The notes under the pieces were generated by a model that did no database searches, was not told the DNA's origin, and saw only the letters and a program-made list of their open reading frames with translations. Positions 1 through 64,000 of a stretch of DNA of 64,000 bases are shown in pieces. The translations under genes were made by a program, and so were the position numbers. Origin of the DNA: Edaphobacter flagellatus (GTDB lineage Bacteria; Acidobacteriota; Terriglobia; Terriglobales; Acidobacteriaceae); contig NZ_CP073697.1 in NCBI RefSeq assembly GCF_025264665.1, positions 806,001-870,000 of the forward strand, given 5' to 3'. How positions within the stretch are numbered: the stretch's first letter is position 1; every line of letters begins with the position of its first letter.

Positions 1-2
1 AG

Positions 3-560
3 TACCTCCACTTTGACCCAATCAATAACCACACAGCTATGACAGATTTGGAGCGGGCGTCGGGCGGAAGGCTAAGGATTCCAAAGGAACTCGCAGAGAG
101 AACGACGAAGTTTGCAACTGACGCAAGTGCAGCGTCAAATCTTCCTCTAGGCTCGCGAGACTGGAGCAAGAAAAACCTGTTTAAGAGAGCTGTTAGTGTG
201 GACAAGGCTGTAGGCGGCGATGATTTGGCTATGCTAATGGCTAACATCTATGTCACAGGCAGCGGTTACGTCCACACCACGTACAAAACTCTACACAGAC
301 ATGCCAATTGGCTACTACACGGCAAGAAAGAGCATCCCCTCCGGATGCTGTTCGGAACCAACAATGCAATCCATGGTGTCGCTCTGGTTTTGATCAACCT
401 CGGACGCTACTTCAATCGCAAGTACGATACAGCCAGACAGCCGTTCAATGAAGCCGCAGTAATCGCTGAGCATCTGGCAAACGTGGCGAATGAAGACCAT
501 AGCAATCATCGCAAGAAACATAAAGCCAAAGTCTCGCATAGCGACGGCTGCGGCGAATAG
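3..560 (+). CDS. DUF5677-like protein, 5' end cut off by window
   Basis: The reading frame is open from the first base of the window, so the start lies upstream and only the last 185 or so residues are seen. An internal ATG at 39 is available but has no convincing ribosome binding site, and the residues before it (YLHFDPINNH) read like coding sequence. The segment around YVTGSGYVHTTYKTLHRHAN and the later helices resemble DUF5677 proteins, a family of unknown function often found in mobile or defence contexts. The C-terminus is basic and His-rich. No catalytic motif is recognised. The family assignment is from memory of the motif pattern and is tentative; that the frame is a real gene is more certain. 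Confidence 0.5.
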   Translation, partial: YLHFDPINNHTAMTDLERASGGRLRIPKELAERTTKFATDASAASNLPLGSRDWSKKNLFKRAVSVDKAVGGDDLAMLMANIYVTGSGYVHTTYKTLHRHANWLLHGKKEHPLRMLFGTNNAIHGVALVLINLGRYFNRKYDTARQPFNEAAVIAEHLANVANEDHSNHRKKHKAKVSHSDGCGE

Positions 561-608
561 ACCCGAGAGCCAGCAAGGTACAATGGTGCCGTCCCACATG
601 GAGGTTTT

Positions 609-809
609 ATGAAGAATCTCTCTCACGGCCAGCTTGCGCTGATCCTCTTCGCGTTCGTTGTAGCGGTCCTCATCATCGCTGACAAATACGATGTCTTCGA
701 AGGCGCCTTTTCGCTCAATCCTCTAGGCTTCAAGTTCAAGGCGAAGCGCGAGAGCATCTGGACTGATATTGCCGACGCAAATCCCAAGCTTACATTACAG
801 GGCAACTGA
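609..809 (+). CDS. Small single-span membrane protein
   Basis: A 66-residue protein. Residues 8-24 (LALILFAFVVAVLIIAD) form one membrane helix, followed by a short charged tail. A GAGG Shine-Dalgarno sequence lies about 6 bases before the ATG, which supports the start. It follows the DUF5677-like gene by about 50 bases, and the next gene starts one base after its stop, so the three probably form one transcript. Function is not recognised. The size and single anchor would suit a membrane partner of the neighbouring cytosolic protein, but that is only inference. Confidence 0.5.
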   Translation: MKNLSHGQLALILFAFVVAVLIIADKYDVFEGAFSLNPLGFKFKAKRESIWTDIADANPKLTLQGN

Positions 810-810
810 C

Positions 811-1104
811 ATGCTGCCGAAGCGTGTAATGGACCTCCCCGGTTGGGCTCCACAGCCAGGCGGCGCGACGAAGCCGGGAAGCACGTTTCCTATCTCGACG
901 GACGAAGTGACTATCGAGCGCGTGATTACCTATGCAACGAACACGCTGCTTTTCTCCTGCAAATTCAAGGGCGACTCCGTTTTCTATCACTTCCATCAAC
1001 TCGACGAAAAAACCGCTACGAAAGTCGGGGCGATTTTGCATGAGCACATCGGACACCCTCTCACCTCAGTTGCACAAGTTCCCATTCCTGAAGACAAAGA
1101 CTGA
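811..1104 (+). CDS. Unrecognised 97-residue protein
   Basis: The ATG at 811 is one base after the stop of the upstream gene, which suggests translational coupling. The frame is open further upstream, but those residues would overlap the previous gene and are probably not translated. The product has no signal peptide or membrane helix and contains alternating strand-like stretches (VFYHFHQLDEKTATKVGAIL). No family is recognised. It ends about 40 bases before the end of the convergent gene at 1143-1931. Confidence 0.45.
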   Translation: MLPKRVMDLPGWAPQPGGATKPGSTFPISTDEVTIERVITYATNTLLFSCKFKGDSVFYHFHQLDEKTATKVGAILHEHIGHPLTSVAQVPIPEDKD

Positions 1105-1142
1105 TTCTTCTCTATATTGGGTAGGCGCATTACCGAAATAGC

Positions 1143-1931
1143 TTAGGAGTCCGACGGTGTCACTTCTTGTGATGTCGCGGTCTGGAGGTTGAAATACTGC
1201 CTCATGTCGATCTGGAGTTTGTACTTTTGATTCACAAGACCCATTAGGAACCACGCGGTCTTTTGCAAGTATTCGAGATCATCGGCAAGCGTCGGGAGTG
1301 GCGTTCCTGCCGCATTCTCGTGAATGACGCGATGCCGCTGGCCGTCGATGGTCTTGAGTCGATCCTCACTGTATTGGTAGTTGTTTATCGGCGCGTAGTC
1401 TTTAGGCGGCGTGCATAGCTTGAACAAGAGATTGATTTTGACGAGAAGCGATTCGCGCCCGATCTGCTTGAGACGGTCCTCAATAAAGTCCGCACGAAGC
1501 TGCTCGAAGGTCTTGGTCTTGAAATCCTTCATGCTGACCTGTTTGTTCTCGAACATGTATTCCCAAGCCGCGGGGTCCGTTGTCGCACACACTTTGAGAT
1601 AAGACCACGCCGCATCGTCCAGAATGGATTGCGCAAAGACGAGGGAGGCGGCATCGATTGCTGTCGATGCGTTCGTCAACACCATCTGGGTTATCTGTGT
1701 CTGAAGGAACGACAACACTTCGGGATCGGTAGGTTTGTCGGCATCACCGAAGATTCGCCTAAAGTCGGGTTCGGTCGCCGCTGCCTCCATGAGGCTCGCG
1801 TGGTATTCCTGAACTGCCAATGGCGCGATGCTGCCCGTCGCTGCGATGAATTGCCGCAAAGACAGGACGAGATTCCAGTTGTTGTTGAATCTGCGGAAGG
1901 TCTCGAGGAACTGCTCTTCTGCTGTCGGCAC
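1143..1931 (-). CDS. Unrecognised helical protein with HEPN-like R-x4-H motif
   Basis: A 262-residue soluble protein starting at a GTG with a strong AAGGAGG about 8 bases upstream. It is mostly alpha-helical, with no signal peptide or membrane span. Near residue 205 it carries RHRVIH, which fits the R-x(4-6)-H signature of HEPN-domain RNases found in toxin-antitoxin and phage-defence systems. The motif sits between predicted helices, as is usual for HEPN folds. A partner nucleotidyltransferase (the usual MNT antitoxin) is not visible next to it. The HEPN idea is therefore weak, and the protein may equally be an element-specific hypothetical. It lies downstream of parB on the same strand but about 250 bases away. 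Confidence 0.5.
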   Translation of the reverse strand: MPTAEEQFLETFRRFNNNWNLVLSLRQFIAATGSIAPLAVQEYHASLMEAAATEPDFRRIFGDADKPTDPEVLSFLQTQITQMVLTNASTAIDAASLVFAQSILDDAAWSYLKVCATTDPAAWEYMFENKQVSMKDFKTKTFEQLRADFIEDRLKQIGRESLLVKINLLFKLCTPPKDYAPINNYQYSEDRLKTIDGQRHRVIHENAAGTPLPTLADDLEYLQKTAWFLMGLVNQKYKLQIDMRQYFNLQTATSQEVTPSDS

Positions 1932-2179
1932 TACCCGCCTCCTTGCCCAGCATCCGGTACTGCTAAGGTCAGCTCTAGTGTCGCACCGCCGGAGGCAGTA
2001 AAGGGGAAAAGTGCAGGAAGGGGGAACGTCGTCCTGCCGCGCAGCCGGCGAGCGGGGGCCGGAGCCAGGCGGGATGAGGGTTCAAGGGAGAAACCGAAGC
2101 GGTCTCTCCCTGCGCCGCAATCTGTGACCGAAAATGCGAGAAGGCCGTAGGTTCGCGGCCTCCTCTGAAGTCAGCAGTT

Positions 2180-3775
2180 CTATGCCGCTTTCTTAACTTT
2201 GGGCGGCACCTTGACGGCTGGCTTGGCCTCTTTCTTTGCCTTTGCCTTGGCTGCAAATTCCGCCTTGACCTTCTGCGCGATGGTATCGGTATCCACCTTG
2301 TAGATGGTGGCCGCTTCGCGAAGAATGCTCGGCGCATTCGTCCGCGCGGCGGTCAGAATGATGGTCAGCTCCACGACAATGCGGGAGAGAGCGCCTTCAT
2401 CGGCACGGCGAAGATAGGCAGCGAAGAGTTTGCCGATGTTGTCCGCATCCTTTGACCGCTTGATGCCGTGCTGCTTGGCCAGGACTTCCAGACGCGGTTC
2501 TCCGACAAGCTCCGCGAGTTGGGTATTGATGAAGAGAAGGTCACGCTTCATCAGACGCACCGGGACGGCGGCACTGATGGCGGCGAGAACGCGAAGCCCG
2601 GTTGTGTTGGCAATGGCCTCGTCGCGGCGGCGCTTCTCCTGCTCGGCCTTCCACTTCTCCTCATCCCGGTCATTGCGTTGTGGCTGAGGATGATGGACAG
2701 GGCAAGCGGAATTGGTGCAGACCTTGCGCATGGTTCCGACTTCCGTTCCATCGGTCACAATCGCATCCGAGGTGAACTTGCACGACTTGAACTCAGGCCG
2801 TTTCGCCTCGTCCCTATCGGCTGGCTTCTCCGCACGAATCTCCGTGTACCGATTGCGTGGGAGTACCGCGCTATCTTCCTTCTGTTGACCGTAGGCGGTG
2901 CTGATCTGAACAAGGTTCGGTTTCGCCGCGATGGTTTTGGAGACGTGCGCCGCAACCTTCGCTTGATAGCAGGTGGGGTCGGTGCAGGAATCGAGTTTGC
3001 CGCCAATGTCCGAGAACAGGAGCTTGTTGTGGCCTGTGCGCTTGGGGCAGTCGATGCAGCTTCCGGCTGCTGGCACAAGCTGCGCATCCTTCCTATCGAA
3101 CGGAGCTTCTTTCAGCGCGAGGACGATGTTGGTGTCAATCCAGAATTGCAGGTTGCGGACAGGCAGCAGAATGCGTGTCGGTTTGCGTTCGCCGTTGTAG
3201 ACCTCTTTGAAGCAAGCGGAGAGTGCCTGTTCCTGCTGATCGGGTTGGAGCTTCGCCAACAAGAGAGCATGGCCGACGCCAATCTCTTCCGCGTAGAACG
3301 CTTCGACGACAGCGGGCGCAAGGTCGGTAAGTTTGAGGCGCGTGGTCACGTATGCGGGACTTTTGCCCATCTTGGCTGCTATCTGCTCGACGGTGTATTT
3401 CGGCTCCTCCAAGTTCAGAAGCGCACGGAAGCCTTGGGCCTCTTCCATCGGGTGAACGTCCTTGCGTTGCAGGTTCTCAATCAACTGCGCTTCTAGCGCC
3501 TGGGCATCGCTCAAGTCCACGATGCGAACGGGCACCGTCTCCGCTTCGGCCATCTGCGCGGCGCGGAAGCGTCGGGCACCTGCCACAATCTCAAAGCCGT
3601 GTTCCGTGAGCGGACGCACAAGTAAGGGAGACAGGACGCCTTGACTGCGGATGGACGCGGCCAGTTCTTTTAATGCAGCGTCCTCAAAGATGCGGCGCGG
3701 GTTGGTCTTGGACTCGGACAACAGCGAGAGCGAAACGTCGCGATATTCGGTGGCGTTGATAACTTGGGTTTGCAT
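2180..3775 (-). CDS. parB: ParB/RepB/Spo0J-family protein
   Basis: A 531-residue ParB-like protein. The start is the ATG at 3775, preceded by AAAGGAG; longer versions of the frame run through the upstream gene and look non-coding. Residues about 10-110 form the ParB N-terminal CTPase/nuclease-like domain (NPRRIFEDAALKELAASI, then GARRFRAAQMAE and LIENLQRKDVHPMEEA). Next comes the DNA-binding HTH region (TVEQIAAKMGKSPAYVTTRL). The middle has a Cys set (CIDCPKRTGHN and CTDPTCY) likely to bind zinc, as in related plasmid and ICE ParB proteins, and the C-terminus is Lys/Ala-rich. It is the last gene of the ardC-DUF6908-parB operon. No parA is visible in the window, so the role may be regulation or copy maintenance rather than classic partition. 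Confidence 0.88.
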   Translation of the reverse strand: MQTQVINATEYRDVSLSLLSESKTNPRRIFEDAALKELAASIRSQGVLSPLLVRPLTEHGFEIVAGARRFRAAQMAEAETVPVRIVDLSDAQALEAQLIENLQRKDVHPMEEAQGFRALLNLEEPKYTVEQIAAKMGKSPAYVTTRLKLTDLAPAVVEAFYAEEIGVGHALLLAKLQPDQQEQALSACFKEVYNGERKPTRILLPVRNLQFWIDTNIVLALKEAPFDRKDAQLVPAAGSCIDCPKRTGHNKLLFSDIGGKLDSCTDPTCYQAKVAAHVSKTIAAKPNLVQISTAYGQQKEDSAVLPRNRYTEIRAEKPADRDEAKRPEFKSCKFTSDAIVTDGTEVGTMRKVCTNSACPVHHPQPQRNDRDEEKWKAEQEKRRRDEAIANTTGLRVLAAISAAVPVRLMKRDLLFINTQLAELVGEPRLEVLAKQHGIKRSKDADNIGKLFAAYLRRADEGALSRIVVELTIILTAARTNAPSILREAATIYKVDTDTIAQKVKAEFAAKAKAKKEAKPAVKVPPKVKKAA

Positions 3776-3841
3776 GATGGTGTGCTCCTTTCGAGCGGTT
3801 GCGGGGGGATGGTCACAGAGCGGCGCACGTCGGGCATGGGT

Positions 3842-3860
3842 TCCGCTCCAAGGGAGCGGA
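3842..3860. repeat. Perfect 8-bp hairpin between DUF6908 gene and parB
   Basis: TCCGCTCC (3842-3849) and GGAGCGGA (3853-3860) form a perfect hairpin with a 3-base loop immediately after the stop codon of the DUF6908 gene. There is no T-tract on the minus strand, so it is not a standard terminator. It could stabilise or partly terminate the transcript ahead of parB. Confidence 0.6.
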
Positions 3861-4274
3861 CTAGCCGAGAATGCACTTGTCCGTGAAGGCTGCTTCGTAG
3901 CCCTGCAAGCGGAGATTGTTGTCCCATGTCTCCGCAAACTTCTCGTGCTGCTTCTGCAACTCCAACAGGGCCACATAGTGGTCGCGGATGATGTTGCGGC
4001 TCCATTGCTCGACCGCAACGTAGTCATTACGCCAGTAGTACGGAATCAGGTGTGCGCTCCCGGCGAAGCCCAACTCAAAGCACATCTCCGGGTCCCGCAT
4101 GGGATCGCCATTCTGCTGGCTGTAGTGCGCGACGGAGAGCGAGGGCAGACCGAGCGGGCCAGATTCATCCGCCGCTTCGATGACTAGCGGCAGATAGGGC
4201 GGGTTCTCAATCTTGACGTAGAGGTTGGGTCGCCAACCTCCGGCCTTGTGCAAGATGGCAAGGATGGTTTTCAT
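3861..4274 (-). CDS. DUF6908 domain protein
   Basis: A 137-residue protein whose ATG overlaps the stop of ardC (ATGA), so it is translationally coupled to it. Stretches such as LVIEAADE, SVAHYSQQNGDPMRDPEMCF and YYWRNDYV are the conserved core I associate with DUF6908. These are small proteins of unknown function carried by plasmids and ICEs, usually beside ArdC-like antirestriction genes. No catalytic motif, signal peptide or membrane span is seen. The neighbourhood (ardC upstream, parB downstream) suggests a role in element establishment or maintenance. Confidence 0.75.
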   Translation of the reverse strand: MKTILAILHKAGGWRPNLYVKIENPPYLPLVIEAADESGPLGLPSLSVAHYSQQNGDPMRDPEMCFELGFAGSAHLIPYYWRNDYVAVEQWSRNIIRDHYVALLELQKQHEKFAETWDNNLRLQGYEAAFTDKCILG

Positions 4275-5179
4275 GCCGCCACCTCCGCGAGTTCCGGGGT
4301 TTCGGTGGAGGTTGTCTCTTCTTCCTCATCCTCAGCAGGTGGCTCCAACGCTGCAAGGATGACGGCGGCGGTCTGCTGAATGACTTCCAAGCTCTCGGCC
4401 AGAAGCGATGCGTTGCCGTGATACAGGTGGATGTAATCGGCGGAGGCGGAACCCGTCACCAAACCCACGGCTTTACCCACGACAAAAGCCACAGCCTCGG
4501 CCTCTGTCTCGCGTACGGTCTTCGTGGTCGCGGTGCGTCGCTCCGCCTTGTGCAGCAGCTCATGCGCTGTCTCATGCACCAGCGTCGAAAACTCCTCGGC
4601 CTTGGACTGTCCGGGCAAGATGGCAATGCGTCCGCCGTAGCTCATGCCGAGGGCTGGCGCGATGTTCGGGTTATAGACAAGCGTGATGCCGCGCGAACGG
4701 ACAAAGGCGGCAAGCCGTTCCGAGTTCTCGCCGGGGTCGCCGGAAATTCCGCGCATCTCCGGTAGGTCTGCGCCTTCGGTCTGCGACACGTCGAAGACGT
4801 AGGCATTGCGGAACCCAACTAAGACCCGTTCATTCTGCTTGGTGATGTCCTTGTTGGCTTCCTCGTCTTTCTTGCGACGAACGCCCACGATGGGAGCCAA
4901 AATGCGGATGCCTTTTTGCCCGGCCTTCACGTTGCGACCAAGTTGCTTCCACGTCCAGAACCCGGCAACACGGGTTGCGGTGGGCATCTGCCGTGCGATC
5001 TCCAGCACGTTTCCGAAGCTGTAGTTATGAAAGCGGCTCATGGCCGTGAGGTAGTCGGTGAGGGCACCGGAGTGTCCGGCTTCCAACTGCTCAATCAAGA
5101 GCTTGACGTTGGCGGCGATGAGTTCCTGCTTGGTGCTTGGCTTCTTGCTGTCGATGGGGGTGGCGGCGGGTGTGGTCAT
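4271..5179 (-). CDS. ardC: ArdC-like antirestriction protein with metallopeptidase domain
   Basis: A 302-residue protein with the two-part ArdC layout. The N-terminal ssDNA-binding domain (about residues 18-135) includes FHNYSFGNVLEIARQMPTAT, GFWTWKQLGRNVKAGQKGI and ILAPI. A C-terminal zinc metallopeptidase-like domain has HETAH (the HExxH motif) near residue 215 and a downstream Glu in ETEAEAVAFVVG. ArdC proteins protect incoming single-stranded plasmid DNA from restriction. The start at 5179 is chosen because of AAGGAG 8 bases upstream; earlier in-frame Met codons lie in a non-coding-looking, hairpin-rich leader. It is the first gene of the operon with DUF6908 and parB. The acidic C-terminus (EDEEEETTSTE) is low complexity. 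Confidence 0.88.
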   Translation of the reverse strand: MTTPAATPIDSKKPSTKQELIAANVKLLIEQLEAGHSGALTDYLTAMSRFHNYSFGNVLEIARQMPTATRVAGFWTWKQLGRNVKAGQKGIRILAPIVGVRRKKDEEANKDITKQNERVLVGFRNAYVFDVSQTEGADLPEMRGISGDPGENSERLAAFVRSRGITLVYNPNIAPALGMSYGGRIAILPGQSKAEEFSTLVHETAHELLHKAERRTATTKTVRETEAEAVAFVVGKAVGLVTGSASADYIHLYHGNASLLAESLEVIQQTAAVILAALEPPAEDEEEETTSTETPELAEVAA

Positions 5180-5567
5180 GGTGTCTGCTCCTTGGTTGGC
5201 TTTTGCTTTTCCGCGTGAAATCGCGGCATGCATATGCCGAACGCCTCCTGGCGAAGGCGGGGGTAGCAAACGGAAAGGTCTCGGAGCGAAGCTTTTTGGG
5301 GGGACCGCTTGCGGGGGAGCCAAAACCCGGAGGGCGGATGGCCTTGGAGAGCGCGATCGGGGCAGCGCCCCTTAGCGAGGCTTGTCTTCCTTATTGCGTG
5401 CGAAGCGCCCCTAGAAGCAAGGGCCGGCGTTGCGGGCAGGAACAGGCCCGCTAGAGAAAGGAGCCAAGACGCGGAACGCGGCTGCAGCGCGGAAGGAAAC
5501 TTCCTTCCGTCCCGAACCGATGCATCTCATGAGAATTCGCGTTCTCGCGGGTCGGTCTGGCGATCCG
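5180..5567. other. Hairpin-rich leader upstream of ardC, no gene
   Basis: About 390 bases without a credible gene. It contains several strong inverted repeats: CCGCG/CGCGG (5211-5226), CGGCAT/ATGCCG (5224-5239), GGGGC/GCCCC (5359-5371), GCGGGC/GCCCGC (5432-5451) and GGAAGGAA/TTCCTTCC (5491-5508). The region separates ardC from merR, both on the minus strand. The hairpins could be terminators or regulatory folds. Single-strand promoters upstream of antirestriction genes in conjugative leading regions are another possibility. Nothing proves either reading. Confidence 0.5.
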
Positions 5568-5966
5568 CTACTCATCGGCCAACAAGTGAATGATGGGACA
5601 AGGTGCATCCGCAGCAGACGTGTCACAGGACCGTACGAGGCGAGCCAGCGATTTTTTCATCTTTGACAGGTCAGCAATCTTCTGTGCGATCAGCTCCACC
5701 TTATGAGCTGCGATCTCTCGCGTTTCCAGACAGCCCTTCCGTTGATCGAGAGCAAGGAGATCTTGAATCTCCTCTAGCGTGAATCCCAACGCCTGAGCTC
5801 GCTTGATGAAGAGAAGTCGCTTCACCGATTCTTCCGGGTACTGCCGAAAGCCTCCAGGGGGCTTCACTGGCTCGTCCAGGAGCGCGCGTCGTTGATAGTA
5901 GCGAATCGTCTCAACGCTCACCCCGCCGCGCTCTGCCAAGGTTCCAATCGTCAGTTTCTTGCTCAT
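5568..5966 (-). CDS. merR: MerR mercury-responsive regulator
   Basis: A 132-residue MerR-family protein. The N-terminal winged HTH (LTIGTLAERGGVSVETIRYY, RQYPEESVKRLLFI) is followed by a long dimerisation helix. Cys79, Cys114 and Cys123 match the three Hg(II)-binding cysteines of Tn501/Tn21 MerR (82, 117 and 126, all offset by three). The protein should repress and, with Hg(II), activate the divergent merTP promoter by untwisting its overlong spacer. It is divergent from merT, with the operator between them. The specificity call is strong because all three cysteines are kept. Confidence 0.93.
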   Translation of the reverse strand: MSKKLTIGTLAERGGVSVETIRYYQRRALLDEPVKPPGGFRQYPEESVKRLLFIKRAQALGFTLEEIQDLLALDQRKGCLETREIAAHKVELIAQKIADLSKMKKSLARLVRSCDTSAADAPCPIIHLLADE

Positions 5967-5974
5967 GTGTCTTC

Positions 5975-6006
5975 TTGACTCCGTTCCATAGTACGGAGTT
6001 TAAGGT
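5975..6006 (+). promoter_or_regulatory. mer promoter/operator (PmerT) with MerR dyad
   Basis: TTGACT (-35, 5975-5980) and TAAGGT (-10, 6001-6006) are separated by 20 bp, longer than the optimal 17 and close to the 19 bp of classical PmerT. Between them lies the dyad ACTCCGT (5978-5984) / ACGGAGT (5993-5999), nearly the Tn501 MerR operator. merR reads away on the minus strand from 5966, so the same site should autoregulate it. Confidence 0.88.
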
Positions 6007-6027
6007 GAAATAAGGAAGGATGGTCCA

Positions 6028-6387
6028 ATGCAGTCGTCATCGAATGCGAATACGAGACTAGCTCTTGCTGGGGGCCTGCTTGCAGGGATCGGGGCTTCGG
6101 CGTGTTGTGTAGGGCCGCTTCTGCTTCTCAGTCTGGGCATCGGGGGAGCGTGGATCGGTCATTTGACTGCTCTCGAACCTTACCGACCCATCTTCATTGC
6201 GCTGACCGTCCTGTTTCTCGGCCTGGCGTTCCGCAAGCTTTATCTCGTTCCCCAAGCCTGCGCTGCGGAAGGCGATTGCCTTGCTGATCGCACGAGACGT
6301 GCGCAAAGAATCCTGTTTTGGATCTTCGTGCCGCTCTCGCTCGCCTCAGTCGCAAGCCCCTGGATTTTGCCTCTCTTCTACCGTTGA
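6028..6387 (+). CDS. merT: MerT mercuric ion transporter
   Basis: A 119-residue inner-membrane protein with three predicted helices (about 11-35, 48-66 and 90-113). The vicinal pair Cys26-Cys27 sits in helix 1 (GIGASACCVGPLLLLSLGIG), and a second pair lies in the cytoplasmic loop (VPQACAAEGDC). This is the classical MerT layout. MerT takes Hg(II) from MerP and delivers it to the cytoplasm for reduction by MerA. A purine-rich stretch (AAGGAAGG) precedes the ATG. It is the first gene after the mer promoter and is followed 12 bases later by merP. No merA follows, which is odd for a transport module. Confidence 0.94.
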   Translation: MQSSSNANTRLALAGGLLAGIGASACCVGPLLLLSLGIGGAWIGHLTALEPYRPIFIALTVLFLGLAFRKLYLVPQACAAEGDCLADRTRRAQRILFWIFVPLSLASVASPWILPLFYR

Positions 6388-6399
6388 AAGGAATGAACC

Positions 6400-6687
6400 A
6401 TGCGTAAGCTCATCGCTGCTCTGCTACTCTCCTTACCGGCATCCGCCTTTGCAGCAACACCGGAAACCGCTGTGCTCGACGTACAGAACATGACTTGCTC
6501 CATGTGCTCGATCACCATTCATAAGGCGCTTGAAAAAGTTCCGGGAGTGATGGACGCGAAAGTGGACTATGACCATAAGACAGCGACCGTGAAGTACGAC
6601 GCGGACAAGACAAACCCTGCTGCCCTCGTGAACGCAACGACGAAGGCTGGCTTTCCTTCGACTCTTCATGGGGGAGCCAAGAAGTAA
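6400..6687 (+). CDS. merP: MerP periplasmic mercury-binding protein
   Basis: A 95-residue secreted protein with a signal peptide (about residues 1-19, ending ASAFA) and one HMA ferredoxin-like domain. The metal-binding motif is NMTCSMC, matching GMTCxxC of MerP. It should scavenge Hg(II) in the periplasm and hand it to MerT. AAAGGA precedes the ATG. The next gene starts inside the stop codon (TAATG), indicating coupled translation. Confidence 0.93.
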   Translation: MRKLIAALLLSLPASAFAATPETAVLDVQNMTCSMCSITIHKALEKVPGVMDAKVDYDHKTATVKYDADKTNPAALVNATTKAGFPSTLHGGAKK

Positions 6688-6905
6688 TGGGAACCGCAAC
6701 CGCAATGCTCCAATCGATGTTGACTTGCCCTAAGTGCGGACACGCCGCATTGGAAGAGATGCCACTCGATTCCTGCCGGTTCTTTCATGAGTGCGCTGCC
6801 TGCCATACGCTGATGCGCCCATTGGCAGGAGACTGCTGTGTCTTCTGCTCGTTCGGTTCCGTAAAGTGTCCGCCGATACAATTGCAGGGCCGGTGCTGCC
6901 CCTAG
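6687..6905 (+). CDS. GDCCVxC-type heavy-metal resistance protein
   Basis: A 72-residue Cys-rich cytosolic protein. It has a zinc-ribbon-like CPKCGH motif near residue 14, CAACHTLMRP in the middle and GDCCVFCSFGSVKCPP towards the end. The last motif defines a small family commonly found next to mer genes, whose biochemical role is not established. The ATG overlaps the merP stop, so it belongs to the mer transcript. It could act as a cytosolic mercury-binding buffer; that is inference from the cysteines and the context. Confidence 0.88.
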   Translation: MGTATAMLQSMLTCPKCGHAALEEMPLDSCRFFHECAACHTLMRPLAGDCCVFCSFGSVKCPPIQLQGRCCP

Positions 6906-6947
6906 TTTCGCTTCATCGGGATTTTGAAGTGTGTCGGAGTCGTTGCT

Positions 6948-7307
6948 ATGAGTGATGCTGCTACGCCGAATCTTCCATCGCGCAACTTTGAAATTACCTC
7001 TCGTTTCTATGCAGCTCTCGGATTCTCTGAGGGATGGCGTGATGAAGGCTGGATGATTCTAAAGCGGGGCGACTTGACCCTGGAGTTTTTCTCGCATCCC
7101 GAAATAGACCCCTTGACCACGTGGTTCAGTTGCTGCCTGAGACTGGACGATCTCGACTCCTTCTACGCAGTTTGTAAGGCAGCTGGATTGTCAGAGGGAT
7201 GCAAGGGAAAACCGCGGCTCCATCCGCCTAGAGTCGAGGAGTGGGGAGGCCGTGTGGGTGCGTTGATTGATCCCGATGGCACACTCGTGCGGCTCATTCA
7301 AAATTAG
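6948..7307 (+). CDS. VOC-family (bleomycin-resistance-like) protein
   Basis: A 119-residue protein of the vicinal oxygen chelate fold, closest in pattern to bleomycin-binding proteins: LPSRNFEITSRFYAALGF at the N-terminus, LTLEFFSHPEIDP in the middle and GGRVGALIDPDGTLVRLIQ at the end. Bleomycin-resistance members bind the drug as dimers and do not modify it, while other VOC members are metal-dependent enzymes. The ATG at 6948 is preferred because GGAG lies about 9 bases upstream; an in-frame ATG at 6924 also exists. It follows the mer genes with a 42-base gap and may be on their transcript. Confidence 0.85.
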   Translation: MSDAATPNLPSRNFEITSRFYAALGFSEGWRDEGWMILKRGDLTLEFFSHPEIDPLTTWFSCCLRLDDLDSFYAVCKAAGLSEGCKGKPRLHPPRVEEWGGRVGALIDPDGTLVRLIQN

Positions 7308-7671
7308 AGCTTGAATGGCTGCGGCATCTCCACATTTAGCGCATAGCCAGGGGTCGTGCTTGGTCGCCCGACCCTCAAATGTTATGGATAAACGATCGCC
7401 CTAGAAGCTCCGGGCTTGATTGTCTTCCGCCAAGCCATTCCCAGCTCTCGAACAGGGGGATGACAAGGGCGTACCAAGAGTCACCTTGGATTGCGTTGCC
7501 AGATGATGACACGTCTTCCAGAGAGTCCCAGGAAGACATTCACTATTGGCCTAGATTTGGGCAGACCGGCACACACTCGCCTTGGATCAAACGCTTCCAG
7601 ACATCGGAGATGAAGCGATCGTTGCAAAGATGCACGCGATCTCCGTCTGGCGACAACGTCGGTGAGAACAA
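7308..7671. other. Gap with possible decayed coding remnant
   Basis: About 360 bases with no intact gene. One forward frame from 7503 to about 7612 reads MMTRLPESPRKTFTIGLDLG before losing similarity to anything I know and stopping. TIGLDLG resembles the N-terminus of IS110-type transposases or actin-like ATPases, so this may be a remnant. It is equally possible that the region is simply non-coding. Confidence 0.25.
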
Positions 7672-8250
7672 TCAAAAGGCGAGGATGTAAAGACCAAGCG
7701 CGATAAACACGAGCGGAACAAGCAAATGGCCGACGCGGTCAACCGCTTTGAGGATGACTCTTCGATTGCCGAGCCACTTGCCGATGCAACACCAGAATGC
7801 AACGAGAACGGCATAGGAGAGAAGAACCAGCCAGAGATGGCCACGGTTGATGCTAAAGAATGGGATGTAAACGCCGACATTATCGGAACCGTTCGAGAGT
7901 GTCACAAAGGCGATGGACAGTACGCCTGCGCGACCAGCCGGTACATCCTCCTCTTCGTCAGCCTTTCGGAATAGCAGGACGAATTGCTTTAGACCTAGCA
8001 ACAGTGGAATCAGTCCCAGAGCACGAATCCACTGGTGCGGGATTGCTAGCGTCAAGAGAAGTCCGAGGCAGCTGAGAAGAATGATCGCCAGAAATCCGAG
8101 ATATTGTCCTGCGACTATCTTCCGCGTGGGTACGCGTCGTGCGAAGAACAGGGTCAGCAGAACAATGTCATCGATGTTCGTCGCCGCGAAGGTGGTGACG
8201 CTTGCGGTCAAGATTGCTGCAGGGGCGGCCATTCCGTCCGAGGCTAGCAC
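7672..8250 (-). CDS. cadD: CadD-like cadmium resistance transporter
   Basis: A 192-residue membrane protein with five or six helices. The N-terminal helix reads TASVTTFAATNIDDIVLLTLFF, with the NIDD acidic motif typical of the CadD / LysE-superfamily cadmium exporters. A second motif (LSIAFVTLSNGSDNVGVYIPFF) holds the conserved NGSDN. A charged loop lies at about residues 95-105. The start may be 8250 (used here) or the Met at 8232; neither has a clear ribosome binding site. It is divergent from the RND operon starting at 8375. The substrate could be Cd(II) or another cation; the call rests on motif similarity. Confidence 0.8.
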   Translation of the reverse strand: MLASDGMAAPAAILTASVTTFAATNIDDIVLLTLFFARRVPTRKIVAGQYLGFLAIILLSCLGLLLTLAIPHQWIRALGLIPLLLGLKQFVLLFRKADEEEDVPAGRAGVLSIAFVTLSNGSDNVGVYIPFFSINRGHLWLVLLSYAVLVAFWCCIGKWLGNRRVILKAVDRVGHLLVPLVFIALGLYILAF

Positions 8251-8374
8251 AGGGCGTAGCTTGCAAACACTCGGGCCTTGTCATGGAAGGCCGCTGAAGT
8301 GGTGGCTGAAGACAGGCGAGGAGTGAAACTCCTCCCTCCAGAGAGGCTGGAGCTAAGAGGAGTATGATGAAGCG

Positions 8375-8716
8375 ATGGGGATGGTCTCCAAATGGTTCCG
8401 GTTTGCGGCCGTAATGCTGCTCCTCCTCATTGGGACGGAGATGGCGACGTGTGAATTGCCGAGCAGCCCCTGTTCCGTTGTAAGCACTGCGGCGAAAGTT
8501 CTCACTTCCGGTACTCCTAAGATCGACGTCAGCAGGCATTCAGCCACGACTCCGGATACTGATGACGACTGCATTTGCTGCTGCGCCCATACCTTGGTGC
8601 AGCCGATGCTTGTCCTCTCTCCGCTACGCCTGACACTGCCAAGTTTCACCGTGCGCAGCATTGGCACCCCGATTCTTTTTCCCTCTGACATCGAGCGTCC
8701 ACCTCAACTCTCCTAG
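8375..8716 (+). CDS. Small secreted Cys-rich protein heading the czc operon
   Basis: A 113-residue protein with an N-terminal hydrophobic segment (FAAVMLLLLIGTEMATC) that is probably a signal peptide. A central cluster DDDCICCCAH should bind metal, and the Pro-rich C-terminus (IERPPQLS) recalls DUF2946/CopL-like proteins. It lies directly upstream of the outer-membrane component of the RND pump with a gap of about 40 bases. Two other proteins with the same plan (26403-26765 and 34584-35027) head other efflux or oxidase genes here. Likely a periplasmic metal-binding accessory; function not established. Confidence 0.65.
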   Translation: MGMVSKWFRFAAVMLLLLIGTEMATCELPSSPCSVVSTAAKVLTSGTPKIDVSRHSATTPDTDDDCICCCAHTLVQPMLVLSPLRLTLPSFTVRSIGTPILFPSDIERPPQLS

Positions 8717-8758
8717 TCGCTCTTCCGCTCTTTAGAAGATTTCGATTAGGAGACAGGT

Positions 8759-10042
8759 ATGACACGCATTCGTGTGTTTGCCCTCTGCGCTTTGCTGTCG
8801 CCACCCCTTTGTTCGTGGGCGCAGCAGACTCCGCCGGTGACGGTGGAGGACTATGTCCGCATCGGGCTTGCAAGCAATAGAGAACTCCTCGCCGTTCGCG
8901 AACGGCTTACAGAGGCGCGAGGATCGGTGCGGCAGGCGGGAGTACGACCAGCTCCCACGGTCACAGCGCGAGGGACAACTGGCCGTCCCCTTGGAACCGT
9001 GGGCGAGGAACAATACGGCGCAGATTTTTCGCAAACGGTCGAGACATCCGGCAAACGCTCGAAGCGGATCGAGGTTGCAACCTTCGAGATCGCCCAAGCC
9101 GACGCGGAATTGCAACAGCGCTCGTCCGAAATCGCATTTCAGATTCGAGGCGCATTCGCAGATCGGCTGGCAGAAAGGCAGAAGGTCAAGCTCTTCGACG
9201 ACCTTCTCCGCCTGAATCAAGAGGCATTGCGGCTCACGGAAGCCCGAGTCGGGGAAGGCGATACCGCGCGGCTGGATGAAAACCTCCTCCGGGTGGAGGT
9301 GAACCGGACGCTCGTGCAGCGCAGAGGCGCACAAGCGCGTCTCGTGGTTGCGGAGGCGAATTTGCGTAAGCTTCTGGGTCTCGGAGCGGACGCCCCACTA
9401 TCCGAGGTGAAAGCGGTGCCCGGTTCCACGCTCTCCTTGGACGAGTTGAAGCAGGCAGCTATACAACGTCGGGCAGACCTCGCTCTGGCACGGGCCTCCG
9501 AAGGCCAAGGGATGGCCAGCATCTCCCTCGCCCGCGCCAACGGCCGGCCTGACGTAACCTTCAATGCGGGATACACCAAGCAGAACAGTCAATTTGACGA
9601 TCTCTACGGTCAGAGTGCGAACGGTACGATCGCTCCGCTCAGAGACAAGGACGACCTGCTGACCTTCGGGGTATCGATCCCACTCCGAAGCAGCCGGAGT
9701 GTTCGGGGCGATGTCGAAGCGGCGACCGCGCGCGGCAATGCAGCCCGGCTTCGCCGGGAGTATCTGGAAAAGACAATCCCGATTGAGGTCGATTCTTCGT
9801 ACCGACAATGGCAGGCGAACCTTCAGTCGGTGGACTTGCTCCGTTCCGGTGTGGTCGATCTCTCGACGCAAAACCTGCAGGTGGTCCAGGAAGCCTATCG
9901 CCTCGGCCAGCTTCGTCTCCTCGACGTAATCAATGAACAACGTCGCATGGTGGACAACCGCCTTGCCTTGATCGACGGCGAGATGGACGAGGCGAAAAGC
10001 TGGGCAGACGTAGAACGCGTGATTGGAGGCAATCTCCCGTGA
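8759..10042 (+). CDS. czcC: TolC-family outer-membrane efflux protein (CzcC-like)
   Basis: A 427-residue outer-membrane factor with a signal peptide ending near SWAQQ. Two outer-membrane efflux repeats each contain long coiled-coil helices (for example the Ala/Glu/Arg-rich stretches at about 35-60 and 120-185), and TFGVSIPLRSSRS marks the second beta region. It should form the trimeric exit duct for the CzcB/CzcA pump across the outer membrane. The purine-rich TAGGAGACAGGT precedes the ATG. The stop overlaps the GTG start of the next gene, so translation is coupled. CzcC is used as the name because the RND subunit downstream has a divalent-cation signature. Confidence 0.88.
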   Translation: MTRIRVFALCALLSPPLCSWAQQTPPVTVEDYVRIGLASNRELLAVRERLTEARGSVRQAGVRPAPTVTARGTTGRPLGTVGEEQYGADFSQTVETSGKRSKRIEVATFEIAQADAELQQRSSEIAFQIRGAFADRLAERQKVKLFDDLLRLNQEALRLTEARVGEGDTARLDENLLRVEVNRTLVQRRGAQARLVVAEANLRKLLGLGADAPLSEVKAVPGSTLSLDELKQAAIQRRADLALARASEGQGMASISLARANGRPDVTFNAGYTKQNSQFDDLYGQSANGTIAPLRDKDDLLTFGVSIPLRSSRSVRGDVEAATARGNAARLRREYLEKTIPIEVDSSYRQWQANLQSVDLLRSGVVDLSTQNLQVVQEAYRLGQLRLLDVINEQRRMVDNRLALIDGEMDEAKSWADVERVIGGNLP

Positions 10043-11226
10043 AGAACTTTGTTGTGCTCTTTCTCCTGTTGGGCTCGATTCTTCTGTCTGGCTGCAAGCA
10101 CAAGCCGGAACCGGATGAAACAAAGACGAGTGAAGCCGAAACGATCGAAAAGAAAAATGAAGTCGAGATGTTGTTGCCTGCGCAAGGGCATATCGGGCTC
10201 AAGGTTGCGGCGGCCAACATCACGGCCTTAAACGAATACTTCCGCGCAGTCGGGACGGTGCAACCGATCGACAGCCGGGTCGCGGAGGTCTCCCCGCTCT
10301 CACGTGGCCGCATCGTGGAAGTGAAAGCGAAGGTCGGTGATCGCGTTCGCGCCGGTCAGACCCTCGCGCTGTTCGACAACCTGGAAGCGATTGATCTGTC
10401 CGCGCAGGAACAATCGGCACGAGCCGAGATTGCAAAGCTCAATGCTCAACTTGTTCCGGCCACGCGGCAGACGGAGCGCTCACGCCACTTGGCCGATATC
10501 GGCGCGAGCCCGGAGAAAGAAGCGGAGTCCAGCAAGGCGGAAGAACAAGGCATCCGAGCAAGCATCGAATCCCAGCAAGCGGTTCTTCGCGGAATACAAC
10601 AACGCCTGCATCGTTACGGCGCGACTTCCAGCGCCGAAGGTTCCATTACCGCTCTCAAAGCGCCGTTCAGCGGCGTGGTCACCAAGGCCCCTGTCTCGTC
10701 TGGCGAAGTCATTGAACCGGGACGGGAGACGTTTACGGTCGCGGACCTTTCGCGTGTATGGGTTCAAGCTGAGGTGTATGAGAAAGACCTGGGCCGGATT
10801 CGCTTGGGACAAGACGCCTCGATACGAGTCGATACGTATCCGAACGAAACCTTCGGAGGTCGAGTCGCGTATATCAGCGACGTTCTCGATCCTCAAACAA
10901 GAACGGCACGGGTGCGGTGCGAGGTTGATAACCGCGACATGCGCCTGAAGACCGATATGTTCGCGAACATTGAACTCCCCACTCGATTCAGCAAACAAAC
11001 CCTTGCCGTTCCATCCAGCGCCCTGCAGGAAGTAGAGGGAAAGAACGTTGTGTTTGTGCAGCTAGCTCCAACCCGGTTTGAGGTACGTCCGGTCGAAAAG
11101 GGCGTGACAGTCAACGACCTGACGGAGGTAGTCAGTGGACTGAAACCGGGAGAACAGGTGGTTTCCCAAGGGGCATTTCACCTTAAGTCCATCCTCGCGG
11201 GTGGCGAACTTGGAGACCAGGACTGA
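10039..11226 (+). CDS. czcB: RND periplasmic adaptor lipoprotein (CzcB-like)
   Basis: A 395-residue membrane-fusion protein starting at GTG (10039) that overlaps the czcC stop. The N-terminus is a lipoprotein signal with lipobox LLSGC (Cys about 19). It continues with a lipoyl-like barrel (RIVEVKAKVGDRVRAGQTLA), a helical hairpin (about 115-180), a second half-lipoyl segment (LKAPFSGVVTKAPVSSGEVI), a beta-barrel domain and a membrane-proximal domain. It links CzcC to CzcA in the periplasm. The linker after the lipobox is Glu/Lys-rich and there is no obvious Met- or His-rich binding tail. Confidence 0.9.
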   Translation: MKNFVVLFLLLGSILLSGCKHKPEPDETKTSEAETIEKKNEVEMLLPAQGHIGLKVAAANITALNEYFRAVGTVQPIDSRVAEVSPLSRGRIVEVKAKVGDRVRAGQTLALFDNLEAIDLSAQEQSARAEIAKLNAQLVPATRQTERSRHLADIGASPEKEAESSKAEEQGIRASIESQQAVLRGIQQRLHRYGATSSAEGSITALKAPFSGVVTKAPVSSGEVIEPGRETFTVADLSRVWVQAEVYEKDLGRIRLGQDASIRVDTYPNETFGGRVAYISDVLDPQTRTARVRCEVDNRDMRLKTDMFANIELPTRFSKQTLAVPSSALQEVEGKNVVFVQLAPTRFEVRPVEKGVTVNDLTEVVSGLKPGEQVVSQGAFHLKSILAGGELGDQD

Positions 11227-14200
11227 TGGGACGCCTTGTTGATCTCGCTCTGCGCTACCGCGTCCTCGTCCTGCTCGGCACCTTGTTCATCGCGGCAATG
11301 GGGATTGTGTCGCTAAACAACTTGGCGATCGATGTCGAGCCGGATATCACTCCAAATCAAGTTCTCGTGCTGACGAGGGCTCCAAGCCTCTCCCCGTTGG
11401 AAGTGGAACAGCTGATCTCGTTTCCCGTCGAGACAGCGATGAGCGGCCTGCCCGGAACGCGCAGGATTCAGTCGGTCTCCAAGTACGGACTCTCGTATGT
11501 CGCGGTGTACTTCAACGATGACATGGATCCATACTTCTGCCGCCAGTTGGTCAATGAGCGGCTGGCGCAAGCCAAAGAGGCCGTCCCGCCCAACGTCGGC
11601 GTGCCGGAACTTGGCCCGATCTCAACCGGGCTGGGTGAGATCTATCAATTCAAAGTGACTGGTCCCGGTCGCAGCCTGATGGAGTTGCGCACCATCCTTG
11701 ACTGGAATATCGCGCCCAAGATGCGTCTCGTCCCCGGTGTGGTCGAGGTCAACAGCCAGGGCGGCGAATTGAAGACGTACCAAGTGGAGGTGGATAACGA
11801 GAAACTTGCGTCCTACCATCTGCCTCTTAGTCGCGTGATTGAGGCCCTGGGCAAGAATAATGCCAATGCAGGCGGCGCCTACCTGGAGCATTCTGAGCAA
11901 CAATCCCTGATTCGTGGAGAAGGGTTGATTGGAAGCCTCGACGATATTGAGAACATCGTCGTCGCCAACTCTCCTACGGGAACACCGATCTTCATTCGCA
12001 ATATCGCGAACGTACAGTTTGCGCCCATGGTGCGGCGCGGATTTGCGACGCAGGACGGAAAGGGAGAAATCGTCGTCGGAGTAGCCATGATGCTGCTCGG
12101 GGAAAACTCGCGTGCGGTTGCCGACCGCGTGAAGGAGGAGCTTGCCGAACTCCAAAAGACGCTTCCTCCCGGCGTCAAAATCGAGACACTCTACGACCGC
12201 AAGGATCTTGTGAATCGCACCATCCAAACCGTGCGCAGAAATCTGATCGAGGGTGGCATTCTCGTCATCGCGGTGCTCTTACTCCTGCTGGGCAGTTTCC
12301 GCGCGGGAGCCATGGTCTCGCTGGCAATTCCGCTCTCCATGCTGGTTGCGGTGACAGGCATGGTGCAAGCGAAGATATCTGGCAATCTGATGAGCCTGGG
12401 GGCCATCGATTTTGGACTCATTGTCGATGGCTCGGTCGTCATCATCGAGAACATTCTTCGGAGACTGCACGAGCGCAAGCCGGAGGAGCCCGTCGAAGAG
12501 ACAATTCGGCGCGCGGGTGCCGAGGTGGCAAAGCCGATCTTCTTCGGCGTGGCCATCATCTTTCTCGTGTACGTACCGATCCTCACCCTGAGTGGCGTGG
12601 AGGGCAAGATGTTCAAGCCGATGGCTGCGACGGTGTTATTCGCACTTGTTGCCTCGCTCGTTGTCGCCCTTGTCCTAATGCCAGTGCTTAGTTGGTATGT
12701 TCTTCGCAACCAAACAGAAGAAGGACCGACGCGCATCATGCGGAAGATCGATGCATGGTATCGGCCTGTCCTGCAGCACGCTCTTGCGCGCCCGCTTCTG
12801 ACCGGAGGAATTGCGGTCGGTCTTTTTGCCATCTCCCTGATTGGTATTCCGTTTCTAGGTGCCGAATTCATTCCGTCCCTGGATGAGGGTTCTATCCTGG
12901 TGCAGATGTACCGCGTTCCCGGCATCTCGATCACGGAATCGCTCCACGGGAATGAAATCGTCGAGACGGTGCTTCGCGAGTTCCCGGAGGTGCAGCGGGT
13001 TGTCAGTCGAACGGGAAGCCCGGAGGTCGCGACCGACCCGATGGCCATCGATCAAAGCGACGTATACGTCACGCTCAAGCCGATGGACGATTGGCCCAAG
13101 AAGCGGAGCAAAGACGATCTCATTGGGGCCATGAAGAAGCGTCTCGAAGAAGAGGCCCCGGGCGCGGTGTACAGTTTCTCGCAGCCAATCCAGATGCGCA
13201 TGCAAGAGTTGATGGAAGGCGGCTCCCGCAGTGATCTTGCCATCAAGCTCTATGGTGAAGACCTGGACACCTTGCGTCGGACTGCGGATCAAATCGCAGC
13301 CACCGTCGCGAAGGTGCGTGGTGCAGCAGATGTCCGGGCCGAACGCGTCGCCGGACTTCCGTACCTGCGCATTCGCCTGCGCCGGGACGAGCTTGCTCGT
13401 CATGGCCTCGACGCCGCGTCTGTTCTCGATACGATTGAGTCGATTGGCGGCAAGACGGTGGGAACCATCGTCGAAGGCAACAAGCGGTTTGACATGCAAG
13501 TGCGCTTTCCGTTGCAGCAGCGGGAGAGCACTCAAGCCGTCAGCAATCTCCGCGTCGGTGATAACGAGGGGCATTTCGTACCGCTTGGGCAATTGGCTGA
13601 CATCCAGGATGAAGAAGGCCCCGCCCAGATCAGCCGCGAAGGAGGTCAACGACGGATTACGGTCGAACTGAACGTCCGCGGCCGTGATCTGGCAAGCTTT
13701 GTTGCGGACGCACAAAAGGCGGTTTCGGCGAACGTGAGAATCCCGAGCGGCTACGAATTGCAATGGGGCGGCCAGTTCGAACAGCTGCAGAGTGCCAGCC
13801 GGAGACTCATGATTGTTGTACCGGCGGCGCTTCTTTTGATCTTCGCTTTGCTCTATTTCAACTTCCGGGCGGTGATGCCGGCGGTACTGATCTTTCTCAA
13901 TATTCCGCTCGCCGCCACGGGCGGAATCGTCGCACTGCTCTTGCGCGGCATGCCGTTCAGCATCTCTGCTGGCGTAGGGTTTATTGCGCTCTTCGGAATC
14001 GCCGTTCTCAATGGCATCGTCCTGCTGACGTACATTCGAGAACTACAACAGGAAGGCAAGCCGCCGCGCGAAGCAGCGGAGCAAGGGGCCGAGACCCGTC
14101 TCCGTCCTGTGCTCATGACAGCCCTTGTCGCCAGCCTCGGCTTTATCCCGATGGCTGTCTCCCACGGAGCTGGAGCAGAAGTACAACGCCCTCTCGCCAC

Positions 14201-14339
14201 GGTTGTGATTGGCGGGCTTGTTACGTCCACAGCACTGACGCTGGTCGTGCTTCCAACTCTGTTCTCGTGGATCGAGGAACGCGCTCGGCGCAGAAGCGCA
14301 GAGAGAGGTGGCCTTCGCATGTCACCTCAGGCAAGATGA
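11226..14339 (+). CDS. czcA: CzcA-type heavy-metal RND pump
   Basis: A 1037-residue inner-membrane proton antiporter with the normal 12-helix RND plan: TM1 at about 10-32, a large periplasmic loop, TM2-6 at about 335-490, the second loop, and TM8-12 at about 860-1020. The TM4 signature DFGLIVDGSVVIIEN contains both acidic residues expected of divalent-cation pumps (CzcA-like HME-1/HME-3), unlike the Cu/Ag pump at 20351-23494. The periplasmic region has SFSQPIQMRMQELMEG, as in CzcA. The ATG overlaps the czcB stop. Substrate is probably Co/Zn/Cd or Ni, exported from periplasm or cytoplasm through CzcB/CzcC. Confidence 0.92.
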   Translation: MGRLVDLALRYRVLVLLGTLFIAAMGIVSLNNLAIDVEPDITPNQVLVLTRAPSLSPLEVEQLISFPVETAMSGLPGTRRIQSVSKYGLSYVAVYFNDDMDPYFCRQLVNERLAQAKEAVPPNVGVPELGPISTGLGEIYQFKVTGPGRSLMELRTILDWNIAPKMRLVPGVVEVNSQGGELKTYQVEVDNEKLASYHLPLSRVIEALGKNNANAGGAYLEHSEQQSLIRGEGLIGSLDDIENIVVANSPTGTPIFIRNIANVQFAPMVRRGFATQDGKGEIVVGVAMMLLGENSRAVADRVKEELAELQKTLPPGVKIETLYDRKDLVNRTIQTVRRNLIEGGILVIAVLLLLLGSFRAGAMVSLAIPLSMLVAVTGMVQAKISGNLMSLGAIDFGLIVDGSVVIIENILRRLHERKPEEPVEETIRRAGAEVAKPIFFGVAIIFLVYVPILTLSGVEGKMFKPMAATVLFALVASLVVALVLMPVLSWYVLRNQTEEGPTRIMRKIDAWYRPVLQHALARPLLTGGIAVGLFAISLIGIPFLGAEFIPSLDEGSILVQMYRVPGISITESLHGNEIVETVLREFPEVQRVVSRTGSPEVATDPMAIDQSDVYVTLKPMDDWPKKRSKDDLIGAMKKRLEEEAPGAVYSFSQPIQMRMQELMEGGSRSDLAIKLYGEDLDTLRRTADQIAATVAKVRGAADVRAERVAGLPYLRIRLRRDELARHGLDAASVLDTIESIGGKTVGTIVEGNKRFDMQVRFPLQQRESTQAVSNLRVGDNEGHFVPLGQLADIQDEEGPAQISREGGQRRITVELNVRGRDLASFVADAQKAVSANVRIPSGYELQWGGQFEQLQSASRRLMIVVPAALLLIFALLYFNFRAVMPAVLIFLNIPLAATGGIVALLLRGMPFSISAGVGFIALFGIAVLNGIVLLTYIRELQQEGKPPREAAEQGAETRLRPVLMTALVASLGFIPMAVSHGAGAEVQRPLATVVIGGLVTSTALTLVVLPTLFSWIEERARRRSAERGGLRMSPQAR

Positions 14340-14980
14340 AGGGAACGCAGATGACTTGTGAAGACAAAGCGTGTTGCACCGGCTCTCCACACTCTGAGGC
14401 GGATAGCCGGGCCGTGCGAAGACTGCAGTATATTTCGATCGCATGGATGTCCTTGGAAGTAATCCTGGGCATAGGCGAAGGGATTCGCGCCCGGAGCGTT
14501 GCTTTGACAGCGTTCGGAGCGGATAGCTTGGTGGAACTCATCTCCGCCTTGGTCGTACTACGGAGATTCCAAGTCGGCCCTGCAGGAGAACGGCGCGCCG
14601 CCTTCCTTTCCGCAATCCTGCTTTACATCATCGCCGTATACATTGTGACGACATCGACCTTGGGCTTACTCGTCCCTGCACTCCGACCGGAAGCCAGCGG
14701 CGTTGGGATTGTCTTACTCCTCATCGCGGCCATCGGAATGCCGTTACTCGGAAAGGCAAAGAGGCGGCTGGCGCAGAGCACCGCAAGCGCGGCGCTTCAG
14801 GCCGATGCGGCACAGACCTCAATCTGTGCCTACATGGCTTGGATTGGGCTGGGGGGACTCTTGGCGAATGCCATCTTCCACGTCGCGTGGGCTGATTCGG
14901 TAGCGGCTCTCCTTCTCTTGCCGCTTGTCCTTCGTGAAGCGAATCGGGCACGACGTGGGGAACTGTGCACTTGTGATTAG
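14336..14980 (+). CDS. CDF-like cation transporter (short form)
   Basis: A 214-residue membrane protein whose ATG overlaps the czcA stop (ATGA); a second in-frame ATG at 14351 is an alternative start. The N-terminus is Cys-rich (CEDKACC). About six helices follow, with the CDF-like acidic motifs TAFGADSLVELISAL in TM2 and ALQADAAQTSICAY in TM5. The cytosolic C-terminal domain of full CDF exporters is missing; the protein ends with GELCTCD. This fits short TMEM163-like or CDF-like proteins. As the last gene of the czc operon it probably moves the same divalent cations out of the cytoplasm. The next gene is convergent, only 7 bases away. Confidence 0.78.
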   Translation: MKGTQMTCEDKACCTGSPHSEADSRAVRRLQYISIAWMSLEVILGIGEGIRARSVALTAFGADSLVELISALVVLRRFQVGPAGERRAAFLSAILLYIIAVYIVTTSTLGLLVPALRPEASGVGIVLLLIAAIGMPLLGKAKRRLAQSTASAALQADAAQTSICAYMAWIGLGGLLANAIFHVAWADSVAALLLLPLVLREANRARRGELCTCD

Positions 14981-14987
14981 AGCTGTA

Positions 14988-16109
14988 TCAGGGAGCATCT
15001 TCCGCAGGATGCACTTCGAAACCATCGTTTGCGAGAGCGAAATAGCGCTTGCGCATCCAGAAGGCAACATTCACAAGCCCGATGAGCGCTGGAACTTCGA
15101 TCAATGGCCCAACCACGCCGACGAACGCCTCTCCCGAATTCAGCCCGAAGACAGCGACGGCAACCGCAATGGCCAGCTCGAAGTTGTTGCCTGCAGCCGT
15201 GAATGAGAGCGTGGCTGACTGGGCGTAATCAGCCCCCAGCTTCTTGCCCATCCAGAAGCTGACCAAGAACATGATGAGAAAGTACACGACGAGCGGCACG
15301 GCAATTTTGACCACGTCAAGGGGCAACCGCACGATGAGGTCACCCTTCAACGAGAACATAACTAGGATGGTGAACAGCAATGCGATGAGTGTGAGCGGGC
15401 TGATGCGCGGAATGAACGTGGTGCGATACCACTCTTCGCCTTTGGCGCGGATAAGGACAAAGCGTGTCAGAAAACCGGCGACAAACGGAACCCCGAGGTA
15501 GAGGCCGACACTCTTAGCAATCTGTCCAATCCCGATCTCGACCACGCTGCCTTCCAGACCGAACCACTTGGGAAGTACGGTTAGGAAGGCCCAGGCGTAG
15601 AGGCTGTAAAAGAGAACCTGAAAGACGCTGTTGATGGCGACCAGTCCGGCAACGTAATCCGTATCGCCTTCGGCCAGTTCATTCCAGACCAGCACCATCG
15701 CAATGCAGCGGGCAATACCAATCAGGATGAGGCCGCGCATGTAGGCCGGTTCGCTGCGCAGAAACACGACCGCGAGGACAAACATCAGTGCTGGGCCGAT
15801 GAGCCAGTTCTGTACCAGTGACAGTCCAAGCACCCGCTTGTTGCGGAAGACCTCGCCCAGCTTTTCGTAGCGCACCTTCGCCAACGGTGGAAACATCATG
15901 ATGATGAGGCCGATGGCGATCGGGATATTCGTCGTGCCCGTCTGAAAACGATTCACGAACGATGCAGAACCGGGGATGAAGTGGCCGATGCCGACACCGA
16001 TGGCCATGGCGAGAAAGATCCAGAGCGTCAGAAAGCGGTCCAAAAACGACAGCTTCTTCCGTTGGTGAGGGGCGCAGACACGTCCTTGGGTCATCGGAGC
16101 AGTGGACAT
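14988..16109 (-). CDS. acr3: ACR3-family arsenite efflux permease
   Basis: A 373-residue protein with ten predicted helices, typical of the Acr3 / BART superfamily. It has the conserved [19 protein letters not shown] segment, whose Cys is essential in characterised Acr3 proteins, and [18 protein letters not shown] in the distal half. It exports As(III), sometimes Sb(III), using the proton gradient. It begins directly after the arsR stop with no intergenic bases, so arsR and acr3 form one minus-strand operon. Its 3' end is 7 bases from the convergent CDF-like gene. Confidence 0.93.
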
Positions 16110-16529
16110 TTATTTGCCTTCCAGACTGACAAGCGATTCGTTGGGAATGGGGAGAGGGGCACCTTGCAAGGCTACGAACGTTGCGGGACTGCAACATGCC
16201 TTCGTGAGCTTGGCGCGGTCACTTTGCATGGCTTTGTCTTCCTTGAGCCATGCGAGAGTCTGATGAAAGACCTGGGCAGCACCGATGTTGGACGGCATCA
16301 CGATGCGATAGTGCATCCACTTGCCTTCGCGCCGCGCTTCGACGATTCCGGCCCGGCGAAGATAGGCCAGATGACGGGAAATTTTGGGCTGTGACTGCCC
16401 CAGAATCTCGACGAAGTAACAGACACAAATCTCCTGGTCGCCCATAAGGTTCAACAATCGGAGACGGGTGTTGTCGCCGAGCGCCTGAAAGAAGAGTTCC
16501 ATGTTGAAATGCGAAGCCTTTGCCGCCAT
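16110..16529 (-). CDS. arsR: ArsR-family arsenic-responsive repressor
   Basis: A 139-residue winged-helix repressor. The DNA-binding region includes [14 protein letters not shown] and [31 protein letters not shown]. Cys35 and Cys37 in QEICVCYF correspond to the ELCVCDL As(III)-binding box of ArsR. The C-terminal extension has CC ([12 protein letters not shown]), which could supply further thiol ligands as in some bacterial ArsR proteins. It is divergent from arsM, with an inverted repeat between the two genes, and should control both directions. Confidence 0.92.
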
Positions 16530-16538
16530 GCCTTACTT

Positions 16539-16554
16539 ATACGCCTTGACGTAT
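16539..16554. promoter_or_regulatory. Probable ArsR operator between arsR and arsM
   Basis: Imperfect palindrome ATACG (16539-16543), 6 bases, CGTAT (16550-16554), only 10 bases upstream of the arsR start. A further CGTATG occurs at 16583-16588, nearer arsM. The position between divergent genes and the ATA/CGTAT character suit an ArsR site. The assignment is from position and symmetry only. Confidence 0.55.
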
Positions 16555-16601
16555 GTGTCCGCAAGGGATACATTCGGGAAAACGTATGTATTGGAGGTGG
16601 C

Positions 16602-17492
16602 ATGGCCAACGAAGTCTTGGAATCGGTGAAGTCGAAGTATGGTGCGGTCGCAGAGAGCACCCTGTCGACGAATGACGAGGGTGTCCGCGCGGTGGCGGAG
16701 GCATTTGGATACAGCGCCGAAGAGTTGACCTCGATTCCTGCCGAGGCCAACATGGGTCTCTCTTGTGGCAATCCCACGGCGACGGCAAACATCCGTCCGG
16801 GCGAAGTAGTCGTAGACCTCGGCTCTGGCGGTGGCCTCGATGTCTTCCTGGCTGCCCGCATGGTCGGTCCAACCGGACGCGCCATCGGCATCGACATGAC
16901 GCCCTCGATGATCGAGCGTGCGCGTGAGAACGCAGCGAAGGGTGGCTATACGAACGTTGAGTTCTGCCAATCGACGATTGACCGCATTCCGTTGCCGGAT
17001 GATTCGGTCGATTGCGTCATCAGCAACTGCGTCATCAATCTCGCTCCCGACAAGCAGGCTGTCTTTCAGGAAATCGCCCGTGTTCTCAAGCCGGGCGGGA
17101 GGGTTGCCATCAGCGACATCGCGCTGAAAGAAGAACTACCGGAGGCAGTGGCAAAGAGCATGGCTGCGTATGTGGGCTGCATTGCAGGCGCAGTGCTCAT
17201 GGAGGACTATCGCAACGGTCTAGCGAAGGCCGGCCTCGAACACATCCAGATTATCGACAGCGGCGCCGACCTGAACGCCTACGCGAAGGTGGAGAACCAG
17301 TCGGGCTGCTGCTCCCCGGCGATGGACGGCGACAACGCCACAAGCTGCTGCGCACTTACGGCCGCCAGCTTCCACGAAGAGCTTACCGAGGTGTTGTCCA
17401 CCTATGACGTGAATCAGGGAGCGGCCAGCGTAAAGATTTATGCGCTCAAGCCATCTGGTCAAGCATGCTGCGGGCCGAACTGCTGTTCCTGA
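16602..17492 (+). CDS. arsM: ArsM arsenite methyltransferase
   Basis: A 296-residue SAM-dependent enzyme that methylates As(III) to methylated, partly volatile species. The start at 16602 follows GGAGG; the longer open frame overlaps the promoter and arsR. SAM motif I is [16 protein letters not shown] (about 70-85). Conserved arsenic-binding cysteines occur in GLSCGNPTA (C55), SNCVINL (C143) and VGCIAGA (C193). The C-terminus carries extra Cys pairs ([21 protein letters not shown]), likely thiol-rich metal ligands. It is the first gene of the plus-strand ars operon. Confidence 0.94.
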
Positions 17493-17532
17493 TTGAACGA
17501 CCACAGGGTAAGTAGAAAGCGAGTACAGACCG

Positions 17533-18021
17533 ATGAAGCACTACAACGTCTTGTTTCTTTGCACGGGCAATTCAGCACGCTCGATCATGGCGGAAGCGCT
17601 CATGAACTGGCGAGGCAGACCGAACTTCACCGCGTACAGTGCCGGAAGTCATCCCTCCGGCATCGTGCGTCCTGAAGCGCTGAAACAGATCGCAGAGGCA
17701 GGGCTGCCGACAGAAAATCTCCGCAGCAAGTCCTGGGATGAGTTTGCCCAGCCGGACTCGCCTCATCTCGATTTCGTCTTCACAGTTTGCGATAACGCTG
17801 CGAATGAGGTCTGCCCGGTGTGGCCGGGCCAGCCGCTCACGGCGCATTGGGGCATCCCTGATCCTGTCGCATTGCCGGAAGGCACTGCGGAATCTGTCCA
17901 TGCTTACTCGCAGGCGTTCCGCACCCTCGAACGGCGCATTTCCTTGTTTCTCTGCCTTCCGCTGGCAAGCCTGGATTCGATGGCCATTCAAAAGAAGATC
18001 CGTGAGATCGGGAAAGAGTAG
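17533..18021 (+). CDS. arsC: ArsC arsenate reductase, thioredoxin/LMW-PTP type
   Basis: A 162-residue protein with the phosphatase-like P-loop CTGNSARS (Cys10) at the N-terminus, followed by YSAGSHPSG and a central VFTVCDNAANEVCPVWPG with the resolving cysteines (CDNA...C) of this ArsC class. It reduces As(V) to As(III), which then feeds ArsM or Acr3. The family usually draws electrons from thioredoxin or mycothiol-like systems. It follows arsM by 40 bases and is followed 8 bases later by the flavin oxidoreductase gene. Confidence 0.92.
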   Translation: MKHYNVLFLCTGNSARSIMAEALMNWRGRPNFTAYSAGSHPSGIVRPEALKQIAEAGLPTENLRSKSWDEFAQPDSPHLDFVFTVCDNAANEVCPVWPGQPLTAHWGIPDPVALPEGTAESVHAYSQAFRTLERRISLFLCLPLASLDSMAIQKKIREIGKE

Positions 18022-18029
18022 CCATCATC

Positions 18030-19385
18030 GTGCGACTGCTAGTGATTGGTGGAAGTGATGCGGGAATCAGCGCCGCTCTTCGGGCGCATGAACTTGAACC
18101 GGAGGTCGCGATTGACCTCGTGTTGGCGGATGCGTTTCCGAATTACAGTATCTGTGGCCTGCCCTTCTTTCTCAGTGGCGAGACGCCGGACTGGCACATG
18201 CTGGCTCACCGCACGACCTTCGACGGCATCACGATACATCCCGAACACCGCGCCGAAAGGATTGACTTAGCCAAACGCAAAGTGTACGTCACCCATTCCG
18301 CTGGAGCGCGGGAGTTCTCTTACGACAGGTTGCTGCTGGGCACAGGCGCTCGTCCAAGACAATTAAGCATTCCGGGTGAAGAACTGCCTGGAGTCTTTCT
18401 GCTGCACACCATGAAGGACAGCTTCCGCGTTAACGACTTTCTGGAGGAGGCCAAACCAAAGCGGGCTGTGATTGTCGGAGCAGGTTACATCGGACTGGAG
18501 ATGGCGGATGCACTGACCCACCGCGGAATCGAAGTCACTGTCATAAGCCGTCCAGCAACCACCCTCCCCACGGTCGATGCGCCATTGGGAGAGAAGGTCG
18601 CCACTGAGCTGCGAAAGCATGGTGTGGATGTCCTCGCCAGCACAGAGGTGCGTGAGATTACACAGGCAGGCGACCATCTTCGCGTGCTTACCTCTGTGGG
18701 GTACCGGGACTGCGAGATGGTACTGGTCGCAGCGGGCGTCATCCCCAACACCATTCTTGGCGAACAAGCGGGTTTCCCGACTGGCGAAGGCGGAGCGTTG
18801 CGGGTAGATCGGCAGATGCGGACAGGCGTCCCGGATGTCTTTGTCGCGGGCGATTGCGGGGAGACGTGGCACCGCCTCTTAGAGCGCAACATCTATCTTC
18901 CGCTTGGCACCACAGCTCATAAACAGGGGCGGGTCGCCGGAGAAAACATGCTTGGCGGAAGCCGTGAGTTCGCTGGCTCATTGGGAACACAGGTCGTCAA
19001 GATATTCGACCTGGTGATTGCGCGAACCGGGCTGCGTGAGCACGAGGCACGAGCTGCGGGTCGTGCGCCATACACGACCGACATCGTTGTGAATGACCAC
19101 AAAGCCTACTATCCCGGCGCGACGCCCATTCAGATTCGAGTCACTGCGGATCGCGAGAGCGGAAAGCTGCTGGGCGCGCAAATGATCGGAGCTTACAAAG
19201 CGGAGGTCGCCAAGCGCATCGACATCTTCGCCACAGCACTTTTTCACAGAATGACGGTCGATCAGGTTTCGGACCTCGACCTCAGCTATACTCCACCGCT
19301 GAGCAGTCCATGGGACCCCGTCCAAATGGCATGTCAGGCATGGTCCAACACTCACAAACCCATCTCTGGAGGAGTTCATGTTTAA
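18030..19385 (+). CDS. FAD-dependent pyridine nucleotide-disulfide oxidoreductase
   Basis: A 451-residue flavoprotein starting at GTG (18030). The FAD site is VIGGSDAGISAALRA (residues 4-18). SICGLPFF near residue 42 holds the single redox Cys typical of CoA-disulfide reductase / NADH oxidase-type enzymes. The NAD(P) site is VIVGAGYIGLEMADAL (about 147-162), the second FAD motif is DVFVAGDC (about 270), and the C-terminal dimerisation domain follows. It lies between two arsenate reductase genes and overlaps the second by 8 bases. It may recycle a thiol for arsenate reduction; that link is inference. Related genes recur in ars operons under various names. Confidence 0.85.
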   Translation: MRLLVIGGSDAGISAALRAHELEPEVAIDLVLADAFPNYSICGLPFFLSGETPDWHMLAHRTTFDGITIHPEHRAERIDLAKRKVYVTHSAGAREFSYDRLLLGTGARPRQLSIPGEELPGVFLLHTMKDSFRVNDFLEEAKPKRAVIVGAGYIGLEMADALTHRGIEVTVISRPATTLPTVDAPLGEKVATELRKHGVDVLASTEVREITQAGDHLRVLTSVGYRDCEMVLVAAGVIPNTILGEQAGFPTGEGGALRVDRQMRTGVPDVFVAGDCGETWHRLLERNIYLPLGTTAHKQGRVAGENMLGGSREFAGSLGTQVVKIFDLVIARTGLREHEARAAGRAPYTTDIVVNDHKAYYPGATPIQIRVTADRESGKLLGAQMIGAYKAEVAKRIDIFATALFHRMTVDQVSDLDLSYTPPLSSPWDPVQMACQAWSNTHKPISGGVHV

Positions 19386-19773
19386 CGTCATCTTTGCGTG
19401 TGTACACAATGCTGGGCGGTCTCAGATGGCCGCTGCATTCTTCAACCATCTGGCAGACCCGCACAGGGCAAGGGCCATATCGGCCGGAACGGAACCCGGC
19501 GAGCGCGTCCACCCCGAAGTACAGGCGGTGATGCAGGAAATTGGGATCGACCTTAGCGGCGCGAAACCTCAGAAGTTAACGGAGGAACTGGCGAGGGAGG
19601 CCCAACTGCTCATCACGATGGGATGCGGGGACAAGTGCCCTTATGTCCCAGGACTGCGCCGCGACGATTGGCCACTCCGTGACCCCAAGGGGTTACCGAG
19701 TGAAGAAGTGCGAGGCATTCGTGACGAAGTGCGAGAGCGAGTACGGGCGTTGATCTCTACCGAGAGGCTATAG
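19378..19773 (+). CDS. arsC: Second arsenate reductase / LMW phosphatase-like protein
   Basis: A 131-residue low-molecular-weight phosphatase-fold protein with the P-loop ACVHNAGRSQMAAA (Cys8), then AISAGTEPGERVHPEVQAVM and LITMGCGDKCPYVPG, as in ArsC-type reductases. It overlaps the oxidoreductase gene by 8 bases and its ATG follows GGAGG. It differs from the first ArsC in length and P-loop (HNAGRS against TGNSARS), so the two are not a recent tandem duplication. Probable role is As(V) reduction; a plain phosphatase cannot be excluded. Confidence 0.85.
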   Translation: MFNVIFACVHNAGRSQMAAAFFNHLADPHRARAISAGTEPGERVHPEVQAVMQEIGIDLSGAKPQKLTEELAREAQLLITMGCGDKCPYVPGLRRDDWPLRDPKGLPSEEVRGIRDEVRERVRALISTERL

Positions 19774-19916
19774 AGAGCACGATATCCCTCTTTGATCAGG
19801 CGCCTTCAGCATGCCAAAACCTGCTCTCACGATGTGCCTGGTGGCCTCTCTGCGAACATTCCCCTAAGCTGTCAACCTCCATTTCTCTTTCAAAGCGGAG
19901 GTCGGGCCTAGGAATC

Positions 19917-19968
19917 GAGCGTGGGCACGTACAAGGATCGCAGCACTCCACAATGCGTCCCCACGCTC
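19917..19968. repeat. Inverted repeat between convergent ars and DUF5818 genes
   Basis: GAGCGTGGG (19917-19925) and CCCACGCTC (19960-19968) form a perfect 9-bp inverted repeat with a 34-base loop in the gap between the last ars gene and the DUF5818 gene. There is no clear T-run, so it is only a possible bidirectional transcription stop. The rest of 19774-19976 shows nothing recognisable. Confidence 0.4.
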
Positions 19969-19976
19969 AATAGACG

Positions 19977-20300
19977 TCACTTGGATGTGGCAATGGAATT
20001 GACAACAATTGTGCTCTTTGACATCGCCCCTTTTACCACGACCTTTTCTCCGGCAAATTTATCGATCTGCGCCTTGTCGCCTTTCAAGATATAGACTTTG
20101 CCATCACTGACGAGGGCGAAGTCCGAGCCCTGCTTGACACATGCGCGGGTGCACTTCGCGGAGGTCGCATCTTTCATCATGTGGTGCGCTCCGCACATCG
20201 CATCGCTCACCGTGCCTGTGAAGGTTTGTGTTGTTTGCGCGGCTGAGAGGGCAACGCCAAGTATCAGAATGGCCGTGGACGTCAACAGTTTGTATTGCAT
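19977..20300 (-). CDS. Secreted DUF5818 protein
   Basis: A 107-residue protein with a signal peptide (about 1-21) and a mature part reading TFTGTVSDAMCGAHHMMK, KCTRACVKQGSDFALVSDG and FAGEKVVVKG. This pattern belongs to DUF5818, a family I associate with acidobacteria, and looks like a small OB-fold barrel. Two Cys and a Cys-His-His-Met cluster may bind metal or form disulfides. It is the last gene downstream of cusA on the same strand, about 50 bases away, so probably the tail of the copper operon. Confidence 0.8.
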   Translation of the reverse strand: MQYKLLTSTAILILGVALSAAQTTQTFTGTVSDAMCGAHHMMKDATSAKCTRACVKQGSDFALVSDGKVYILKGDKAQIDKFAGEKVVVKGAMSKSTIVVNSIATSK

Positions 20301-20350
20301 TATCAGTCTCCTTTATGTGGTTGATCGGGTTGAACAGCGGAAGGGTCTCG

Positions 20351-23300
20351 CTAGGGAGTGCGCGAGTTCTTCATCTTGAGAGCTCTTTCCTTCATCATGA
20401 CGAAGAAGACGGGAACCAGAATCAGAACATGAATGGTTGAGGTAATCATGCCGCCGACGATGGGCGCGGCAATGGGCTTCATCACGTCGGAACCGACGCC
20501 TGACTCCCAAAGGATGGGGATCAGGCTGGCGAGCACGGCAGCGACGGTCATGAGCTTCGGGCGCAGACGGTGTACCGCGCCCTCGATGGCCGCAGCCTCG
20601 ATATCTTCTTCCGACTGGAGGCGGCCCTCCCGCTCCCGATCCTGCAACGCCTCATGCAGATAGACCACCATGACGACACCCGTCTCCACGGCGATACCGA
20701 AGAGTGCGATGTAGCCCACAGCGACCGCCACGCTGAAGTTATAGTGCAGGAGCCATTGCAGCAGCAGGCCGCCGCTCAAGGCATAGATGGTGGGAAAAAT
20801 GAGCACCAGCGCTTCCGTAACCGAATGGAAGACAAGGTACAGCAATAGGAAGATGGTGAAGAGGACAAGAGGGAGAATCAGGCTGAGTCGCTGTTTCGCG
20901 CGCTGCTCGAACTGATACTCTCCCGCCCATTGATAGGTGTAGCCAGGCGGTAATTTCAGCCTCGATTGCAACTGACGGTTAGCCGCTGTCACAAAGCCAC
21001 CATAGTTCGCATTTCTTAGATCGACATAGACGTATCCGGTAAGTTTCCCGTCTTCGTCGCGGATCATCGCGGGGCCTCGTGAGAATGAGATATGGGCGAC
21101 CTGACCCAGTGGAATCTGTGCTCCCGTCGGCGTTCCAATCAGCACATTGCGCATCGTCTCTGGGCTGTCGCGGAAGTCCCGTAGATAACGGACATTGATG
21201 GGATAGCGTTCGCGGCCTTCGATGTTCCCGGCGACGTTCTCTCCGCCGATCCCGGAAGAGACGGCCGTCTGCACATCCGCAATGGTGAGTCCGTACCGCG
21301 CTGCCTCTTGACGATCAACTTCGACGTTCACATAGAAACCCTGTGAGACCTTCTCGGCGAAGAGAGAACGGGCCTCCGGCATTGCAGCCAACACGGCCTG
21401 GATTTGAGCGGCGATCTGCTCTATGCCTGCCACGCTTGAGCCTTGGACCTTCAGACCGAGCGGGGTCTTGATGCCTGTCAGCTCCATATCGAGACGATTC
21501 TGAACAGGCATCGTCCAGGTGTTGGAAAGTCCGGGAAACTGGAGTTTCGCATCCATCTCTTGAATGAGACGGTCATAGGTCATTCCAGCACGCCACTGCT
21601 CTCGTGGTTTGAGCATGAGAGTGGTATCGAACATGTCGAGCGGAGCATTATCGGTAGCACTGTCGGAGCGCCCCACTGAGCCGAAAACACTCTGAACCTC
21701 TGGGAAGCTACGAAGAACGCGGTCTTGCTCCTGCAACAGGATCTTGGCTTGTTCAATCGAGATTCCCGGTAAAGCCGTGGGCATATAGAGCGCAGAACCT
21801 TCAAACAGCGAAGGCATAAACTGGCTGCCCATGCGAAAACCCAGCGGTACCGTCACCGCAAGAAAGATCAGGTTGACGACAATTGTGAGCCAGCGATGAC
21901 GCAGGCAAAAGCGAAGGATGGGCAGATAGAGTGCCTGCGTAAAACGGGAGATCGGATTCGCGCGCTCCGGGCGCAGCCGCCCCCGGATCAGGATCACCAT
22001 CAGAACCGGTACGAGTGTGATGGCGAGGATGGAGGACGTGCCGACGGCTAACGTTTTTGTCCATGCCAACGGACGAAACATCCGGCCTTCCTGTGCTTCC
22101 AGCAGGAACACGGGAAGGAACGAAACCACGATGATGAGCAACGAGAAAAAGAGTGCCGGACCGACTTGTTTCGCGGATTGAATGAGAATGTGTTTCCGCT
22201 CCTCGTTCGTCACCGGCGCCGTATCCCGCTCCTGCCGTTCAGCAAGATGGCGGTACCCATTCTCCACCATCACAATCGAAGCGTCTACGAGCACGCCGAT
22301 CGCCAACGCCAGACCGCCGAGGGACATGATGTTGGAGGTCACCCCAAGCCAATACATCGGCAGAAATGAGACAAGGATGGCAATGGGCAACGCCAGGATG
22401 GCGATGAGCGCCGAGCGGAAGTGAAACAGGAACAAAACGATCACGAGGCTTACGATCACAGCCTCTTCCAGCAAATCCCGCTGCAGCGTCCGAATGGAAG
22501 CGTGAATCAATCCGGAGCGGTCGTATGCCGGAAGAATCTCCACGCCGGCTGGGAGCGAAGGAGCAATCTCCTTGAACTTCTGTTTCACGCCTTCAATTAC
22601 ATTCAAAGCGTTCTGTCCCTGCCGCATGACGACAATGCCGCCGACTGTTTCCCCCTCTCCGTTCCACTCGGCGACACCTTCGCGAAGATCAGGACCAAAG
22701 GTCACAGTGCCAAGATCGCGCAGCAGAACGGGTGTTCCGTTCTTGCTGCCCACGGCAACGTTTGCCAGATCATCGAGCGAGCGCAGATAACCAAGCCCGC
22801 GGATCATGTACGCCGTGCCACTCATTTCGAGCGTGCGCCCGCCTGTCTCATGGGTGCTGGCCTTTACACGGTCGATCACTGTGGAGAGCGGAACACCAGA
22901 GGCAAGCAGCTTACTGGGGTCAAGTTGCACCTGGTACTGCCGCACAAAGCCGCCGATGCTGGCCACCTCGGATACGCCGGACACGGTTTCGAGCGCGTAC
23001 CTCAGATGCCAATCCTGCAAACTGCGCAGGTCCGCAAGGCTATGGCGGTGGCTCTTGTCCACGATGGCGTACTCATAGACCCATCCGGCTCCAGTCGCGT
23101 CCGGTCCAATGACCGGATGCACATCCTGAGGAAGACGCCCTCCAATCTGCTGAAGGTATTCGACGACACGGGAGCGCGCCCAGTAGAGGTCGGTGCTGTC
23201 GTCAAAAACGACGTACACATAGGAGTCGCTCAACATCGTTTGGGCCCGGACGGCCTTGACGTGTGGCGCGGCCAGCAAGCTGGTCACGATGGGATAGGTC

Positions 23301-23494
23301 ACCTGGTCTTCGATCACATCCGGCGGTTGACCATTCCAGTTGGTATGAACGATCACCTGAACATCGGAGATGTCGGGAAGAGCGTCCACGGGAACATGCT
23401 GCAACGACCAGATGCCAGCAACCGTCAGCAGCAGGACGAGAGTAAAGACAAGAAAGCGGTTTTGCGCACAGGATTCGATGATCTTGGCCAGCAT
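20351..23494 (-). CDS. cusA: CusA-type Cu/Ag RND pump
   Basis: A 1047-residue RND pump with the standard 12-helix plan. TM4 has AIGVLVDASIVMVEN, the HME-4 signature with one Asp and one Glu that marks monovalent Cu(I)/Ag(I) pumps. Periplasmic Met positions expected for CusA are visible in ALYMPTALPGIS and TWTMPVQNRLDM; other Met ligands were not checked. It exports Cu(I)/Ag(I), probably from the periplasm, through CusC. Its start abuts the cusB stop. No CusF-like chaperone gene is seen, although secreted Met-rich proteins lie upstream. Confidence 0.92.
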   Translation of the reverse strand: MLAKIIESCAQNRFLVFTLVLLLTVAGIWSLQHVPVDALPDISDVQVIVHTNWNGQPPDVIEDQVTYPIVTSLLAAPHVKAVRAQTMLSDSYVYVVFDDSTDLYWARSRVVEYLQQIGGRLPQDVHPVIGPDATGAGWVYEYAIVDKSHRHSLADLRSLQDWHLRYALETVSGVSEVASIGGFVRQYQVQLDPSKLLASGVPLSTVIDRVKASTHETGGRTLEMSGTAYMIRGLGYLRSLDDLANVAVGSKNGTPVLLRDLGTVTFGPDLREGVAEWNGEGETVGGIVVMRQGQNALNVIEGVKQKFKEIAPSLPAGVEILPAYDRSGLIHASIRTLQRDLLEEAVIVSLVIVLFLFHFRSALIAILALPIAILVSFLPMYWLGVTSNIMSLGGLALAIGVLVDASIVMVENGYRHLAERQERDTAPVTNEERKHILIQSAKQVGPALFFSLLIIVVSFLPVFLLEAQEGRMFRPLAWTKTLAVGTSSILAITLVPVLMVILIRGRLRPERANPISRFTQALYLPILRFCLRHRWLTIVVNLIFLAVTVPLGFRMGSQFMPSLFEGSALYMPTALPGISIEQAKILLQEQDRVLRSFPEVQSVFGSVGRSDSATDNAPLDMFDTTLMLKPREQWRAGMTYDRLIQEMDAKLQFPGLSNTWTMPVQNRLDMELTGIKTPLGLKVQGSSVAGIEQIAAQIQAVLAAMPEARSLFAEKVSQGFYVNVEVDRQEAARYGLTIADVQTAVSSGIGGENVAGNIEGRERYPINVRYLRDFRDSPETMRNVLIGTPTGAQIPLGQVAHISFSRGPAMIRDEDGKLTGYVYVDLRNANYGGFVTAANRQLQSRLKLPPGYTYQWAGEYQFEQRAKQRLSLILPLVLFTIFLLLYLVFHSVTEALVLIFPTIYALSGGLLLQWLLHYNFSVAVAVGYIALFGIAVETGVVMVVYLHEALQDREREGRLQSEEDIEAAAIEGAVHRLRPKLMTVAAVLASLIPILWESGVGSDVMKPIAAPIVGGMITSTIHVLILVPVFFVMMKERALKMKNSRTP

Positions 23495-25066
23495 CTACAT
23501 GCCTCCCGTCGCATTGAGACTCATTTGTTTGGTCGCGATCGTCCGGCCGTCTTTCCTGGCCGTAACGGTCACCTGCCATGTCCCCCCGGAACCGAGGGCT
23601 CCGGACCCTTCATAGAAACCGGCGCTTTTTTCGGAGAGTTTGGAAGCGGTGTTCATCGCGGCCATTCCCATCGCCGGCATGGCGGCCATGTAGAAGGTCA
23701 CGGTTACGTCGGCTCCGGTCACGGGCGCTCCGCTCGCGTCGGCGAGACGCACACGGAAGGTGTTTGCTCCTCGCGCCGGAGGATCGGGACTGGTGGTGAA
23801 TTCGATCTTTCCTTGCGATGCGGTCAGAGTCTCTTTGCCCGACGCACCTGGGGGCGGTGGCGTGAAGGAGCCTGCGGCGGCCTGCAACTGACTCTCGGAG
23901 TCGATGAGGAAATTAGCGGAGGTCACGATCTTCTGCCCTGCGTCCAGCCCCTTCGTCACGACGAAGCTGTCGCCGGATGGTGCGCCCAGCGCGATTTCTT
24001 TGGGCTCAATTCTTCCGTTCCCGCTGTAAAGAAAGACAAGCGTGCGTGTTCCCGAACGCATGACTGCCGAAGCAGGAATGGCAAGCTGTCTCCCAAGATT
24101 CGTTTTGAGCGCGACGTTTACAAACATGCCTGGCTTAAGTTGGATGGCCGGGTTGCTGATTGCGAGCCGAACATGCACGGTGCGCGTCGCCAAATCGACC
24201 TGAGGCAGGACCTGTTCGACGCGACCGCTGAAATTCCGGCCTGGATACGCATCGACCGTGACCTGTGCCGACTGTCCTGGACGGACTCGTCCCACGTCGT
24301 CCTGAAACACCTGCGCTACTACCCAAACCTCCGCAAGATCGGCAAGGGTGTAGAGCCGCGTTGACGGCTCAACATAGAGATTCGGCAAAGCGTTGAATTC
24401 CGTGATGTATCCGGACGCTGGGGCATTAAAGGCGAGGTCGGTGATTGGCTTACCAGTCTGTTTCAGTTTCGACAATTCGCTTGCGGGGACGTCCCATTGG
24501 GCGAGCCTCTGTTCTGCCGCATCGACGAGGGTGGCAGCTCCCGCAGCGACACCACTTACGGTGCTTGCTGCTAAGGCTCTCTGATTCTGTTGCGCCAGCA
24601 GATACTCCTGCTGGGTTGCAACCAGTTCCGGACTATAGATGGTGAAGAGCGGTTGCCCTTTGCGGACATACTGATAGGTGGCATTGGCGAAGACCTGCCG
24701 GATGTACCCCGGAAACCGGGTCTGCACGTAGGCGATTCGCCGCTCATCGATCGCGACCGTTCCAGTAGCACGGATGTCATCGGTCAGTTGCTTGTACTCG
24801 ACGGAGCCGATCTTCACACCGATACTCTGCATGCGTTCCGGCGAGAGTTGAACGGGGACAAGAGGTGCCAGATTGTCCGCCATCGGTGTCGGAGAGGTTG
24901 CCGGTCGGGTATCGTCGGCAGGGCCGGATGCGACCGGCTGGACGGCACTTGGATTCTCACCGCGGGGAAAAGAACTTGCCTTCCGCGAGCGATAGAAGGC
25001 CACGCCAGCAACGGCTGCAAGCAACGCCATCCAGACCAAAGAAGTACGAACGATGTATTTGTTCAT
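23495..25066 (-). CDS. cusB: CusB-type adaptor with C-terminal FixH-like domain
   Basis: A 523-residue membrane-fusion protein with an N-terminal signal or anchor helix (about 7-24). It has lipoyl and helical-hairpin regions (QVFANATYQYVRKGQPLFTI, LLAQQNQRALAAS), a beta-barrel (about 255-330) and a membrane-proximal domain. After about residue 420 a separate Ig-like segment follows (FRVRLADASGAPVTGADV, then MAAMPAMGMAAMNT), resembling FixH/YtkA domains fused to some copper adaptors. The Met-rich loop MPAMGMAAM may bind Cu(I) like CusF. It overlaps the cusC stop by 4 bases. Confidence 0.9.
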   Translation of the reverse strand: MNKYIVRTSLVWMALLAAVAGVAFYRSRKASSFPRGENPSAVQPVASGPADDTRPATSPTPMADNLAPLVPVQLSPERMQSIGVKIGSVEYKQLTDDIRATGTVAIDERRIAYVQTRFPGYIRQVFANATYQYVRKGQPLFTIYSPELVATQQEYLLAQQNQRALAASTVSGVAAGAATLVDAAEQRLAQWDVPASELSKLKQTGKPITDLAFNAPASGYITEFNALPNLYVEPSTRLYTLADLAEVWVVAQVFQDDVGRVRPGQSAQVTVDAYPGRNFSGRVEQVLPQVDLATRTVHVRLAISNPAIQLKPGMFVNVALKTNLGRQLAIPASAVMRSGTRTLVFLYSGNGRIEPKEIALGAPSGDSFVVTKGLDAGQKIVTSANFLIDSESQLQAAAGSFTPPPPGASGKETLTASQGKIEFTTSPDPPARGANTFRVRLADASGAPVTGADVTVTFYMAAMPAMGMAAMNTASKLSEKSAGFYEGSGALGSGGTWQVTVTARKDGRTIATKQMSLNATGGM

Positions 25067-26310
25067 CGAAGTGTCGCTCCCGTCAGCGTTTCGAGGCGGA
25101 CGAGGGCCGCTTCGTGGTCTTGCAGCGTCTGTGCGTAGCTGAGCTTGAGCTGTAGGACACTCGCAAAGGATTGCAGCACGCGCGTGAATTGTTCCTTGTT
25201 CGATCCATAGGCGCTCAGCATGGCCCGTTGGACTGCCTCGGACTGCGGCACGAGGCCTTCGCGATATTCCTTGAGCAGTTCGGCGTCGCCGGTGACTTTC
25301 ACGTAGGCTTGCTGGGCTTCCGCAAGCTGCTGTTGCAGGTGAGCATCAAGGGTGGCCTTGGATTGCGCCAGCATCTCCACTGCCTCGCCAATCTCCGCGT
25401 CCACGCGCTTCTTTCTGGGCAGACGGAGGCTGAGCGTCAGCATGTAGTAATCGCGGTATTTACGATCCGTGTTTTCGTACTGATATCCGAGCGCGAAGTC
25501 CGGTTTGCTTTCCCGTTTCGCTGATGCCAGTTGAGCATCCTGCTTGCGTACCTGGCTCGCATCAATCTGCACTTGTGGATTCTGCTTCTCGATCATGGCC
25601 AGCAATTCCACGCCGGTTCTCTGCAGAGGAGTTTCCGCGAGATCGACTGGGATGATATCGGGCGAACTTTGCTCCCGGTGGAGCAAACCCTTGAGATGAG
25701 CTTGGATCGCGCTCACCTCCTGATGGTGCATCGTGAGTTCGCGTGTCAATCCGGTGCGTTCGACCTGAGCCTGCAGGATGTCCTGTTGCATCCCCTGACC
25801 GACCTTGTAGCGTTCGGTCGCATCCGCGAGTATCTGATCCAGAAGGTCGCGGCTCTGCACCAAGATCGCGAGTGTCTGTTGCAGATAGGCGAGTTGTAGA
25901 TAATCCGCTTTTACCGCTCCTGCAATGTCAGAGCCCAGAGCAAGAGTCTCCACGACCTTGGTGTCAGCTTCCCGGTCAGCGATCTCGGCACGTAGTCTCA
26001 ATTTTCCTGGGTACGGCAGCTCTTGAGATACGCCTAGACCGATGTAAGCGAAATCGCTGTTGGAGTAACCCGCGAACGGGCGAGGACTTCCGACGCTGAA
26101 CTGCTGCAGTGTAAAGGTGGGATCAGGCAGTGCGCTTTTTTGCGGCGCTACCAGCCGGGCAGCGCGGGCCGCATGATCGGCGGCGGCGATACTACTGTTC
26201 TGAGTTTTAGCCTCGTCCACGAGTGTGGCAAGAGGCGTAGCTTGCTGCGCCGCGGCGGATGTCGCGACAGCGAGGGCAAACATGGCGATACGCCAAGCAG
26301 ATACCTGCAT
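25063..26310 (-). CDS. cusC: TolC-family outer-membrane protein (CusC-like)
   Basis: A 415-residue outer-membrane factor with a signal peptide (about 1-22, ending SAAAQQ). The paired long-helix repeats of the TolC fold are present (about 35-60, 105-190 and 300-400), and the beta-strand region contains DFALGYQYENTDRKYRDYYML. It forms the outer-membrane exit for the CusBA pump encoded immediately downstream. ATGA overlap with cusB indicates coupled translation. Confidence 0.88.
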   Translation of the reverse strand: MQVSAWRIAMFALAVATSAAAQQATPLATLVDEAKTQNSSIAAADHAARAARLVAPQKSALPDPTFTLQQFSVGSPRPFAGYSNSDFAYIGLGVSQELPYPGKLRLRAEIADREADTKVVETLALGSDIAGAVKADYLQLAYLQQTLAILVQSRDLLDQILADATERYKVGQGMQQDILQAQVERTGLTRELTMHHQEVSAIQAHLKGLLHREQSSPDIIPVDLAETPLQRTGVELLAMIEKQNPQVQIDASQVRKQDAQLASAKRESKPDFALGYQYENTDRKYRDYYMLTLSLRLPRKKRVDAEIGEAVEMLAQSKATLDAHLQQQLAEAQQAYVKVTGDAELLKEYREGLVPQSEAVQRAMLSAYGSNKEQFTRVLQSFASVLQLKLSYAQTLQDHEAALVRLETLTGATLR

Positions 26311-26402
26311 TGAAAGTCTCCCTTTTCATTCATCCAACAGTTCACGCAGACGCGCCGATACCGGATCGCACGCAATCGCGCAAGATGAGCGAAAACAGAG
26401 AA

Positions 26403-26765
26403 TCAGATTCTGAGGATGGTGATCGAGACGGGTGGAGACGGCGGTGGTGAAACATCTGCCAGGATTACTGGGAGCGCGTAGAACGTCGGCCAGAGAATCG
26501 GAACGAAAGCTGTTGGATGGGTAATCGCTGGAAGCAGCAGTGGCGCATGTTGCTGTTTCGCCGTCACCGCAGAAAGCTCGGTCCGCACCTGCTTGTGGCA
26601 GCAGGGCATGTCCATGTCCCCACAATGATGGTGCATCTGCACGCAGCAGGAATGCTCCACCGGCGTCATGGGTTCCTCCGGCAACGAGCAGGCCATCGCC
26701 GGTACGAAAGACCAAACGAGCAGGAGGAACAAGGCTCCGAGTTGTCGTGCGCGTCCCACGGTCAC
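26403..26765 (-). CDS. Small secreted Cys/His/Met-rich protein heading cusCBA
   Basis: A 120-residue protein with a signal peptide (about 1-26). A dense ligand cluster, HSCCVQMHHHCGDMDMPCCH (about 38-57), is followed by a hydrophobic, Pro-rich tail (VSPPPSPPVSITILRI). The cluster should bind copper or another soft metal in the periplasm. It shares this plan, but little exact sequence, with the proteins at 8375-8716 and 34584-35027. It lies between copA and cusC on the same strand. No established function. Confidence 0.65.
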   Translation of the reverse strand: MTVGRARQLGALFLLLVWSFVPAMACSLPEEPMTPVEHSCCVQMHHHCGDMDMPCCHKQVRTELSAVTAKQQHAPLLLPAITHPTAFVPILWPTFYALPVILADVSPPPSPPVSITILRI

Positions 26766-26809
26766 CTCAGTTTACTCCGGACGATGCATGATACGTAATC
26801 CATTCCGGC

Positions 26810-29425
26810 CTACTGATTTCGCAGCCGCAAGGAGTTCGCGATCACGGACACAGAACTAAAACTCATAGCTGCTGCCGCGATCATCGGGCTAAGAACCACG
26901 CCGAAAAGTGGGAACAGAACCCCGGCCGCCAAAGGTACACCCAGCACGTTGTAGATGAATGCGAAGAACAGATTTTGCCGGATGTTCCGCATCGTCGCCT
27001 GGCTCAACTTGCGAGCACGCACCAAACCCCGCAGATCACCTCGCACCAGCGTGATACCGCCCGCCTCCATGGCAACGTCGGTCCCCGTTCCCATTGCAAT
27101 CCCAACCTGCGCCTGGGCAAGAGCTGGAGCATCGTTGACGCCGTCGCCCGCCATCGCAACGATCTCTCCCCGTTGCTGGTGTCGTTTGACGACCTCGGCC
27201 TTCTGTTCCGGCAATACGTCCGCCTCAAACGCGACCCCCAGCGTGTCTGCGACCGCCTTCGCTGTCGTTGCGTTGTCCCCCGTCACCATGATGACGTTCA
27301 GACCAGCGGCTTTCAGGTCGCGAATCGCCTCGGGTGTCGATTCTTTGATCGGGTCAGAGACGGCCACCAAGCCCGCAGGCTTTTCGTCCACAGCAGCGAG
27401 CATGACGGTCATTCCTTGATGACGCAGGGCGTCGGCTTCTCGGGTGAGACCATCGACGTCGACACCAATCTCGCGAAGCATTTCCGCGTTGCCGATGGCA
27501 AGATTCTTGCCGTCGATCACGCCGCGCACCCCCTTGCCCGGGACCGACGAGAATTCGCTCACACTCCGCAAGGAGAGCTGGCGCGCCTCCGCTCCCCGGA
27601 CGATCGCGGCGGCGAGTGGATGTTCACTGGAGCGTTCGAGACTGGCGACCCAGGCTAGAAGCTCGCTTTCCTCAATGCCTGCAGCGGCTTGGACGGCAGT
27701 GAGCGTGGGTTTGCCCTCAGTTAAGGTTCCGGTTTTATCGACGAGCAAGGTGTTCACTTTGCCAAAAAGCTCCAACGCCTCCGCGTTACGCACAAGAATG
27801 CCTGCACCAGCTCCGCGCCCCGTACCCACCATGATGGCCATCGGTGTGGCGAGACCGAGGGCACAGGGACAGGCCACGATCAGGACCGCTACTGCACTTA
27901 CGACCGCGTGCGCCAGGCGCGGCTGCGGCCCAAGCATGTACCAGAGTGCGAACGTGAGCACAGCTGCCACAAGGACGGCCGGAACGAAATACGCCGAGAT
28001 ACGATCGGCAACGCGCTGGATAGGGGCGCGGGTGCGTTGCGCCGCGCTCACCATTTTGACGATCTGCGAGAGCAATGTGTCCGCGCCGATCCGTTCAGCG
28101 CGCATGGTGAATGCTCCTGTTCCATTGATGGTCCCCCCGACCACCTTCGCTCCAGATGCTTTCTCCACCGGGATGGGTTCACCGGAGACCATCGACTCAT
28201 CGACAGAGCTTCTGCCATCAACCACCTCACCGTCCACGGGGACTTTCTCGCCGGGGCGGACGCGAAGGATATCCCCGAGGGAGACCTGGTCAAGCGGGAC
28301 ATCGGATTCGCTGCCCTGAGAATCGATCCTGCGTGCACTCTTTGGGGCGAGCCCAAGCAGCGAACGCAGGGCGCTGCTGGTCTGGCCGCGCGCCCGGAGT
28401 TCCATGACCTGACCAAGAAGTACCAGCGCGACGATCACTGCCGCTGGCTCGTAGTACAGACCGATCTGCCCATCCCCATTCCGTGCTGTGGCTGGAAAGA
28501 TCTGGGGCGCGACGGTGGCTACCAAGCTATAGAGATAGGCTGCTCCCGTACCGAGGCCGATCAGAGTAAACATATTCAGGCTGCGGTTCGCAATCGATTG
28601 CCACGCTCGCTCAAAGAACGGCCAACCACACCACCACACCACCGGAGTAGCAAATGCAAACTCAATCCACGCCCAGACCTTACCGGAGAGCATATGCTGC
28701 AACGGCATTGACGGCAGCATCTCCGAAACCATGAGCAGCAGCAGCGGGATCGTCATCACGACGCTTGTCCAGAAACGACGTGTCATATCCCTTAGTTCGG
28801 GATTAGCTTCATCGCCAGTGATTTCGCGTGGCTCCAAAGCCATCCCGCAGATAGGGCAGTTGCCCGGTTCCGAACGAACGATCTCCGGATGCATGGGGCA
28901 GGTGTATTCCGTTCGCACGGAGGGTGGAGCTACGGTCGCTGGCTCAAGCGCCATCCCACACTTTGGACAGGAGCCGGGTCCCATCTGATGGACTTCCGGG
29001 TCCACGGGGCAGATGTACTCCACCTGTGGACTGCGCCCATCCGGTCTTGCAACCTCGCCCGATCTCTGCGGTTCCAGATACCGTCTGGGTTCGGCATCAA
29101 ATTTCTTCTTACATCCAAGGCTGCAAAAGAAGAAACGCCTGCCCTGGTGGTCGGAGTGTCCCGCTGCCTTCTCGGGTATGACCTTCATGCCGCAAACCGG
29201 ATCGATCTCCGCAGCCTGCGGAGCTCCCGGAGTCGGCGCGCAGCAACCGCCCGGACTTGGTGCAAAGTGTTCTGGATCAGCATCGAACTTGGTCTTGCAA
29301 CTTTTAGAGCAGAAGTGGAAGGTTGTTCCGCGGTAAGTACTTGAGCCCGCAGCCCGCTCGGGCTGAACGGTCATGCCGCAGACCGGATCTTTGATCTCCG
29401 AGCTTTTTGTATTGCAGCAGCACAT
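26810..29425 (-). CDS. copA: Copper-exporting P1B ATPase with four N-terminal metal modules
   Basis: An 871-residue ATPase. The N-terminus has two YHS domains ([15 protein letters not shown] and [15 protein letters not shown], each with a C-x3-C-x-x-K-F tail). Two heavy-metal-binding repeats follow ([22 protein letters not shown] and a second beginning [10 protein letters not shown]). The core has the CPC metal site (ACPCALG), the phosphorylation motif [20 protein letters not shown] and [10 protein letters not shown]. This is the Cu(I)-exporting CopA/CopB type, moving copper from cytoplasm to periplasm. It lies downstream of the ECF sigma gene and upstream of the small secreted protein and cusCBA. 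Confidence 0.93.
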
Positions 29426-29473
29426 GGCGTTTCTCCTCGTTTCATTACTGCAGACGCACGATCGGGCAATCTC

Positions 29474-30031
29474 TTACACCCGCGCCCGGCGGCAGGAACA
29501 ATCCAGGCATTTGTGCTCTGCGCAGGCACCACAGACCGAGGTCAGTTGTTTTGCGATGGCTTTGCGTGCGCGGTGCAGCCGGACGGAAGCATTGTTTTGC
29601 GTGGTGTCATGGGTCCTTGCGAAGCTCTCTACGGTCTGGTCGCCGAGATCGATCTGCTGGATCACCTCTCGATATGCGGGCTTCAATTCTTCGATGACTT
29701 CATGAACGCAGGAGCAGATCTGTGCCTCCAGTTCCAGCTCATAGCTGGGGCTCAGCTCTTTCGCGTAGTTCTCATGGGCTGCGTTTTTCGTTGTGGTGCG
29801 CCGGTAATGATCGATCACGGCGTTGCGCAGGATGCGATAAAACCAGGCCACGACGCTGCTCTCGGCTTCCAGCGCATCCTGATGGGCGACTGCTTTCAAA
29901 TACGCGGATTGCAAGATGTCCTCTGCGGTGGCCTCGTCACCCACTCTTTGGCGCAGGAATCCGAGGAACCGTTGGCGAAGCGCCAACAGGCTTTCGAACG
30001 AAATCTCTCGCGCTTCAACGTGATCCATCAT
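29474..30031 (-). CDS. ECF sigma factor with Cys-rich C-terminal tail (CorE-like)
   Basis: A 185-residue sigma-70 ECF protein. Region 2 spans about 10-80 (LGFLRQRVGDEATAEDILQS, VVAWFYRILRNAVIDHYRR) and region 4 about 115-165 (LKPAYREVIQQIDLGDQTVE, NNASVRLHRARKAI). The last 20 or so residues carry CGACAEHKCLDCSC, a Cys-rich domain like that of CorE-type ECF factors, which sense copper directly and need no anti-sigma factor (known from Myxococcus xanthus). None of the neighbouring genes encodes a recognisable anti-sigma factor. It sits within the copper locus and is the obvious candidate regulator of it. Confidence 0.85.
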   Translation of the reverse strand: MMDHVEAREISFESLLALRQRFLGFLRQRVGDEATAEDILQSAYLKAVAHQDALEAESSVVAWFYRILRNAVIDHYRRTTTKNAAHENYAKELSPSYELELEAQICSCVHEVIEELKPAYREVIQQIDLGDQTVESFARTHDTTQNNASVRLHRARKAIAKQLTSVCGACAEHKCLDCSCRRARV

Positions 30032-30091
30032 CTGTTTCCTCCTTCCACTTGCAAAGGTGGGCTCCGTTACCCCTCCGGAGCCGTCCTCGCA

Positions 30092-30451
30092 TCAGTGGCT
30101 CTTGGCGCCGCTCATGTCCATACCGGCCATGTTGCCGTGCATGCCTTTCATGCCATCCATAGACCCGAGCTTGACTTCGACAGCGACCAGTTGGCTGTCC
30201 TTCTTCGTTGCATTGACGACTACGTGATCACCCACCTTCACATCCTTGAGACTGGCCTGCGCCGTTCCCTTGGACACCTTTGTTGTGGCAGTCAACGTGA
30301 CGGTTTGCGTCTTGCCGTCGGTCGTCTTCACCGTGATATTCGTCGTTGTGATTGCGGTGACTGTACCCATGACATGTTCGACTCCGTTATGGGCATAAGC
30401 CGCGCCGGCAAGCGCCAGGATGGCGGTAAGTACGATGAGGATACGTTTCAT
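30092..30451 (-). CDS. Secreted DUF5666-like protein with Met-rich tail
   Basis: A 119-residue protein with a signal peptide (about 1-20, ending AYAHN). The small beta-barrel reads HVMGTVTAITTTNITVKTTD and DVKVGDHVVVNATK, the DUF5666 pattern. The tail SMDGMKGMHGNMAGMDMSG is rich in Met and His and should bind Cu(I) or Cu(II) in the periplasm. The ATG overlaps the stop of the cytochrome c gene. Possible role as a periplasmic copper carrier analogous to CusF or CopK; sequence similarity to those proteins is not evident. Confidence 0.75.
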   Translation of the reverse strand: MKRILIVLTAILALAGAAYAHNGVEHVMGTVTAITTTNITVKTTDGKTQTVTLTATTKVSKGTAQASLKDVKVGDHVVVNATKKDSQLVAVEVKLGSMDGMKGMHGNMAGMDMSGAKSH

Positions 30452-31071
30452 TGGTGATGACCTTTCCTTGAGTGATTTGTGTGCGGAGCAGCATCGTTGC
30501 TGCCCCCGTTCAGAAACTCTTCTTCCTCTTTCTCCTCTTCCATGTCTGCAGGAGTTTTTGGATTCATCGTTTCCATCTGCTGTGCATCAGCTGAAGTCAG
30601 TTGAGGAAGGTGGCGGATGAAGCGCACCAGCTTCCAGCTGTCTTCAGCCGAATCTTGACCGCCGAAGGCGGGCATGCCGGACATGCGGATTCCGTTTTCG
30701 ATGATGTAGAAGATTTCACCATCGGTCAGTGTTTGCGTTCTTGCTCTCAGATCCGGAACCTTCGGATATAAACCGCGACCGAACATAGTGTCCCCGCTGC
30801 CATTGTTGGCATGGCAGACCGCACAATGATCTGCGAAATGCGCCATCGCATCGTGCTCGACTTCGGGCGAGTCGGCGACCGGATTGGTGGTCCCTTTGGC
30901 AGAAGAAGGCATCGCGGTACTCCGCGCGTACACGGCAAGCATCGCCTCCACATGGGACGGTTCCGCCCGTGCGCTGAATCCACGCATGGCGTACTTCATG
31001 TAGAGAAACGCGCCGACTGCCAGCAGCAAGGCGGCGATTGCAGTTCCAAGAATGATCGTGCGCTTTTGCAT
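30448..31071 (-). CDS. Membrane-anchored c-type cytochrome
   Basis: A 207-residue protein with an N-terminal anchor helix (about 6-27) and a single class I cytochrome c domain. The heme motif CAVCH is at about residue 84, and the distal Met is likely in RMSGMPAFGG. The C-terminus is acidic (EEEKEEEEFLNGG) and ends His-rich (HTNHSRKGHHQ), possibly a metal-binding tail. It overlaps the DUF5666 gene and lies downstream of the TolC and multicopper oxidase genes. It may accept electrons during periplasmic copper oxidation; that is inference from context. Confidence 0.83.
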   Translation of the reverse strand: MQKRTIILGTAIAALLLAVGAFLYMKYAMRGFSARAEPSHVEAMLAVYARSTAMPSSAKGTTNPVADSPEVEHDAMAHFADHCAVCHANNGSGDTMFGRGLYPKVPDLRARTQTLTDGEIFYIIENGIRMSGMPAFGGQDSAEDSWKLVRFIRHLPQLTSADAQQMETMNPKTPADMEEEKEEEEFLNGGSNDAAPHTNHSRKGHHQ

Positions 31072-31149
31072 TCTGGATCACCTCCACAAGGCGCTACAAA
31101 GCACCGTTTTCCAAAGGGTGTGATTTCTCACAATGGGTCTCCTCACGCG

Positions 31150-32892
31150 CTATTCGTTGCTGCCGGAGCCGGTCGCAGGCAGGTTGATGGTGGTAGTACC
31201 GCTGCCGCTTGGCTCTGGCTCGGTAAGCCCGCCCGACAGGTTGAAGTTCTGGAGCATGACCGCGCTGTCCCACGCCTCATGGAGCGCATTGAGATAGCCG
31301 ACCTGCAGTTGGAAAAGCGTGCGCTGGGAGACAAGAACCTGAGGATAGGCTTGTGCCATCGCCTGATACTTCTGCAAGTAGAGTTGGTAGGCGCGCTGCG
31401 CACGCGGGATCAACTCCTCGCGATAGCGGTTCGCTGTAAAGCGTGCGGTCTGGTAGGACTGCGCCACCGGCGCTGTTTGCTGTTGCAGGAAGAGCTGGGT
31501 ACGGGCCACGCTTTGTCGCGCCCGTTCCAGCTCAACCCTGGCGGCGTCTTTGTTGCCTTGATTGCGGTTCCAGAGCGGTATCGCGAGGTTCGCGCTCGCA
31601 ATGCTTTGGGGGCCGGCGTGCACGTTGGGGTTTTCACGCACCAGCTCTCCGTTGTACTGCTCTCCCGCGCGCAACGTGAGGTCTGGAATCGGCTCACGTC
31701 GGGCGTCCTTGAGGCGCGCTTCCGCAACTGCGATCTCCTGCTGGGCGCGGCGCACCTCCGGACTGTTGGCGATGATGTTGGCGACCTGTTGTTCGGTGTC
31801 GATCTCAGGCGGATGCTCAAGGTCTCCCGCAAGCAGAGAAGGAGCTAAGGAACGTTGACCGGCGTATGCGGCCAAAGTGCGAAAACGCTGAAGGAATTCC
31901 TGTTGCGCCGATAGGAAGTCAACTTTTGCCTGTTCTGCTTCGACTTCAGTTTGCAAAATATCGGGCGCATCGGCTTGTCCCACATTTGCCAGCTGGTGAA
32001 CGGTCTCGACCGCATCCAAGGCAACGCCTAGAAGTCTGCGGCGGACATCGACGAGAGCCTGCGCGGTTAGGGCAGCGTAGAAGGCACGAGAGACATCGCC
32101 ATGTACCCGGAAGGTCTGCGCCTCCACGCCAATCTCATCGGATCGCTGTTGCTGTCGATAGATATCGCGACGAGCTCCTAGCTTTCCCCCTAGCACAATG
32201 GTCTGCTGAACATAGGCGCCATGCTCGCCGCCCCCGTAGCTTCCGCCACGTATCTGATCCCCCTGATAGCCGATGCTGGGATTCGGATAGAGTCCCGCCT
32301 GCTTTGCCTGAGCGGCGGAACGCTGCGCGAGCGCATTGGCTTGGGACACCGTCGGGTTCGACCGATCCGACATTGCCAGGAAGTCGGCAAGGCTCTGCCG
32401 AGGTCGCGTTACGACATCTTTGAGCAGCTCCGGGACCGGGTCATTCTTGCCCGTCTTCCGGCTGGGATTTTCCGGTTCCTGCAAGCTGAGCGTGTCATGG
32501 GTGACGGAACCCTGTTGTGGGGCTTCAGCCATGGGCATGTCCATGTGCATGCCCTGCATGTTCTGCATGTCGGTGCCTTTCGATGGCTTTCCCGCATCAT
32601 GCTGGCCCATGTCCGTACCCTGCATTCCATCGTGGCCGGTGTGGTCCATCCGCATCCCAGGCATGTTGTCCATGTCGTGTTGCGGTGTCGTATGCCCGGT
32701 GTGCTGTCCCATGTCCATACCGGACATGTCGTGACCCTTGGCAGGCTGCTTCGCCTTCGGAGCCGGACGGCTTTGCTGCTTTGCCGGTTTGGCCGGGCTC
32801 TTGGCCGGCATCTGCATACCGGGCATCGAATTGTCCTGGGCGGCGGCTCCTGTCGCAAGTACAAGCGCGGCTACCATCAACGGAAGTCTCAT
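31150..32892 (-). CDS. Met/His-rich TolC-family protein of the copper locus
   Basis: A 580-residue protein. The Met at 32892 is chosen as start because AGGAG lies 8 bases upstream; an in-frame Met at 32916 would overlap the oxidase stop. A signal peptide ends near GAAAQD. Residues about 22-130 form a low-complexity segment of Met, His, Asp and Lys (MPGMQMPAK, MSGMDMGQHTGH and similar). The rest is a TolC-type outer-membrane factor with two helical repeats. The N-terminal segment is far more Met-rich than a usual TolC protein and probably chelates copper in the periplasm. No RND partner is adjacent, but cusBA are on the same strand downstream. Confidence 0.85.
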   Translation of the reverse strand: MRLPLMVAALVLATGAAAQDNSMPGMQMPAKSPAKPAKQQSRPAPKAKQPAKGHDMSGMDMGQHTGHTTPQHDMDNMPGMRMDHTGHDGMQGTDMGQHDAGKPSKGTDMQNMQGMHMDMPMAEAPQQGSVTHDTLSLQEPENPSRKTGKNDPVPELLKDVVTRPRQSLADFLAMSDRSNPTVSQANALAQRSAAQAKQAGLYPNPSIGYQGDQIRGGSYGGGEHGAYVQQTIVLGGKLGARRDIYRQQQRSDEIGVEAQTFRVHGDVSRAFYAALTAQALVDVRRRLLGVALDAVETVHQLANVGQADAPDILQTEVEAEQAKVDFLSAQQEFLQRFRTLAAYAGQRSLAPSLLAGDLEHPPEIDTEQQVANIIANSPEVRRAQQEIAVAEARLKDARREPIPDLTLRAGEQYNGELVRENPNVHAGPQSIASANLAIPLWNRNQGNKDAARVELERARQSVARTQLFLQQQTAPVAQSYQTARFTANRYREELIPRAQRAYQLYLQKYQAMAQAYPQVLVSQRTLFQLQVGYLNALHEAWDSAVMLQNFNLSGGLTEPEPSGSGTTTINLPATGSGSNE

Positions 32893-32915
32893 TTCATTTC
32901 TCCTGCGGAAGCTCA

Positions 32916-34436
32916 TCAGCCGCGGTTGAGTACAGACGCGTAAGGATCGTTGGGACGATTGGTATCGCGCATCCGCGAGATCACTTCGTCATACTTGTCA
33001 GGGGGAAGCACGCGGATGAAGGTCATCATCCCCTGCATGAACTGGCTCCATCCCGGATTGAGGCCATAGTTCTCTGGGCGGTCTACCATCTTGTCCATCG
33101 CCATCATCGGCCCTTCCATGTACGCGTCCTGCGGGAAGTTGGGCACGTTGGTTGCATTCGGAGCGATGTCTCCGGATTCCATCTGCATCCCAGACATGTC
33201 CATGCCAGGCATGTTGTCGTGTTGCATTCCCGGCATGTTTGCATGGTCCATGCCCGACATCGCGGACTGTGCTTTCCCCGGCGAGAGAGGGCCGTTGGTG
33301 GTCGAAACATCGTTGCCGTTTCCGACTCCACCCAGACCTTGTCCGAGGGCCGGACCGTAGTCTTCTCCGGTAGGGGCTCCGGGGGTTCCCCGGAGCATGC
33401 CCATCCCTGTGTTCATATCCCCGCCAGCGGGCATACCACCGCTCATGCGAGTCATCCGGCCCACGTTCGACGACATCTGGTTCATCATGTGGTGCGGCAG
33501 ATGGCAATGCACCATCCAGTCGCCCGGATTATTGGCAACGAATTCAACATCCCGGGCCTGGGCCACACCTACAAGAACCGTGTTGCCCGGCCACCAAGCG
33601 CTTTCGGGGATTCGGCCACCTTCCGTCCCAGTGGTGTAGAAGGTGTGGCCGTGCAGATGCATGGGATGGTGGTCCATCCCCAGATTCACGAACCTGATCC
33701 GCACCCGGTCGCCTAAACGAGCGATCAAGGGTGTCGTCGCCGGCCCGGCTTTGCCGTTGAAGACAAGCCAGTTGAACTCCATGTTCATGGTGTTCGGCAC
33801 CGTGTTGTTCGGCAGTACCGCGTATTCCTGCAAATGGATGAGGTAGTCCTTGTCACAGTGGGGGCGGTAAGGTTCCTTCGGATGCATGATGAACGCGCCC
33901 AGCATCCCCGCCATCTCCTGCATCGCCATGTGGGAGTGATAGAAGTACGTGCCTTCCTGATGGATCGTGAACTCGTAGACGAACCGGCCGCCCGGCTTGA
34001 CTGGAGGCTGGCTGACACCGGGCTGACCGTCGAACTGGATCTGGTCCTCGAACCCATGCCAGTGGATCGAACTCGGCTCCGGGAGCTGGTTGTCGAAGAT
34101 CACACGGACCCGGTCGCCTTGGGTCACCTGAATGGTCGGCCCCGGGGCCGACCCGTTGAAGCCCCAGGCATGGATGTACTTGTCGGGAGCGATCTGTTGC
34201 TTCACAACCTGCGCGATCAGGTGGAATACCTTGACGTCGCCATCCATGGTGTAGGGAAGATCGCCGATATCGGTGGTGACCACCGGGATATGGGAAGCAC
34301 CGCGACGGTCGCGCGTGCGGCTCTTCTTCAGGTGCTCAGCAGCGGATGGAGATGTGGATGCGGACAGCCGGTCTGCCGAAAACAATGCGGCACCCAGACC
34401 GAACGCGCTCTGTAAGAAAGAACGGCGATTCGCCAT
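32916..34436 (-). CDS. Tat-exported multicopper oxidase (CopA/PcoA-like)
   Basis: A 506-residue oxidase. The N-terminus NRRSFLQSAFGL is a Tat signal. Copper ligands are visible in order: HWHG (about 122), HSHM (about 168), HPMHLHGH (about 257) and HCHLPHHM (about 313). The C-terminal part from about 325 to 430 is a Met/His-rich segment (MDHANMPGMQHDNMPGMDMS), as in periplasmic copper-resistance oxidases. It probably oxidises Cu(I) to less toxic Cu(II). Met-rich motifs of the same MPGM type occur in the TolC gene directly downstream. GGAG precedes the ATG. It is the second gene of the copper locus. Confidence 0.9.
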   Translation of the reverse strand: MANRRSFLQSAFGLGAALFSADRLSASTSPSAAEHLKKSRTRDRRGASHIPVVTTDIGDLPYTMDGDVKVFHLIAQVVKQQIAPDKYIHAWGFNGSAPGPTIQVTQGDRVRVIFDNQLPEPSSIHWHGFEDQIQFDGQPGVSQPPVKPGGRFVYEFTIHQEGTYFYHSHMAMQEMAGMLGAFIMHPKEPYRPHCDKDYLIHLQEYAVLPNNTVPNTMNMEFNWLVFNGKAGPATTPLIARLGDRVRIRFVNLGMDHHPMHLHGHTFYTTGTEGGRIPESAWWPGNTVLVGVAQARDVEFVANNPGDWMVHCHLPHHMMNQMSSNVGRMTRMSGGMPAGGDMNTGMGMLRGTPGAPTGEDYGPALGQGLGGVGNGNDVSTTNGPLSPGKAQSAMSGMDHANMPGMQHDNMPGMDMSGMQMESGDIAPNATNVPNFPQDAYMEGPMMAMDKMVDRPENYGLNPGWSQFMQGMMTFIRVLPPDKYDEVISRMRDTNRPNDPYASVLNRG

Positions 34437-34583
34437 GGTTTAGAACTCCGTGGGTAAGTGAAGCCAAATGATTCTGGCGCCACTGGCACGAAGTGCAGGA
34501 GCAAAGGTCCAGGGGTAGTGGAGACAAAGCAACGCACTCCGGCCAGTGACATAAACATGTCAGTGATGGCTAAGTGCGATGGA

Positions 34584-35027
34584 CTAGACGCGAAGGATGG
34601 AATTCAGTTCGAGGGGAGTAAGGCCACGCAGAGGCGGCGTCTCGAAAGCTGCTAAAGAGCCGATGGCGAGTTGCAGCTTCTGCGGATGCAGAGTTGCAAC
34701 GTACACCGCGACGAAGGCAGCCAGTTTCAACGTATGCTCAGGCTGCGTGACGACGGATTCATGCTCACACGCATGGTGGTCGCAATTGATATTTGCGCTG
34801 AGTTGGATCCCACCGTTTTGAGAGGATTTCGCGCTGGGACCATCACAGTCCATGCCCGGCATGTCGTCCATGGAAGCCTGTTGATTCGTATCGGCCTTCG
34901 CGGACTCAACCTGCGTATGCATGTGGAAAGGACCCGTTTCGCAAACAACTTCACACCGAGCAGACACGCAGGAAAAGACCAGCAGAAAGACTGCCAATAC
35001 TCCTCCGGTCATTGCTCGAAGCCTCAT
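34584..35027 (-). CDS. Small secreted Cys/His/Met protein heading the copper locus
   Basis: A 147-residue protein; the Met at 35027 is preferred as AGGAG lies 5 bases upstream. A signal peptide (about 1-25) is followed by ligand clusters MDDMPGMDCD and NCDHHACEHE. A hydrophobic segment LKLAAFVAVYVAT and a Pro-rich end (FETPPLRGLTPLELNSILRV) complete it, a plan that recalls DUF2946/CopL-type proteins. It is the promoter-proximal gene of the copper locus and is divergent from the copper-storage gene at 35216. Probable periplasmic copper-binding protein. Confidence 0.65.
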   Translation of the reverse strand: MRLRAMTGGVLAVFLLVFSCVSARCEVVCETGPFHMHTQVESAKADTNQQASMDDMPGMDCDGPSAKSSQNGGIQLSANINCDHHACEHESVVTQPEHTLKLAAFVAVYVATLHPQKLQLAIGSLAAFETPPLRGLTPLELNSILRV

Positions 35028-35215
35028 CGTCGCTCCTGGAATCCGCGTGCTTATCAAACTGCGATGGCAAGCCCGCAGTTAAAGTTGTAGCACCAATCCG
35101 TCACTGACGCATTTCGTCGGTCCTTGTTTGCCCTTTGGTGCAACGAATTGAACCGTGCGGGAATCGGACTGGCTGTAGGCGCTGGTCCAGGGGACAACCG
35201 AATAGGAGTACCGCC

Positions 35216-35560
35216 ATGTCTCAGACCCCTGATGCAATGCAAAAGTGTATAGCCGACTGTACCCAGTGCCACCAAATTTGCACTTCAACTCTCCTTTACT
35301 GTTTGCAACAAGGTGGCAAGCACGCTGAAGCCGGCCACATTCGAGCCCTCCTCGACTGCGCCGAAAGTTGTGAGCGCTCGGTCCACTTCATGCTGCGCAA
35401 GTCTTCTTTCCATTCGAAGACATGCGCCCTCTGCGCCGAAATCTGCACAACCTGTGCGGAGAACTGTGAAGCGGTGGGCGACGATCAGCAAATGGCGGAG
35501 TGCGCCCGATCCTGCAGAATCTGCGCGGAGTCGTGCCTCCAGATGAGTCGAGCAGCCTGA
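35216..35560 (+). CDS. csp: Four-helix-bundle copper storage protein (Csp-like)
   Basis: A 114-residue protein with 16 cysteines, spaced as C-x3-C, C-x2-C and C-x6-C along four helices (for example KCIADCTQCHQIC, DCAESC, TCALCAEICTTCAENC and CARSCRICAESC). This is the DUF326 / Csp fold, in which Cys lining the bundle core holds many Cu(I) ions. There is no signal peptide, so it resembles cytosolic Csp3. The ATG at 35216 has AGGAG 8 bases upstream; a longer frame from 35135 looks non-coding. It is divergent from the main copper locus and would buffer cytoplasmic copper. Confidence 0.93.
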   Translation: MSQTPDAMQKCIADCTQCHQICTSTLLYCLQQGGKHAEAGHIRALLDCAESCERSVHFMLRKSSFHSKTCALCAEICTTCAENCEAVGDDQQMAECARSCRICAESCLQMSRAA

Positions 35561-35577
35561 TTATCGCTTGTCTTCGC

Positions 35578-35928
35578 GGGCGCAGAGGAGGCTTTTGAAG
35601 ATCCCTGCGCCCATCAGGTGGCCAGCTTAGCTGGGAGGGACGTACTCGCCATACGGCGTGGGCAAACAGCCGGACAACGCAACCTGGACGCGACGCGGCC
35701 AAGGAGCAAAAGATCCTGCCCTTGCTGAACCCGCGGCTTTTCAACGATGATGGAGGGTGGGACGGGTACGCACCGTCTTGGGGTGTCGAAACCCCTTAGT
35801 GCGAATCGCGCTTACGGGCGCGTGGAACTCTCTATGCCTTTGGCGTCGGGGAGCCTGTGACGTATGTCCAGGCCCCTAAAGCTAAAGGTCACAGGAGCCG
35901 CGCACTAACGGCTTTCGAACTCCCCGAC
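35578..35928. ncRNA. Candidate structured RNA/DNA element, hairpin series plus three-way junction
   Basis: A 350-base gap with no credible protein gene holds consecutive perfect inverted repeats: 35578-35585/35605-35612 (8 bp), 35622-35626/35630-35634, 35647-35650/35655-35658, 35761-35765/35773-35777, 35780-35784/35791-35795 (GGGGT/ACCCC) and 35807-35811/35818-35822. It ends in a closed three-way junction. The outer stem is 35845-35853/35920-35928 (9 bp). It encloses hairpins 35854-35861/35888-35895 (CCTGTGAC/GTCACAGG) and 35896-35900/35909-35913, which follow each other with no unpaired base. Strand is undetermined. It could be a leader of the HD-GYP operon, a separate RNA, or a replication or transfer structure. 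It matches no RNA class I know. Confidence 0.45.
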
Positions 35929-35945
35929 CTTGGGTTCATAGAGCA

Positions 35946-36638
35946 ATGTTTGCGGGGGCGCACCGCAAGCGTCGTTGCTCTTGGACCGTTGTCGAGGAGC
36001 CGAGCTTGATCCCTCTTGAGGCTAAACACGAGGCGCGCCGTAACACGTACTGGATGAACGCGGCACGTGCGCATGACCCGACTTTGCATCTGCACTGCGT
36101 GCACGTATCCGAACTGTGCGCATGCTTCTCCGCCTTCCTGAATCTGCCGCTAGACCAGCAAACCGCCTTAAAGCGTTCCGGGTTACTGCATGACATTGGA
36201 AAGCTCAAAGTCCCAGCCGCCATCCTGCAAAAGCCTTCGCCTCTCACGCCGGAAGAGACAACAATTGTTCAGGCTCATACATACCTCGGATACGAGATGC
36301 TGCTCGAAAACGGCGAAACGGACGAATTGCTACTGACGACAACCCGCGACCACCATGAGCGGCTTGATGGCAGCGGTTATCCCCGGCAGCTCACGGCTCC
36401 CGAAATTTCCGCAGCCGTCCGGATTGTGACTCTATGTGATGTTTTCGCGGCCATGACGGAGCCGCGTCCGTATGTTGCCGCTATGAAATGGGACGAAGCG
36501 TTGGCAACTATGGCGAAGATGCGCAACCGGCTCGACCACGATCTCTTAGCCGGTTTTGCCACAATGATGACGGCATTACACGCGCCGAAAAAGCGGTTCG
36601 GTCCGCTGGGAAACCGTTTAAGGAAAAAGAAAACATGA
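35946..36638 (+). CDS. Standalone HD-GYP domain protein
   Basis: Up to 230 residues. The HD-GYP signatures are LLHDIGKLKVP (about 82), HHERLDGSGYP (about 138) and VTLCDVFAAMTE (about 163). These match metal-dependent cyclic-di-GMP phosphodiesterases. There is no receiver or sensor domain and no membrane helix, and the C-terminus is basic (RLRKKKT). The start is uncertain: the ATG at 35946 gives a poorly conserved N-terminus, and a TTG at 36006 has AGGAG upstream and would begin nearer the domain. It overlaps the KH gene (ATGA). On a mobile element it might set c-di-GMP levels in a transfer decision; this is inference. Confidence 0.82.
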   Translation: MFAGAHRKRRCSWTVVEEPSLIPLEAKHEARRNTYWMNAARAHDPTLHLHCVHVSELCACFSAFLNLPLDQQTALKRSGLLHDIGKLKVPAAILQKPSPLTPEETTIVQAHTYLGYEMLLENGETDELLLTTTRDHHERLDGSGYPRQLTAPEISAAVRIVTLCDVFAAMTEPRPYVAAMKWDEALATMAKMRNRLDHDLLAGFATMMTALHAPKKRFGPLGNRLRKKKT

Positions 36639-36919
36639 CACTTTCCCAGCCTGTATGTAAGGAAGAACCGTCGATGCAGAGGCTCATGCATGAGATTGTC
36701 CGCTATCTGGTGGACGATGAAGCCGCTATCCGAGTAGATTGTCTGGACGGCAACGACGGCGTTACGACGCTCAATGTCCATGTCGCTCCGTCCGACACCG
36801 GCAAGCTCATTGGCAAGCGAGGCCGCACAGCGCGCTCGCTGCGCATGATCCTCTCGGCCGCCAGCATGAAATTGCACCACCGCTACGCGCTCAATATTCA
36901 GGAAACGATTGAGTCGTAG
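36635..36919 (+). CDS. KH-domain RNA-binding protein (KhpA-like)
   Basis: A 94-residue protein with one type II KH domain. The GxxG loop is in LIGKRGRTARSLRMI, preceded by the strand LNVHVAPSD and followed by a helix-strand end, as in KhpA/YlqC. The ATG overlaps the HD-GYP stop; an internal Met at 36674 corresponds to the usual KhpA start and also has an upstream AAGGA. KhpA is normally a chromosomal housekeeping RNA-binding partner of KhpB. Here the gene sits between an HD-GYP gene and the relaxase region, inside the element. It may bind the structured RNA candidate upstream, but nothing proves that. Confidence 0.86.
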   Translation: MTLSQPVCKEEPSMQRLMHEIVRYLVDDEAAIRVDCLDGNDGVTTLNVHVAPSDTGKLIGKRGRTARSLRMILSAASMKLHHRYALNIQETIES

Positions 36920-36985
36920 TTCTGCCTTGGATGTACGAAACGAATCGCAACGTGCATTCGGTACGTGACACGGAGGTTGGGCGCA

Positions 36986-37390
36986 ATGGAACCATTCTGC
37001 CGTCTCTTAACAGCACCGGTTGAACTGAAGTTCTACGGCGAATTTGAGATAACCACAAATCTCAAATCGGTCGGGGGATTCTCGCCGGAACAACTTACTC
37101 TGCTCGAATCTATTCTTGGCTCTCAAGGCGCCAAACTGCACTTAGCAAGAATGGCTCTTGAAACCGATTTGAATTCAATGACGGACTCGCACTTTCGAGA
37201 CCGATACAGCGGCCCCAGTGACCGGGATTTATTGGATGCCGTGCTGCCATGTTTGCCACCAGGGCAGCATTTCTATTGGGAATCGCTTCGAGAGGGGCCG
37301 GGCGATTGTTTGCACAACGAAATTATGCCGGTCTTCTTCGTATTTGAAGTGCGCCTTAAGAAGACGGGAATCGAAGAGATAGCGACGTGA
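36986..37390 (+). CDS. Unrecognised 134-residue protein
   Basis: The ATG at 36986 is chosen because GGAGG lies about 9 bases upstream; a GTG at 36965 is in frame but precedes that site. The product is soluble, with no signal peptide, and contains strands (ELKFYGEFEI) and a C-terminal FFVFEVRLKKTGIEEI. No family is recognised. It is about 65 bases after the KH gene. Its stop codon is directly adjacent to the stop codon of the convergent relaxase gene, with no bases between. Confidence 0.6.
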   Translation: MEPFCRLLTAPVELKFYGEFEITTNLKSVGGFSPEQLTLLESILGSQGAKLHLARMALETDLNSMTDSHFRDRYSGPSDRDLLDAVLPCLPPGQHFYWESLREGPGDCLHNEIMPVFFVFEVRLKKTGIEEIAT

Positions 37391-40300
37391 TTAGAGCGAA
37401 ATGCCGTATCCGCTGTCCGTTGGTCCGTCTTTGTTGATTCCTGCGCTTTGTTCGTTGCCTCGTGTGATTGCCGTTGAGAGTCCAAATGGTTCCAGCGCCG
37501 CCTGCGCAGCGATGGGCTGCGCGTTTCGGTCGAAGAATTGGCCATGCGCGTCGATGTGTAGCCAGCCGGGATTCTGGTCATTCCGATAGCTTTGAATTTC
37601 CGCATGCTCTTTCCGCCATGCAAATGGCTCCGCATGTTCTATCCCGATAGATTGAACCAACGGCTCCCAATGCCGCCTTTCCTCGGCAGTCGGTTCAAGG
37701 TGCGTGGCTTGCAGGTCTACCGGAATGTCTGGCCCTCTGTAGGCAAGTTCTGTAACGCGGTCAGCATAGCGCTCGATGAGTGCACGCTGATTGTGCTCCG
37801 GCTCAGAATCATGCTGATGCCGTTCCGTGATGGCGCGTGCGGTGTCAGCAGGGTCTACTCCATTTCTGGCTTGCTCCTGCGACCACCGAAGATCGGTAAG
37901 TACGGTCTCCCGGTCAAGAGACGTGGCATAGACGGATGGCGGCACATGGGAAGTTGGTTGATAGGGCTGCATCCCTTCCACGTGTTCTTTGCGGTAGGTC
38001 ATCATCTCACCTCTTGGCTGTTCGGCTTTTTGTTGAGTGGGTTCTAACGCCGCAGTCTTTGAGACATCGCGGCTAAGGTCTTTGGTCAGCCGCGCGGCGT
38101 TGTCGGTATAGAGCTGCACATCATGCGCCGCGCGAGAGACCGCGACGTAGGCGAAGCGTTGGTTGATGAGGTCGCGGTGAGCGGAGACCTCCACGTTGAT
38201 AAGCACACGGTCTGCCGTCAATCCTTGCGAGCTATGCGATGTCACTGCATAGCCATGATCGAAGTGCCTCATTTGCTGAGGATCGAATGAAACCGAGCGC
38301 GCTGTTTGCCCCTCAACGCGCACGGTCATTTCGTGCGGACGAATACTCTCGATGGTTCCGAGTTGGCGATTGGCAATTTGCAGTTCACGGTTGTTGGTCG
38401 TGAACTGAATCCGGTCGCCCTCCGCAAACTCGCGTGTCACTTCCCGATAGGCGGTAATGCCTTGCAGCCGCTTCGGGTCATAGGAAACCTGACCGCAGTC
38501 CTCACGCTCCACGGTGATCTGATTCAGCTTCGTATCCACGTCACGTACGGTCGCGTAGCTGTACGGCTCCAAGCCCAATTCCTTGCTGCCGCGTGTGTAT
38601 TGGAGGACATCGCCGGGCTGATACTGCGCCGCCCAAACTCGATCTGCGCTGCTGAGGTCGGATCGGGGCATGAGCACAGCGAATTCGCGGTCAATTCCGC
38701 GCAGCGCTTCCACCGTTCGCAGCTCCGCGCGGATCGCCTGGTTCAGCTCCATGCGGCTGGCGTTGTCGGGCGAGATGACAAGCGTGTTCTCTGACTGCGT
38801 GACGTAGGCGCGGGCAATCGCAGCGATGCGTTCGGGGCGTCCCGCATACTCTTGCACGCGCCCTTGCTCCTGCAATAACTGCACTCCGTCCACGGTGTGG
38901 TTTTGCGAAAGTAATTCGACAGCACGGAGCAATTCCGGCTGTTCTTTCTGGCGCATGATCTGGTCAAGCTGCGAAGTACGCATCCCTTCCGCTTGCAGTT
39001 GCTCAAAGGGCTTTCCCGCATCCACGCCCTGGTGCTGGCGAATGTCACCAATCAACAGAACCCGATCTTGCGGCCCCAGCTTCTCCATGAACGCCTGCAT
39101 CTGTTTCGTGCTTGTCAAACTGGACTCATCGACCATGTAGAGATGGCGGCTGGCGGGATCTCCCGCTGTCTCGCCCGTTGCACCGCGAGCAAGAAACCGC
39201 TGCAAGGTTTCCGCGTTGATTCCGGCGTCACGGAGCTGGTTCGCAGCACGGTTCGTCGGTGCGAAACCCTCGACGGCAAAGCCCTCGGCCTCGGCCCCGG
39301 CCCGGATGGTTCGTAAGCTCTCGGTCTTGCCTGAACCCGCGTAACCCTGCAAACCGTGTACGCGGTCGGTAGTGCTCAGTACCTCCTCCACAACGCGACG
39401 TTGGGCAGGATTCAACCGCTCCTGCTCCGCAGCATGAGAGCGGGCACTTTCCGCTGACATGATCGGCGTCACGACGGCCTGCCCACGCTTCATGAACTCG
39501 ATATTGCTGCGCTCGGCCTGGAGCATGTCGCGAGTGGTATACCGCTGCCCGGCATAGTGCCGTGGACTATCGACCTTCAAGAACTCGCCCATCGCTTCTC
39601 GGCGCCGGAAATTCTCGCGAATCTCGGCATACGTCACATCGCCCATGCCGCGACGTAAGGCGTCGCGCATGATGCCTCGGTCGTCGGTGATGGCCTCGCG
39701 CTCAAAGTTGCGGGCCTTCGCAAAGCTCACGCTTTCGCGCACGCGCTGCTGTTGCTCGTCGGGCTTGTGTGCCTGTTCCTGGCCGCGCTGCTGCATTCGT
39801 TCCTGTGCGGCAGCGATAACTTTCTCGGGCTGGTTGCCATACTCTTCGGCCAGCTTGCGATGCGCGGCTAAAGTCTCTTCCGGGCCAAGGTGCTGTTTGC
39901 GGTCGCGGGTGGTGAGCGCGGCAAACTGAGCCGCTTCCGGGCCGCTCTGACCACGCTTGGCCATCTCTTCTTCGATCTTCTGGCGGCGTAAACTGGAAGC
40001 GTCCAAGTAATCCTGCGTGTAGCCTTTGATCTCCGGTGCTCCGCTCTTTCCGGCCTGGATTTCATAGCCAAGGTTCCGCAGGCGGTACATCAGTTCGGCT
40101 TGATACACGGCGGTCGCAAACTGCTGGGACGCATAGTAGCTGTGGGATTGAAGAGCGCGGAAAGAACCATCCTCCCGCGTCGTCATATTGAAGATGACGG
40201 TGTGCGTGTGGAGCTGCGGCGCGGCGTAGCCATCAACCGGCCTCGCTGTGTCATGTTCAAATTTTGCGACGAGAAAACGACCCGTAGTCTCGGCAGGGCG

Positions 40301-40744
40301 GTTGCCGCCTAGCCGGGCCTGCGTGTACCGCTCCAACTCCGTCAGCGCAATCGAGACGGCTTCGCGATGTGCTTCCCGCACGCGATTGTCCCTACCTACC
40401 AGAGCCGTAAGAGAGACGGACTTCGGCGCGGAGAAAGTAGCGTCCCATGCGGCGCGATGCTCAAGCGGTTTGACCGTCTCGCCTTCGGCGTTCGTGTATT
40501 CCTTCCCGTCGCGATGCTGGATGAGCTGCTGGCCTGTTATGGGATGCTGGCCTTCGCTCAGTAAGGAAAATTGGCTGGCCCGGACGTCACCTTTGAGACC
40601 AAAGGTGTCCACTAATTTTCCTTGCCATCCGGTAGGAATTTGTTCGTGCTCTTTCCAGTAGTTCTTTTCGGCAGCAATGAACTCTTTGACGTGATACTCC
40701 TGCGCTTTCCCGGCCGTGAGCGGTTCTGGAGCGACTTTGAACAT
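37391..40744 (-). CDS. MobF-family conjugative relaxase-helicase
   Basis: An 1117-residue protein with an N-terminal TrwC-type relaxase domain (about 1-300). Candidate nicking tyrosines are near residues 17 and 28, HRAAWDATFSAPKSVSL is present, and the metal-binding His triad lies in PQLHTHTVIFN (about 182). A superfamily 1 helicase region follows with Walker A GYAGSGKTES (about 469), Walker B MVDESS (about 544) and a C-terminal SHSSQGLTADRV motif (about 867). It nicks oriT and unwinds the transferred strand. It ends the long minus-strand transfer unit and follows the coupling protein by 5 bases. The long C-terminal region (about 930-1117) is not recognised. Confidence 0.93.
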   Translation of the reverse strand: MFKVAPEPLTAGKAQEYHVKEFIAAEKNYWKEHEQIPTGWQGKLVDTFGLKGDVRASQFSLLSEGQHPITGQQLIQHRDGKEYTNAEGETVKPLEHRAAWDATFSAPKSVSLTALVGRDNRVREAHREAVSIALTELERYTQARLGGNRPAETTGRFLVAKFEHDTARPVDGYAAPQLHTHTVIFNMTTREDGSFRALQSHSYYASQQFATAVYQAELMYRLRNLGYEIQAGKSGAPEIKGYTQDYLDASSLRRQKIEEEMAKRGQSGPEAAQFAALTTRDRKQHLGPEETLAAHRKLAEEYGNQPEKVIAAAQERMQQRGQEQAHKPDEQQQRVRESVSFAKARNFEREAITDDRGIMRDALRRGMGDVTYAEIRENFRRREAMGEFLKVDSPRHYAGQRYTTRDMLQAERSNIEFMKRGQAVVTPIMSAESARSHAAEQERLNPAQRRVVEEVLSTTDRVHGLQGYAGSGKTESLRTIRAGAEAEGFAVEGFAPTNRAANQLRDAGINAETLQRFLARGATGETAGDPASRHLYMVDESSLTSTKQMQAFMEKLGPQDRVLLIGDIRQHQGVDAGKPFEQLQAEGMRTSQLDQIMRQKEQPELLRAVELLSQNHTVDGVQLLQEQGRVQEYAGRPERIAAIARAYVTQSENTLVISPDNASRMELNQAIRAELRTVEALRGIDREFAVLMPRSDLSSADRVWAAQYQPGDVLQYTRGSKELGLEPYSYATVRDVDTKLNQITVEREDCGQVSYDPKRLQGITAYREVTREFAEGDRIQFTTNNRELQIANRQLGTIESIRPHEMTVRVEGQTARSVSFDPQQMRHFDHGYAVTSHSSQGLTADRVLINVEVSAHRDLINQRFAYVAVSRAAHDVQLYTDNAARLTKDLSRDVSKTAALEPTQQKAEQPRGEMMTYRKEHVEGMQPYQPTSHVPPSVYATSLDRETVLTDLRWSQEQARNGVDPADTARAITERHQHDSEPEHNQRALIERYADRVTELAYRGPDIPVDLQATHLEPTAEERRHWEPLVQSIGIEHAEPFAWRKEHAEIQSYRNDQNPGWLHIDAHGQFFDRNAQPIAAQAALEPFGLSTAITRGNEQSAGINKDGPTDSGYGISL

Positions 40745-40749
40745 GGCAT

Positions 40750-42816
40750 CTACTCGTGCTCAAATCGACCATCGCCTGCGACGACAAATTGAGGAAAGAT
40801 GGGGGTGGATAGGTCGTCGGGCTGAGGCAGCGGCATCACAGGATCGGGCTTGGGCATCTCCGCTTGAGTGGCAACCGCAATCGGCGTTTCTACTGTTGGC
40901 GGGGCGGGAATGTGCGGAGCTTCCTCGTCTTCCAGATCGACTGTGGGTGACGGCGGGACGATGGCTTTGGACATACGCTGTGGGTCATAGTCCAGTTCAT
41001 CGTCGGCCACCGCACGACGGTCAAAATCCTTTGCCACAACAGGCAGGTCAAGGTAATCGAATGCGAAGCGAGCTACGTTATTGCCGAGCTTCAAGTACGC
41101 ACGCCGGTCCTCAAGGCCGCTGATTTCGGAATCGAGCACAAGCGGTTCCACCTGACGGTCGATGGTGAAATTTTTCCCGTTGCGCGTGCCATCGAAGTGC
41201 GTCTCTTTCATGCGTTCGATTTCGACCTTCCCGATGGCATTGGACACCCATTCGGCAGCCTTCGGCTCTGTGGTCTTCAGGAAGATTTTGGTGGCAGGCT
41301 GCGACAGCATCACCTCGGCAAGATGACCGTAGATGGTTTCGAGCTGTGCCTTGCCCTGGAAGCCCAGCACCAGCGGATTTTTCGACTTCCGATTTTCGGT
41401 TATAGCGGTATGAAGCTGTGGCAACCGCTGGAGGCTGGCCAGCTCATCCAACACAAACCAGACCGGGGTTTGGTGTTCCTTCGGAGCACTCAGGAGCCGC
41501 AAAACGAGCCAGTCAATCCAAAGGCTATGAAGCGGCTGCAGAGCGTCGCGCTCGGTCGGACGCGATGTGATGAAGATCCAACCTTTGCGCTGATCGGCCC
41601 ACTCCGTGGCGCACCACCTTCGGCCCTCCGCTTCTTCCAGAGTGGGAAGCATTCGTAGGCTGTCCGCCACCAATCCGAGAGACGACAACACGCCGTTACG
41701 CTGCGGCGGCGAATCCTTGGCAATCATGGTTGCCATCTCCGTACCGACGACTTGTTTGTCGATTTCAGCCGGGTTCGCCATCCACTCTGCGAGTTGATGG
41801 GGAGTCGGACCAGTGCGCAGGAGATGGGCAAAAATCTTCTGCGGCGTCTTGGTAAAAAACTCGTCCTTTTGGGTGTCGGTCGGCTGGTAGAGCGATTTGG
41901 CGAGCGTCTTTGCTTCGGCCTTGCTGCGCAGTTCCTCGGCTGGCCCCCAATACGGGCAACGCTTGTCGAGGGGATTCAGGACGATATCGCCACGGCCTTC
42001 GTCATAGAACCTCTGAATGAACTCGCACGCCGGGTCGTACACAATGGCCGTGTGTCCCCGGCCTTGAATCTGCCGAAGTATCTGCATAATCAGAGTGGTT
42101 TTTCCGGCTCCGGTGTCGCCCATCAACTCGATGTGCTGCGACTCGTAACGCGCCGGAATCCGCATTAAATCTTTTGCCTCGGTGGTCTTGAACCCGATGC
42201 CTTCGCCGGCGATCGTTCCGTTGAATTGCTTAGGCGTGAGCATCACCGGCCCTTTCAGGCGCCGGCCATATTTCAATTCGCGGCGGCGCTTCATGTCCTT
42301 CCGAATGGAGAAAGGAAGCTGAGCCAGAAGGGCGAGCAAGCCGAAGCCAAACGGCTGCTTATAGATGTCCCATAGCGTGTTGCCACCATACACGCTCTGG
42401 CGAAGATAATCGCGCAGCGGGACATCGAAGTAGCTGTTTTCTGCGCCTCGATAAAGAGCAATGTACCCCTGCCGGGCTGCGGTTTCGGTCAGCGTCAGCG
42501 GAATCGGTTTCGTTCCCGGTTGCTCGGTGACCCCGGGCAGAACATCTGGTTCCACGGCAGGCTTTGTAGGAACATTCTTTCCTGCCTCGAAGAGCATCCG
42601 GTACTTATCCTTGCGGGTCTTACCAAGCTCGGCGGAGAGCGAGGTCCGCATGTAGATCGGCGTGTAGAACTGCTGTAGCGGTGTCATGGCAAAGGCGAAC
42701 CGCATGTAGAGAAATGCGCCCATAAGAACGACGGCCAGGAAAGTCGCCCCATAGGTATAGATGGGCGAATGCGGTGGCCAGATGATGGTCTCCTTGCGGC
42801 CCCATTGTGTCGGCAT
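40750..42816 (-). CDS. Type IV coupling protein (VirD4/TraD-like)
   Basis: A 688-residue ATPase; the ATG at 42816 overlaps the stop of the RHH gene. Two N-terminal membrane helices are present (about 17-40 and 140-160). The VirD4/TraD-type ATPase core has Walker A LMGDTGAGKTTL and Walker B WFVLDELASLQRLPQLHTAI. The C-terminus is acidic and Pro-rich (DLEDEEAPHIPAPP). It recruits the MobF relaxase-DNA complex to the Trb channel and pumps DNA. Order T4CP then MobF on the same strand supports the pairing. Confidence 0.92.
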   Translation of the reverse strand: MPTQWGRKETIIWPPHSPIYTYGATFLAVVLMGAFLYMRFAFAMTPLQQFYTPIYMRTSLSAELGKTRKDKYRMLFEAGKNVPTKPAVEPDVLPGVTEQPGTKPIPLTLTETAARQGYIALYRGAENSYFDVPLRDYLRQSVYGGNTLWDIYKQPFGFGLLALLAQLPFSIRKDMKRRRELKYGRRLKGPVMLTPKQFNGTIAGEGIGFKTTEAKDLMRIPARYESQHIELMGDTGAGKTTLIMQILRQIQGRGHTAIVYDPACEFIQRFYDEGRGDIVLNPLDKRCPYWGPAEELRSKAEAKTLAKSLYQPTDTQKDEFFTKTPQKIFAHLLRTGPTPHQLAEWMANPAEIDKQVVGTEMATMIAKDSPPQRNGVLSSLGLVADSLRMLPTLEEAEGRRWCATEWADQRKGWIFITSRPTERDALQPLHSLWIDWLVLRLLSAPKEHQTPVWFVLDELASLQRLPQLHTAITENRKSKNPLVLGFQGKAQLETIYGHLAEVMLSQPATKIFLKTTEPKAAEWVSNAIGKVEIERMKETHFDGTRNGKNFTIDRQVEPLVLDSEISGLEDRRAYLKLGNNVARFAFDYLDLPVVAKDFDRRAVADDELDYDPQRMSKAIVPPSPTVDLEDEEAPHIPAPPTVETPIAVATQAEMPKPDPVMPLPQPDDLSTPIFPQFVVAGDGRFEHE

Positions 42817-43196
42817 CAGCGGCCTCCTTCTGTCTTCGCAACCAGGTCGCTTGCGACCTGCACTTTGCTGCGACGAACCTCTGCCATGATGGCTTCGAAG
42901 CGTTCCTCTGTGATGGGCTTCGCCTGCGAAATTGGGCGCAAAAGGTTGGTAAGGATCATCCGCAATCCGACCAATTCCACCAGCTCTGGGCGCAACCGGT
43001 TTGTGTCGGTAGCTCGTTCCAACTCTTTGAGAGCAACGTCGCGCAACCATTCGCTGCGGGCTTGCCCCAAAGCGTTAGCGTATTCGGTGATCCGGCGATG
43101 CTCTTCTTGCGTAAGCTTCACAGTGACGGGGCATACGCGATTTTGGTTTGGTTCTGTGCCTTCTGGCACCGCAGCTTCCTGATCGAGGAGAGCCAT
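42816..43196 (-). CDS. Ribbon-helix-helix accessory protein of the transfer region
   Basis: A 126-residue protein; the Met at 43196 has GAGG upstream, while the longer frame runs through the repeat-containing promoter. Residues about 22-65 (VTVKLTQEEHRRITEYANAL, RSEWLRDVALKELE) fit a ribbon-helix-helix DNA-binding domain as in MobC, TraM or TraA-like relaxosome proteins. It is the first gene of the RHH-T4CP-MobF group. Two GTGCAC-palindrome blocks lie just upstream, where such a protein would autoregulate or bind oriT. Its specific name is not known. Confidence 0.72.
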   Translation of the reverse strand: MALLDQEAAVPEGTEPNQNRVCPVTVKLTQEEHRRITEYANALGQARSEWLRDVALKELERATDTNRLRPELVELVGLRMILTNLLRPISQAKPITEERFEAIMAEVRRSKVQVASDLVAKTEGGR

Positions 43197-43213
43197 AGAA
43201 ACCTCAAAATCCC

Positions 43214-43280
43214 AGGTGCACCTACGTGCACCTGACTTTGGTAAGTGGTTGTTTCTAAATAGGTGCACCTAAGTGCACCC
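43214..43280. promoter_or_regulatory. Paired palindromic GTGCAC repeats, operator or oriT candidate
   Basis: Block 1 (43214-43233) is AGGTGCACCTACGTGCACCT; block 2 (43261-43280) is AGGTGCACCTAAGTGCACCC. Each contains the perfect palindrome AGGTGCACCT plus a second GTGCACC half. They are 47 bases apart start to start, and the first ends about 18 bases upstream of the RHH gene. This is typical of operators bound by RHH proteins, and such sites often border oriT. Which of the two applies cannot be told from sequence. Confidence 0.65.
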
Positions 43281-43364
43281 TGCATGACCCTTGGAGGGGT
43301 GAAGTGTAAACTTTCACCCCATGCGTAGCATGGTTCCCGTACTGCCGAGGGGTTCGATGGAGCA

Positions 43365-43679
43365 TCATGCTTTCCGAACCGCCACAGACTCACCGGGTTC
43401 CACCGATGTTGAGGGCTTCTTAGCAGGTCCACGAGACGCCTTAGAACCATTCGGGCGACGGGCCTTCAATAGCTCTGGGACATCCTTGCAACGATCGGAT
43501 GTACGGAACGTGGCAAACTCGCGATCCTTTTCAAACAGGTATTCAAGACCTTTGTTGATGACCTCATCGGGAGTTGCACCGATGAAAGCAGCGTATTGGT
43601 TGATCTGCATAACGATGGGTTCATTGAACCGAACGTGGGCCGTTACGCGGCGGGTTTGAGTGACTTCGATGAGTGGCAT
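43365..43679 (-). CDS. Unrecognised 104-residue protein downstream of trbB
   Basis: A short basic protein beginning MPLIEVTQTRRVTAHVRFNE. Its first half (INQYAAFIGATPDEVINKGL, FEKDREFATF) looks like a ribbon-helix-helix or similar small DNA-binding fold, and the second half is Lys/Arg/Pro-rich and probably disordered. It follows trbB by 11 bases on the same strand, with a possible AGGAGG site upstream. Likely a transfer-region regulator or relaxosome accessory; no family is recognised. Confidence 0.65.
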   Translation of the reverse strand: MPLIEVTQTRRVTAHVRFNEPIVMQINQYAAFIGATPDEVINKGLEYLFEKDREFATFRTSDRCKDVPELLKARRPNGSKASRGPAKKPSTSVEPGESVAVRKA

Positions 43680-43690
43680 TACAACCTCCT

Positions 43691-44668
43691 TTAGTGGGTG
43701 GAAAGAGATGACTCTTGCAGGCTGGGAAAGACCGTCTCAAGCGAGAAGCATTTCGCTTCGCGCGAGAAACCTTGGACGTGAGCAACATCGGTGATGCGAC
43801 GGCCAGCTTGAGTACGCTGCGCCTGGATGACGTAATCGACGGAATCCGCAACTTCCGCCGCGATGTCATCGCGCAACGATTGCTGGTGCGAACGCATAGC
43901 AAGCTCGCAGAATCGACGCAGGGCCTTCGTGGGTGAATTGGCATGGATCGTTGCCAATGAGCCACCGTGCCCGGTGTTGAATGAATCCAGCAACGTGCGA
44001 GCTTCTTCGCCACGTACCTCGCCCAAAATGATGCGGTCTGGCCGCCACCGCAAAGCGCCCTTCAGAAGCGTGGCGAAGTCCACGACTCCGGCAAGGGACT
44101 CAACCTGGCATTCGGTGGCCAGAACGTTCGGCTTCGAGATGCGCAGCTCGGACGTATCCTCGATCACGACGATGCGCTCTTCCTCTGGAATGGCATCCGC
44201 TAATGCATTCAGGAGAGTGGTCTTTCCACTGGATGTTCCGCCACTGATGAGCAGCGTCTTTCCGCTGCGAATCTGTTCTGTCAGGAACTCACTCATTTCC
44301 TCAGTGAGCGCACCGCGCGCGATGAGGTCGGCAAGGGTATAGCGAACCTTGGCAAACTTGCGAATGGTGAGCGACGGACCGGGGCGCACGACCGGCGGCA
44401 GCACCGCCGCAAGACGGCTTCCGTCCGGGAGTTGTACGTTCAATAACGGGTGAGATTCATCGAACTGCTTTCCGAGGTGATTGGCGATGATTTCAAGTCC
44501 TGTACGAAGCGCCTTTGCATCGAAGCGAACCGACCCTGCGCAGGTGAGCTTGCCCACCTTTTCAAACCACCACGAACCATCGGGGTTGCCCATGATCTCG
44601 CTCACGCCGTCGTCAAGCAACAACTGCTCGATGGGCCGAAGGAACGGGAGGATCAAATCGAAGCTCAT
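43691..44668 (-). CDS. trbB: TrbB / VirB11-type secretion ATPase
   Basis: A 325-residue hexameric traffic ATPase. The N-terminal domain covers about 1-120 (PIEQLLLDDGVSEIMGNPDG). Walker A is ISGGTSSGKTTLLNAL (about 141), followed by IEDTSELRI, the Asp box and Walker B (RPDRIILGEVRGEEA, about 210) and the His box GSLATIHANS (about 236). It energises assembly and DNA transfer by the Trb channel. Unlike the RP4 order, where trbB is first, here it lies near the end of the trb unit, after ssb. Confidence 0.93.
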   Translation of the reverse strand: MSFDLILPFLRPIEQLLLDDGVSEIMGNPDGSWWFEKVGKLTCAGSVRFDAKALRTGLEIIANHLGKQFDESHPLLNVQLPDGSRLAAVLPPVVRPGPSLTIRKFAKVRYTLADLIARGALTEEMSEFLTEQIRSGKTLLISGGTSSGKTTLLNALADAIPEEERIVVIEDTSELRISKPNVLATECQVESLAGVVDFATLLKGALRWRPDRIILGEVRGEEARTLLDSFNTGHGGSLATIHANSPTKALRRFCELAMRSHQQSLRDDIAAEVADSVDYVIQAQRTQAGRRITDVAHVQGFSREAKCFSLETVFPSLQESSLSTH

Positions 44669-44725
44669 AGCGGAACCTCACAGCGATCGAAGCCCGGCGT
44701 TAGCCGAGCTTCCGAGATAGTGAAA

Positions 44726-44748
44726 GACGTGGCCTATGCGGCCACGTC
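44726..44748 (-). terminator. Hairpin overlapping the ssb stop, possible attenuator
   Basis: GACGTGGCC (44726-44734) and GGCCACGTC (44740-44748) form a perfect 9-bp hairpin with a 5-base loop spanning the ssb stop codon. On the minus strand it is followed by TTTCACT. A second, slightly imperfect hairpin (about 44684-44707) follows before trbB. Both may reduce read-through into trbB and the genes after it. Confidence 0.5.
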
Positions 44749-45111
44749 CTCGGACTCTTCTTCCTGCTCATCCGCGGTGGCCTTAGCCGCGCGGTCCAGC
44801 TTGAGAATGGAATCCACTCGAATCTCCCAGATGGTCACTTCCGAGTTGGTCTTTGTGCTGTCGTACTTCCGGCTGCGCAACTCGCCCTCGACCATCAGGT
44901 GAGCGCCCTTCTTTAGCGTGCCGGCGAACTCCGCCAGCTTCTTGCCGAAGACGATGCAACGGTGCCATTCAGTGTGCTCAACATACTTCCCGTCCTTCTT
45001 GTAGGAAGACTTGGTTGCGAGTGAGAGGGTGGTGAAGCTGCGGTCGTCGTTGGAGCGAACTTCTGCATCCGTTCCGAGGAAGCCGATGAGGGTGACTTTG
45101 TTGGTGTACAT
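44734..45111 (-). CDS. ssb: Single-stranded DNA-binding protein
   Basis: A 125-residue OB-fold SSB: NKVTLIGFLGTDAEVRSNDD, FTTLSLATKSSYKKDGKYVE, TEWHRCIVFGKKLAEFAG and GAHLMVEGELRSRKYD follow the standard order. The acidic tail (DEQEEESEDVAA) lacks the typical DDDIPF-like end, so partner binding may differ from the chromosomal SSB. Conjugative elements often carry their own SSB to coat the incoming strand. It lies inside the transfer unit between DUF7673 and trbB, with a 500-base gap upstream, so it may have its own promoter. Confidence 0.92.
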   Translation of the reverse strand: MYTNKVTLIGFLGTDAEVRSNDDRSFTTLSLATKSSYKKDGKYVEHTEWHRCIVFGKKLAEFAGTLKKGAHLMVEGELRSRKYDSTKTNSEVTIWEIRVDSILKLDRAAKATADEQEEESEDVAA

Positions 45112-45616
45112 GGTGATGATCTCCGTTTCGTTTGAATTTCCCGTATCCTGCTCGGGTCACACCTAGCGAAGCGAGCGAGTGGGCCCGGCTCCCAAGTGCC
45201 AAGGAGTGCTTTCTTGGCGGGGCCCGAAAGAAGTTTATGCAGCGTTCTTTGCTGCGGCTTTCAAACTTCTTTTGGGAGGAACCGAGACCCTGAAAGGGCG
45301 GCGCAGCCGAAGCAGAACGACGCCGTGCCGCAGGGCGCCGGAATGGCCCCGAAGCGTGAACCCGAGCAGAGGACGGGATACGAGACGGCAGACGCTTCAA
45401 TGGGCACAAGTCACTCATCGTTTCCCGGTGACGGAGATGTGCCATAACCGCAGACTTTCCACTGCTGCAACCGTGTCCAGGGAAGGACGGCAATGAGCCA
45501 CCGTAACCGTGCTCTTCGGCGCTGCAGCAGGACGGCTGCTGGGGCGCGTGTAGAGACGAGTTGGGCTGTGCAGCCGGATTAGCAGCATGAGGGAACATCA
45601 GAGTGACCTCGGAATC
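45112..45616. other. 500-base gene-free gap with nested inverted repeats
   Basis: No credible gene. The strongest feature is a nested inverted repeat: AAAGAAGTTT (45227-45236) / AAACTTCTTT (45263-45272) encloses GCAGC (45239-45243) / GCTGC (45251-45255). Just before it are GCCAAG (45198-45203) / CTTGGC (45213-45218) and flanking GGGCCC boxes (45181-45186, 45220-45225). The region splits the trb unit and lies upstream of ssb. It could hold the ssb promoter, a transcription attenuator or the origin of transfer. Confidence 0.55.
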
Positions 45617-45901
45617 TCAGGCGATAGCTGGTGCGCGCCAGGCACGGATGAGCTGGTTGAACCGTGGTCCATAGCCCAGGGTGTCCGGGTATTGATGGAC
45701 TCTCGAAATCAGGCCGGTCACGGTCACAACGTCGGCTGCAATCGCTGTGTCGAGCGCCCAGAGCTTCGTCAGATCAAAGCCGCCACATTCCTCGGCATTC
45801 CACCACGCTAGGAGGAAGTCTGCGACGTAGCAGGACTGCCCGCTAAGACCGTCCGCATGATCCAACAACCGTTCGAGTGCAATTCTTTCGTTTTCCTGCA
45901 T
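45617..45901 (-). CDS. DUF7673-like protein
   Basis: A 94-residue soluble protein: ALERLLDHADGLSGQSCYVA, FLLAWWNAEECGGFDLTKLW, AIAADVVTVTGLI and YPDTLGYGPRFNQLIRAW. These match the pattern I know as DUF7673, small proteins on plasmids and ICEs with no assigned function. It is 16 bases after trbF on the same strand, and GGAG-type sequence precedes the start. It is not a known structural Trb part. Confidence 0.75.
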   Translation of the reverse strand: MQENERIALERLLDHADGLSGQSCYVADFLLAWWNAEECGGFDLTKLWALDTAIAADVVTVTGLISRVHQYPDTLGYGPRFNQLIRAWRAPAIA

Positions 45902-45917
45902 TGGCGTGTCCTTTCTC

Positions 45918-46601
45918 CTAATTGAATGCCTGGTCGGCGCGGAACCGGACGATGGCGAGCCCGAGTGGATTGACGGCCAGTTCGTTGTTCTTCACAGCGT
46001 CACGAAAGACATACGTAACGCTAGCAACCCAACGCTCCCGCTTCAGCTCCGTATGATCGGCGGGATTGGTATAGACCTTCTCGAATTCAATCCGTGCCGA
46101 ATAGGGCGACTGGCGAAGGTCATCCAGCACGATGTTCTTCACTTCAACATCCACGTATGGCAGCGTCGCATCGTTGCGATACGTCGTGATGAAGTTGTCC
46201 TTGCGTTCCTGCTCAATGACGGCGTGCTGCACGTCGCCATTCAGGAAGTACAGAGCATTCGTCTGGTCACGTTCAATGGTGAAGCGATTGCGACTAAAAT
46301 ACAGTTCCGCCCAGCGCGTCAGGTAATACTTGTTTTCCGCTTCTTGCGGGCGGTACGCGAAGTTCCTGTAGTCGATGGCTTCCGCACGTCCAACGTCATT
46401 GATTCGGACAATCATCGGGTGCATGGAAGCGAGCGCTCGTTGGCTCTTGTACGTTAGCGCCCCAAGCACGCCACAGACTGCAATCAACGCAAGAATCACG
46501 ATGCGTTGCCAAGTGCTTTCAACCAGTGGTGCGGCGTTCTCTTCAAGGTAGCGTTGCGCTGCTCGCGTGATCTCCGGAGAGGGTGTCATCGTCGTAGACA
46601 T
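45918..46601 (-). CDS. trbF: TrbF / VirB8-type inner-membrane channel protein
   Basis: A 227-residue protein with a short cytoplasmic N-terminus, one membrane helix (RIVILALIAVCGVLGALTYK, about 31-50) and a periplasmic NTF2-like VirB8 domain. The domain includes YYLTRWAELYFSRNRFTIER, VDVEVKNIVL and RWVASVTYVF. VirB8 proteins bridge inner-membrane parts and the core complex. It lies between trbL and the DUF7673 gene, separated from trbL by 10 bases. Confidence 0.9.
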   Translation of the reverse strand: MSTTMTPSPEITRAAQRYLEENAAPLVESTWQRIVILALIAVCGVLGALTYKSQRALASMHPMIVRINDVGRAEAIDYRNFAYRPQEAENKYYLTRWAELYFSRNRFTIERDQTNALYFLNGDVQHAVIEQERKDNFITTYRNDATLPYVDVEVKNIVLDDLRQSPYSARIEFEKVYTNPADHTELKRERWVASVTYVFRDAVKNNELAVNPLGLAIVRFRADQAFN

Positions 46602-46611
46602 AGTGAGCCTC

Positions 46612-47463
46612 CTACTTCATAAGCGCCGCGGCGCTGGTTGCGATGGAAAGGCCGCCATCATGGCCTCCGGTGTGGCCAGAGAAGAGTGTCGCCGTCATCG
46701 CTGGGATCTTGAGCAAGATGAAGCCGGCAACAAAGCAAAGCATCAGTAATGCAGGCATAACCGCGACTAATGTTCTGGGACTCTGAACATTTGCCGCACC
46801 GCTAGTCAAATATGTAATGAGCAAATGACTGATGACGCTCATCGTAGCTGCTGCTACTACCTTGTAAAACTGGAAGCCGAGGTACGCGCGCAGCCAGCCC
46901 CAGAATAGAAATTCTGTCTTATCGAAGACCATGAATGGAATGAAGATCGGACCAAGCAAGCCAATGATGGTCGCTGCAATCGCACCGTATGCAATGATGA
47001 CCGCTATTAGAGCGGACAGAATACTAAGAACAATCTGAATGGTATACACGCAAAGCAACGTGTATGGTTCCGTGAAAGATGGGGACAGAGTTCCCATGTT
47101 GCTCAAAGCGTTGTGGATCGTGTTTTGAACTTCTTGCGTTGAATCTTGGCCGATGTAGTCCACCAGGCTGCTTGTCCCTCCACTGATGAATCCCTTGAGT
47201 GAATAACCAATGCCCGGAATAGCGCCGTCATAGAACTTCACAAAGCAGTAGGCAAAGGTGATGAGCAGGAAGAAGTTCAGGAACTTTGCCATGCTGAAGC
47301 CACCGGCTCCCTGTGAAGACGCGAGGGCTTCCTGCACGCCGAACCAGACCAGCATGATCGTCGCGAGCGACAGAACCATGTGGAGCCCCAGCGAATCTAC
47401 CGATAGAGCGACGGTTGCTGTGAGATTGTCGCAGCCGTTCTTGATGAGGATGAGGAAGTCCAT
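46612..47463 (-). CDS. trbL: TrbL / VirB6-type polytopic membrane protein
   Basis: A 283-residue protein with six or so hydrophobic helices (for example MVLSLATIMLVWFGVQ, FFLLITFAYCFVKF, YTIQIVLSILSALIAVII, IGLLGPIFIPFMVF and LVAVMPALLMLCFVAGFILL). It has the central periplasmic loop typical of TrbL/VirB6 (GISGGTSSLVDYIGQDS-like region). It should form part of the inner-membrane DNA path. It is shorter than RP4 TrbL and ends in a Gly/Ser-rich tail. It follows trbJ by 15 bases. Confidence 0.88.
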   Translation of the reverse strand: MDFLILIKNGCDNLTATVALSVDSLGLHMVLSLATIMLVWFGVQEALASSQGAGGFSMAKFLNFFLLITFAYCFVKFYDGAIPGIGYSLKGFISGGTSSLVDYIGQDSTQEVQNTIHNALSNMGTLSPSFTEPYTLLCVYTIQIVLSILSALIAVIIAYGAIAATIIGLLGPIFIPFMVFDKTEFLFWGWLRAYLGFQFYKVVAAATMSVISHLLITYLTSGAANVQSPRTLVAVMPALLMLCFVAGFILLKIPAMTATLFSGHTGGHDGGLSIATSAAALMK

Positions 47464-47478
47464 CGCCGTCTCCTTATT

Positions 47479-48288
47479 TCAGTAGTGAAACGCCCATCGA
47501 GTCCCGGCCGTGGATTGCTGCGGCGTGACTGTGTTGAACGTTTGTTGATACGTGTTGCCGGTCTGGAAAAGCGTTTTCAGGTTGTCTTGCTGCGCCTTCT
47601 GACCGACCATCGTCTGAAGTGCTTGAGCCTGCAGGATCTGGTTAGTCTCCTGCTGCGTGCGAAGTTCGATAAGCAACGCCTGGTTGATGCGTTGCAAGGT
47701 AGCCATTTCCGTGTGTTGTGCAGGGTCGGCAGAGTGAGTCTGCGATTCAAGCTGGCTGATGTCCGTCTCACGCTGGTTTGCGTTCGCACGGATGGTTCCG
47801 AGCGCCTGCAAGTTCGAGATGTTCACGGAGTCAGACAGGTCTACAGTTGCACCCCTCGCAGCGATTTCCTGCTGTCCGGTGACGGATAACGAACTGTAAC
47901 CCTGAATCTGTGCCGGGCGTGAAATGCTGGCTGTCTGGTTAGCTGCGGCTGCACCGTAGCCGGTGGAAGCCGAAGTCATCCAAGGGGCAGAGTTGCCGTA
48001 GGTGTTGGCGGGCTGCTGCAGCGTGTTCCATTGCTGGCGGCCCATATTGTTGTAGACGGTGTAGTAGTTCTGGGGGAGGTTCGCCATCTTTTGCGCAAGG
48101 TTGTACGCACCGATGACGTTACGGCTGGTCTCTACGGTGGTTGTGTAGAGTTGGTTAGCCTGAAGAATCTGCTGGGCGGCATGTGCTGACTGAGTTGGGT
48201 CTAGCACGATACCGGAGCCGAATTGCGCTCTAGCCCCTGTCGTAGAGACAGCAAGGGCTATGACGCTTATGAACATAGCGCCCTTCAT
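47479..48288 (-). CDS. trbJ: TrbJ / VirB5-type pilus-tip protein
   Basis: A 269-residue secreted protein with a signal peptide (about 1-21, ending GARAQFG). It is helical and Gln/Asn/Thr-rich: HAAQQILQANQLYTTTVETS, ANQRETDISQLESQTHSAD and LLIELRTQQETNQILQAQAL form the long helices of VirB5/TrbJ. The gene lies between the lipoprotein gene and trbL, the usual trbJ-K-L neighbourhood in another order. It probably sits at the pilus tip and helps contact recipients. Confidence 0.85.
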   Translation of the reverse strand: MKGAMFISVIALAVSTTGARAQFGSGIVLDPTQSAHAAQQILQANQLYTTTVETSRNVIGAYNLAQKMANLPQNYYTVYNNMGRQQWNTLQQPANTYGNSAPWMTSASTGYGAAAANQTASISRPAQIQGYSSLSVTGQQEIAARGATVDLSDSVNISNLQALGTIRANANQRETDISQLESQTHSADPAQHTEMATLQRINQALLIELRTQQETNQILQAQALQTMVGQKAQQDNLKTLFQTGNTYQQTFNTVTPQQSTAGTRWAFHY

Positions 48289-48309
48289 CGTTCCTCCTTG
48301 TTGTTTGTG

Positions 48310-48552
48310 TTACTTCTTGGCGCGTTCAGCTTCTAAACGCTTCCAAGCCTCTTCCTGCTTCGTTTTCTCGTCCTGGCATTTGGGACTGAGCTTGGCAGGC
48401 ATGTTCAACATTTCTCCGGAGCAGTCTTTCTGAAATTGCTGCCCGAGCTGGTCATAGTCCTGCTGCAGTTTGTCGATACGTGCCTGGTGCGATTCACATC
48501 CTGCGGTGAAGATCACAATCGCGAAGCAGCAAATAATTAAGCGAGACCGCAT
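48310..48552 (-). CDS. Small lipoprotein of the trb operon (TrbK/VirB7 position)
   Basis: An 80-residue protein with lipobox FTAGC (Cys about 19), then a charged coiled-coil-like segment (HQARIDKLQQDYDQLGQQF) with two further cysteines and a Lys/Glu-rich end. Small lipoproteins at this position are either VirB7-like core subunits or TrbK-like entry-exclusion proteins. The size and single lipid anchor fit either role. It lies between trbI and trbJ with about 10-20 bases on each side. Confidence 0.8.
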   Translation of the reverse strand: MRSRLIICCFAIVIFTAGCESHQARIDKLQQDYDQLGQQFQKDCSGEMLNMPAKLSPKCQDEKTKQEEAWKRLEAERAKK

Positions 48553-48561
48553 GTTGGCTCC

Positions 48562-49908
48562 TTAAAACGATCCGGGGATCGTGTGATGTTCGTAGCCAGG
48601 CAGAAGCATGTCTTGCGTGATATAGACCTTCACGCGGTGTCCTTCCCGAATCGTGATCGTGGGAGGGATCTGCATGAACCGGTCCAAGACAGTCGTCGCC
48701 GACTGCGAAACGGACGATGCGGCTCCGTTGGTAAAGACTTGTGGGCCGGAGCCTGCGTACACCCCGCCGCCCTGTGAAATCTCGGCGGCCCCTGCGATGA
48801 CCCCCAGCGCAATCGATGTGCCGAAGATTTGCAGGTAATGGTTGTTCACCTTATCTTTTAGTCCTTCCTCCCCAATCTGGTCTAGGCCGTGAAACTGATC
48901 CAGGTCTACGGAATAGCCATCGGGCATGATGAGGCGGTGGAAGGCAACGGCCATGCGGCGCTGCTGACCGAAGCCCGATCCACCGATCTTTTTAGCCTCA
49001 CCGAGCACGATGGTGCCGTCTGGAATAAGGACATGCTGATGGTCGTGGGAGTAGACAGGGTTGGAGACAAGCACCTTGACTGGCCCTACGGCGTCGCCGT
49101 CAAGACGGTTCATAAGAACCGTGTCGATGGTGGCCCCTTCATAAAGGACGTAGGGCTGTCCCATCGCTGAATCGATATTCACCTCAGGCTTACGGTTGAA
49201 ACCGTTCTGTGCGGAGGATGATGGGGTTGCCGCTGTATCACCGGCTGCCCGGGGACTTACCAAACTAGAACCTTGTTGAGCAGATGTCATGCTCGCCGGG
49301 AGATAGGAACTGTTCGCTTGGGTCTGCTGCTGAGGTGCATCCGCTGGACGGGTGTACGCAAGATTGGAAGAGAAACGAGACTCATACGCCCGTTCCCGTT
49401 CCTTGGCCGCGAGCTGCTGCGCTTCTTGTTGCTCCGGCGACACCTGCCCAGCACCGCCGCCGCCGTTACCTTGCTGCCCATATCCATACGTTTGAGGCTG
49501 ATTGCAGGGTTGGCCGGGCATGCAGGGCTGCGCCTGTCCGGTCGGGCCGTAGCCTTGGACTGCGGCGCGTTGGGCAGGCGTAGCATTCACCATAGAAGGG
49601 TCGGCAGCCGTCGCCTGGTCAAGCGTCTGTTGCTGGTGAGCCAACTGGCTCCTGAGATCAGCGACGTTGTTCTCCGTGTTGTCCTGTACGAGTGGCTGGG
49701 GGTTCTGTTGCTTCTCCTGCTTGGTATTCGCGGAGGTCTTTCCGCGCGAACTGAAAAGAAGGGCGATGACAACCAGCAAGCAAAAGCCACCGTATACGAT
49801 TGGCTTGGAATGCCGCTGCATGACACCCTTGGGATCGAAGGGTTTCTTGTTCAGCACCGGCCCTGCGGCTTGGCCGGCGGGGGTGGTTGCCTGGGTCTGT
49901 TCCGTCAT
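48562..49908 (-). CDS. trbI: TrbI / VirB10-type core-complex protein
   Basis: A 448-residue protein: a cytoplasmic N-terminus, one membrane helix (KPIVYGGFCLLVVIALLFSS, about 36-55), and a long Gln/Pro/Gly-rich periplasmic linker (about 75-230). The C-terminal VirB10 beta-barrel starts near LYEGATIDTVLMNRLDGD, with the antenna helix around YLQIFGTSIALGVIAGAAE. It spans both membranes and senses ATPase energy. It follows trbG by 26 bases. Confidence 0.93.
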   Translation of the reverse strand: MTEQTQATTPAGQAAGPVLNKKPFDPKGVMQRHSKPIVYGGFCLLVVIALLFSSRGKTSANTKQEKQQNPQPLVQDNTENNVADLRSQLAHQQQTLDQATAADPSMVNATPAQRAAVQGYGPTGQAQPCMPGQPCNQPQTYGYGQQGNGGGGAGQVSPEQQEAQQLAAKERERAYESRFSSNLAYTRPADAPQQQTQANSSYLPASMTSAQQGSSLVSPRAAGDTAATPSSSAQNGFNRKPEVNIDSAMGQPYVLYEGATIDTVLMNRLDGDAVGPVKVLVSNPVYSHDHQHVLIPDGTIVLGEAKKIGGSGFGQQRRMAVAFHRLIMPDGYSVDLDQFHGLDQIGEEGLKDKVNNHYLQIFGTSIALGVIAGAAEISQGGGVYAGSGPQVFTNGAASSVSQSATTVLDRFMQIPPTITIREGHRVKVYITQDMLLPGYEHHTIPGSF

Positions 49909-49934
49909 GGTCTCGTCCTCCTCAGTCCGGTTGA

Positions 49935-50693
49935 TTAGCCCTTGCGTGTAAATTCCATCTTCTTCTTGCCGAGTTCGACATAGCCGTTATCCATGACCTT
50001 CGGAATGATGTACGTGCCTTCACGAAGGTCATAGGAGATGAGGTTTGGCTTGCCGTCCTTCATCTCGTACACGCTGAACTTTTCCGGTGCGGTGGTCTTG
50101 ATGTAGGTGAACTTGTCGTCGTGATAGATGGAAGTGATATCGAACGGGGCCTCGTTCGCTTTGAAGGCATAATCGAACTTCAGCTTGGATTGATAGTCGC
50201 TCTTGTAGGCGTCCATCGCCTGATCGACGTGCGACTGTACCGAGGCAAGCTGCTGCTGTGCCTGCTGGAGCTGCGCCGCGGGGACGAACTGAGGTGGCCC
50301 GCTGGCCGCGACGATAGAGGAGCGATCGGCTGGCTCTATTAACACCTTGAGGTCAGGCGTCTGCGAAGTGCTGGACACGTCCTGCAAGGTAAACGAATAG
50401 ATGTTGCCCTTGTCGGTGATGAGATTGAGGTTTGTACTGATACCTGCCTTCGCCGGATGCACAAAGCAGAAATTGCCGACGACATCTACCACCCAGAAAT
50501 CCTTATCGCCGGTGGCGGCCTCCATGATTTTTTCGGTCGGCGGCACCTGAATCAGCGTCGTGAACTTCATTTTGGCCCGGATGGGCACGATGTCCTGGGA
50601 GTGGTACTGCACGGTGCGGGCCGATGCGTCCTGCGCGAATGCGGGAGCGGAGAATGCGACGGCGAGCATGAGGGAGATGAGAATGCGCTGCAT
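49935..50693 (-). CDS. trbG: TrbG / VirB9-type outer core protein
   Basis: A 252-residue secreted protein with a signal peptide (about 1-20, ending PAFAQ). The VirB9 N-terminal domain contains KFTTLIQVPPTEKIMEAATG and WVVDVVGNFCFVHPAKAGIS. The C-terminal domain contains FDITSIYHDDKFTYIKT and GTYIIPKVMDNGYVELGKKK. It joins TrbI in the outer-membrane core. It starts 14 bases after the trbE stop. Confidence 0.92.
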   Translation of the reverse strand: MQRILISLMLAVAFSAPAFAQDASARTVQYHSQDIVPIRAKMKFTTLIQVPPTEKIMEAATGDKDFWVVDVVGNFCFVHPAKAGISTNLNLITDKGNIYSFTLQDVSSTSQTPDLKVLIEPADRSSIVAASGPPQFVPAAQLQQAQQQLASVQSHVDQAMDAYKSDYQSKLKFDYAFKANEAPFDITSIYHDDKFTYIKTTAPEKFSVYEMKDGKPNLISYDLREGTYIIPKVMDNGYVELGKKKMEFTRKG

Positions 50694-50707
50694 GATGCCT
50701 CCTTGGA

Positions 50708-53191
50708 CTACCGGGTTGAGGTAACGGCCAGCGTGCGGGGCCGGAACGGATGGTCTTGAGCGAGCCTGCGCAAGCCCTCGGCGATGCCGAAGCGAGCGAA
50801 GTAATCGCGCTTTACGAGGTTGTCGCGGGCGTTGTTGGTCGCCGTCCAGTGCGAGACGGAATCGACGTTCAAATGAACCTTCTTACTCGACTGCGCTTTG
50901 CGAATGAGCATCTGGCCAGGCGGCACAAGCCCGGCGATTAGCTCCAGTTCGGTATCGTTCAAATGGAATGCATCCCGATAGAGGTCACGGTTCATCTCCG
51001 GGTTGGCGAGAAATATCTTGGTCGGGCAGCTCTCCGACACAATCTGCAGCATCCCGGATTCCTCAAGCTCCTTGAGGGATTGTGTTGCCAGCACCATCGC
51101 GGCATTGTGCTTTCGCCACGTCTTCTGCGCCTGCACGATATAGCTGCGGATGGTCTCGTTCTTGATGAACAGCCACGCCTCATCCAACAGAAAGAGCTTG
51201 AAGGTGGCGAGCTTTTTGGGATCGCTTATCTCATTGGAAGCACGGTGCAGGACGTAGAACAGCAACGGCTCTAATGCCTCCGGCGCATCGCCCCATCCTG
51301 CGAAGTTGAACGTCTGGAAGCGCGAGAAAGAAAGCGTGTCTTCGGGATTGTCGAAGACAAAGCCGTACTGACCCGCCTTCGTCCAACGATGCAGGCGTTC
51401 CTTCAACTCTCCAACGATGTTCGCGAAGTTTGAGAGGGTGCGCTGTTCCGGCTCCAGCACGTAGGTGCGCTCGACAGCCTCCCACAGCTTGCGCTCCTCT
51501 TTGAAGTCCAGTCGATAGTGCCCGTCGGAACCTTCTATCAGTACACGGAAGAGTGAGAAGAGGAATTGCAAGTTTTCTTTCGTCGGCGGGAGCGAGAATG
51601 GATTGATGGTGAAGTCGCGCGACTCCTGGCCTACATTCAGGTATGTGCCACCGAAGATGTTTGTCAGCGATTCAAAGCTGCCGCCGATGTCGAAAATGTA
51701 CGTCTGCGGCTGGTACTTCTGGGCATTCTGAAGGATGAACGAAGCCAGGTAGGACTTACCTGATCCTGTCATTCCGAGGATCAGCGTATGCGCGACTTCG
51801 CCGTTGTGGAGATTCAGGAAGTAGGGCGTGCTGTTGTCCGTCTCCAGCACAGCCAGATATTCTGCGTTCAAATGAGCGTTGTGCTTTTCTCCGGGTAGGA
51901 TCGTAAACAGAAAGCTCAAATCGGCGTAGTTGGAATTGAGCAGGTATAGGCGACGGAGATTCACTGCATAGTTGCCGGGGATCGTGGAGAAGTAGGCGTT
52001 GAGTTGGTTGTACGTCTCGTTGAAGAGTGAGCCGTCAGCCGCCGTGAATACTCGCTGAAACTCTCCTGCAAGCTGGTCTAGTTCGGACAGAGATTGTGCG
52101 TGCAGCACAATGGAGAGCGAGAAGTCTCCGAGCGATTGCCCCTCACCGAGTACACGCAAGCAATCCCCAAGGTTCTCGATGTCGGCCTGCTTCGACTCAT
52201 CCACCAACACGTCACGCGGGTTGGTCTTCGTCGCGTCGTTGCCGAGCTGCGACACAAAGCCTGTCTTCGAGATGTTGAAGTGGCGGCGGCGCTTGGCAAC
52301 TTCCTTGCGGGCCTTGTCCTGGGGCAGCGGAATCCACTCCGTGCAAACCGTGAAGCTGGTCGGGATCTTCAGCAACTCATCCAGTACCAACGGTTTCGTC
52401 TCGATGATGCTTTCTTTCATCGTAAGGACTCGAACAAGATGCTGGCCGACCCGCAAGTGGTCGCGCTCTGCCTCGATGTCGGAGTTCGCCACCTGATAGT
52501 CAAGGAACTGTGTGCTCTGTGGACGGCCCTCGATGCGCGGCGCGTCGTAGTTGAGCAAGCGACGAAAGAATGTGAACTGGTCTTCCTTGCCTAGCACGGC
52601 AATCTGCACGAAGTCCGCAAGTTGGTGGCTGAATGCATCGACACGCTGCTCCAGACGGCCAAGGCACGACTCAATCTGAGAGCGCAGCAAGGTCTTCATC
52701 TTCGCCTGGCTGAACTGGCCGCCGAGTTCGTTCCATGCTCCGGCTGGGTCAGAGAAGAGCATGGCAAGCGCGGGGCCGATGCCGCGCTTTGAGCGTGAGC
52801 CTTCGAGCAAGATGACGTAATAAATCTCGACTTGATAGAGAGAGTCCTGCTTCGCGGCAAAGAACGTGCGGCGCTGGTCGATGGCGGCTTCCACAACTGG
52901 ATCGTCGTAGTGCGCAAACGGAATCTCCGGCCTGCTGGTCTTGACGAGGTACTGATAGATATGGAAGCCATGCCCGAAGGACTTCAGGGCCGCCTCCAGA
53001 CGCTTGACGGCGTAATCCTGATCATCATGGTCAAGACTCTCGTAGTCGACACCCTGGACTCGCAACACCACTCCCAGGTCGCCGGACTTGGTGAGGAATG
53101 TCCGTTCGTTCCAGAAGCCATACAGGTTGATGTGGTCATTCAGCGCTGCGGCTTCCTTCCACGGCTTTAGCACTTGATCAAGACGGAACAT
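50708..53191 (-). CDS. trbE: TrbE / VirB4-type ATPase
   Basis: An 827-residue cytoplasmic ATPase with the VirB4 N-terminal domain (about 1-420) and a RecA-like C-terminal domain. Walker A is ILGMTGSGKSYLASF (about 472) and Walker B is FLLDEAWLFI (about 668); VLATQSLKELEESG and FLANPEMNR follow. It powers pilus assembly and substrate transfer. The ATG overlaps the trbD stop by one base. Confidence 0.94.
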   Translation of the reverse strand: MFRLDQVLKPWKEAAALNDHINLYGFWNERTFLTKSGDLGVVLRVQGVDYESLDHDDQDYAVKRLEAALKSFGHGFHIYQYLVKTSRPEIPFAHYDDPVVEAAIDQRRTFFAAKQDSLYQVEIYYVILLEGSRSKRGIGPALAMLFSDPAGAWNELGGQFSQAKMKTLLRSQIESCLGRLEQRVDAFSHQLADFVQIAVLGKEDQFTFFRRLLNYDAPRIEGRPQSTQFLDYQVANSDIEAERDHLRVGQHLVRVLTMKESIIETKPLVLDELLKIPTSFTVCTEWIPLPQDKARKEVAKRRRHFNISKTGFVSQLGNDATKTNPRDVLVDESKQADIENLGDCLRVLGEGQSLGDFSLSIVLHAQSLSELDQLAGEFQRVFTAADGSLFNETYNQLNAYFSTIPGNYAVNLRRLYLLNSNYADLSFLFTILPGEKHNAHLNAEYLAVLETDNSTPYFLNLHNGEVAHTLILGMTGSGKSYLASFILQNAQKYQPQTYIFDIGGSFESLTNIFGGTYLNVGQESRDFTINPFSLPPTKENLQFLFSLFRVLIEGSDGHYRLDFKEERKLWEAVERTYVLEPEQRTLSNFANIVGELKERLHRWTKAGQYGFVFDNPEDTLSFSRFQTFNFAGWGDAPEALEPLLFYVLHRASNEISDPKKLATFKLFLLDEAWLFIKNETIRSYIVQAQKTWRKHNAAMVLATQSLKELEESGMLQIVSESCPTKIFLANPEMNRDLYRDAFHLNDTELELIAGLVPPGQMLIRKAQSSKKVHLNVDSVSHWTATNNARDNLVKRDYFARFGIAEGLRRLAQDHPFRPRTLAVTSTR

Positions 53192-53493
53192 CAGCGGACC
53201 TCCACGCGGGGAACACTCTGCTTGTGCGCGTCGTAGCGCGGCTTGTACCGCTCAGAACGCGCGAGGATGCGGAGAAAGGCTGGGTCAGCGTTGGTGACCC
53301 ACGAACCGAAGGCGTAGCCTCCGACGAACACGAGCGCTCCGGCAAGCAACGAATTGAAGAGATTGAAGACGCCCACAGCAGCTACGCAGATGAAGAAGAA
53401 GAGCGAACGCTCCACGCCCAGGTAAGTGAGAGGCTTATGCAGGCTCTTGAAGACCCGATTGCGACGTTGATTGGTTCTGGCGGATTCCGGCAT
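53191..53493 (-). CDS. trbD: TrbD / VirB3-type membrane protein
   Basis: A 100-residue protein: a basic N-terminus (RRNRVFKSLHKPLTYLGVER), two closely spaced helices (LFFFICVAAVGVFNLFNSL, LLAGALVFVGGYAFGSWVT) and a cytoplasmic tail (DPAFLRILARSERYKPRYD). This is the VirB3/TrbD pattern. It sits between trbC and trbE, as in most P-type systems. Confidence 0.9.
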   Translation of the reverse strand: MPESARTNQRRNRVFKSLHKPLTYLGVERSLFFFICVAAVGVFNLFNSLLAGALVFVGGYAFGSWVTNADPAFLRILARSERYKPRYDAHKQSVPRVEVR

Positions 53494-53541
53494 AAGCCCT
53501 CCTTTCTGAAAGAACGCAATGTGGTTGCGGGAGCGAGTTGT

Positions 53542-53877
53542 TTATGCACCCCAGAGCCAGGACAGGACGTTGGTAGCGAGCACCGCGATCCCTGTACCGG
53601 CAGCGACGCCAGCGAGGGTCTTCTTTGCGCCCGGTTCACCGTGAGCAAATTGATATCCGCCGATCACGATGGCGATAAGGCTTGCCACCTTGGCGATCGT
53701 GCCGGTGAATAGGTTTTGAAGCGAGGTCATGCCGCTGTCAAACGGGGAGCCCGATTGAGCGTGCGCGGCGAGGGGAAGGACAAGAATCAGTCCGAGCAAC
53801 ACAGCGGATGGTCGCAACCATCTTTGCAGTGTGAAGACTGTTCGCTGGGGAACGACGACACGGATACGGCGGGACAT
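53542..53877 (-). CDS. trbC: TrbC / VirB2-type pilin
   Basis: A 111-residue pilin precursor. The ATG at 53877 is chosen because AGGAGG lies 5 bases upstream; a GTG six bases earlier is in frame. An N-terminal basic stretch is followed by a long signal helix (SAVLLGLILVLPLAAHAQSG). Two mature helices follow (FTGTIAKVASLIAIVIGGYQ and VAAGTGIAVLATNVLSWLWG) joined by a short polar loop (AHGEPGAKKT). It is the first gene of the trb unit and lies about 60 bases downstream of one copy of the 25-bp shared promoter block. Confidence 0.9.
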   Translation of the reverse strand: MSRRIRVVVPQRTVFTLQRWLRPSAVLLGLILVLPLAAHAQSGSPFDSGMTSLQNLFTGTIAKVASLIAIVIGGYQFAHGEPGAKKTLAGVAAGTGIAVLATNVLSWLWGA

Positions 53878-53940
53878 CGGCACCTCCTGCGACTGGAATC
53901 AGTCGGGATATGCCGTGACGTTAGGCGCGTCGTTGCCGCT

Positions 53941-53965
53941 CGTCCAATGGTTTGTAGAGATGGCT
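53941..53965 (-). promoter_or_regulatory. 25-bp shared block upstream of trbC (copy 1)
   Basis: Read on the minus strand this block contains CTACAAACCATTGGACG and ends 63 bases before the trbC ATG. All 25 bases recur in opposite orientation at 55157-55181 upstream of the excisionase-like gene. Its upstream edge belongs to a palindrome, AGATGGCT-G-AGCCATCT (53958-53974). TTGGAC with TAACGT 18 bases on is a possible sigma-70 promoter. It is a likely regulator-binding or promoter element. Confidence 0.7.
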
Positions 53966-53997
53966 CAGCCATCTATCAAAGTGATATCTGACGCCTG

Positions 53998-54984
53998 TCA
54001 ACCATTCTTCAGTGCGGCGTCTTCTTCCTCAAATAAGCCGGGGTCATCTTTGATCGATTGTGGAGGTTTGCGGCGAACCTCTGCATCTGCGTCAGGATAG
54101 CGGCGTGCAAGGTCGCGCAGCAGGAGCGAAATCGCTCCGTGCGCGTCGGTTTGTCTGTAGATGATTGCGGAATCAATGGTCCAATTAACCCCCTTGATTG
54201 GCCGGGTCGTTAGCGACTCGTGCAACACCTCATGCTCACGAATAAGAGCAATGCACATCTGTTGTTCGACCATCCATTGAATCTGTTCCAGATTGAAGGT
54301 CGGGCTGAAAGTGCGGGGCTTGATGCCTTGCTCAGAGAGCATCTCCAGTAGCCGTGCGTGAGCTGTTGGGTGATGGTGGGCATCGCTAAAGATGCCGAGT
54401 TTCCCATCAAGGTCTGCTGTATCCAACTCTTCTTTGCTCGCGAGTGGATCGTCCCTACGCAGACAGACGACCATGCGTTCGTGGAAAAGCGCCTGGGAGC
54501 GCAGCTTGTCGATACTGAATGGGAGAGTAATGAGAGCAGCGTCCAGTTCACTCGCTTCGAGGCGCTTGAGAAGGGCGTCGGTGTCGTCGCCTTCGAGCTT
54601 CACAACGCCCTTGGGAAACATCTCTCGATATGCCTGGGAAACTGTCTGTAGAACAGCATGCTCAACGAACTGCGAGAAGCCCAGACGAAAGGGCTTCGTT
54701 TCGGCATCTTGTACCGCCTGCAGCGAGTTGATCGTTTCCTCCCGAAGCTCAAGAAGCTGCTTAGCTCTGATGTAAAGGGATTGCCCTGCGGACGTGAGTT
54801 GAACGCCGTTACGGACCCGGAGGAAGAGCTTCACGTGAAAGAGATCTTCGATGTCGCTGATCTGCTTACTGAGGTTGGATTGGACTACGTTCAGTCGCTC
54901 GGCGGCCCGCGTCATGTTCAGCTCTTCGGCGACGGCCACAATGTATCTAAGATGGCGAAATTCCAGGTAATCGTAGATGCTCAT
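53998..54984 (-). CDS. LysR-family regulator between trb and excision genes
   Basis: A 328-residue LysR-type regulator. The winged HTH (about 8-67) reads LRYIVAVAEELNMTRAAERL and QSNLSKQISDIEDLFHVKLF. The two-lobed effector domain spans about 90-300. The Met at 54984 is used; a GTG six bases upstream is in frame, and the same GTG-CCG-ATG start arrangement occurs at trbC. It is flanked by the two inverted copies of the 25-bp block, upstream of trbC on one side and of the excisionase-like gene on the other. It is the best candidate to control both. The effector is unknown. Confidence 0.9.
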   Translation of the reverse strand: MSIYDYLEFRHLRYIVAVAEELNMTRAAERLNVVQSNLSKQISDIEDLFHVKLFLRVRNGVQLTSAGQSLYIRAKQLLELREETINSLQAVQDAETKPFRLGFSQFVEHAVLQTVSQAYREMFPKGVVKLEGDDTDALLKRLEASELDAALITLPFSIDKLRSQALFHERMVVCLRRDDPLASKEELDTADLDGKLGIFSDAHHHPTAHARLLEMLSEQGIKPRTFSPTFNLEQIQWMVEQQMCIALIREHEVLHESLTTRPIKGVNWTIDSAIIYRQTDAHGAISLLLRDLARRYPDADAEVRRKPPQSIKDDPGLFEEEDAALKNG

Positions 54985-55156
54985 CGGCACACCCCGAAAC
55001 TCTGCGGAGGAAGTGTGTTGCGTGAGTTTTCTCTGGGTATTTAACCCCAGATCAAACAGGTATTACTTAATGACTCAAAATAGGCAACAAAAGTTGCTTA
55101 GGAGTGAGCAACCATTCCCGTTTGTGGAATTCTGCCATCTGTCCGAGTGATAGCTC

Positions 55157-55181
55157 AGCCATCTCTACAAACCATTGGACG
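55157..55181 (+). promoter_or_regulatory. 25-bp shared block upstream of excisionase-like gene (copy 2)
   Basis: Identical over 25 bases to the reverse complement of 53941-53965. It ends 41 bases before the ATG at 55223. The next bases outward diverge (GATAGCTC here against GATAGATGGCTG in copy 1). The conservation between otherwise different intergenic regions implies function. Confidence 0.7.
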
Positions 55182-55222
55182 AAAAAGTTTCTTCGGGACA
55201 TCCTCTCTTCAGGAGAACCCGG

Positions 55223-55504
55223 ATGCAGCCCAACCTCATTGAACAACTCGAAGCGAGACAGGGCGCGATGCGCGTTCACGACGTCGCTGCCTTTCTTGGA
55301 GAGGCGATCGACGAAAAGAGCATCTACCGTATGGCGGCCCGTGGACAGATGCCAAGCTTCAGAATCGGGGGAGCGATTTGTTTTGATCCTCAAGAACTAG
55401 CGAAGTGGTTGCGTGACCGATATGGAGTGAGCCTTCCACCGGCAAAAAAGCGTCCGTCGTCGCATCGAACACATGCTGTGTCGCGGAGTATGACAGCGGC
55501 GTGA
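55223..55504 (+). CDS. xis: Excisionase-like HTH protein
   Basis: A 93-residue basic protein. Residues about 15-65 (AMRVHDVAAFLGEAIDEKSI, YRMAARGQMPSFRIGGAICF, DPQELAKWL) form a MerR-like winged HTH of the HTH_17/excisionase class. The tail is basic and disordered (KKRPSSHRTH). The ATG at 55223 has AGGAGA 8 bases upstream; the longer frame covers the promoter block. It is close to the integrase gene and the att site, so a recombination directionality factor is the likely role, although DNA-binding regulators share this fold. Confidence 0.78.
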   Translation: MQPNLIEQLEARQGAMRVHDVAAFLGEAIDEKSIYRMAARGQMPSFRIGGAICFDPQELAKWLRDRYGVSLPPAKKRPSSHRTHAVSRSMTAA

Positions 55505-55546
55505 GTCGGTGCGGCTCAATCTCTCTTTAGGCATGGCAGTAGAAAA

Positions 55547-55567
55547 GGCTGACCCGATGGGTCAGCC
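55547..55567. terminator. Bidirectional terminator between xis and higA
   Basis: GGCTGACCC (55547-55555), loop GAT, GGGTCAGCC (55559-55567): a perfect 9-bp hairpin. On the minus strand it is followed by TTTTCT, a good terminator for higA; on the plus strand TCTTAAGTTT follows, usable for the excisionase-like gene. Confidence 0.85.
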
Positions 55568-55588
55568 TCTTAAGTTTCAGGTGAGGCT

Positions 55589-55903
55589 TTATCGCTTTGC
55601 AGCCAACGCCGGTTGATTGGACTCGAAGCTGATGCGCAGCCGCGAGCGGGTCGCACGAGCGAACCGCTCCAGCGTGCGCGTAGACGGCAACACCTTGCCG
55701 CTCTCAAGCCGCGCAACAACAGCTTGCGTCGTACCCATCGCTGCCGCAACTTCCTCTTGAGTCATATCAGCCTTGCTCCGTGCCTCGATCAACGCGGAGG
55801 CAAGAGCGAACTCATTCTCCAGTGCATCGTATGCAGCAACAAACGATGGGTCCTTCTTCCACTCCCGGAACGATTCTTCCGCCGGAATAAACTTGCGCTT
55901 CAT
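55589..55903 (-). CDS. higA: HigA-like antitoxin (XRE family)
   Basis: A 104-residue protein. The ATG at 55903 follows AGGAGG and overlaps the toxin stop by 4 bases; a longer frame overlaps the toxin gene and is a shadow. The Cro/C1 HTH lies at about 40-95: IEARSKADMTQEEVAAAMGT, TQAVVARLESGKVLPSTRTL and ERFARATRSRLRISF. It should neutralise the upstream-encoded toxin and repress the operon. The toxin-first order is that of HigBA-type modules. Confidence 0.9.
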   Translation of the reverse strand: MKRKFIPAEESFREWKKDPSFVAAYDALENEFALASALIEARSKADMTQEEVAAAMGTTQAVVARLESGKVLPSTRTLERFARATRSRLRISFESNQPALAAKR

Positions 55904-56232
55904 TCGACCTCCTTCGCCCGCCTGAGGGCTAGTTCCAATTCTCGTCGAGGCGTCTTCTGTGTCTTCTTTACGAAGACATGCACCACCACGATTCGTTTCC
56001 CAACTGCAGTGACATAACAGGCCCGTGCGATGCCACTCTTGCCCTTCATCCGCATCTCCCACAACGGGCCTTCGAGATGCTTCACATACGGTTCCCGAAC
56101 CCGCTCCAGCCCGTGTGCCTGGATCAACTCCACGATCCGCTGAAAACTTGCCCGGATGTCCAAGGGAAGCGCATCGAGAGATGCCTTCACCCCTTCATCA
56201 AGGAACTCGACCAACCAGCTCGCCATAGCCAT
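55900..56232 (-). CDS. higB: HigB/RelE-superfamily toxin (Gp49-like)
   Basis: A 110-residue protein with the RelE/Gp49 pattern: VEFLDEGVKASLDALPLDIR, VREPYVKHLEGPLWEMRMKG, KSGIARACYVTAVGKRIVVV and HVFVKKTQKTPRREL. Toxins of this group cleave mRNA at the ribosome. Met 56232 or Met 56226 may be the start. Together with higA it forms an addiction module beside the integrase, which would stabilise the element. Confidence 0.9.
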   Translation of the reverse strand: MAMASWLVEFLDEGVKASLDALPLDIRASFQRIVELIQAHGLERVREPYVKHLEGPLWEMRMKGKSGIARACYVTAVGKRIVVVHVFVKKTQKTPRRELELALRRAKEVE

Positions 56233-56291
56233 TATACCTTTTTTGCAATAATTTCGATGCCCGCGTTTAGCCTGCTTCCAACAACAAAGAA

Positions 56292-56307
56292 CCGCCCCGG
56301 AGGGCGG
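56292..56307 (-). terminator. Probable terminator downstream of the integrase gene
   Basis: CCGCCC (56292-56297), CGGA loop region, GGGCGG (56302-56307), followed on the minus strand by TTCTTTGTTGTT. It lies 12 bases after the integrase stop. The U-tract is imperfect. Confidence 0.65.
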
Positions 56308-56318
56308 CTGCTAAGGAT

Positions 56319-57584
56319 TTACGCCACTAGCCCGGCCAGTTCGCCGTTGTTGACCTTGTGCGCCGCATCCTTCGACCGGATGCCTTTGAGATAGACCATG
56401 GTGGACTTGATATCGCGGTGTCCCATCCACGCCTGCACGGTTCGGATGTCTACGCCATCGCGAAGATGGTTGGTCGCAAAGGTGTGCCGGAACTTGTGCA
56501 GGAAGAAGTTCATGCAGTATGGCCCCTCGGCGCACTTGTTGCCATGCTCCGTCACGCAATGGCCGCAGTTGAGGCCGGCACGTTCGGCGAGACGTTTGAC
56601 CACCATATCCATTTCGCTGTCGGGGTTGCCCTTGGTGTTGCCAAACACAAGATCGTGAGGCCGAGCGCTCTTCCGTTCCTTGCGCTTTTGGAGACGTTGC
56701 ATGAGCGCGTGGGGAAGAGGTACCACACGTTCCTCCCAGTTCTTCGGCGTGAAGTCCCACTTCGGCTTCGCGGTCACGCGTGCAAGATCGTGCCGGAAGT
56801 CGAGGTCGACGTATTCGACGTAACGGATCTCCTGGTCGCGGAAGCCGGAGCCAAGAATGAACTTGAGCAGGTCTGCTTCATCTATCGTGGCGATCTCGAA
56901 CATGGGTGTCATCTCTTCCGGCTCGTAGATCGGCCGGATGGTCTCGACATACTTTGGCCAGTCACCCTTTTCCATCAGGCCGCTTCGGCCATGCTTCTTG
57001 AAGAGCTGCAACACGGTCACGACCTTGTCGTAGACGGTGCGAGCGCCTAGACCTTTTTCGTAGCAGTAGGTCATGAAGTCGAGCACATCATCACGCGTTG
57101 CATCCTCAACAAACTTCCGTTTGTAGGAAGCGCGGAGAAGCGTGTCGAGGGTATACCGGTAGGTCAGCCAGGTGCGGGCCTTGCGTTGCATCTTCACGTA
57201 TCGCAGGTAAGTGTCGATCGCATCGCCGATGAGTGTCTTTGCTTCCGCAGCCTCTTCGGGCTTCGGTTCCGGTGCAGCGATCAGCCCATCGCGGATGGCC
57301 TGAAGCTCGACCGCCTTGCGCCTGGCTTCGGCAACGGCATCCTCTCGTTCGACCGCCGCGCGGCATCGCTTACCGCGTTCGCGCCACTCGATGTAATACG
57401 CGCCTTCGGGATGCGTCTCTACGGTGCCGTTGACGCGCACCTTGTCCTTGAGACGACCATTCGGTTCCGGCACAACGGGAGCGAAACGCCAGCTTCCATC
57501 GACTTTGATTTTCTTGATGAGGTTCACCCGGTCCGCGTAGTCGGGTGCATTGAGTAGAGCGCCGCGGGTCTTCAGAGTAGGCAT
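56319..57584 (-). CDS. int: Tyrosine recombinase/integrase of the element
   Basis: A 421-residue phage-type integrase. It has an N-terminal arm-binding region (about 1-110), a core-binding SAM-like domain (about 115-215, QRKARTWLTYRYTLDTLLRA), and a catalytic domain with Arg in LGSGFRDQEIRYVEYVDLDF. The H-x-x-R box is in HKFRHTFATNHL, His in GHRDIK, and the nucleophile Tyr in STMVYLKGI. An inserted CGHC...C...C segment (LNCGHCVTEHGNKCAEGPYC) before the HxxR box may bind zinc. AGGAGG precedes the ATG. It lies 100 bases from a truncated tRNA gene, its likely attachment site. Confidence 0.93.
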   Translation of the reverse strand: MPTLKTRGALLNAPDYADRVNLIKKIKVDGSWRFAPVVPEPNGRLKDKVRVNGTVETHPEGAYYIEWRERGKRCRAAVEREDAVAEARRKAVELQAIRDGLIAAPEPKPEEAAEAKTLIGDAIDTYLRYVKMQRKARTWLTYRYTLDTLLRASYKRKFVEDATRDDVLDFMTYCYEKGLGARTVYDKVVTVLQLFKKHGRSGLMEKGDWPKYVETIRPIYEPEEMTPMFEIATIDEADLLKFILGSGFRDQEIRYVEYVDLDFRHDLARVTAKPKWDFTPKNWEERVVPLPHALMQRLQKRKERKSARPHDLVFGNTKGNPDSEMDMVVKRLAERAGLNCGHCVTEHGNKCAEGPYCMNFFLHKFRHTFATNHLRDGVDIRTVQAWMGHRDIKSTMVYLKGIRSKDAAHKVNNGELAGLVA

Positions 57585-57633
57585 CCAATCGTCCTCCTCT
57601 GGGGCATAAGCCTAGCAGAAAACGGTCAGAAAA

Positions 57634-57655
57634 TGGACACCAAACTGGACACCAA
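57634..57655. repeat. Two direct repeats beside the attachment site
   Basis: TGGACACCAA occurs at 57634-57643 and again at 57646-57655, a 12-base period, between the integrase start and the tRNA fragment. Short direct repeats in this place are typical arm-type integrase binding sites. Confidence 0.6.
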
Positions 57656-57684
57656 GTAGCTAAGTTCTTTATTTTCAGTGTTCC

Positions 57685-58056
<372 letters not shown>

Positions 58057-59022
58057 ATGAAGCTGGGTCTTTTCACGCCGGTTTTTAGTAAGTTGTCATT
58101 CGACGCGATGCTTCGCGAATTCAAGCGCTATCCTGCGCTCTCGGCCATTGAAATTGGCTGTGGAGGCTGGCCTGGAAGCTCTCATATCTCTCCTGCAGAA
58201 TTGATCGCCAATCCTTCTGCCGCGCGTGACTATCGCAGCCGCATTGCCGATGCCGGACTCACCATCAGCGCTCTGTCCTGCCACAACAATCCCGTCCATC
58301 CTGATCCTTCCATCGCTGCCCATGACGACAAGACACTCCAACAGACGATTCGGCTGGCCGAGCTCATGGAGGTTCCCGTCGTCGTCACCTTCTCCGGATG
58401 CCCGGGTGCCGGCCCTGAAGACAAAATTCCCAATTGGATTACTGCCGCTTGGCCTCCGGAGTTTCCCGCAGCGCTCAATTGGCAATGGGAAGAACGGTTG
58501 ATTCCCTACTGGAAAAAAATTGCCGATACTGCATCAAATTCCGGAGTCAAAATTGCGCTTGAGGCCCACCCAGGATTCTGTGTCTATAACCCTGAAACCC
58601 TGTTGCGTCTCCGCGCAGCGACCAGCCCTGCGATCGGTATCAACCTCGACCCCAGCCACCTCTGGTGGCAAGGTGTGGATATCCCCACAGCAATCGCGAC
58701 GCTCGGCAACTCCATCCATCACTTCCATGCCAAGGATGTCGCGCTGAGCCCCACCAACGTGGCTCGCAATGGTGTACTCGACACCAAAAACTATAGCCAG
58801 ATGCAGCAGCGGTCATGGCTATTCCGCAGCGTCGGCTGGGGACACGGCGAATTAGAGTGGAAGGCCATCGCATCCGCGCTACGCCTTGCCGGTTACGATT
58901 ACGTGATGAGCATCGAGCATGAGGATGCCCTTGCCTCAACACACGAAGGCCTTTCCTCTGCTATCGATATGCTTACCCGAGTTCTGCTGACTGAGCCTCC
59001 CGTGGAAGCATGGTGGCTCTAA
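58057..59022 (+). CDS. Sugar phosphate isomerase/epimerase (xylose isomerase-like TIM barrel)
   Basis: A 321-residue soluble protein of the AP endonuclease 2 / xylose isomerase-like fold. Typical strand ends are MKLGLFTPVF, IEIGCGGWPG, LTISALSCHNNPVHPD, VVVTFSGCPGAG, KIALEAHPGFCVYNPETLLR, IGINLDPSHLWWQG, IHHFHAKDV and DYVMSIEHED. Glu, Asp, His and Glu ligands for a divalent metal are recognisable in LEAHPG, LDPSHL, FHAKD and SIEHED. The substrate is not known; relatives act on inositol or keto-sugar derivatives. GGAGG lies just upstream of the ATG. It is the first chromosomal gene outside the element. Confidence 0.88.
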   Translation: MKLGLFTPVFSKLSFDAMLREFKRYPALSAIEIGCGGWPGSSHISPAELIANPSAARDYRSRIADAGLTISALSCHNNPVHPDPSIAAHDDKTLQQTIRLAELMEVPVVVTFSGCPGAGPEDKIPNWITAAWPPEFPAALNWQWEERLIPYWKKIADTASNSGVKIALEAHPGFCVYNPETLLRLRAATSPAIGINLDPSHLWWQGVDIPTAIATLGNSIHHFHAKDVALSPTNVARNGVLDTKNYSQMQQRSWLFRSVGWGHGELEWKAIASALRLAGYDYVMSIEHEDALASTHEGLSSAIDMLTRVLLTEPPVEAWWL

Positions 59023-59160
59023 CAAGCGCCCGAAGGGCCTGTCTACGCTCGACTTAGGCAGGCTCTCGTCCATAAGTTCACCCTTTTGGCCAACGGCTTT
59101 CTATACACATTCTCCAAACGTTGTATAGGCAGATAGACCTGCTCGCGTCACTCTACTCTC

Positions 59161-59427
59161 ATGACCACGGGAGAAACTGGATTCCGCAACGTAGCAGCCA
59201 GAGTCATCGTTGAAGAGCAAGGGGCCCTCGTCCTGCAGCGTACCGCGGAGGGATACCAGTTCACTGGCCTCTTCGAGAAGACGTCTATCGTCTGTAAGAC
59301 CTGGCCAGAAGCCGAACGCGTTCTCATCCGCCTTCATGTTCCTCCGCAAAAGATCATTGACATTCGCAAAATGATCGATGCAGGTGAAGAAGTCATCATG
59401 CGGCGGCAAGCACAGGCGCAAAGCTGA
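59161..59427 (+). CDS. Small unrecognised protein
   Basis: An 88-residue reading frame, soluble, with a beta-like start (FRNVAARVIVEEQGALVLQR) and helical end (PPQKIIDIRKMIDAGEEVIM). There is no clear Shine-Dalgarno before the ATG at 59161. It lies between two well-supported genes and ends just before a bidirectional hairpin terminator, which supports it being expressed. No family recognised. Confidence 0.5.
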   Translation: MTTGETGFRNVAARVIVEEQGALVLQRTAEGYQFTGLFEKTSIVCKTWPEAERVLIRLHVPPQKIIDIRKMIDAGEEVIMRRQAQAQS

Positions 59428-59444
59428 ACAACACCTTCCACATT

Positions 59445-59478
59445 AAAAAGCGGGGGCTGCATGATGCAGCCCCTGCTT
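59445..59478. terminator. Strong hairpin terminator between convergent genes
   Basis: AAGCGGGGGCTGCA (from 59448) and TGCAGCCCCTGCTT (to 59478) form a long hairpin with a 3-base loop. On the minus strand it is followed by a run of T (from AAAAA at 59445-59449), making a good intrinsic terminator for the hydrolase gene. On the plus strand GATTTC follows, weaker. Confidence 0.88.
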
Positions 59479-59482
59479 GATT

Positions 59483-60319
59483 TCAGCTTCGAATAAATGC
59501 CAGGATATCCGCATTAATGACGTCCGCATGAGTCGTCATCAAACCGTGTGGCAAGCCAGGATAGACCTTGAGCGTGTTGTTTTTCAGCAACTTTGCCTGC
59601 AGCAATGAGGCATCTTTGTAGGGAACAATCTGGTCATCGTCGCCCTGCATGACCAGCGTCGGGACTGTTATCGCTTTCAGGTCCTCGGTCTGGTCCGTCT
59701 CCGAAAACGCCTTGATGCCTTCATAGTGAGCAAGCGCACCGCCCATCATCCCCTGGCGCCACCAGTTCTGAATAATTCCCTGTGATATCTTCGCGCCGTG
59801 TCTGTTGAAGCCATAAAACGGCCCCGAAGGCAGATCGAGGAAAAACTGTGCCCTGTTGTCAGCTAGCGCTTTGCGGAGGCCGTCAAACGCCTCAATCGGC
59901 GTGCCATCCGGATTCTTATCGGTCTTGACCATAAGCGGAGGAACGGCCGCAATCAACACCACCTTCGCTACGCGGCCCTGGGGTTCGCCATGCTTGGCAA
60001 CATAACGCGTCACCTCACCGCCACCCGTCGAATGGCCAATATGGATCGCATTCTTCAGATTTAACTGCTCTGTGACAGCCGAAGCATCAGCAGCATAATG
60101 ATCCATATCGTGCCCAGTGCCTACCTGTGAGGAGCGGCCATGACCACGCCGGTCATGTGCAATCACGCGATAGCCCTGCGAATGGAAGAACAGCATCTGC
60201 GCATCCCAGTCGTCCGACGACAAAGGCCAGCCATGGTGAAACATGATCGCCTGGGCATCCTTCGGCCCCCAATCCTTATAAAAAATCTCAACTCCGTCTT
60301 TGGTTGTCACGAATGGCAT
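59483..60319 (-). CDS. Alpha/beta hydrolase, non-heme chloroperoxidase/arylesterase type
   Basis: A 278-residue hydrolase. The oxyanion region is MFHHGWPLSSDDWD, the nucleophile elbow GHSTGGGEVTRYVA (Ser about 98), the acid QGDDDQIVPYKD (Asp about 229) and the His in YPGLPHGLMTTH (about 258). The sequence is of the cofactor-free haloperoxidase/esterase group (DRRGHGRSSQ, YAADASAVTEQL). Natural substrate unknown; probably a carboxylesterase or perhydrolase in the cytoplasm. Chromosomal, convergent with the small gene at 59161. Confidence 0.92.
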   Translation of the reverse strand: MPFVTTKDGVEIFYKDWGPKDAQAIMFHHGWPLSSDDWDAQMLFFHSQGYRVIAHDRRGHGRSSQVGTGHDMDHYAADASAVTEQLNLKNAIHIGHSTGGGEVTRYVAKHGEPQGRVAKVVLIAAVPPLMVKTDKNPDGTPIEAFDGLRKALADNRAQFFLDLPSGPFYGFNRHGAKISQGIIQNWWRQGMMGGALAHYEGIKAFSETDQTEDLKAITVPTLVMQGDDDQIVPYKDASLLQAKLLKNNTLKVYPGLPHGLMTTHADVINADILAFIRS

Positions 60320-60595
60320 ACCACTCTCCTATGTTTTGATGATGTAGTTTTGGCTGCTGTCAGCCGATGCAATATGGAACTGGCTGGATTGCTGCGCGTA
60401 GGGGCAGCGCACTCAGTGTAATCAAACTTTGTTCCATTCTGGTGAAGCGCCCGTGGCCTAGGTTCAGTCCCGCAACCAATAGTCTTCACATCAAGATAAG
60501 CAGGGTATACAAGCTGCAGCTTCACCTTTGGCATATCCGGCAATGAGCCGGCACTCGCATTTCCTGCGCTCATGCCTGAAAATAGAAGTTTGGCT

Positions 60596-63500
60596 ATGAG
60601 CACCCCGAAGTCCGAGCAGAACCTCGACCAGATCACGATCCGCGGCGCCCGCACTCACAACCTGAAGGGCATCGATGTCGATATCCCGCACAACGCGCTC
60701 ACCGTCGTGAGCGGTGTCTCGGGCTCGGGCAAATCCTCGCTGGCCTTCGACACCGTCTACGCCGAGGGCCAACGTCGCTACGTCGAATCGCTGTCCGCCT
60801 ATGCCCGCCAGTTCCTCGAGCGCATCGAAAAGCCCGACGTCGATCACATCGACGGCCTCGCTCCCGCTATCGCTATCAAGCAGAAGAACCAGACACGCAA
60901 TCCGCGCTCCACCGTCGCCACTGCGACCGAAATCTACGACTACCTGCGCCTGCTTTACGCGCGCTGCGGCACCGTCACCTGTCTGCACTGCGGCGGCGTT
61001 GTAAAGTCCGACACCGTCGACGAAATCGTTACATCGCTGTTCGCTCTACCGGAGGGCACACGCGTCTATGCGCTCTTCCCTACCCAACGCGCCGAGATCA
61101 AGCTCGAACCGATGCGTGCCGCCTCCACCGACGAGACGCCCGCTGCCGAACCCGCCAAGCCGAAAAAGACCACTGCAAAGAAATCCACGAAACCTGCAAA
61201 ACCCGAGCCAGTATTCGATCTAACTGATTCGCTCAAAGAACGCCTTACGGAGCTGCGCCGCCGCGGTTACAACCGGCTCTATCAAAATGGAAACACCGTC
61301 GAGTTCTCCACGCCGGAATCTCTGCTTGAGCTCGACTTCTCGCAACCCATCTTCATCCTCGTCGACCGCCTCGCGCTGTCTCCCGACATCCGCTCGCGCC
61401 TCGTCGATGCCATCGAGACCGGCTACCGCGAATCCGGCGAGATTCGCTTCATGACAGTTCCAAGAGAGGGCGAAGGTGAGCCGCAGACACTGCGTTACAG
61501 CGCCGCCTTCGAGTGCACCAGCTGCCATCGCGCCTACCGCGAGCCTGAGCCACGCCTCTTCTCCTTCAACAACCCGTACGGCGCCTGCCCGCGCTGCCAG
61601 GGCTTCGGCAATACCATCGATTTCGATCCCAACCTCATCATCCCCGACAAGTCGAAGACGCTTTCGCAGGGAGCCGTCGCTCCGTGGACGACGACCAAGT
61701 ATCGCCCGCACCACAACGAAATGTTGCGCGCCGCCAAGGCCGCTGGAGTCCCCATCGACATCCCCTGGTACGACTTGACTCCTGAACAGCAGGAGTTCAT
61801 CCAGGAAGGCTCCGATTCCTTCCCCGGCATCCGCGGCTTCTTCGCCGCGCTCGAGCACAAAAAATACAAACTGCACGTCCGCGTCTTCCTGTCGAAGTAC
61901 CGCGGCTATGCCACCTGCCCCGACTGCCGCGGCCAGCGTCTGCGTGCCGAAGCTCGCGCCGTACTCCTAAATAACAAAAATATTTGCGAAGTCTCTGCGC
62001 TCACCGTCATCGCCGCACGCGACTTCTTCGACTCACTTATACTCACGCCCTCGCAGGCCGAGATCGCCGGAAAAATCTTCGAAGAAGTCCGCCAGCGCAT
62101 TCACTTCCTCGATCAGGTTGGCCTCGACTACCTCACGCTCGACCGCCTCTCCTCCACGCTCTCCGGCGGCGAATCGCAGCGCATCCAGCTGGCCACCTCG
62201 CTCGGCTCGCGCCTCGTCGGCGCACTCTACGTCCTCGACGAGCCATCCATAGGCCTGCACACGCGCGACACCGCACGTCTCATCCACATCATGGAAGAGC
62301 TGCGCGACCTCGGCAACACGATCCTCGTCGTCGAGCACGACCCCGACGTCATCCGCGCCGCCGACCACCTGCTCGACCTCGGCCCCGGCGCGGGAGAACT
62401 CGGCGGCCAGCTGCTTGCCAGCGGCACCGTCAAACAGGTCTCCGCCAATCCGAATTCCATCACCGGCAAGTACCTCTCCGGCCGCTCCAGTATCGCCGTA
62501 CCGAAACACCGCCGCGAGCCCGGCCGCGAGCGCCTCAAGCTCACCGGAGCACGCATTCACAATCTTCGCGGCGTCGATGTCGAAATCCCGCTCAACCTCC
62601 TCGTCTGTGTCACCGGAGTCTCCGGCTCCGGCAAATCCACGCTCGTGCATCAAGTCCTCTACCGCGCACTCATGCAGGCGCTTGGGCAGGAAGGCACCAA
62701 CGACGGTATCGACCCAACGCATCTCTATCGCGAACTTTCCGGCACGCACCACCTCAACGACGTCGTGCTCGTCGACCAGTCTCCCATCGGGCGCACGCCG
62801 CGTTCGAACCCCGTCACCTACATCAAGGCCTTCGACGATATCCGCGCGCTCTTCGCCGCGCAGCCCGACGCCAAGCGCCGCGGCCTCACTGCCGGACACT
62901 TCTCCTTCAACGTCCCCGGCGGCCGCTGCGATGTCTGCGAAGGCGATGGCACCGTCACCGTCGAGATGCAGTTCCTTGCCGACGTTGAGCTGCCCTGCGA
63001 AGAATGTAACGGCACCCGCTACAAGCCCTCCATCCTTGACATTCGCTACAAGGGGAAGAACATCCACGACGTTCTCAACATGACCGTCAAGGAAGCGCTC
63101 GTCTACTTCGCCGGTCATCCGAAGATCGTCGACAAACTCTACGTCCTCGACGAGGTCGGCCTCGGCTACGTCCGCCTCGGCCAATCCGCCACAACGCTCT
63201 CCGGCGGCGAAGCCCAGCGCGTCAAGCTCGCGTCACATCTTGCCACGGCACGCTCGAACTCTTCACGCAGCAGCAACGAAACCGCCGCCAAGGCCCGCAG
63301 TCGCACACTCTATATCCTCGACGAGCCCACTACGGGCCTCCACTTCGACGACGTCGCTAAGCTCCTCGCCGCCTTCCGCAAGCTCATCGAGGGCGGAGGC
63401 TCACTGCTCGTCATCGAGCACAACCTCGACGTCATCAAATCCGCTGACTGGATTATTGACATGGGCCCCGAAGGCGGCTCACGCGGGGGCCAGGTGGTCG

Positions 63501-63619
63501 CCACCGGTACTCCCGAGGAGATCGCCGCCAACCCCGCTTCGCATACCGGCCATTGGCTCGGACCAGTACTGCATTTAGTGTCCGCAAAACCAGAGGCGGA
63601 ACTTCAGGTCATGGCATAG
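60596..63619 (+). CDS. uvrA: UvrA excinuclease ABC subunit A
   Basis: The product is about 1007 residues from the Met at 60596; an in-frame ATG at 60572 would add 8. Two ABC ATPase halves are present: Walker A VVSGVSGSGKSSLAFDTVYA and later VTGVSGSGKSTLVH, signatures TLSGGESQRIQLA and TLSGGEAQRVKLA, and Walker B YVLDEPSIGLH and YILDEPTTGLHF. Zinc modules CTSCH...CPRC and CDVC...CEEC are in place. It recognises bulky DNA lesions with UvrB. It is longer than E. coli UvrA (940) because of a Lys/Ala/Pro-rich insert around residues 185-210 (AKPKKTTAKKSTKPAKPEP). Clearly chromosomal. Confidence 0.96.
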   Translation: MSTPKSEQNLDQITIRGARTHNLKGIDVDIPHNALTVVSGVSGSGKSSLAFDTVYAEGQRRYVESLSAYARQFLERIEKPDVDHIDGLAPAIAIKQKNQTRNPRSTVATATEIYDYLRLLYARCGTVTCLHCGGVVKSDTVDEIVTSLFALPEGTRVYALFPTQRAEIKLEPMRAASTDETPAAEPAKPKKTTAKKSTKPAKPEPVFDLTDSLKERLTELRRRGYNRLYQNGNTVEFSTPESLLELDFSQPIFILVDRLALSPDIRSRLVDAIETGYRESGEIRFMTVPREGEGEPQTLRYSAAFECTSCHRAYREPEPRLFSFNNPYGACPRCQGFGNTIDFDPNLIIPDKSKTLSQGAVAPWTTTKYRPHHNEMLRAAKAAGVPIDIPWYDLTPEQQEFIQEGSDSFPGIRGFFAALEHKKYKLHVRVFLSKYRGYATCPDCRGQRLRAEARAVLLNNKNICEVSALTVIAARDFFDSLILTPSQAEIAGKIFEEVRQRIHFLDQVGLDYLTLDRLSSTLSGGESQRIQLATSLGSRLVGALYVLDEPSIGLHTRDTARLIHIMEELRDLGNTILVVEHDPDVIRAADHLLDLGPGAGELGGQLLASGTVKQVSANPNSITGKYLSGRSSIAVPKHRREPGRERLKLTGARIHNLRGVDVEIPLNLLVCVTGVSGSGKSTLVHQVLYRALMQALGQEGTNDGIDPTHLYRELSGTHHLNDVVLVDQSPIGRTPRSNPVTYIKAFDDIRALFAAQPDAKRRGLTAGHFSFNVPGGRCDVCEGDGTVTVEMQFLADVELPCEECNGTRYKPSILDIRYKGKNIHDVLNMTVKEALVYFAGHPKIVDKLYVLDEVGLGYVRLGQSATTLSGGEAQRVKLASHLATARSNSSRSSNETAAKARSRTLYILDEPTTGLHFDDVAKLLAAFRKLIEGGGSLLVIEHNLDVIKSADWIIDMGPEGGSRGGQVVATGTPEEIAANPASHTGHWLGPVLHLVSAKPEAELQVMA

Positions 63620-63703
63620 GATGATTTGATAGGCTTTCAGCGTAACTTACGCTTCTGTGGTATTTGACGACATCGAAACATCTGTATTAATCGGAGGGAA
63701 TCG

Positions 63704-64000
63704 ATGAAAAAGCTTGTGGCCAAGTCGAGACGGATTTGCCCTCCGGAACAGGTTATCGTCGTCCTGTTTTCTGCCTTTGCCGTGTTCTTTGCGGTTCAGC
63801 TATTTGCGAACCACGTCCTACCCTCGCTCAAAAATTTCTGGATCGAGCTCTTCAGTGCGGCCGTAGCGATCCTCTTTACCGTAGACGCTCTTCCACGGAT
63901 TCAGCGTGCACTCAGGGGACCTGCCCCGGCGATGGTGGATGAAGAGAGCTTTGTCGCCGCCGCCGAAAACAGTATCGACGACTTTTACATCTTCTCCGGC
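63704..64000 (+). CDS. Membrane protein, 3' end cut off by window
   Basis: The ATG at 63704 follows GGAGG by about 6 bases and the frame is open to the last base of the window (99 codons). Two hydrophobic helices are seen (VIVVLFSAFAVFFAVQLF at about 18-35 and IELFSAAVAILFTVDAL at about 48-64). A cytoplasmic segment beginning MVDEESFVAAAENSIDDFYI follows. Not recognised; it could be a membrane-anchored signalling or enzymatic domain protein whose main domain lies beyond the window. Confidence 0.65.
   Translation, partial: MKKLVAKSRRICPPEQVIVVLFSAFAVFFAVQLFANHVLPSLKNFWIELFSAAVAILFTVDALPRIQRALRGPAPAMVDEESFVAAAENSIDDFYIFSG

Follow-up and report, generated by a model that had tools for sequence, protein, structure and literature searches.

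The window, i.e., the whole 64,000-nucleotide stretch of Edaphobacter flagellatus DNA analysed here, carries a long minus-strand conjugation module and, beside its relaxase, coupling-protein and Trb-type genes, a short + strand unit in which a structured leader precedes an HD-domain gene and a frame with a KH domain (Table 1). The KH-domain frame is likely the second gene of this unit. This arrangement agrees with an earlier sequence-only reading, which placed a block of hairpins (35578-35928) directly upstream of HD and KH genes on a conjugative element. The HD-domain gene lies on one side of the block, and the other side is occupied by a small cysteine-rich ORF (35216-35560), for which no Pfam match was found. 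The block had also been called gene-free; indeed, its + strand contains no ORF of 80 codons or more, and a candidate ORF of 118 codons on the minus strand (35388-35744) reaches into its 5' part.

Table 1. Positions of the conserved element, its helices and the neighbouring genes in the window.
Feature	Position	Strand	Evidence or remark
Putative promoter	35722-35751	+	TTGCTG, 18-base spacer, GATGAT
Conserved structured RNA element	35755-35976	+	Full-length match to model R1, 214.8 bits
Hairpin P1	35759-35779	+	7-base loop GTACGCA (35766-35772); two-sided changes at 6/6 pairs; 93.9% of cells paired (83 rows)
Hairpin P2	35780-35795 (35780-35783 with 35792-35795)	+	100% of cells paired in the 22-row and 83-row alignments
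Pseudoknot PK1	P2 loop 35787-35790 with 35914-35917 (strand after P6)	+	98.4% of cells paired
Pseudoknot PK2	35796-35803 (strand after P2) with P6 loop 35901-35908	+	Test of own versus swapped partners
Variable hairpin P3	35807-35822	+	Two-sided changes at 7/7 pairs; 69.5% of cells paired (22 rows)
P0	35830-35836 with 35937-35943	+	4 pairs counted; 86.4% (22 rows) and 62.1% (83 rows) paired
P4, closing stem of the junction	35845-35853 with 35920-35928	+	99.3% paired; two-sided changes at 6/9 pairs (83 rows)
P5	35854-35895 (35854-35861 with 35888-35895)	+	97.9% paired; two-sided changes at 6/8 pairs (83 rows)
P6	35896-35900 with 35909-35913	+	98.5% paired; two-sided changes at 4/4 pairs counted (83 rows)
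Terminal hairpin Pend	35949-35969	+	Loop GGGCGCA (35956-35962); 91.6% paired (83 rows)
Shine-Dalgarno-like GAGGAG	35994-35999	+	Precedes the HD-domain gene
HD-domain gene	36006 (probable start, TTG) to 36638	+	PF13487, E 2.9e-31 for frame 35946-36638
Frame with KhpA/KhpB-type KH domain	36488-36919	+	PF13083, E 2.7e-17, residues 66-137
Conjugation module	37391-57584	-	TrwC relaxase, coupling protein, T2SSE ATPase, VirB8, TrbL, TrbI, CagX, TrbE-like, VirB3
LysR-type regulator	53998-54990	-	Within the conjugation-module stretch
Integrase	56319-57584	-	At the end of the conjugation-module stretch

Boundaries of the Conserved Element

The block does not hold together as one unit, and the proposal that all 350 bases form a single structure was rejected, as conservation is confined to the 3' part. 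The 5' part (35578-35744) lies outside the element: its folding is at chance level (z -1.2; 31 of 200 shuffles as good), none of 72,556 plasmid records matches it, and a single 34-base match was found among 99 other genomes. By contrast, the 3' part is conserved and structured, and the conserved unit extends approx. 40 bases past the end of the block, up to the hairpin Pend; as RNA, positions 35759-35975 fold with a z of -4.8 (0 of 200 shuffles as good). The element is an RNA of approx. 215 bases (222 bases as matched in the window copy, which is one of the 22 training copies of the covariance model R1).

The inverted repeats had been described as far denser than elsewhere in the window; whether this holds varies with the settings for stem length and loop limit. 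With perfect stems of at least 6 bp and loops of up to 60 bases, the block has 2 compared with a mean of 4.8 per 351 bases, whereas with stems of at least 8 bp and loops of up to 100 bases it has 4 compared with a mean of 0.54, a value of 4 being reached by approx. 1% of windows. The three stems of the proposed three-way junction (P4, P5 and P6) are present exactly where they had been placed.

Compensatory Changes and Fold of the RNA

The suggestion that the block contains a new structured RNA came with its own check, i.e., compensatory changes in relatives; this check was run and passed, and the suggestion is now strongly supported. When 22 copies were aligned by sequence alone, 87.4% of cells were paired and two-sided changes were present at 33 of 62 pairs, and neither value was reached in any of 500 shuffles, which ignore kinship among the sequences; with the partner slid by 1-3 columns, at most 49.8% of cells were paired. 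Among 83 distinct rows aligned with the model, the corresponding values were 89.3% and 46 of 56 pairs, again matched by none of 500 such shuffles. The structure is conserved by compensatory changes, as a cis-regulatory leader is expected to be, and the three-way junction itself covaries, with two-sided changes in each of its three helices.

R1 (225 positions, 51 pairs, built from 22 copies) was fitted to the nested stems, and both pseudoknots lie outside the model. For PK1, one pair takes four types in the 83-row alignment (G-C 37, A-U 25, C-G 12 and U-A 3). Read from alignment columns, PK2 has only 50-79% of cells paired (83 rows), and its loops differ in length. Because of this weak column pairing and variable loop length, PK2 was tested without an alignment: a helix score of at least 5 was obtained with the own P6 loop in all 90 sequences, compared with 219 of 1800 swapped loops (12%), and 63 distinct heptamers were involved. 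In a looser version with a score of 6, the own partner sufficed in 92 of 94 sequences versus 318 of 940 swaps; these tests took in 90 of 141 sequences and 94 of 148 sequences, respectively. P6 and PK2 have a loop in common, and the two may coexist or be alternatives.

Among the loops, that of P5 is the most conserved. Two segments, ATGTCCAGG (35864-35872) and CTAAAGG (35882-35888), show no variation across the 22 copies of the BLAST set. At the other extreme, P0 is the weakest nested helix and is missing from the minimum-energy fold. The 7-base loops of P1 and Pend are alike, and in the 124 of 138 copies that were parsed, their combinations are CGC/GCG (113), CGT/ACG (8), CGT/GCG (2) and CGC/GTG (1), with CGC/ACG absent. 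This distribution suggests that the P1 loop (35769-35771) may kiss the Pend loop (35958-35960), although the eight CGT/ACG copies may represent one event.

Polarity of Selection

Among the cells of P2, P4, P5, P6 and PK1 that are not Watson-Crick pairs, 252 are G-U and only 19 are A-C; over all eight helices counted, the numbers are 563 and 214. P0 follows the trend (119 versus 72) and P1 slightly reverses it (86 versus 95), both helices being poorly aligned in this count; in alignment A1, the P1 columns are shifted by one in several rows. The excess of G-U over A-C indicates selection on the + strand and not on its complement. The + strand is the sense strand of the next gene, and selection on this strand fits an RNA; the polarity as such separates the + strand from its complement only.

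This finding bears on the other proposal of the sequence-only reading, namely a single-stranded DNA structure used in transfer, for which the wobble polarity provides no support. Frpo are a class of single-stranded DNA promoters. Similarly to the element, they are structured and lie ahead of genes on conjugative DNA; however, they would act on the complementary strand, which the polarity disfavours. A promoter formed by the template strand was rejected on the same count, as the fold of the complement is not selected. More generally, a single-stranded DNA structure active in transfer, e.g., a Frpo-like promoter on the entering strand, would agree with the distance of 1.4 kb between the element and the relaxase gene in the window and with the many copies that precede conjugation regulators. 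Nonetheless, since the polarity counts against the template strand as the selected fold and the promoter-like sequence lies outside the fold, this explanation appears very improbable.

Distribution of the Element

R1 yielded at least 163 matches (some places were reached via two loci, and the window and other training copies are bound to match), representing 148 distinct sequences that, by record title, belong mostly to Alphaproteobacteria and, in addition, to Acidobacteriota. The model matched 88 of 91 sources and, in a second set, to which the window and the surroundings of most training copies belong, 71 of 74; the same three sources failed in both. One match lies on a Ti plasmid (pTiC58; NC_003065.3, 149,933-150,155). 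In the class to which the window belongs, matches were found in 16 of 399 genomes, all of one family, a sporadic spread as expected of mobile DNA. The element was matched in 342 of 72,556 plasmid records and in 1 of 50,697 phage records. Identity to the window element is 72-82% among the 17 other copies listed from its own genus and 70-74% among the best 20 plasmid records listed. The 222-base element of the window is identical to a copy in another genus of the family (L076), which also has the same layout of downstream ORFs.

A pattern scan of named genomes gave at least 120 stretches, mostly from Alphaproteobacteria by title (Rhizobium, Agrobacterium, Methylobacterium, Paracoccus, Sphingobium and others), together with nine from Acidobacteriota and a few others, one of them titled Gammaproteobacteria; 11 stretches from a viral collection also fit. 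All of these were chosen by a pattern requiring ATGTCCAGG...CTAAAGGYYNNNGG, and the invariance of both motifs among them is therefore by construction, the 22-row BLAST set being free of this bias. Some replicons carry the element twice. The genome of the window has a second R1 copy (G000:C1:768052-768278), in one locus (L023:3991-5236) two good copies, separated by approx. 1 kb, precede an HTH and an AraC-type regulator, and plasmids W03 and W05 likewise have two good copies each.

Putative Promoter, Start Codons and Search for Terminators

In the 29 aligned Acidobacteriota copies, TTGC and GAT.ATG are kept upstream of the element, and a -10-like hexamer adjoins its start in 40 of 133 copies compared with 3.2% of control windows. 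Sites resembling a TraR box (at least 12 of 18 bases of the consensus) are present within 120 bases upstream in 14 of 142 copies compared with 1.5% of shuffles, and 8 of these 14 sites are located at -68 to -70. Upstream of the pTiC58 copy there is a tra-box-like site with 14 of 18 bases (4 mismatches) at -68 and TATAA just before P1; no tra box with three or fewer mismatches was found in the pTiC58 stretch. Judged from these motifs, transcription of the window copy would start near 35758, close to P1.

The element lies immediately 5' of same-strand ORFs. In 85 of 122 copies, the start of an ORF on the same strand (70 codons or more) lies no further than 60 bases downstream; for the opposite side of the element the number is 31 of 122, and for random places 192 of 610. 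The other 37 of the 122 copies have no qualifying start within this distance. Of the 141 ORFs chosen as downstream genes by a rule that favoured near starts, 32 begin more than 60 bases away, and some of these are doubtful. For the TraM and HTH groups, approx. 10-40 bases lie between the last hairpin and the start codon, and a GAGGAG-like tail after Pend is common to many Acidobacteriota copies.

A run of at least four T soon after Pend was found in 15 of 127 copies, mostly from Acidobacteriota. As the other 112 copies have no such run, Pend was rejected as a general intrinsic terminator, and neither the terminator of its own that a free-standing small RNA should possess nor a conserved expression platform of the terminator type was recognised. 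These numbers are relevant to the possibility that the element is a gene for a trans-acting small RNA that merely adjoins the downstream gene and pairs with other messages. A compact fold with a stable 3' hairpin would suit such an RNA, as would the U-runs where they occur. However, the lack of a U-run in most copies, the proximity of start codons and the presence of the same RNA ahead of many unrelated same-strand genes speak for a leader, and we consider the small RNA explanation unlikely, including its variant in which the copies on Ti plasmids possibly correspond to QfsR (see below).

Genes Located Downstream of the Element

The downstream proteins were analysed for 141 of the 148 distinct sequences (two had no qualifying ORF and five lay at contig ends). 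Among them are 43 with Prok-TraM, 13 with RovC_DNA-bd (PF10074, which we take to be the former DUF2285), 12 with HTH_3 and 5 with HD_5 domains, followed by AraC-type proteins (3), outer-membrane barrels (3), GGDEF (2) and KH (1); a further 17 form a cluster with an HExxH motif. Thus, the same element is used with unrelated genes.

TraM restrains TraR (PMC3907764), and its protein level falls in an hfq mutant (PMC4201532), which fits post-transcriptional control. RovC is tied to the DUF2285 domain, and QseM, a lone DUF2285 domain, restrains TraR and FseA (PMC10359603). In our data, both of the TraM-gene neighbours tested are TraR-like, and an FseA-like neighbour accompanies the DUF2285 gene in two of six cases tested. 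Judged by the shared domain, the 13 DUF2285 proteins are probably QseM-like.

The HExxH cluster (L025:4355-5392, L027:4651-5733 and 15 others) is a family of approx. 350 residues with a HEAAHVEHE-type motif. In the genus of the window, the 11 strongest matches to its gene (10 near full length, one partial) all lie directly behind the element, as compared by hand from the coordinates, and three weak fragments do not. The members tested gave no match in Pfam, PADLOC (two members) or PDB (one member); in NCBIfam (six members and L041), nothing exceeded the cut-off, and one match in all searches fell below it. In L026, L038, L050, L055 and L060, a 48-codon ORF (MLIPHNISRKWF... and relatives), possibly a leader peptide, separates the leader from the HExxH gene. 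The second copy in the window's own genome (L025, 764000-773000) lies between a gene for a YhcG-type nuclease, which PADLOC lists as a candidate defence protein, and an HExxH gene, beyond which there are trypsin-like and HEPN_Swt1 genes.

Other neighbourhoods are also of note. ArdC-like antirestriction genes, assigned by a Pfam match in L030 and L034 and by similarity in L035, are located approx. 0.7-0.8 kb past the element, with short or doubtful ORFs between. The two GGDEF and five HD proteins among the 141 (L067, L184 and the window gene 36006-36638 among the loci) hint at nucleotide second messengers, and they represent a small share of copies. In loci such as L066, L118, L179, L187 and L190, the proteins after the element look exported; the tally of the 141 proteins includes barrel (3), BamE (2), VasI (1) and SH3 (1) domains, not assigned to individual members.

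Comparison with Known RNAs

The hairpins had been described as not matching familiar tRNA, tmRNA, RNase P, SRP or riboswitch motifs, and database searches bear this out: Rfam 15 gave no family at the gathering cut-off on either strand of the whole window, and ARAGORN found no tRNA or tmRNA in it. Searches with the element and two relatives yielded sub-threshold Rfam matches alone, and a search of 13 loci listed none, at an E-value limit too strict to show a 21-bit match. With E values of up to 5 allowed, RF02221 (sRNA-Xcc1) was the sole family reported for the element; it likewise has a 9-bp stem enclosing two hairpins and aligns at 35845-35936 (21 bits, E 0.38); relative L003 scored 20 bits (E 0.44), and for relative L022 the family was not listed at E up to 10. 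However, the 87 positions of RF02221 correspond to the junction alone, without P1, P2, PK1, PK2 and Pend, and the gathering score of 53 is not approached. Homology to sRNA-Xcc1 was therefore rejected, its scores being near chance.

Riboswitches and other cis-regulatory leaders resemble the element in their location before start codons, in a covarying pseudoknotted fold, here of approx. 215 bases, and in a nearly invariant loop core. The element differs in that it matches no family and has no recognised expression platform.

In the literature, the main challenge to the novelty of the Ti copy is QfsR. It is presented as a small RNA found on the Ti plasmid of Agrobacterium fabrum, with links to quorum sensing and conjugation (PMC7843513, PMC7912708), and said to act on the trb message (PMC7912708), a precedent that favours the small RNA reading. 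Like the pTiC58 copy, it is a Ti-plasmid RNA tied to these processes; unlike a leader, it is described as trans-acting, and its identity with the traM leader is only possible. In the main text of an Agrobacterium RNA-seq study (PMC3738593), the term traM is absent; the Ti2 RNA of that study lies before Atu6155, and traM is Atu6131 (PMC4201532). In the searched text of PMC6341043 and PMC7856919, leader and small-RNA terms were not present, and among the titles and abstract openings surveyed, which included few subscription journals, no such leader is described.

Conclusions and Perspectives

The element has a conserved, covarying + strand structure, is located just 5' of same-strand ORFs and is used with unrelated genes. 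It is reasonable to assume, and we regard it as probable, that it represents a new class of 5' leader RNAs that controls transfer regulators and other genes of mobile elements. In the mechanism that we propose, transcription would begin at or near P1 from a promoter just upstream, and the RNA would fold compactly into stems P0-P6, two pseudoknots and perhaps a contact between the P1 and Pend loops. This fold would set the yield of the downstream protein; in the likeliest scheme, binding of a small molecule or a protein to the conserved P5 core would expose or mask the start site. Among the identified targets, the largest groups are conjugation antiactivators or similar proteins (TraM in 43 and DUF2285 in 13 of 141), and the output would therefore probably be the timing of transfer or its threshold.

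That one leader precedes unrelated proteins speaks against autoregulation by the product and for a common factor, which we infer to be a metabolite, some protein of the host or the ribosome. Control of translation and the existence of a signal are likewise proposals. Given the very mixed downstream genes, a single signal for all copies is an assumption. AHL was rejected as the signal, as the TraM cluster has no member from loci titled Acidobacteriota, yet Acidobacteriota carry copies. A more specific and tentative proposal, which we would not place above the other possibilities taken together, is an orphan riboswitch, i.e., a multiply pseudoknotted leader for a small molecule that Alphaproteobacteria and Acidobacteriota share; on many unrelated conjugative elements, it would thereby set the level of quorum-sensing antiactivators (TraM, QseM-like) and of other mobile genes. 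Its two switch states could be the stem P6 and the helix PK2, both of which covary and make use of one loop.

Alternatively, the element might stabilise the message or boost translation constitutively and without a signal, being moved as a cassette of promoter, leader and ribosome site. Such a cassette would account for the use with unrelated genes and for the GAGGAG-like tail in many Acidobacteriota copies; however, near-invariant unpaired residues in the P5 loop and several tertiary contacts seem, in our judgement, excessive for stabilisation, and this explanation appears rather improbable.

If the element is indeed a regulatory leader, one level at which conjugation is controlled has so far escaped notice, also on the Ti plasmid, which is among the best-studied quorum-sensing systems, and the antiactivator that sets the quorum threshold has an elaborate RNA heading its message. 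This RNA stands ahead of two unrelated kinds of (probable) antiactivators, TraM and DUF2285/QseM-like proteins, as well as several other genes, in two distant phyla. Thus, its signal would tell what mobile elements in these bacteria heed before moving.
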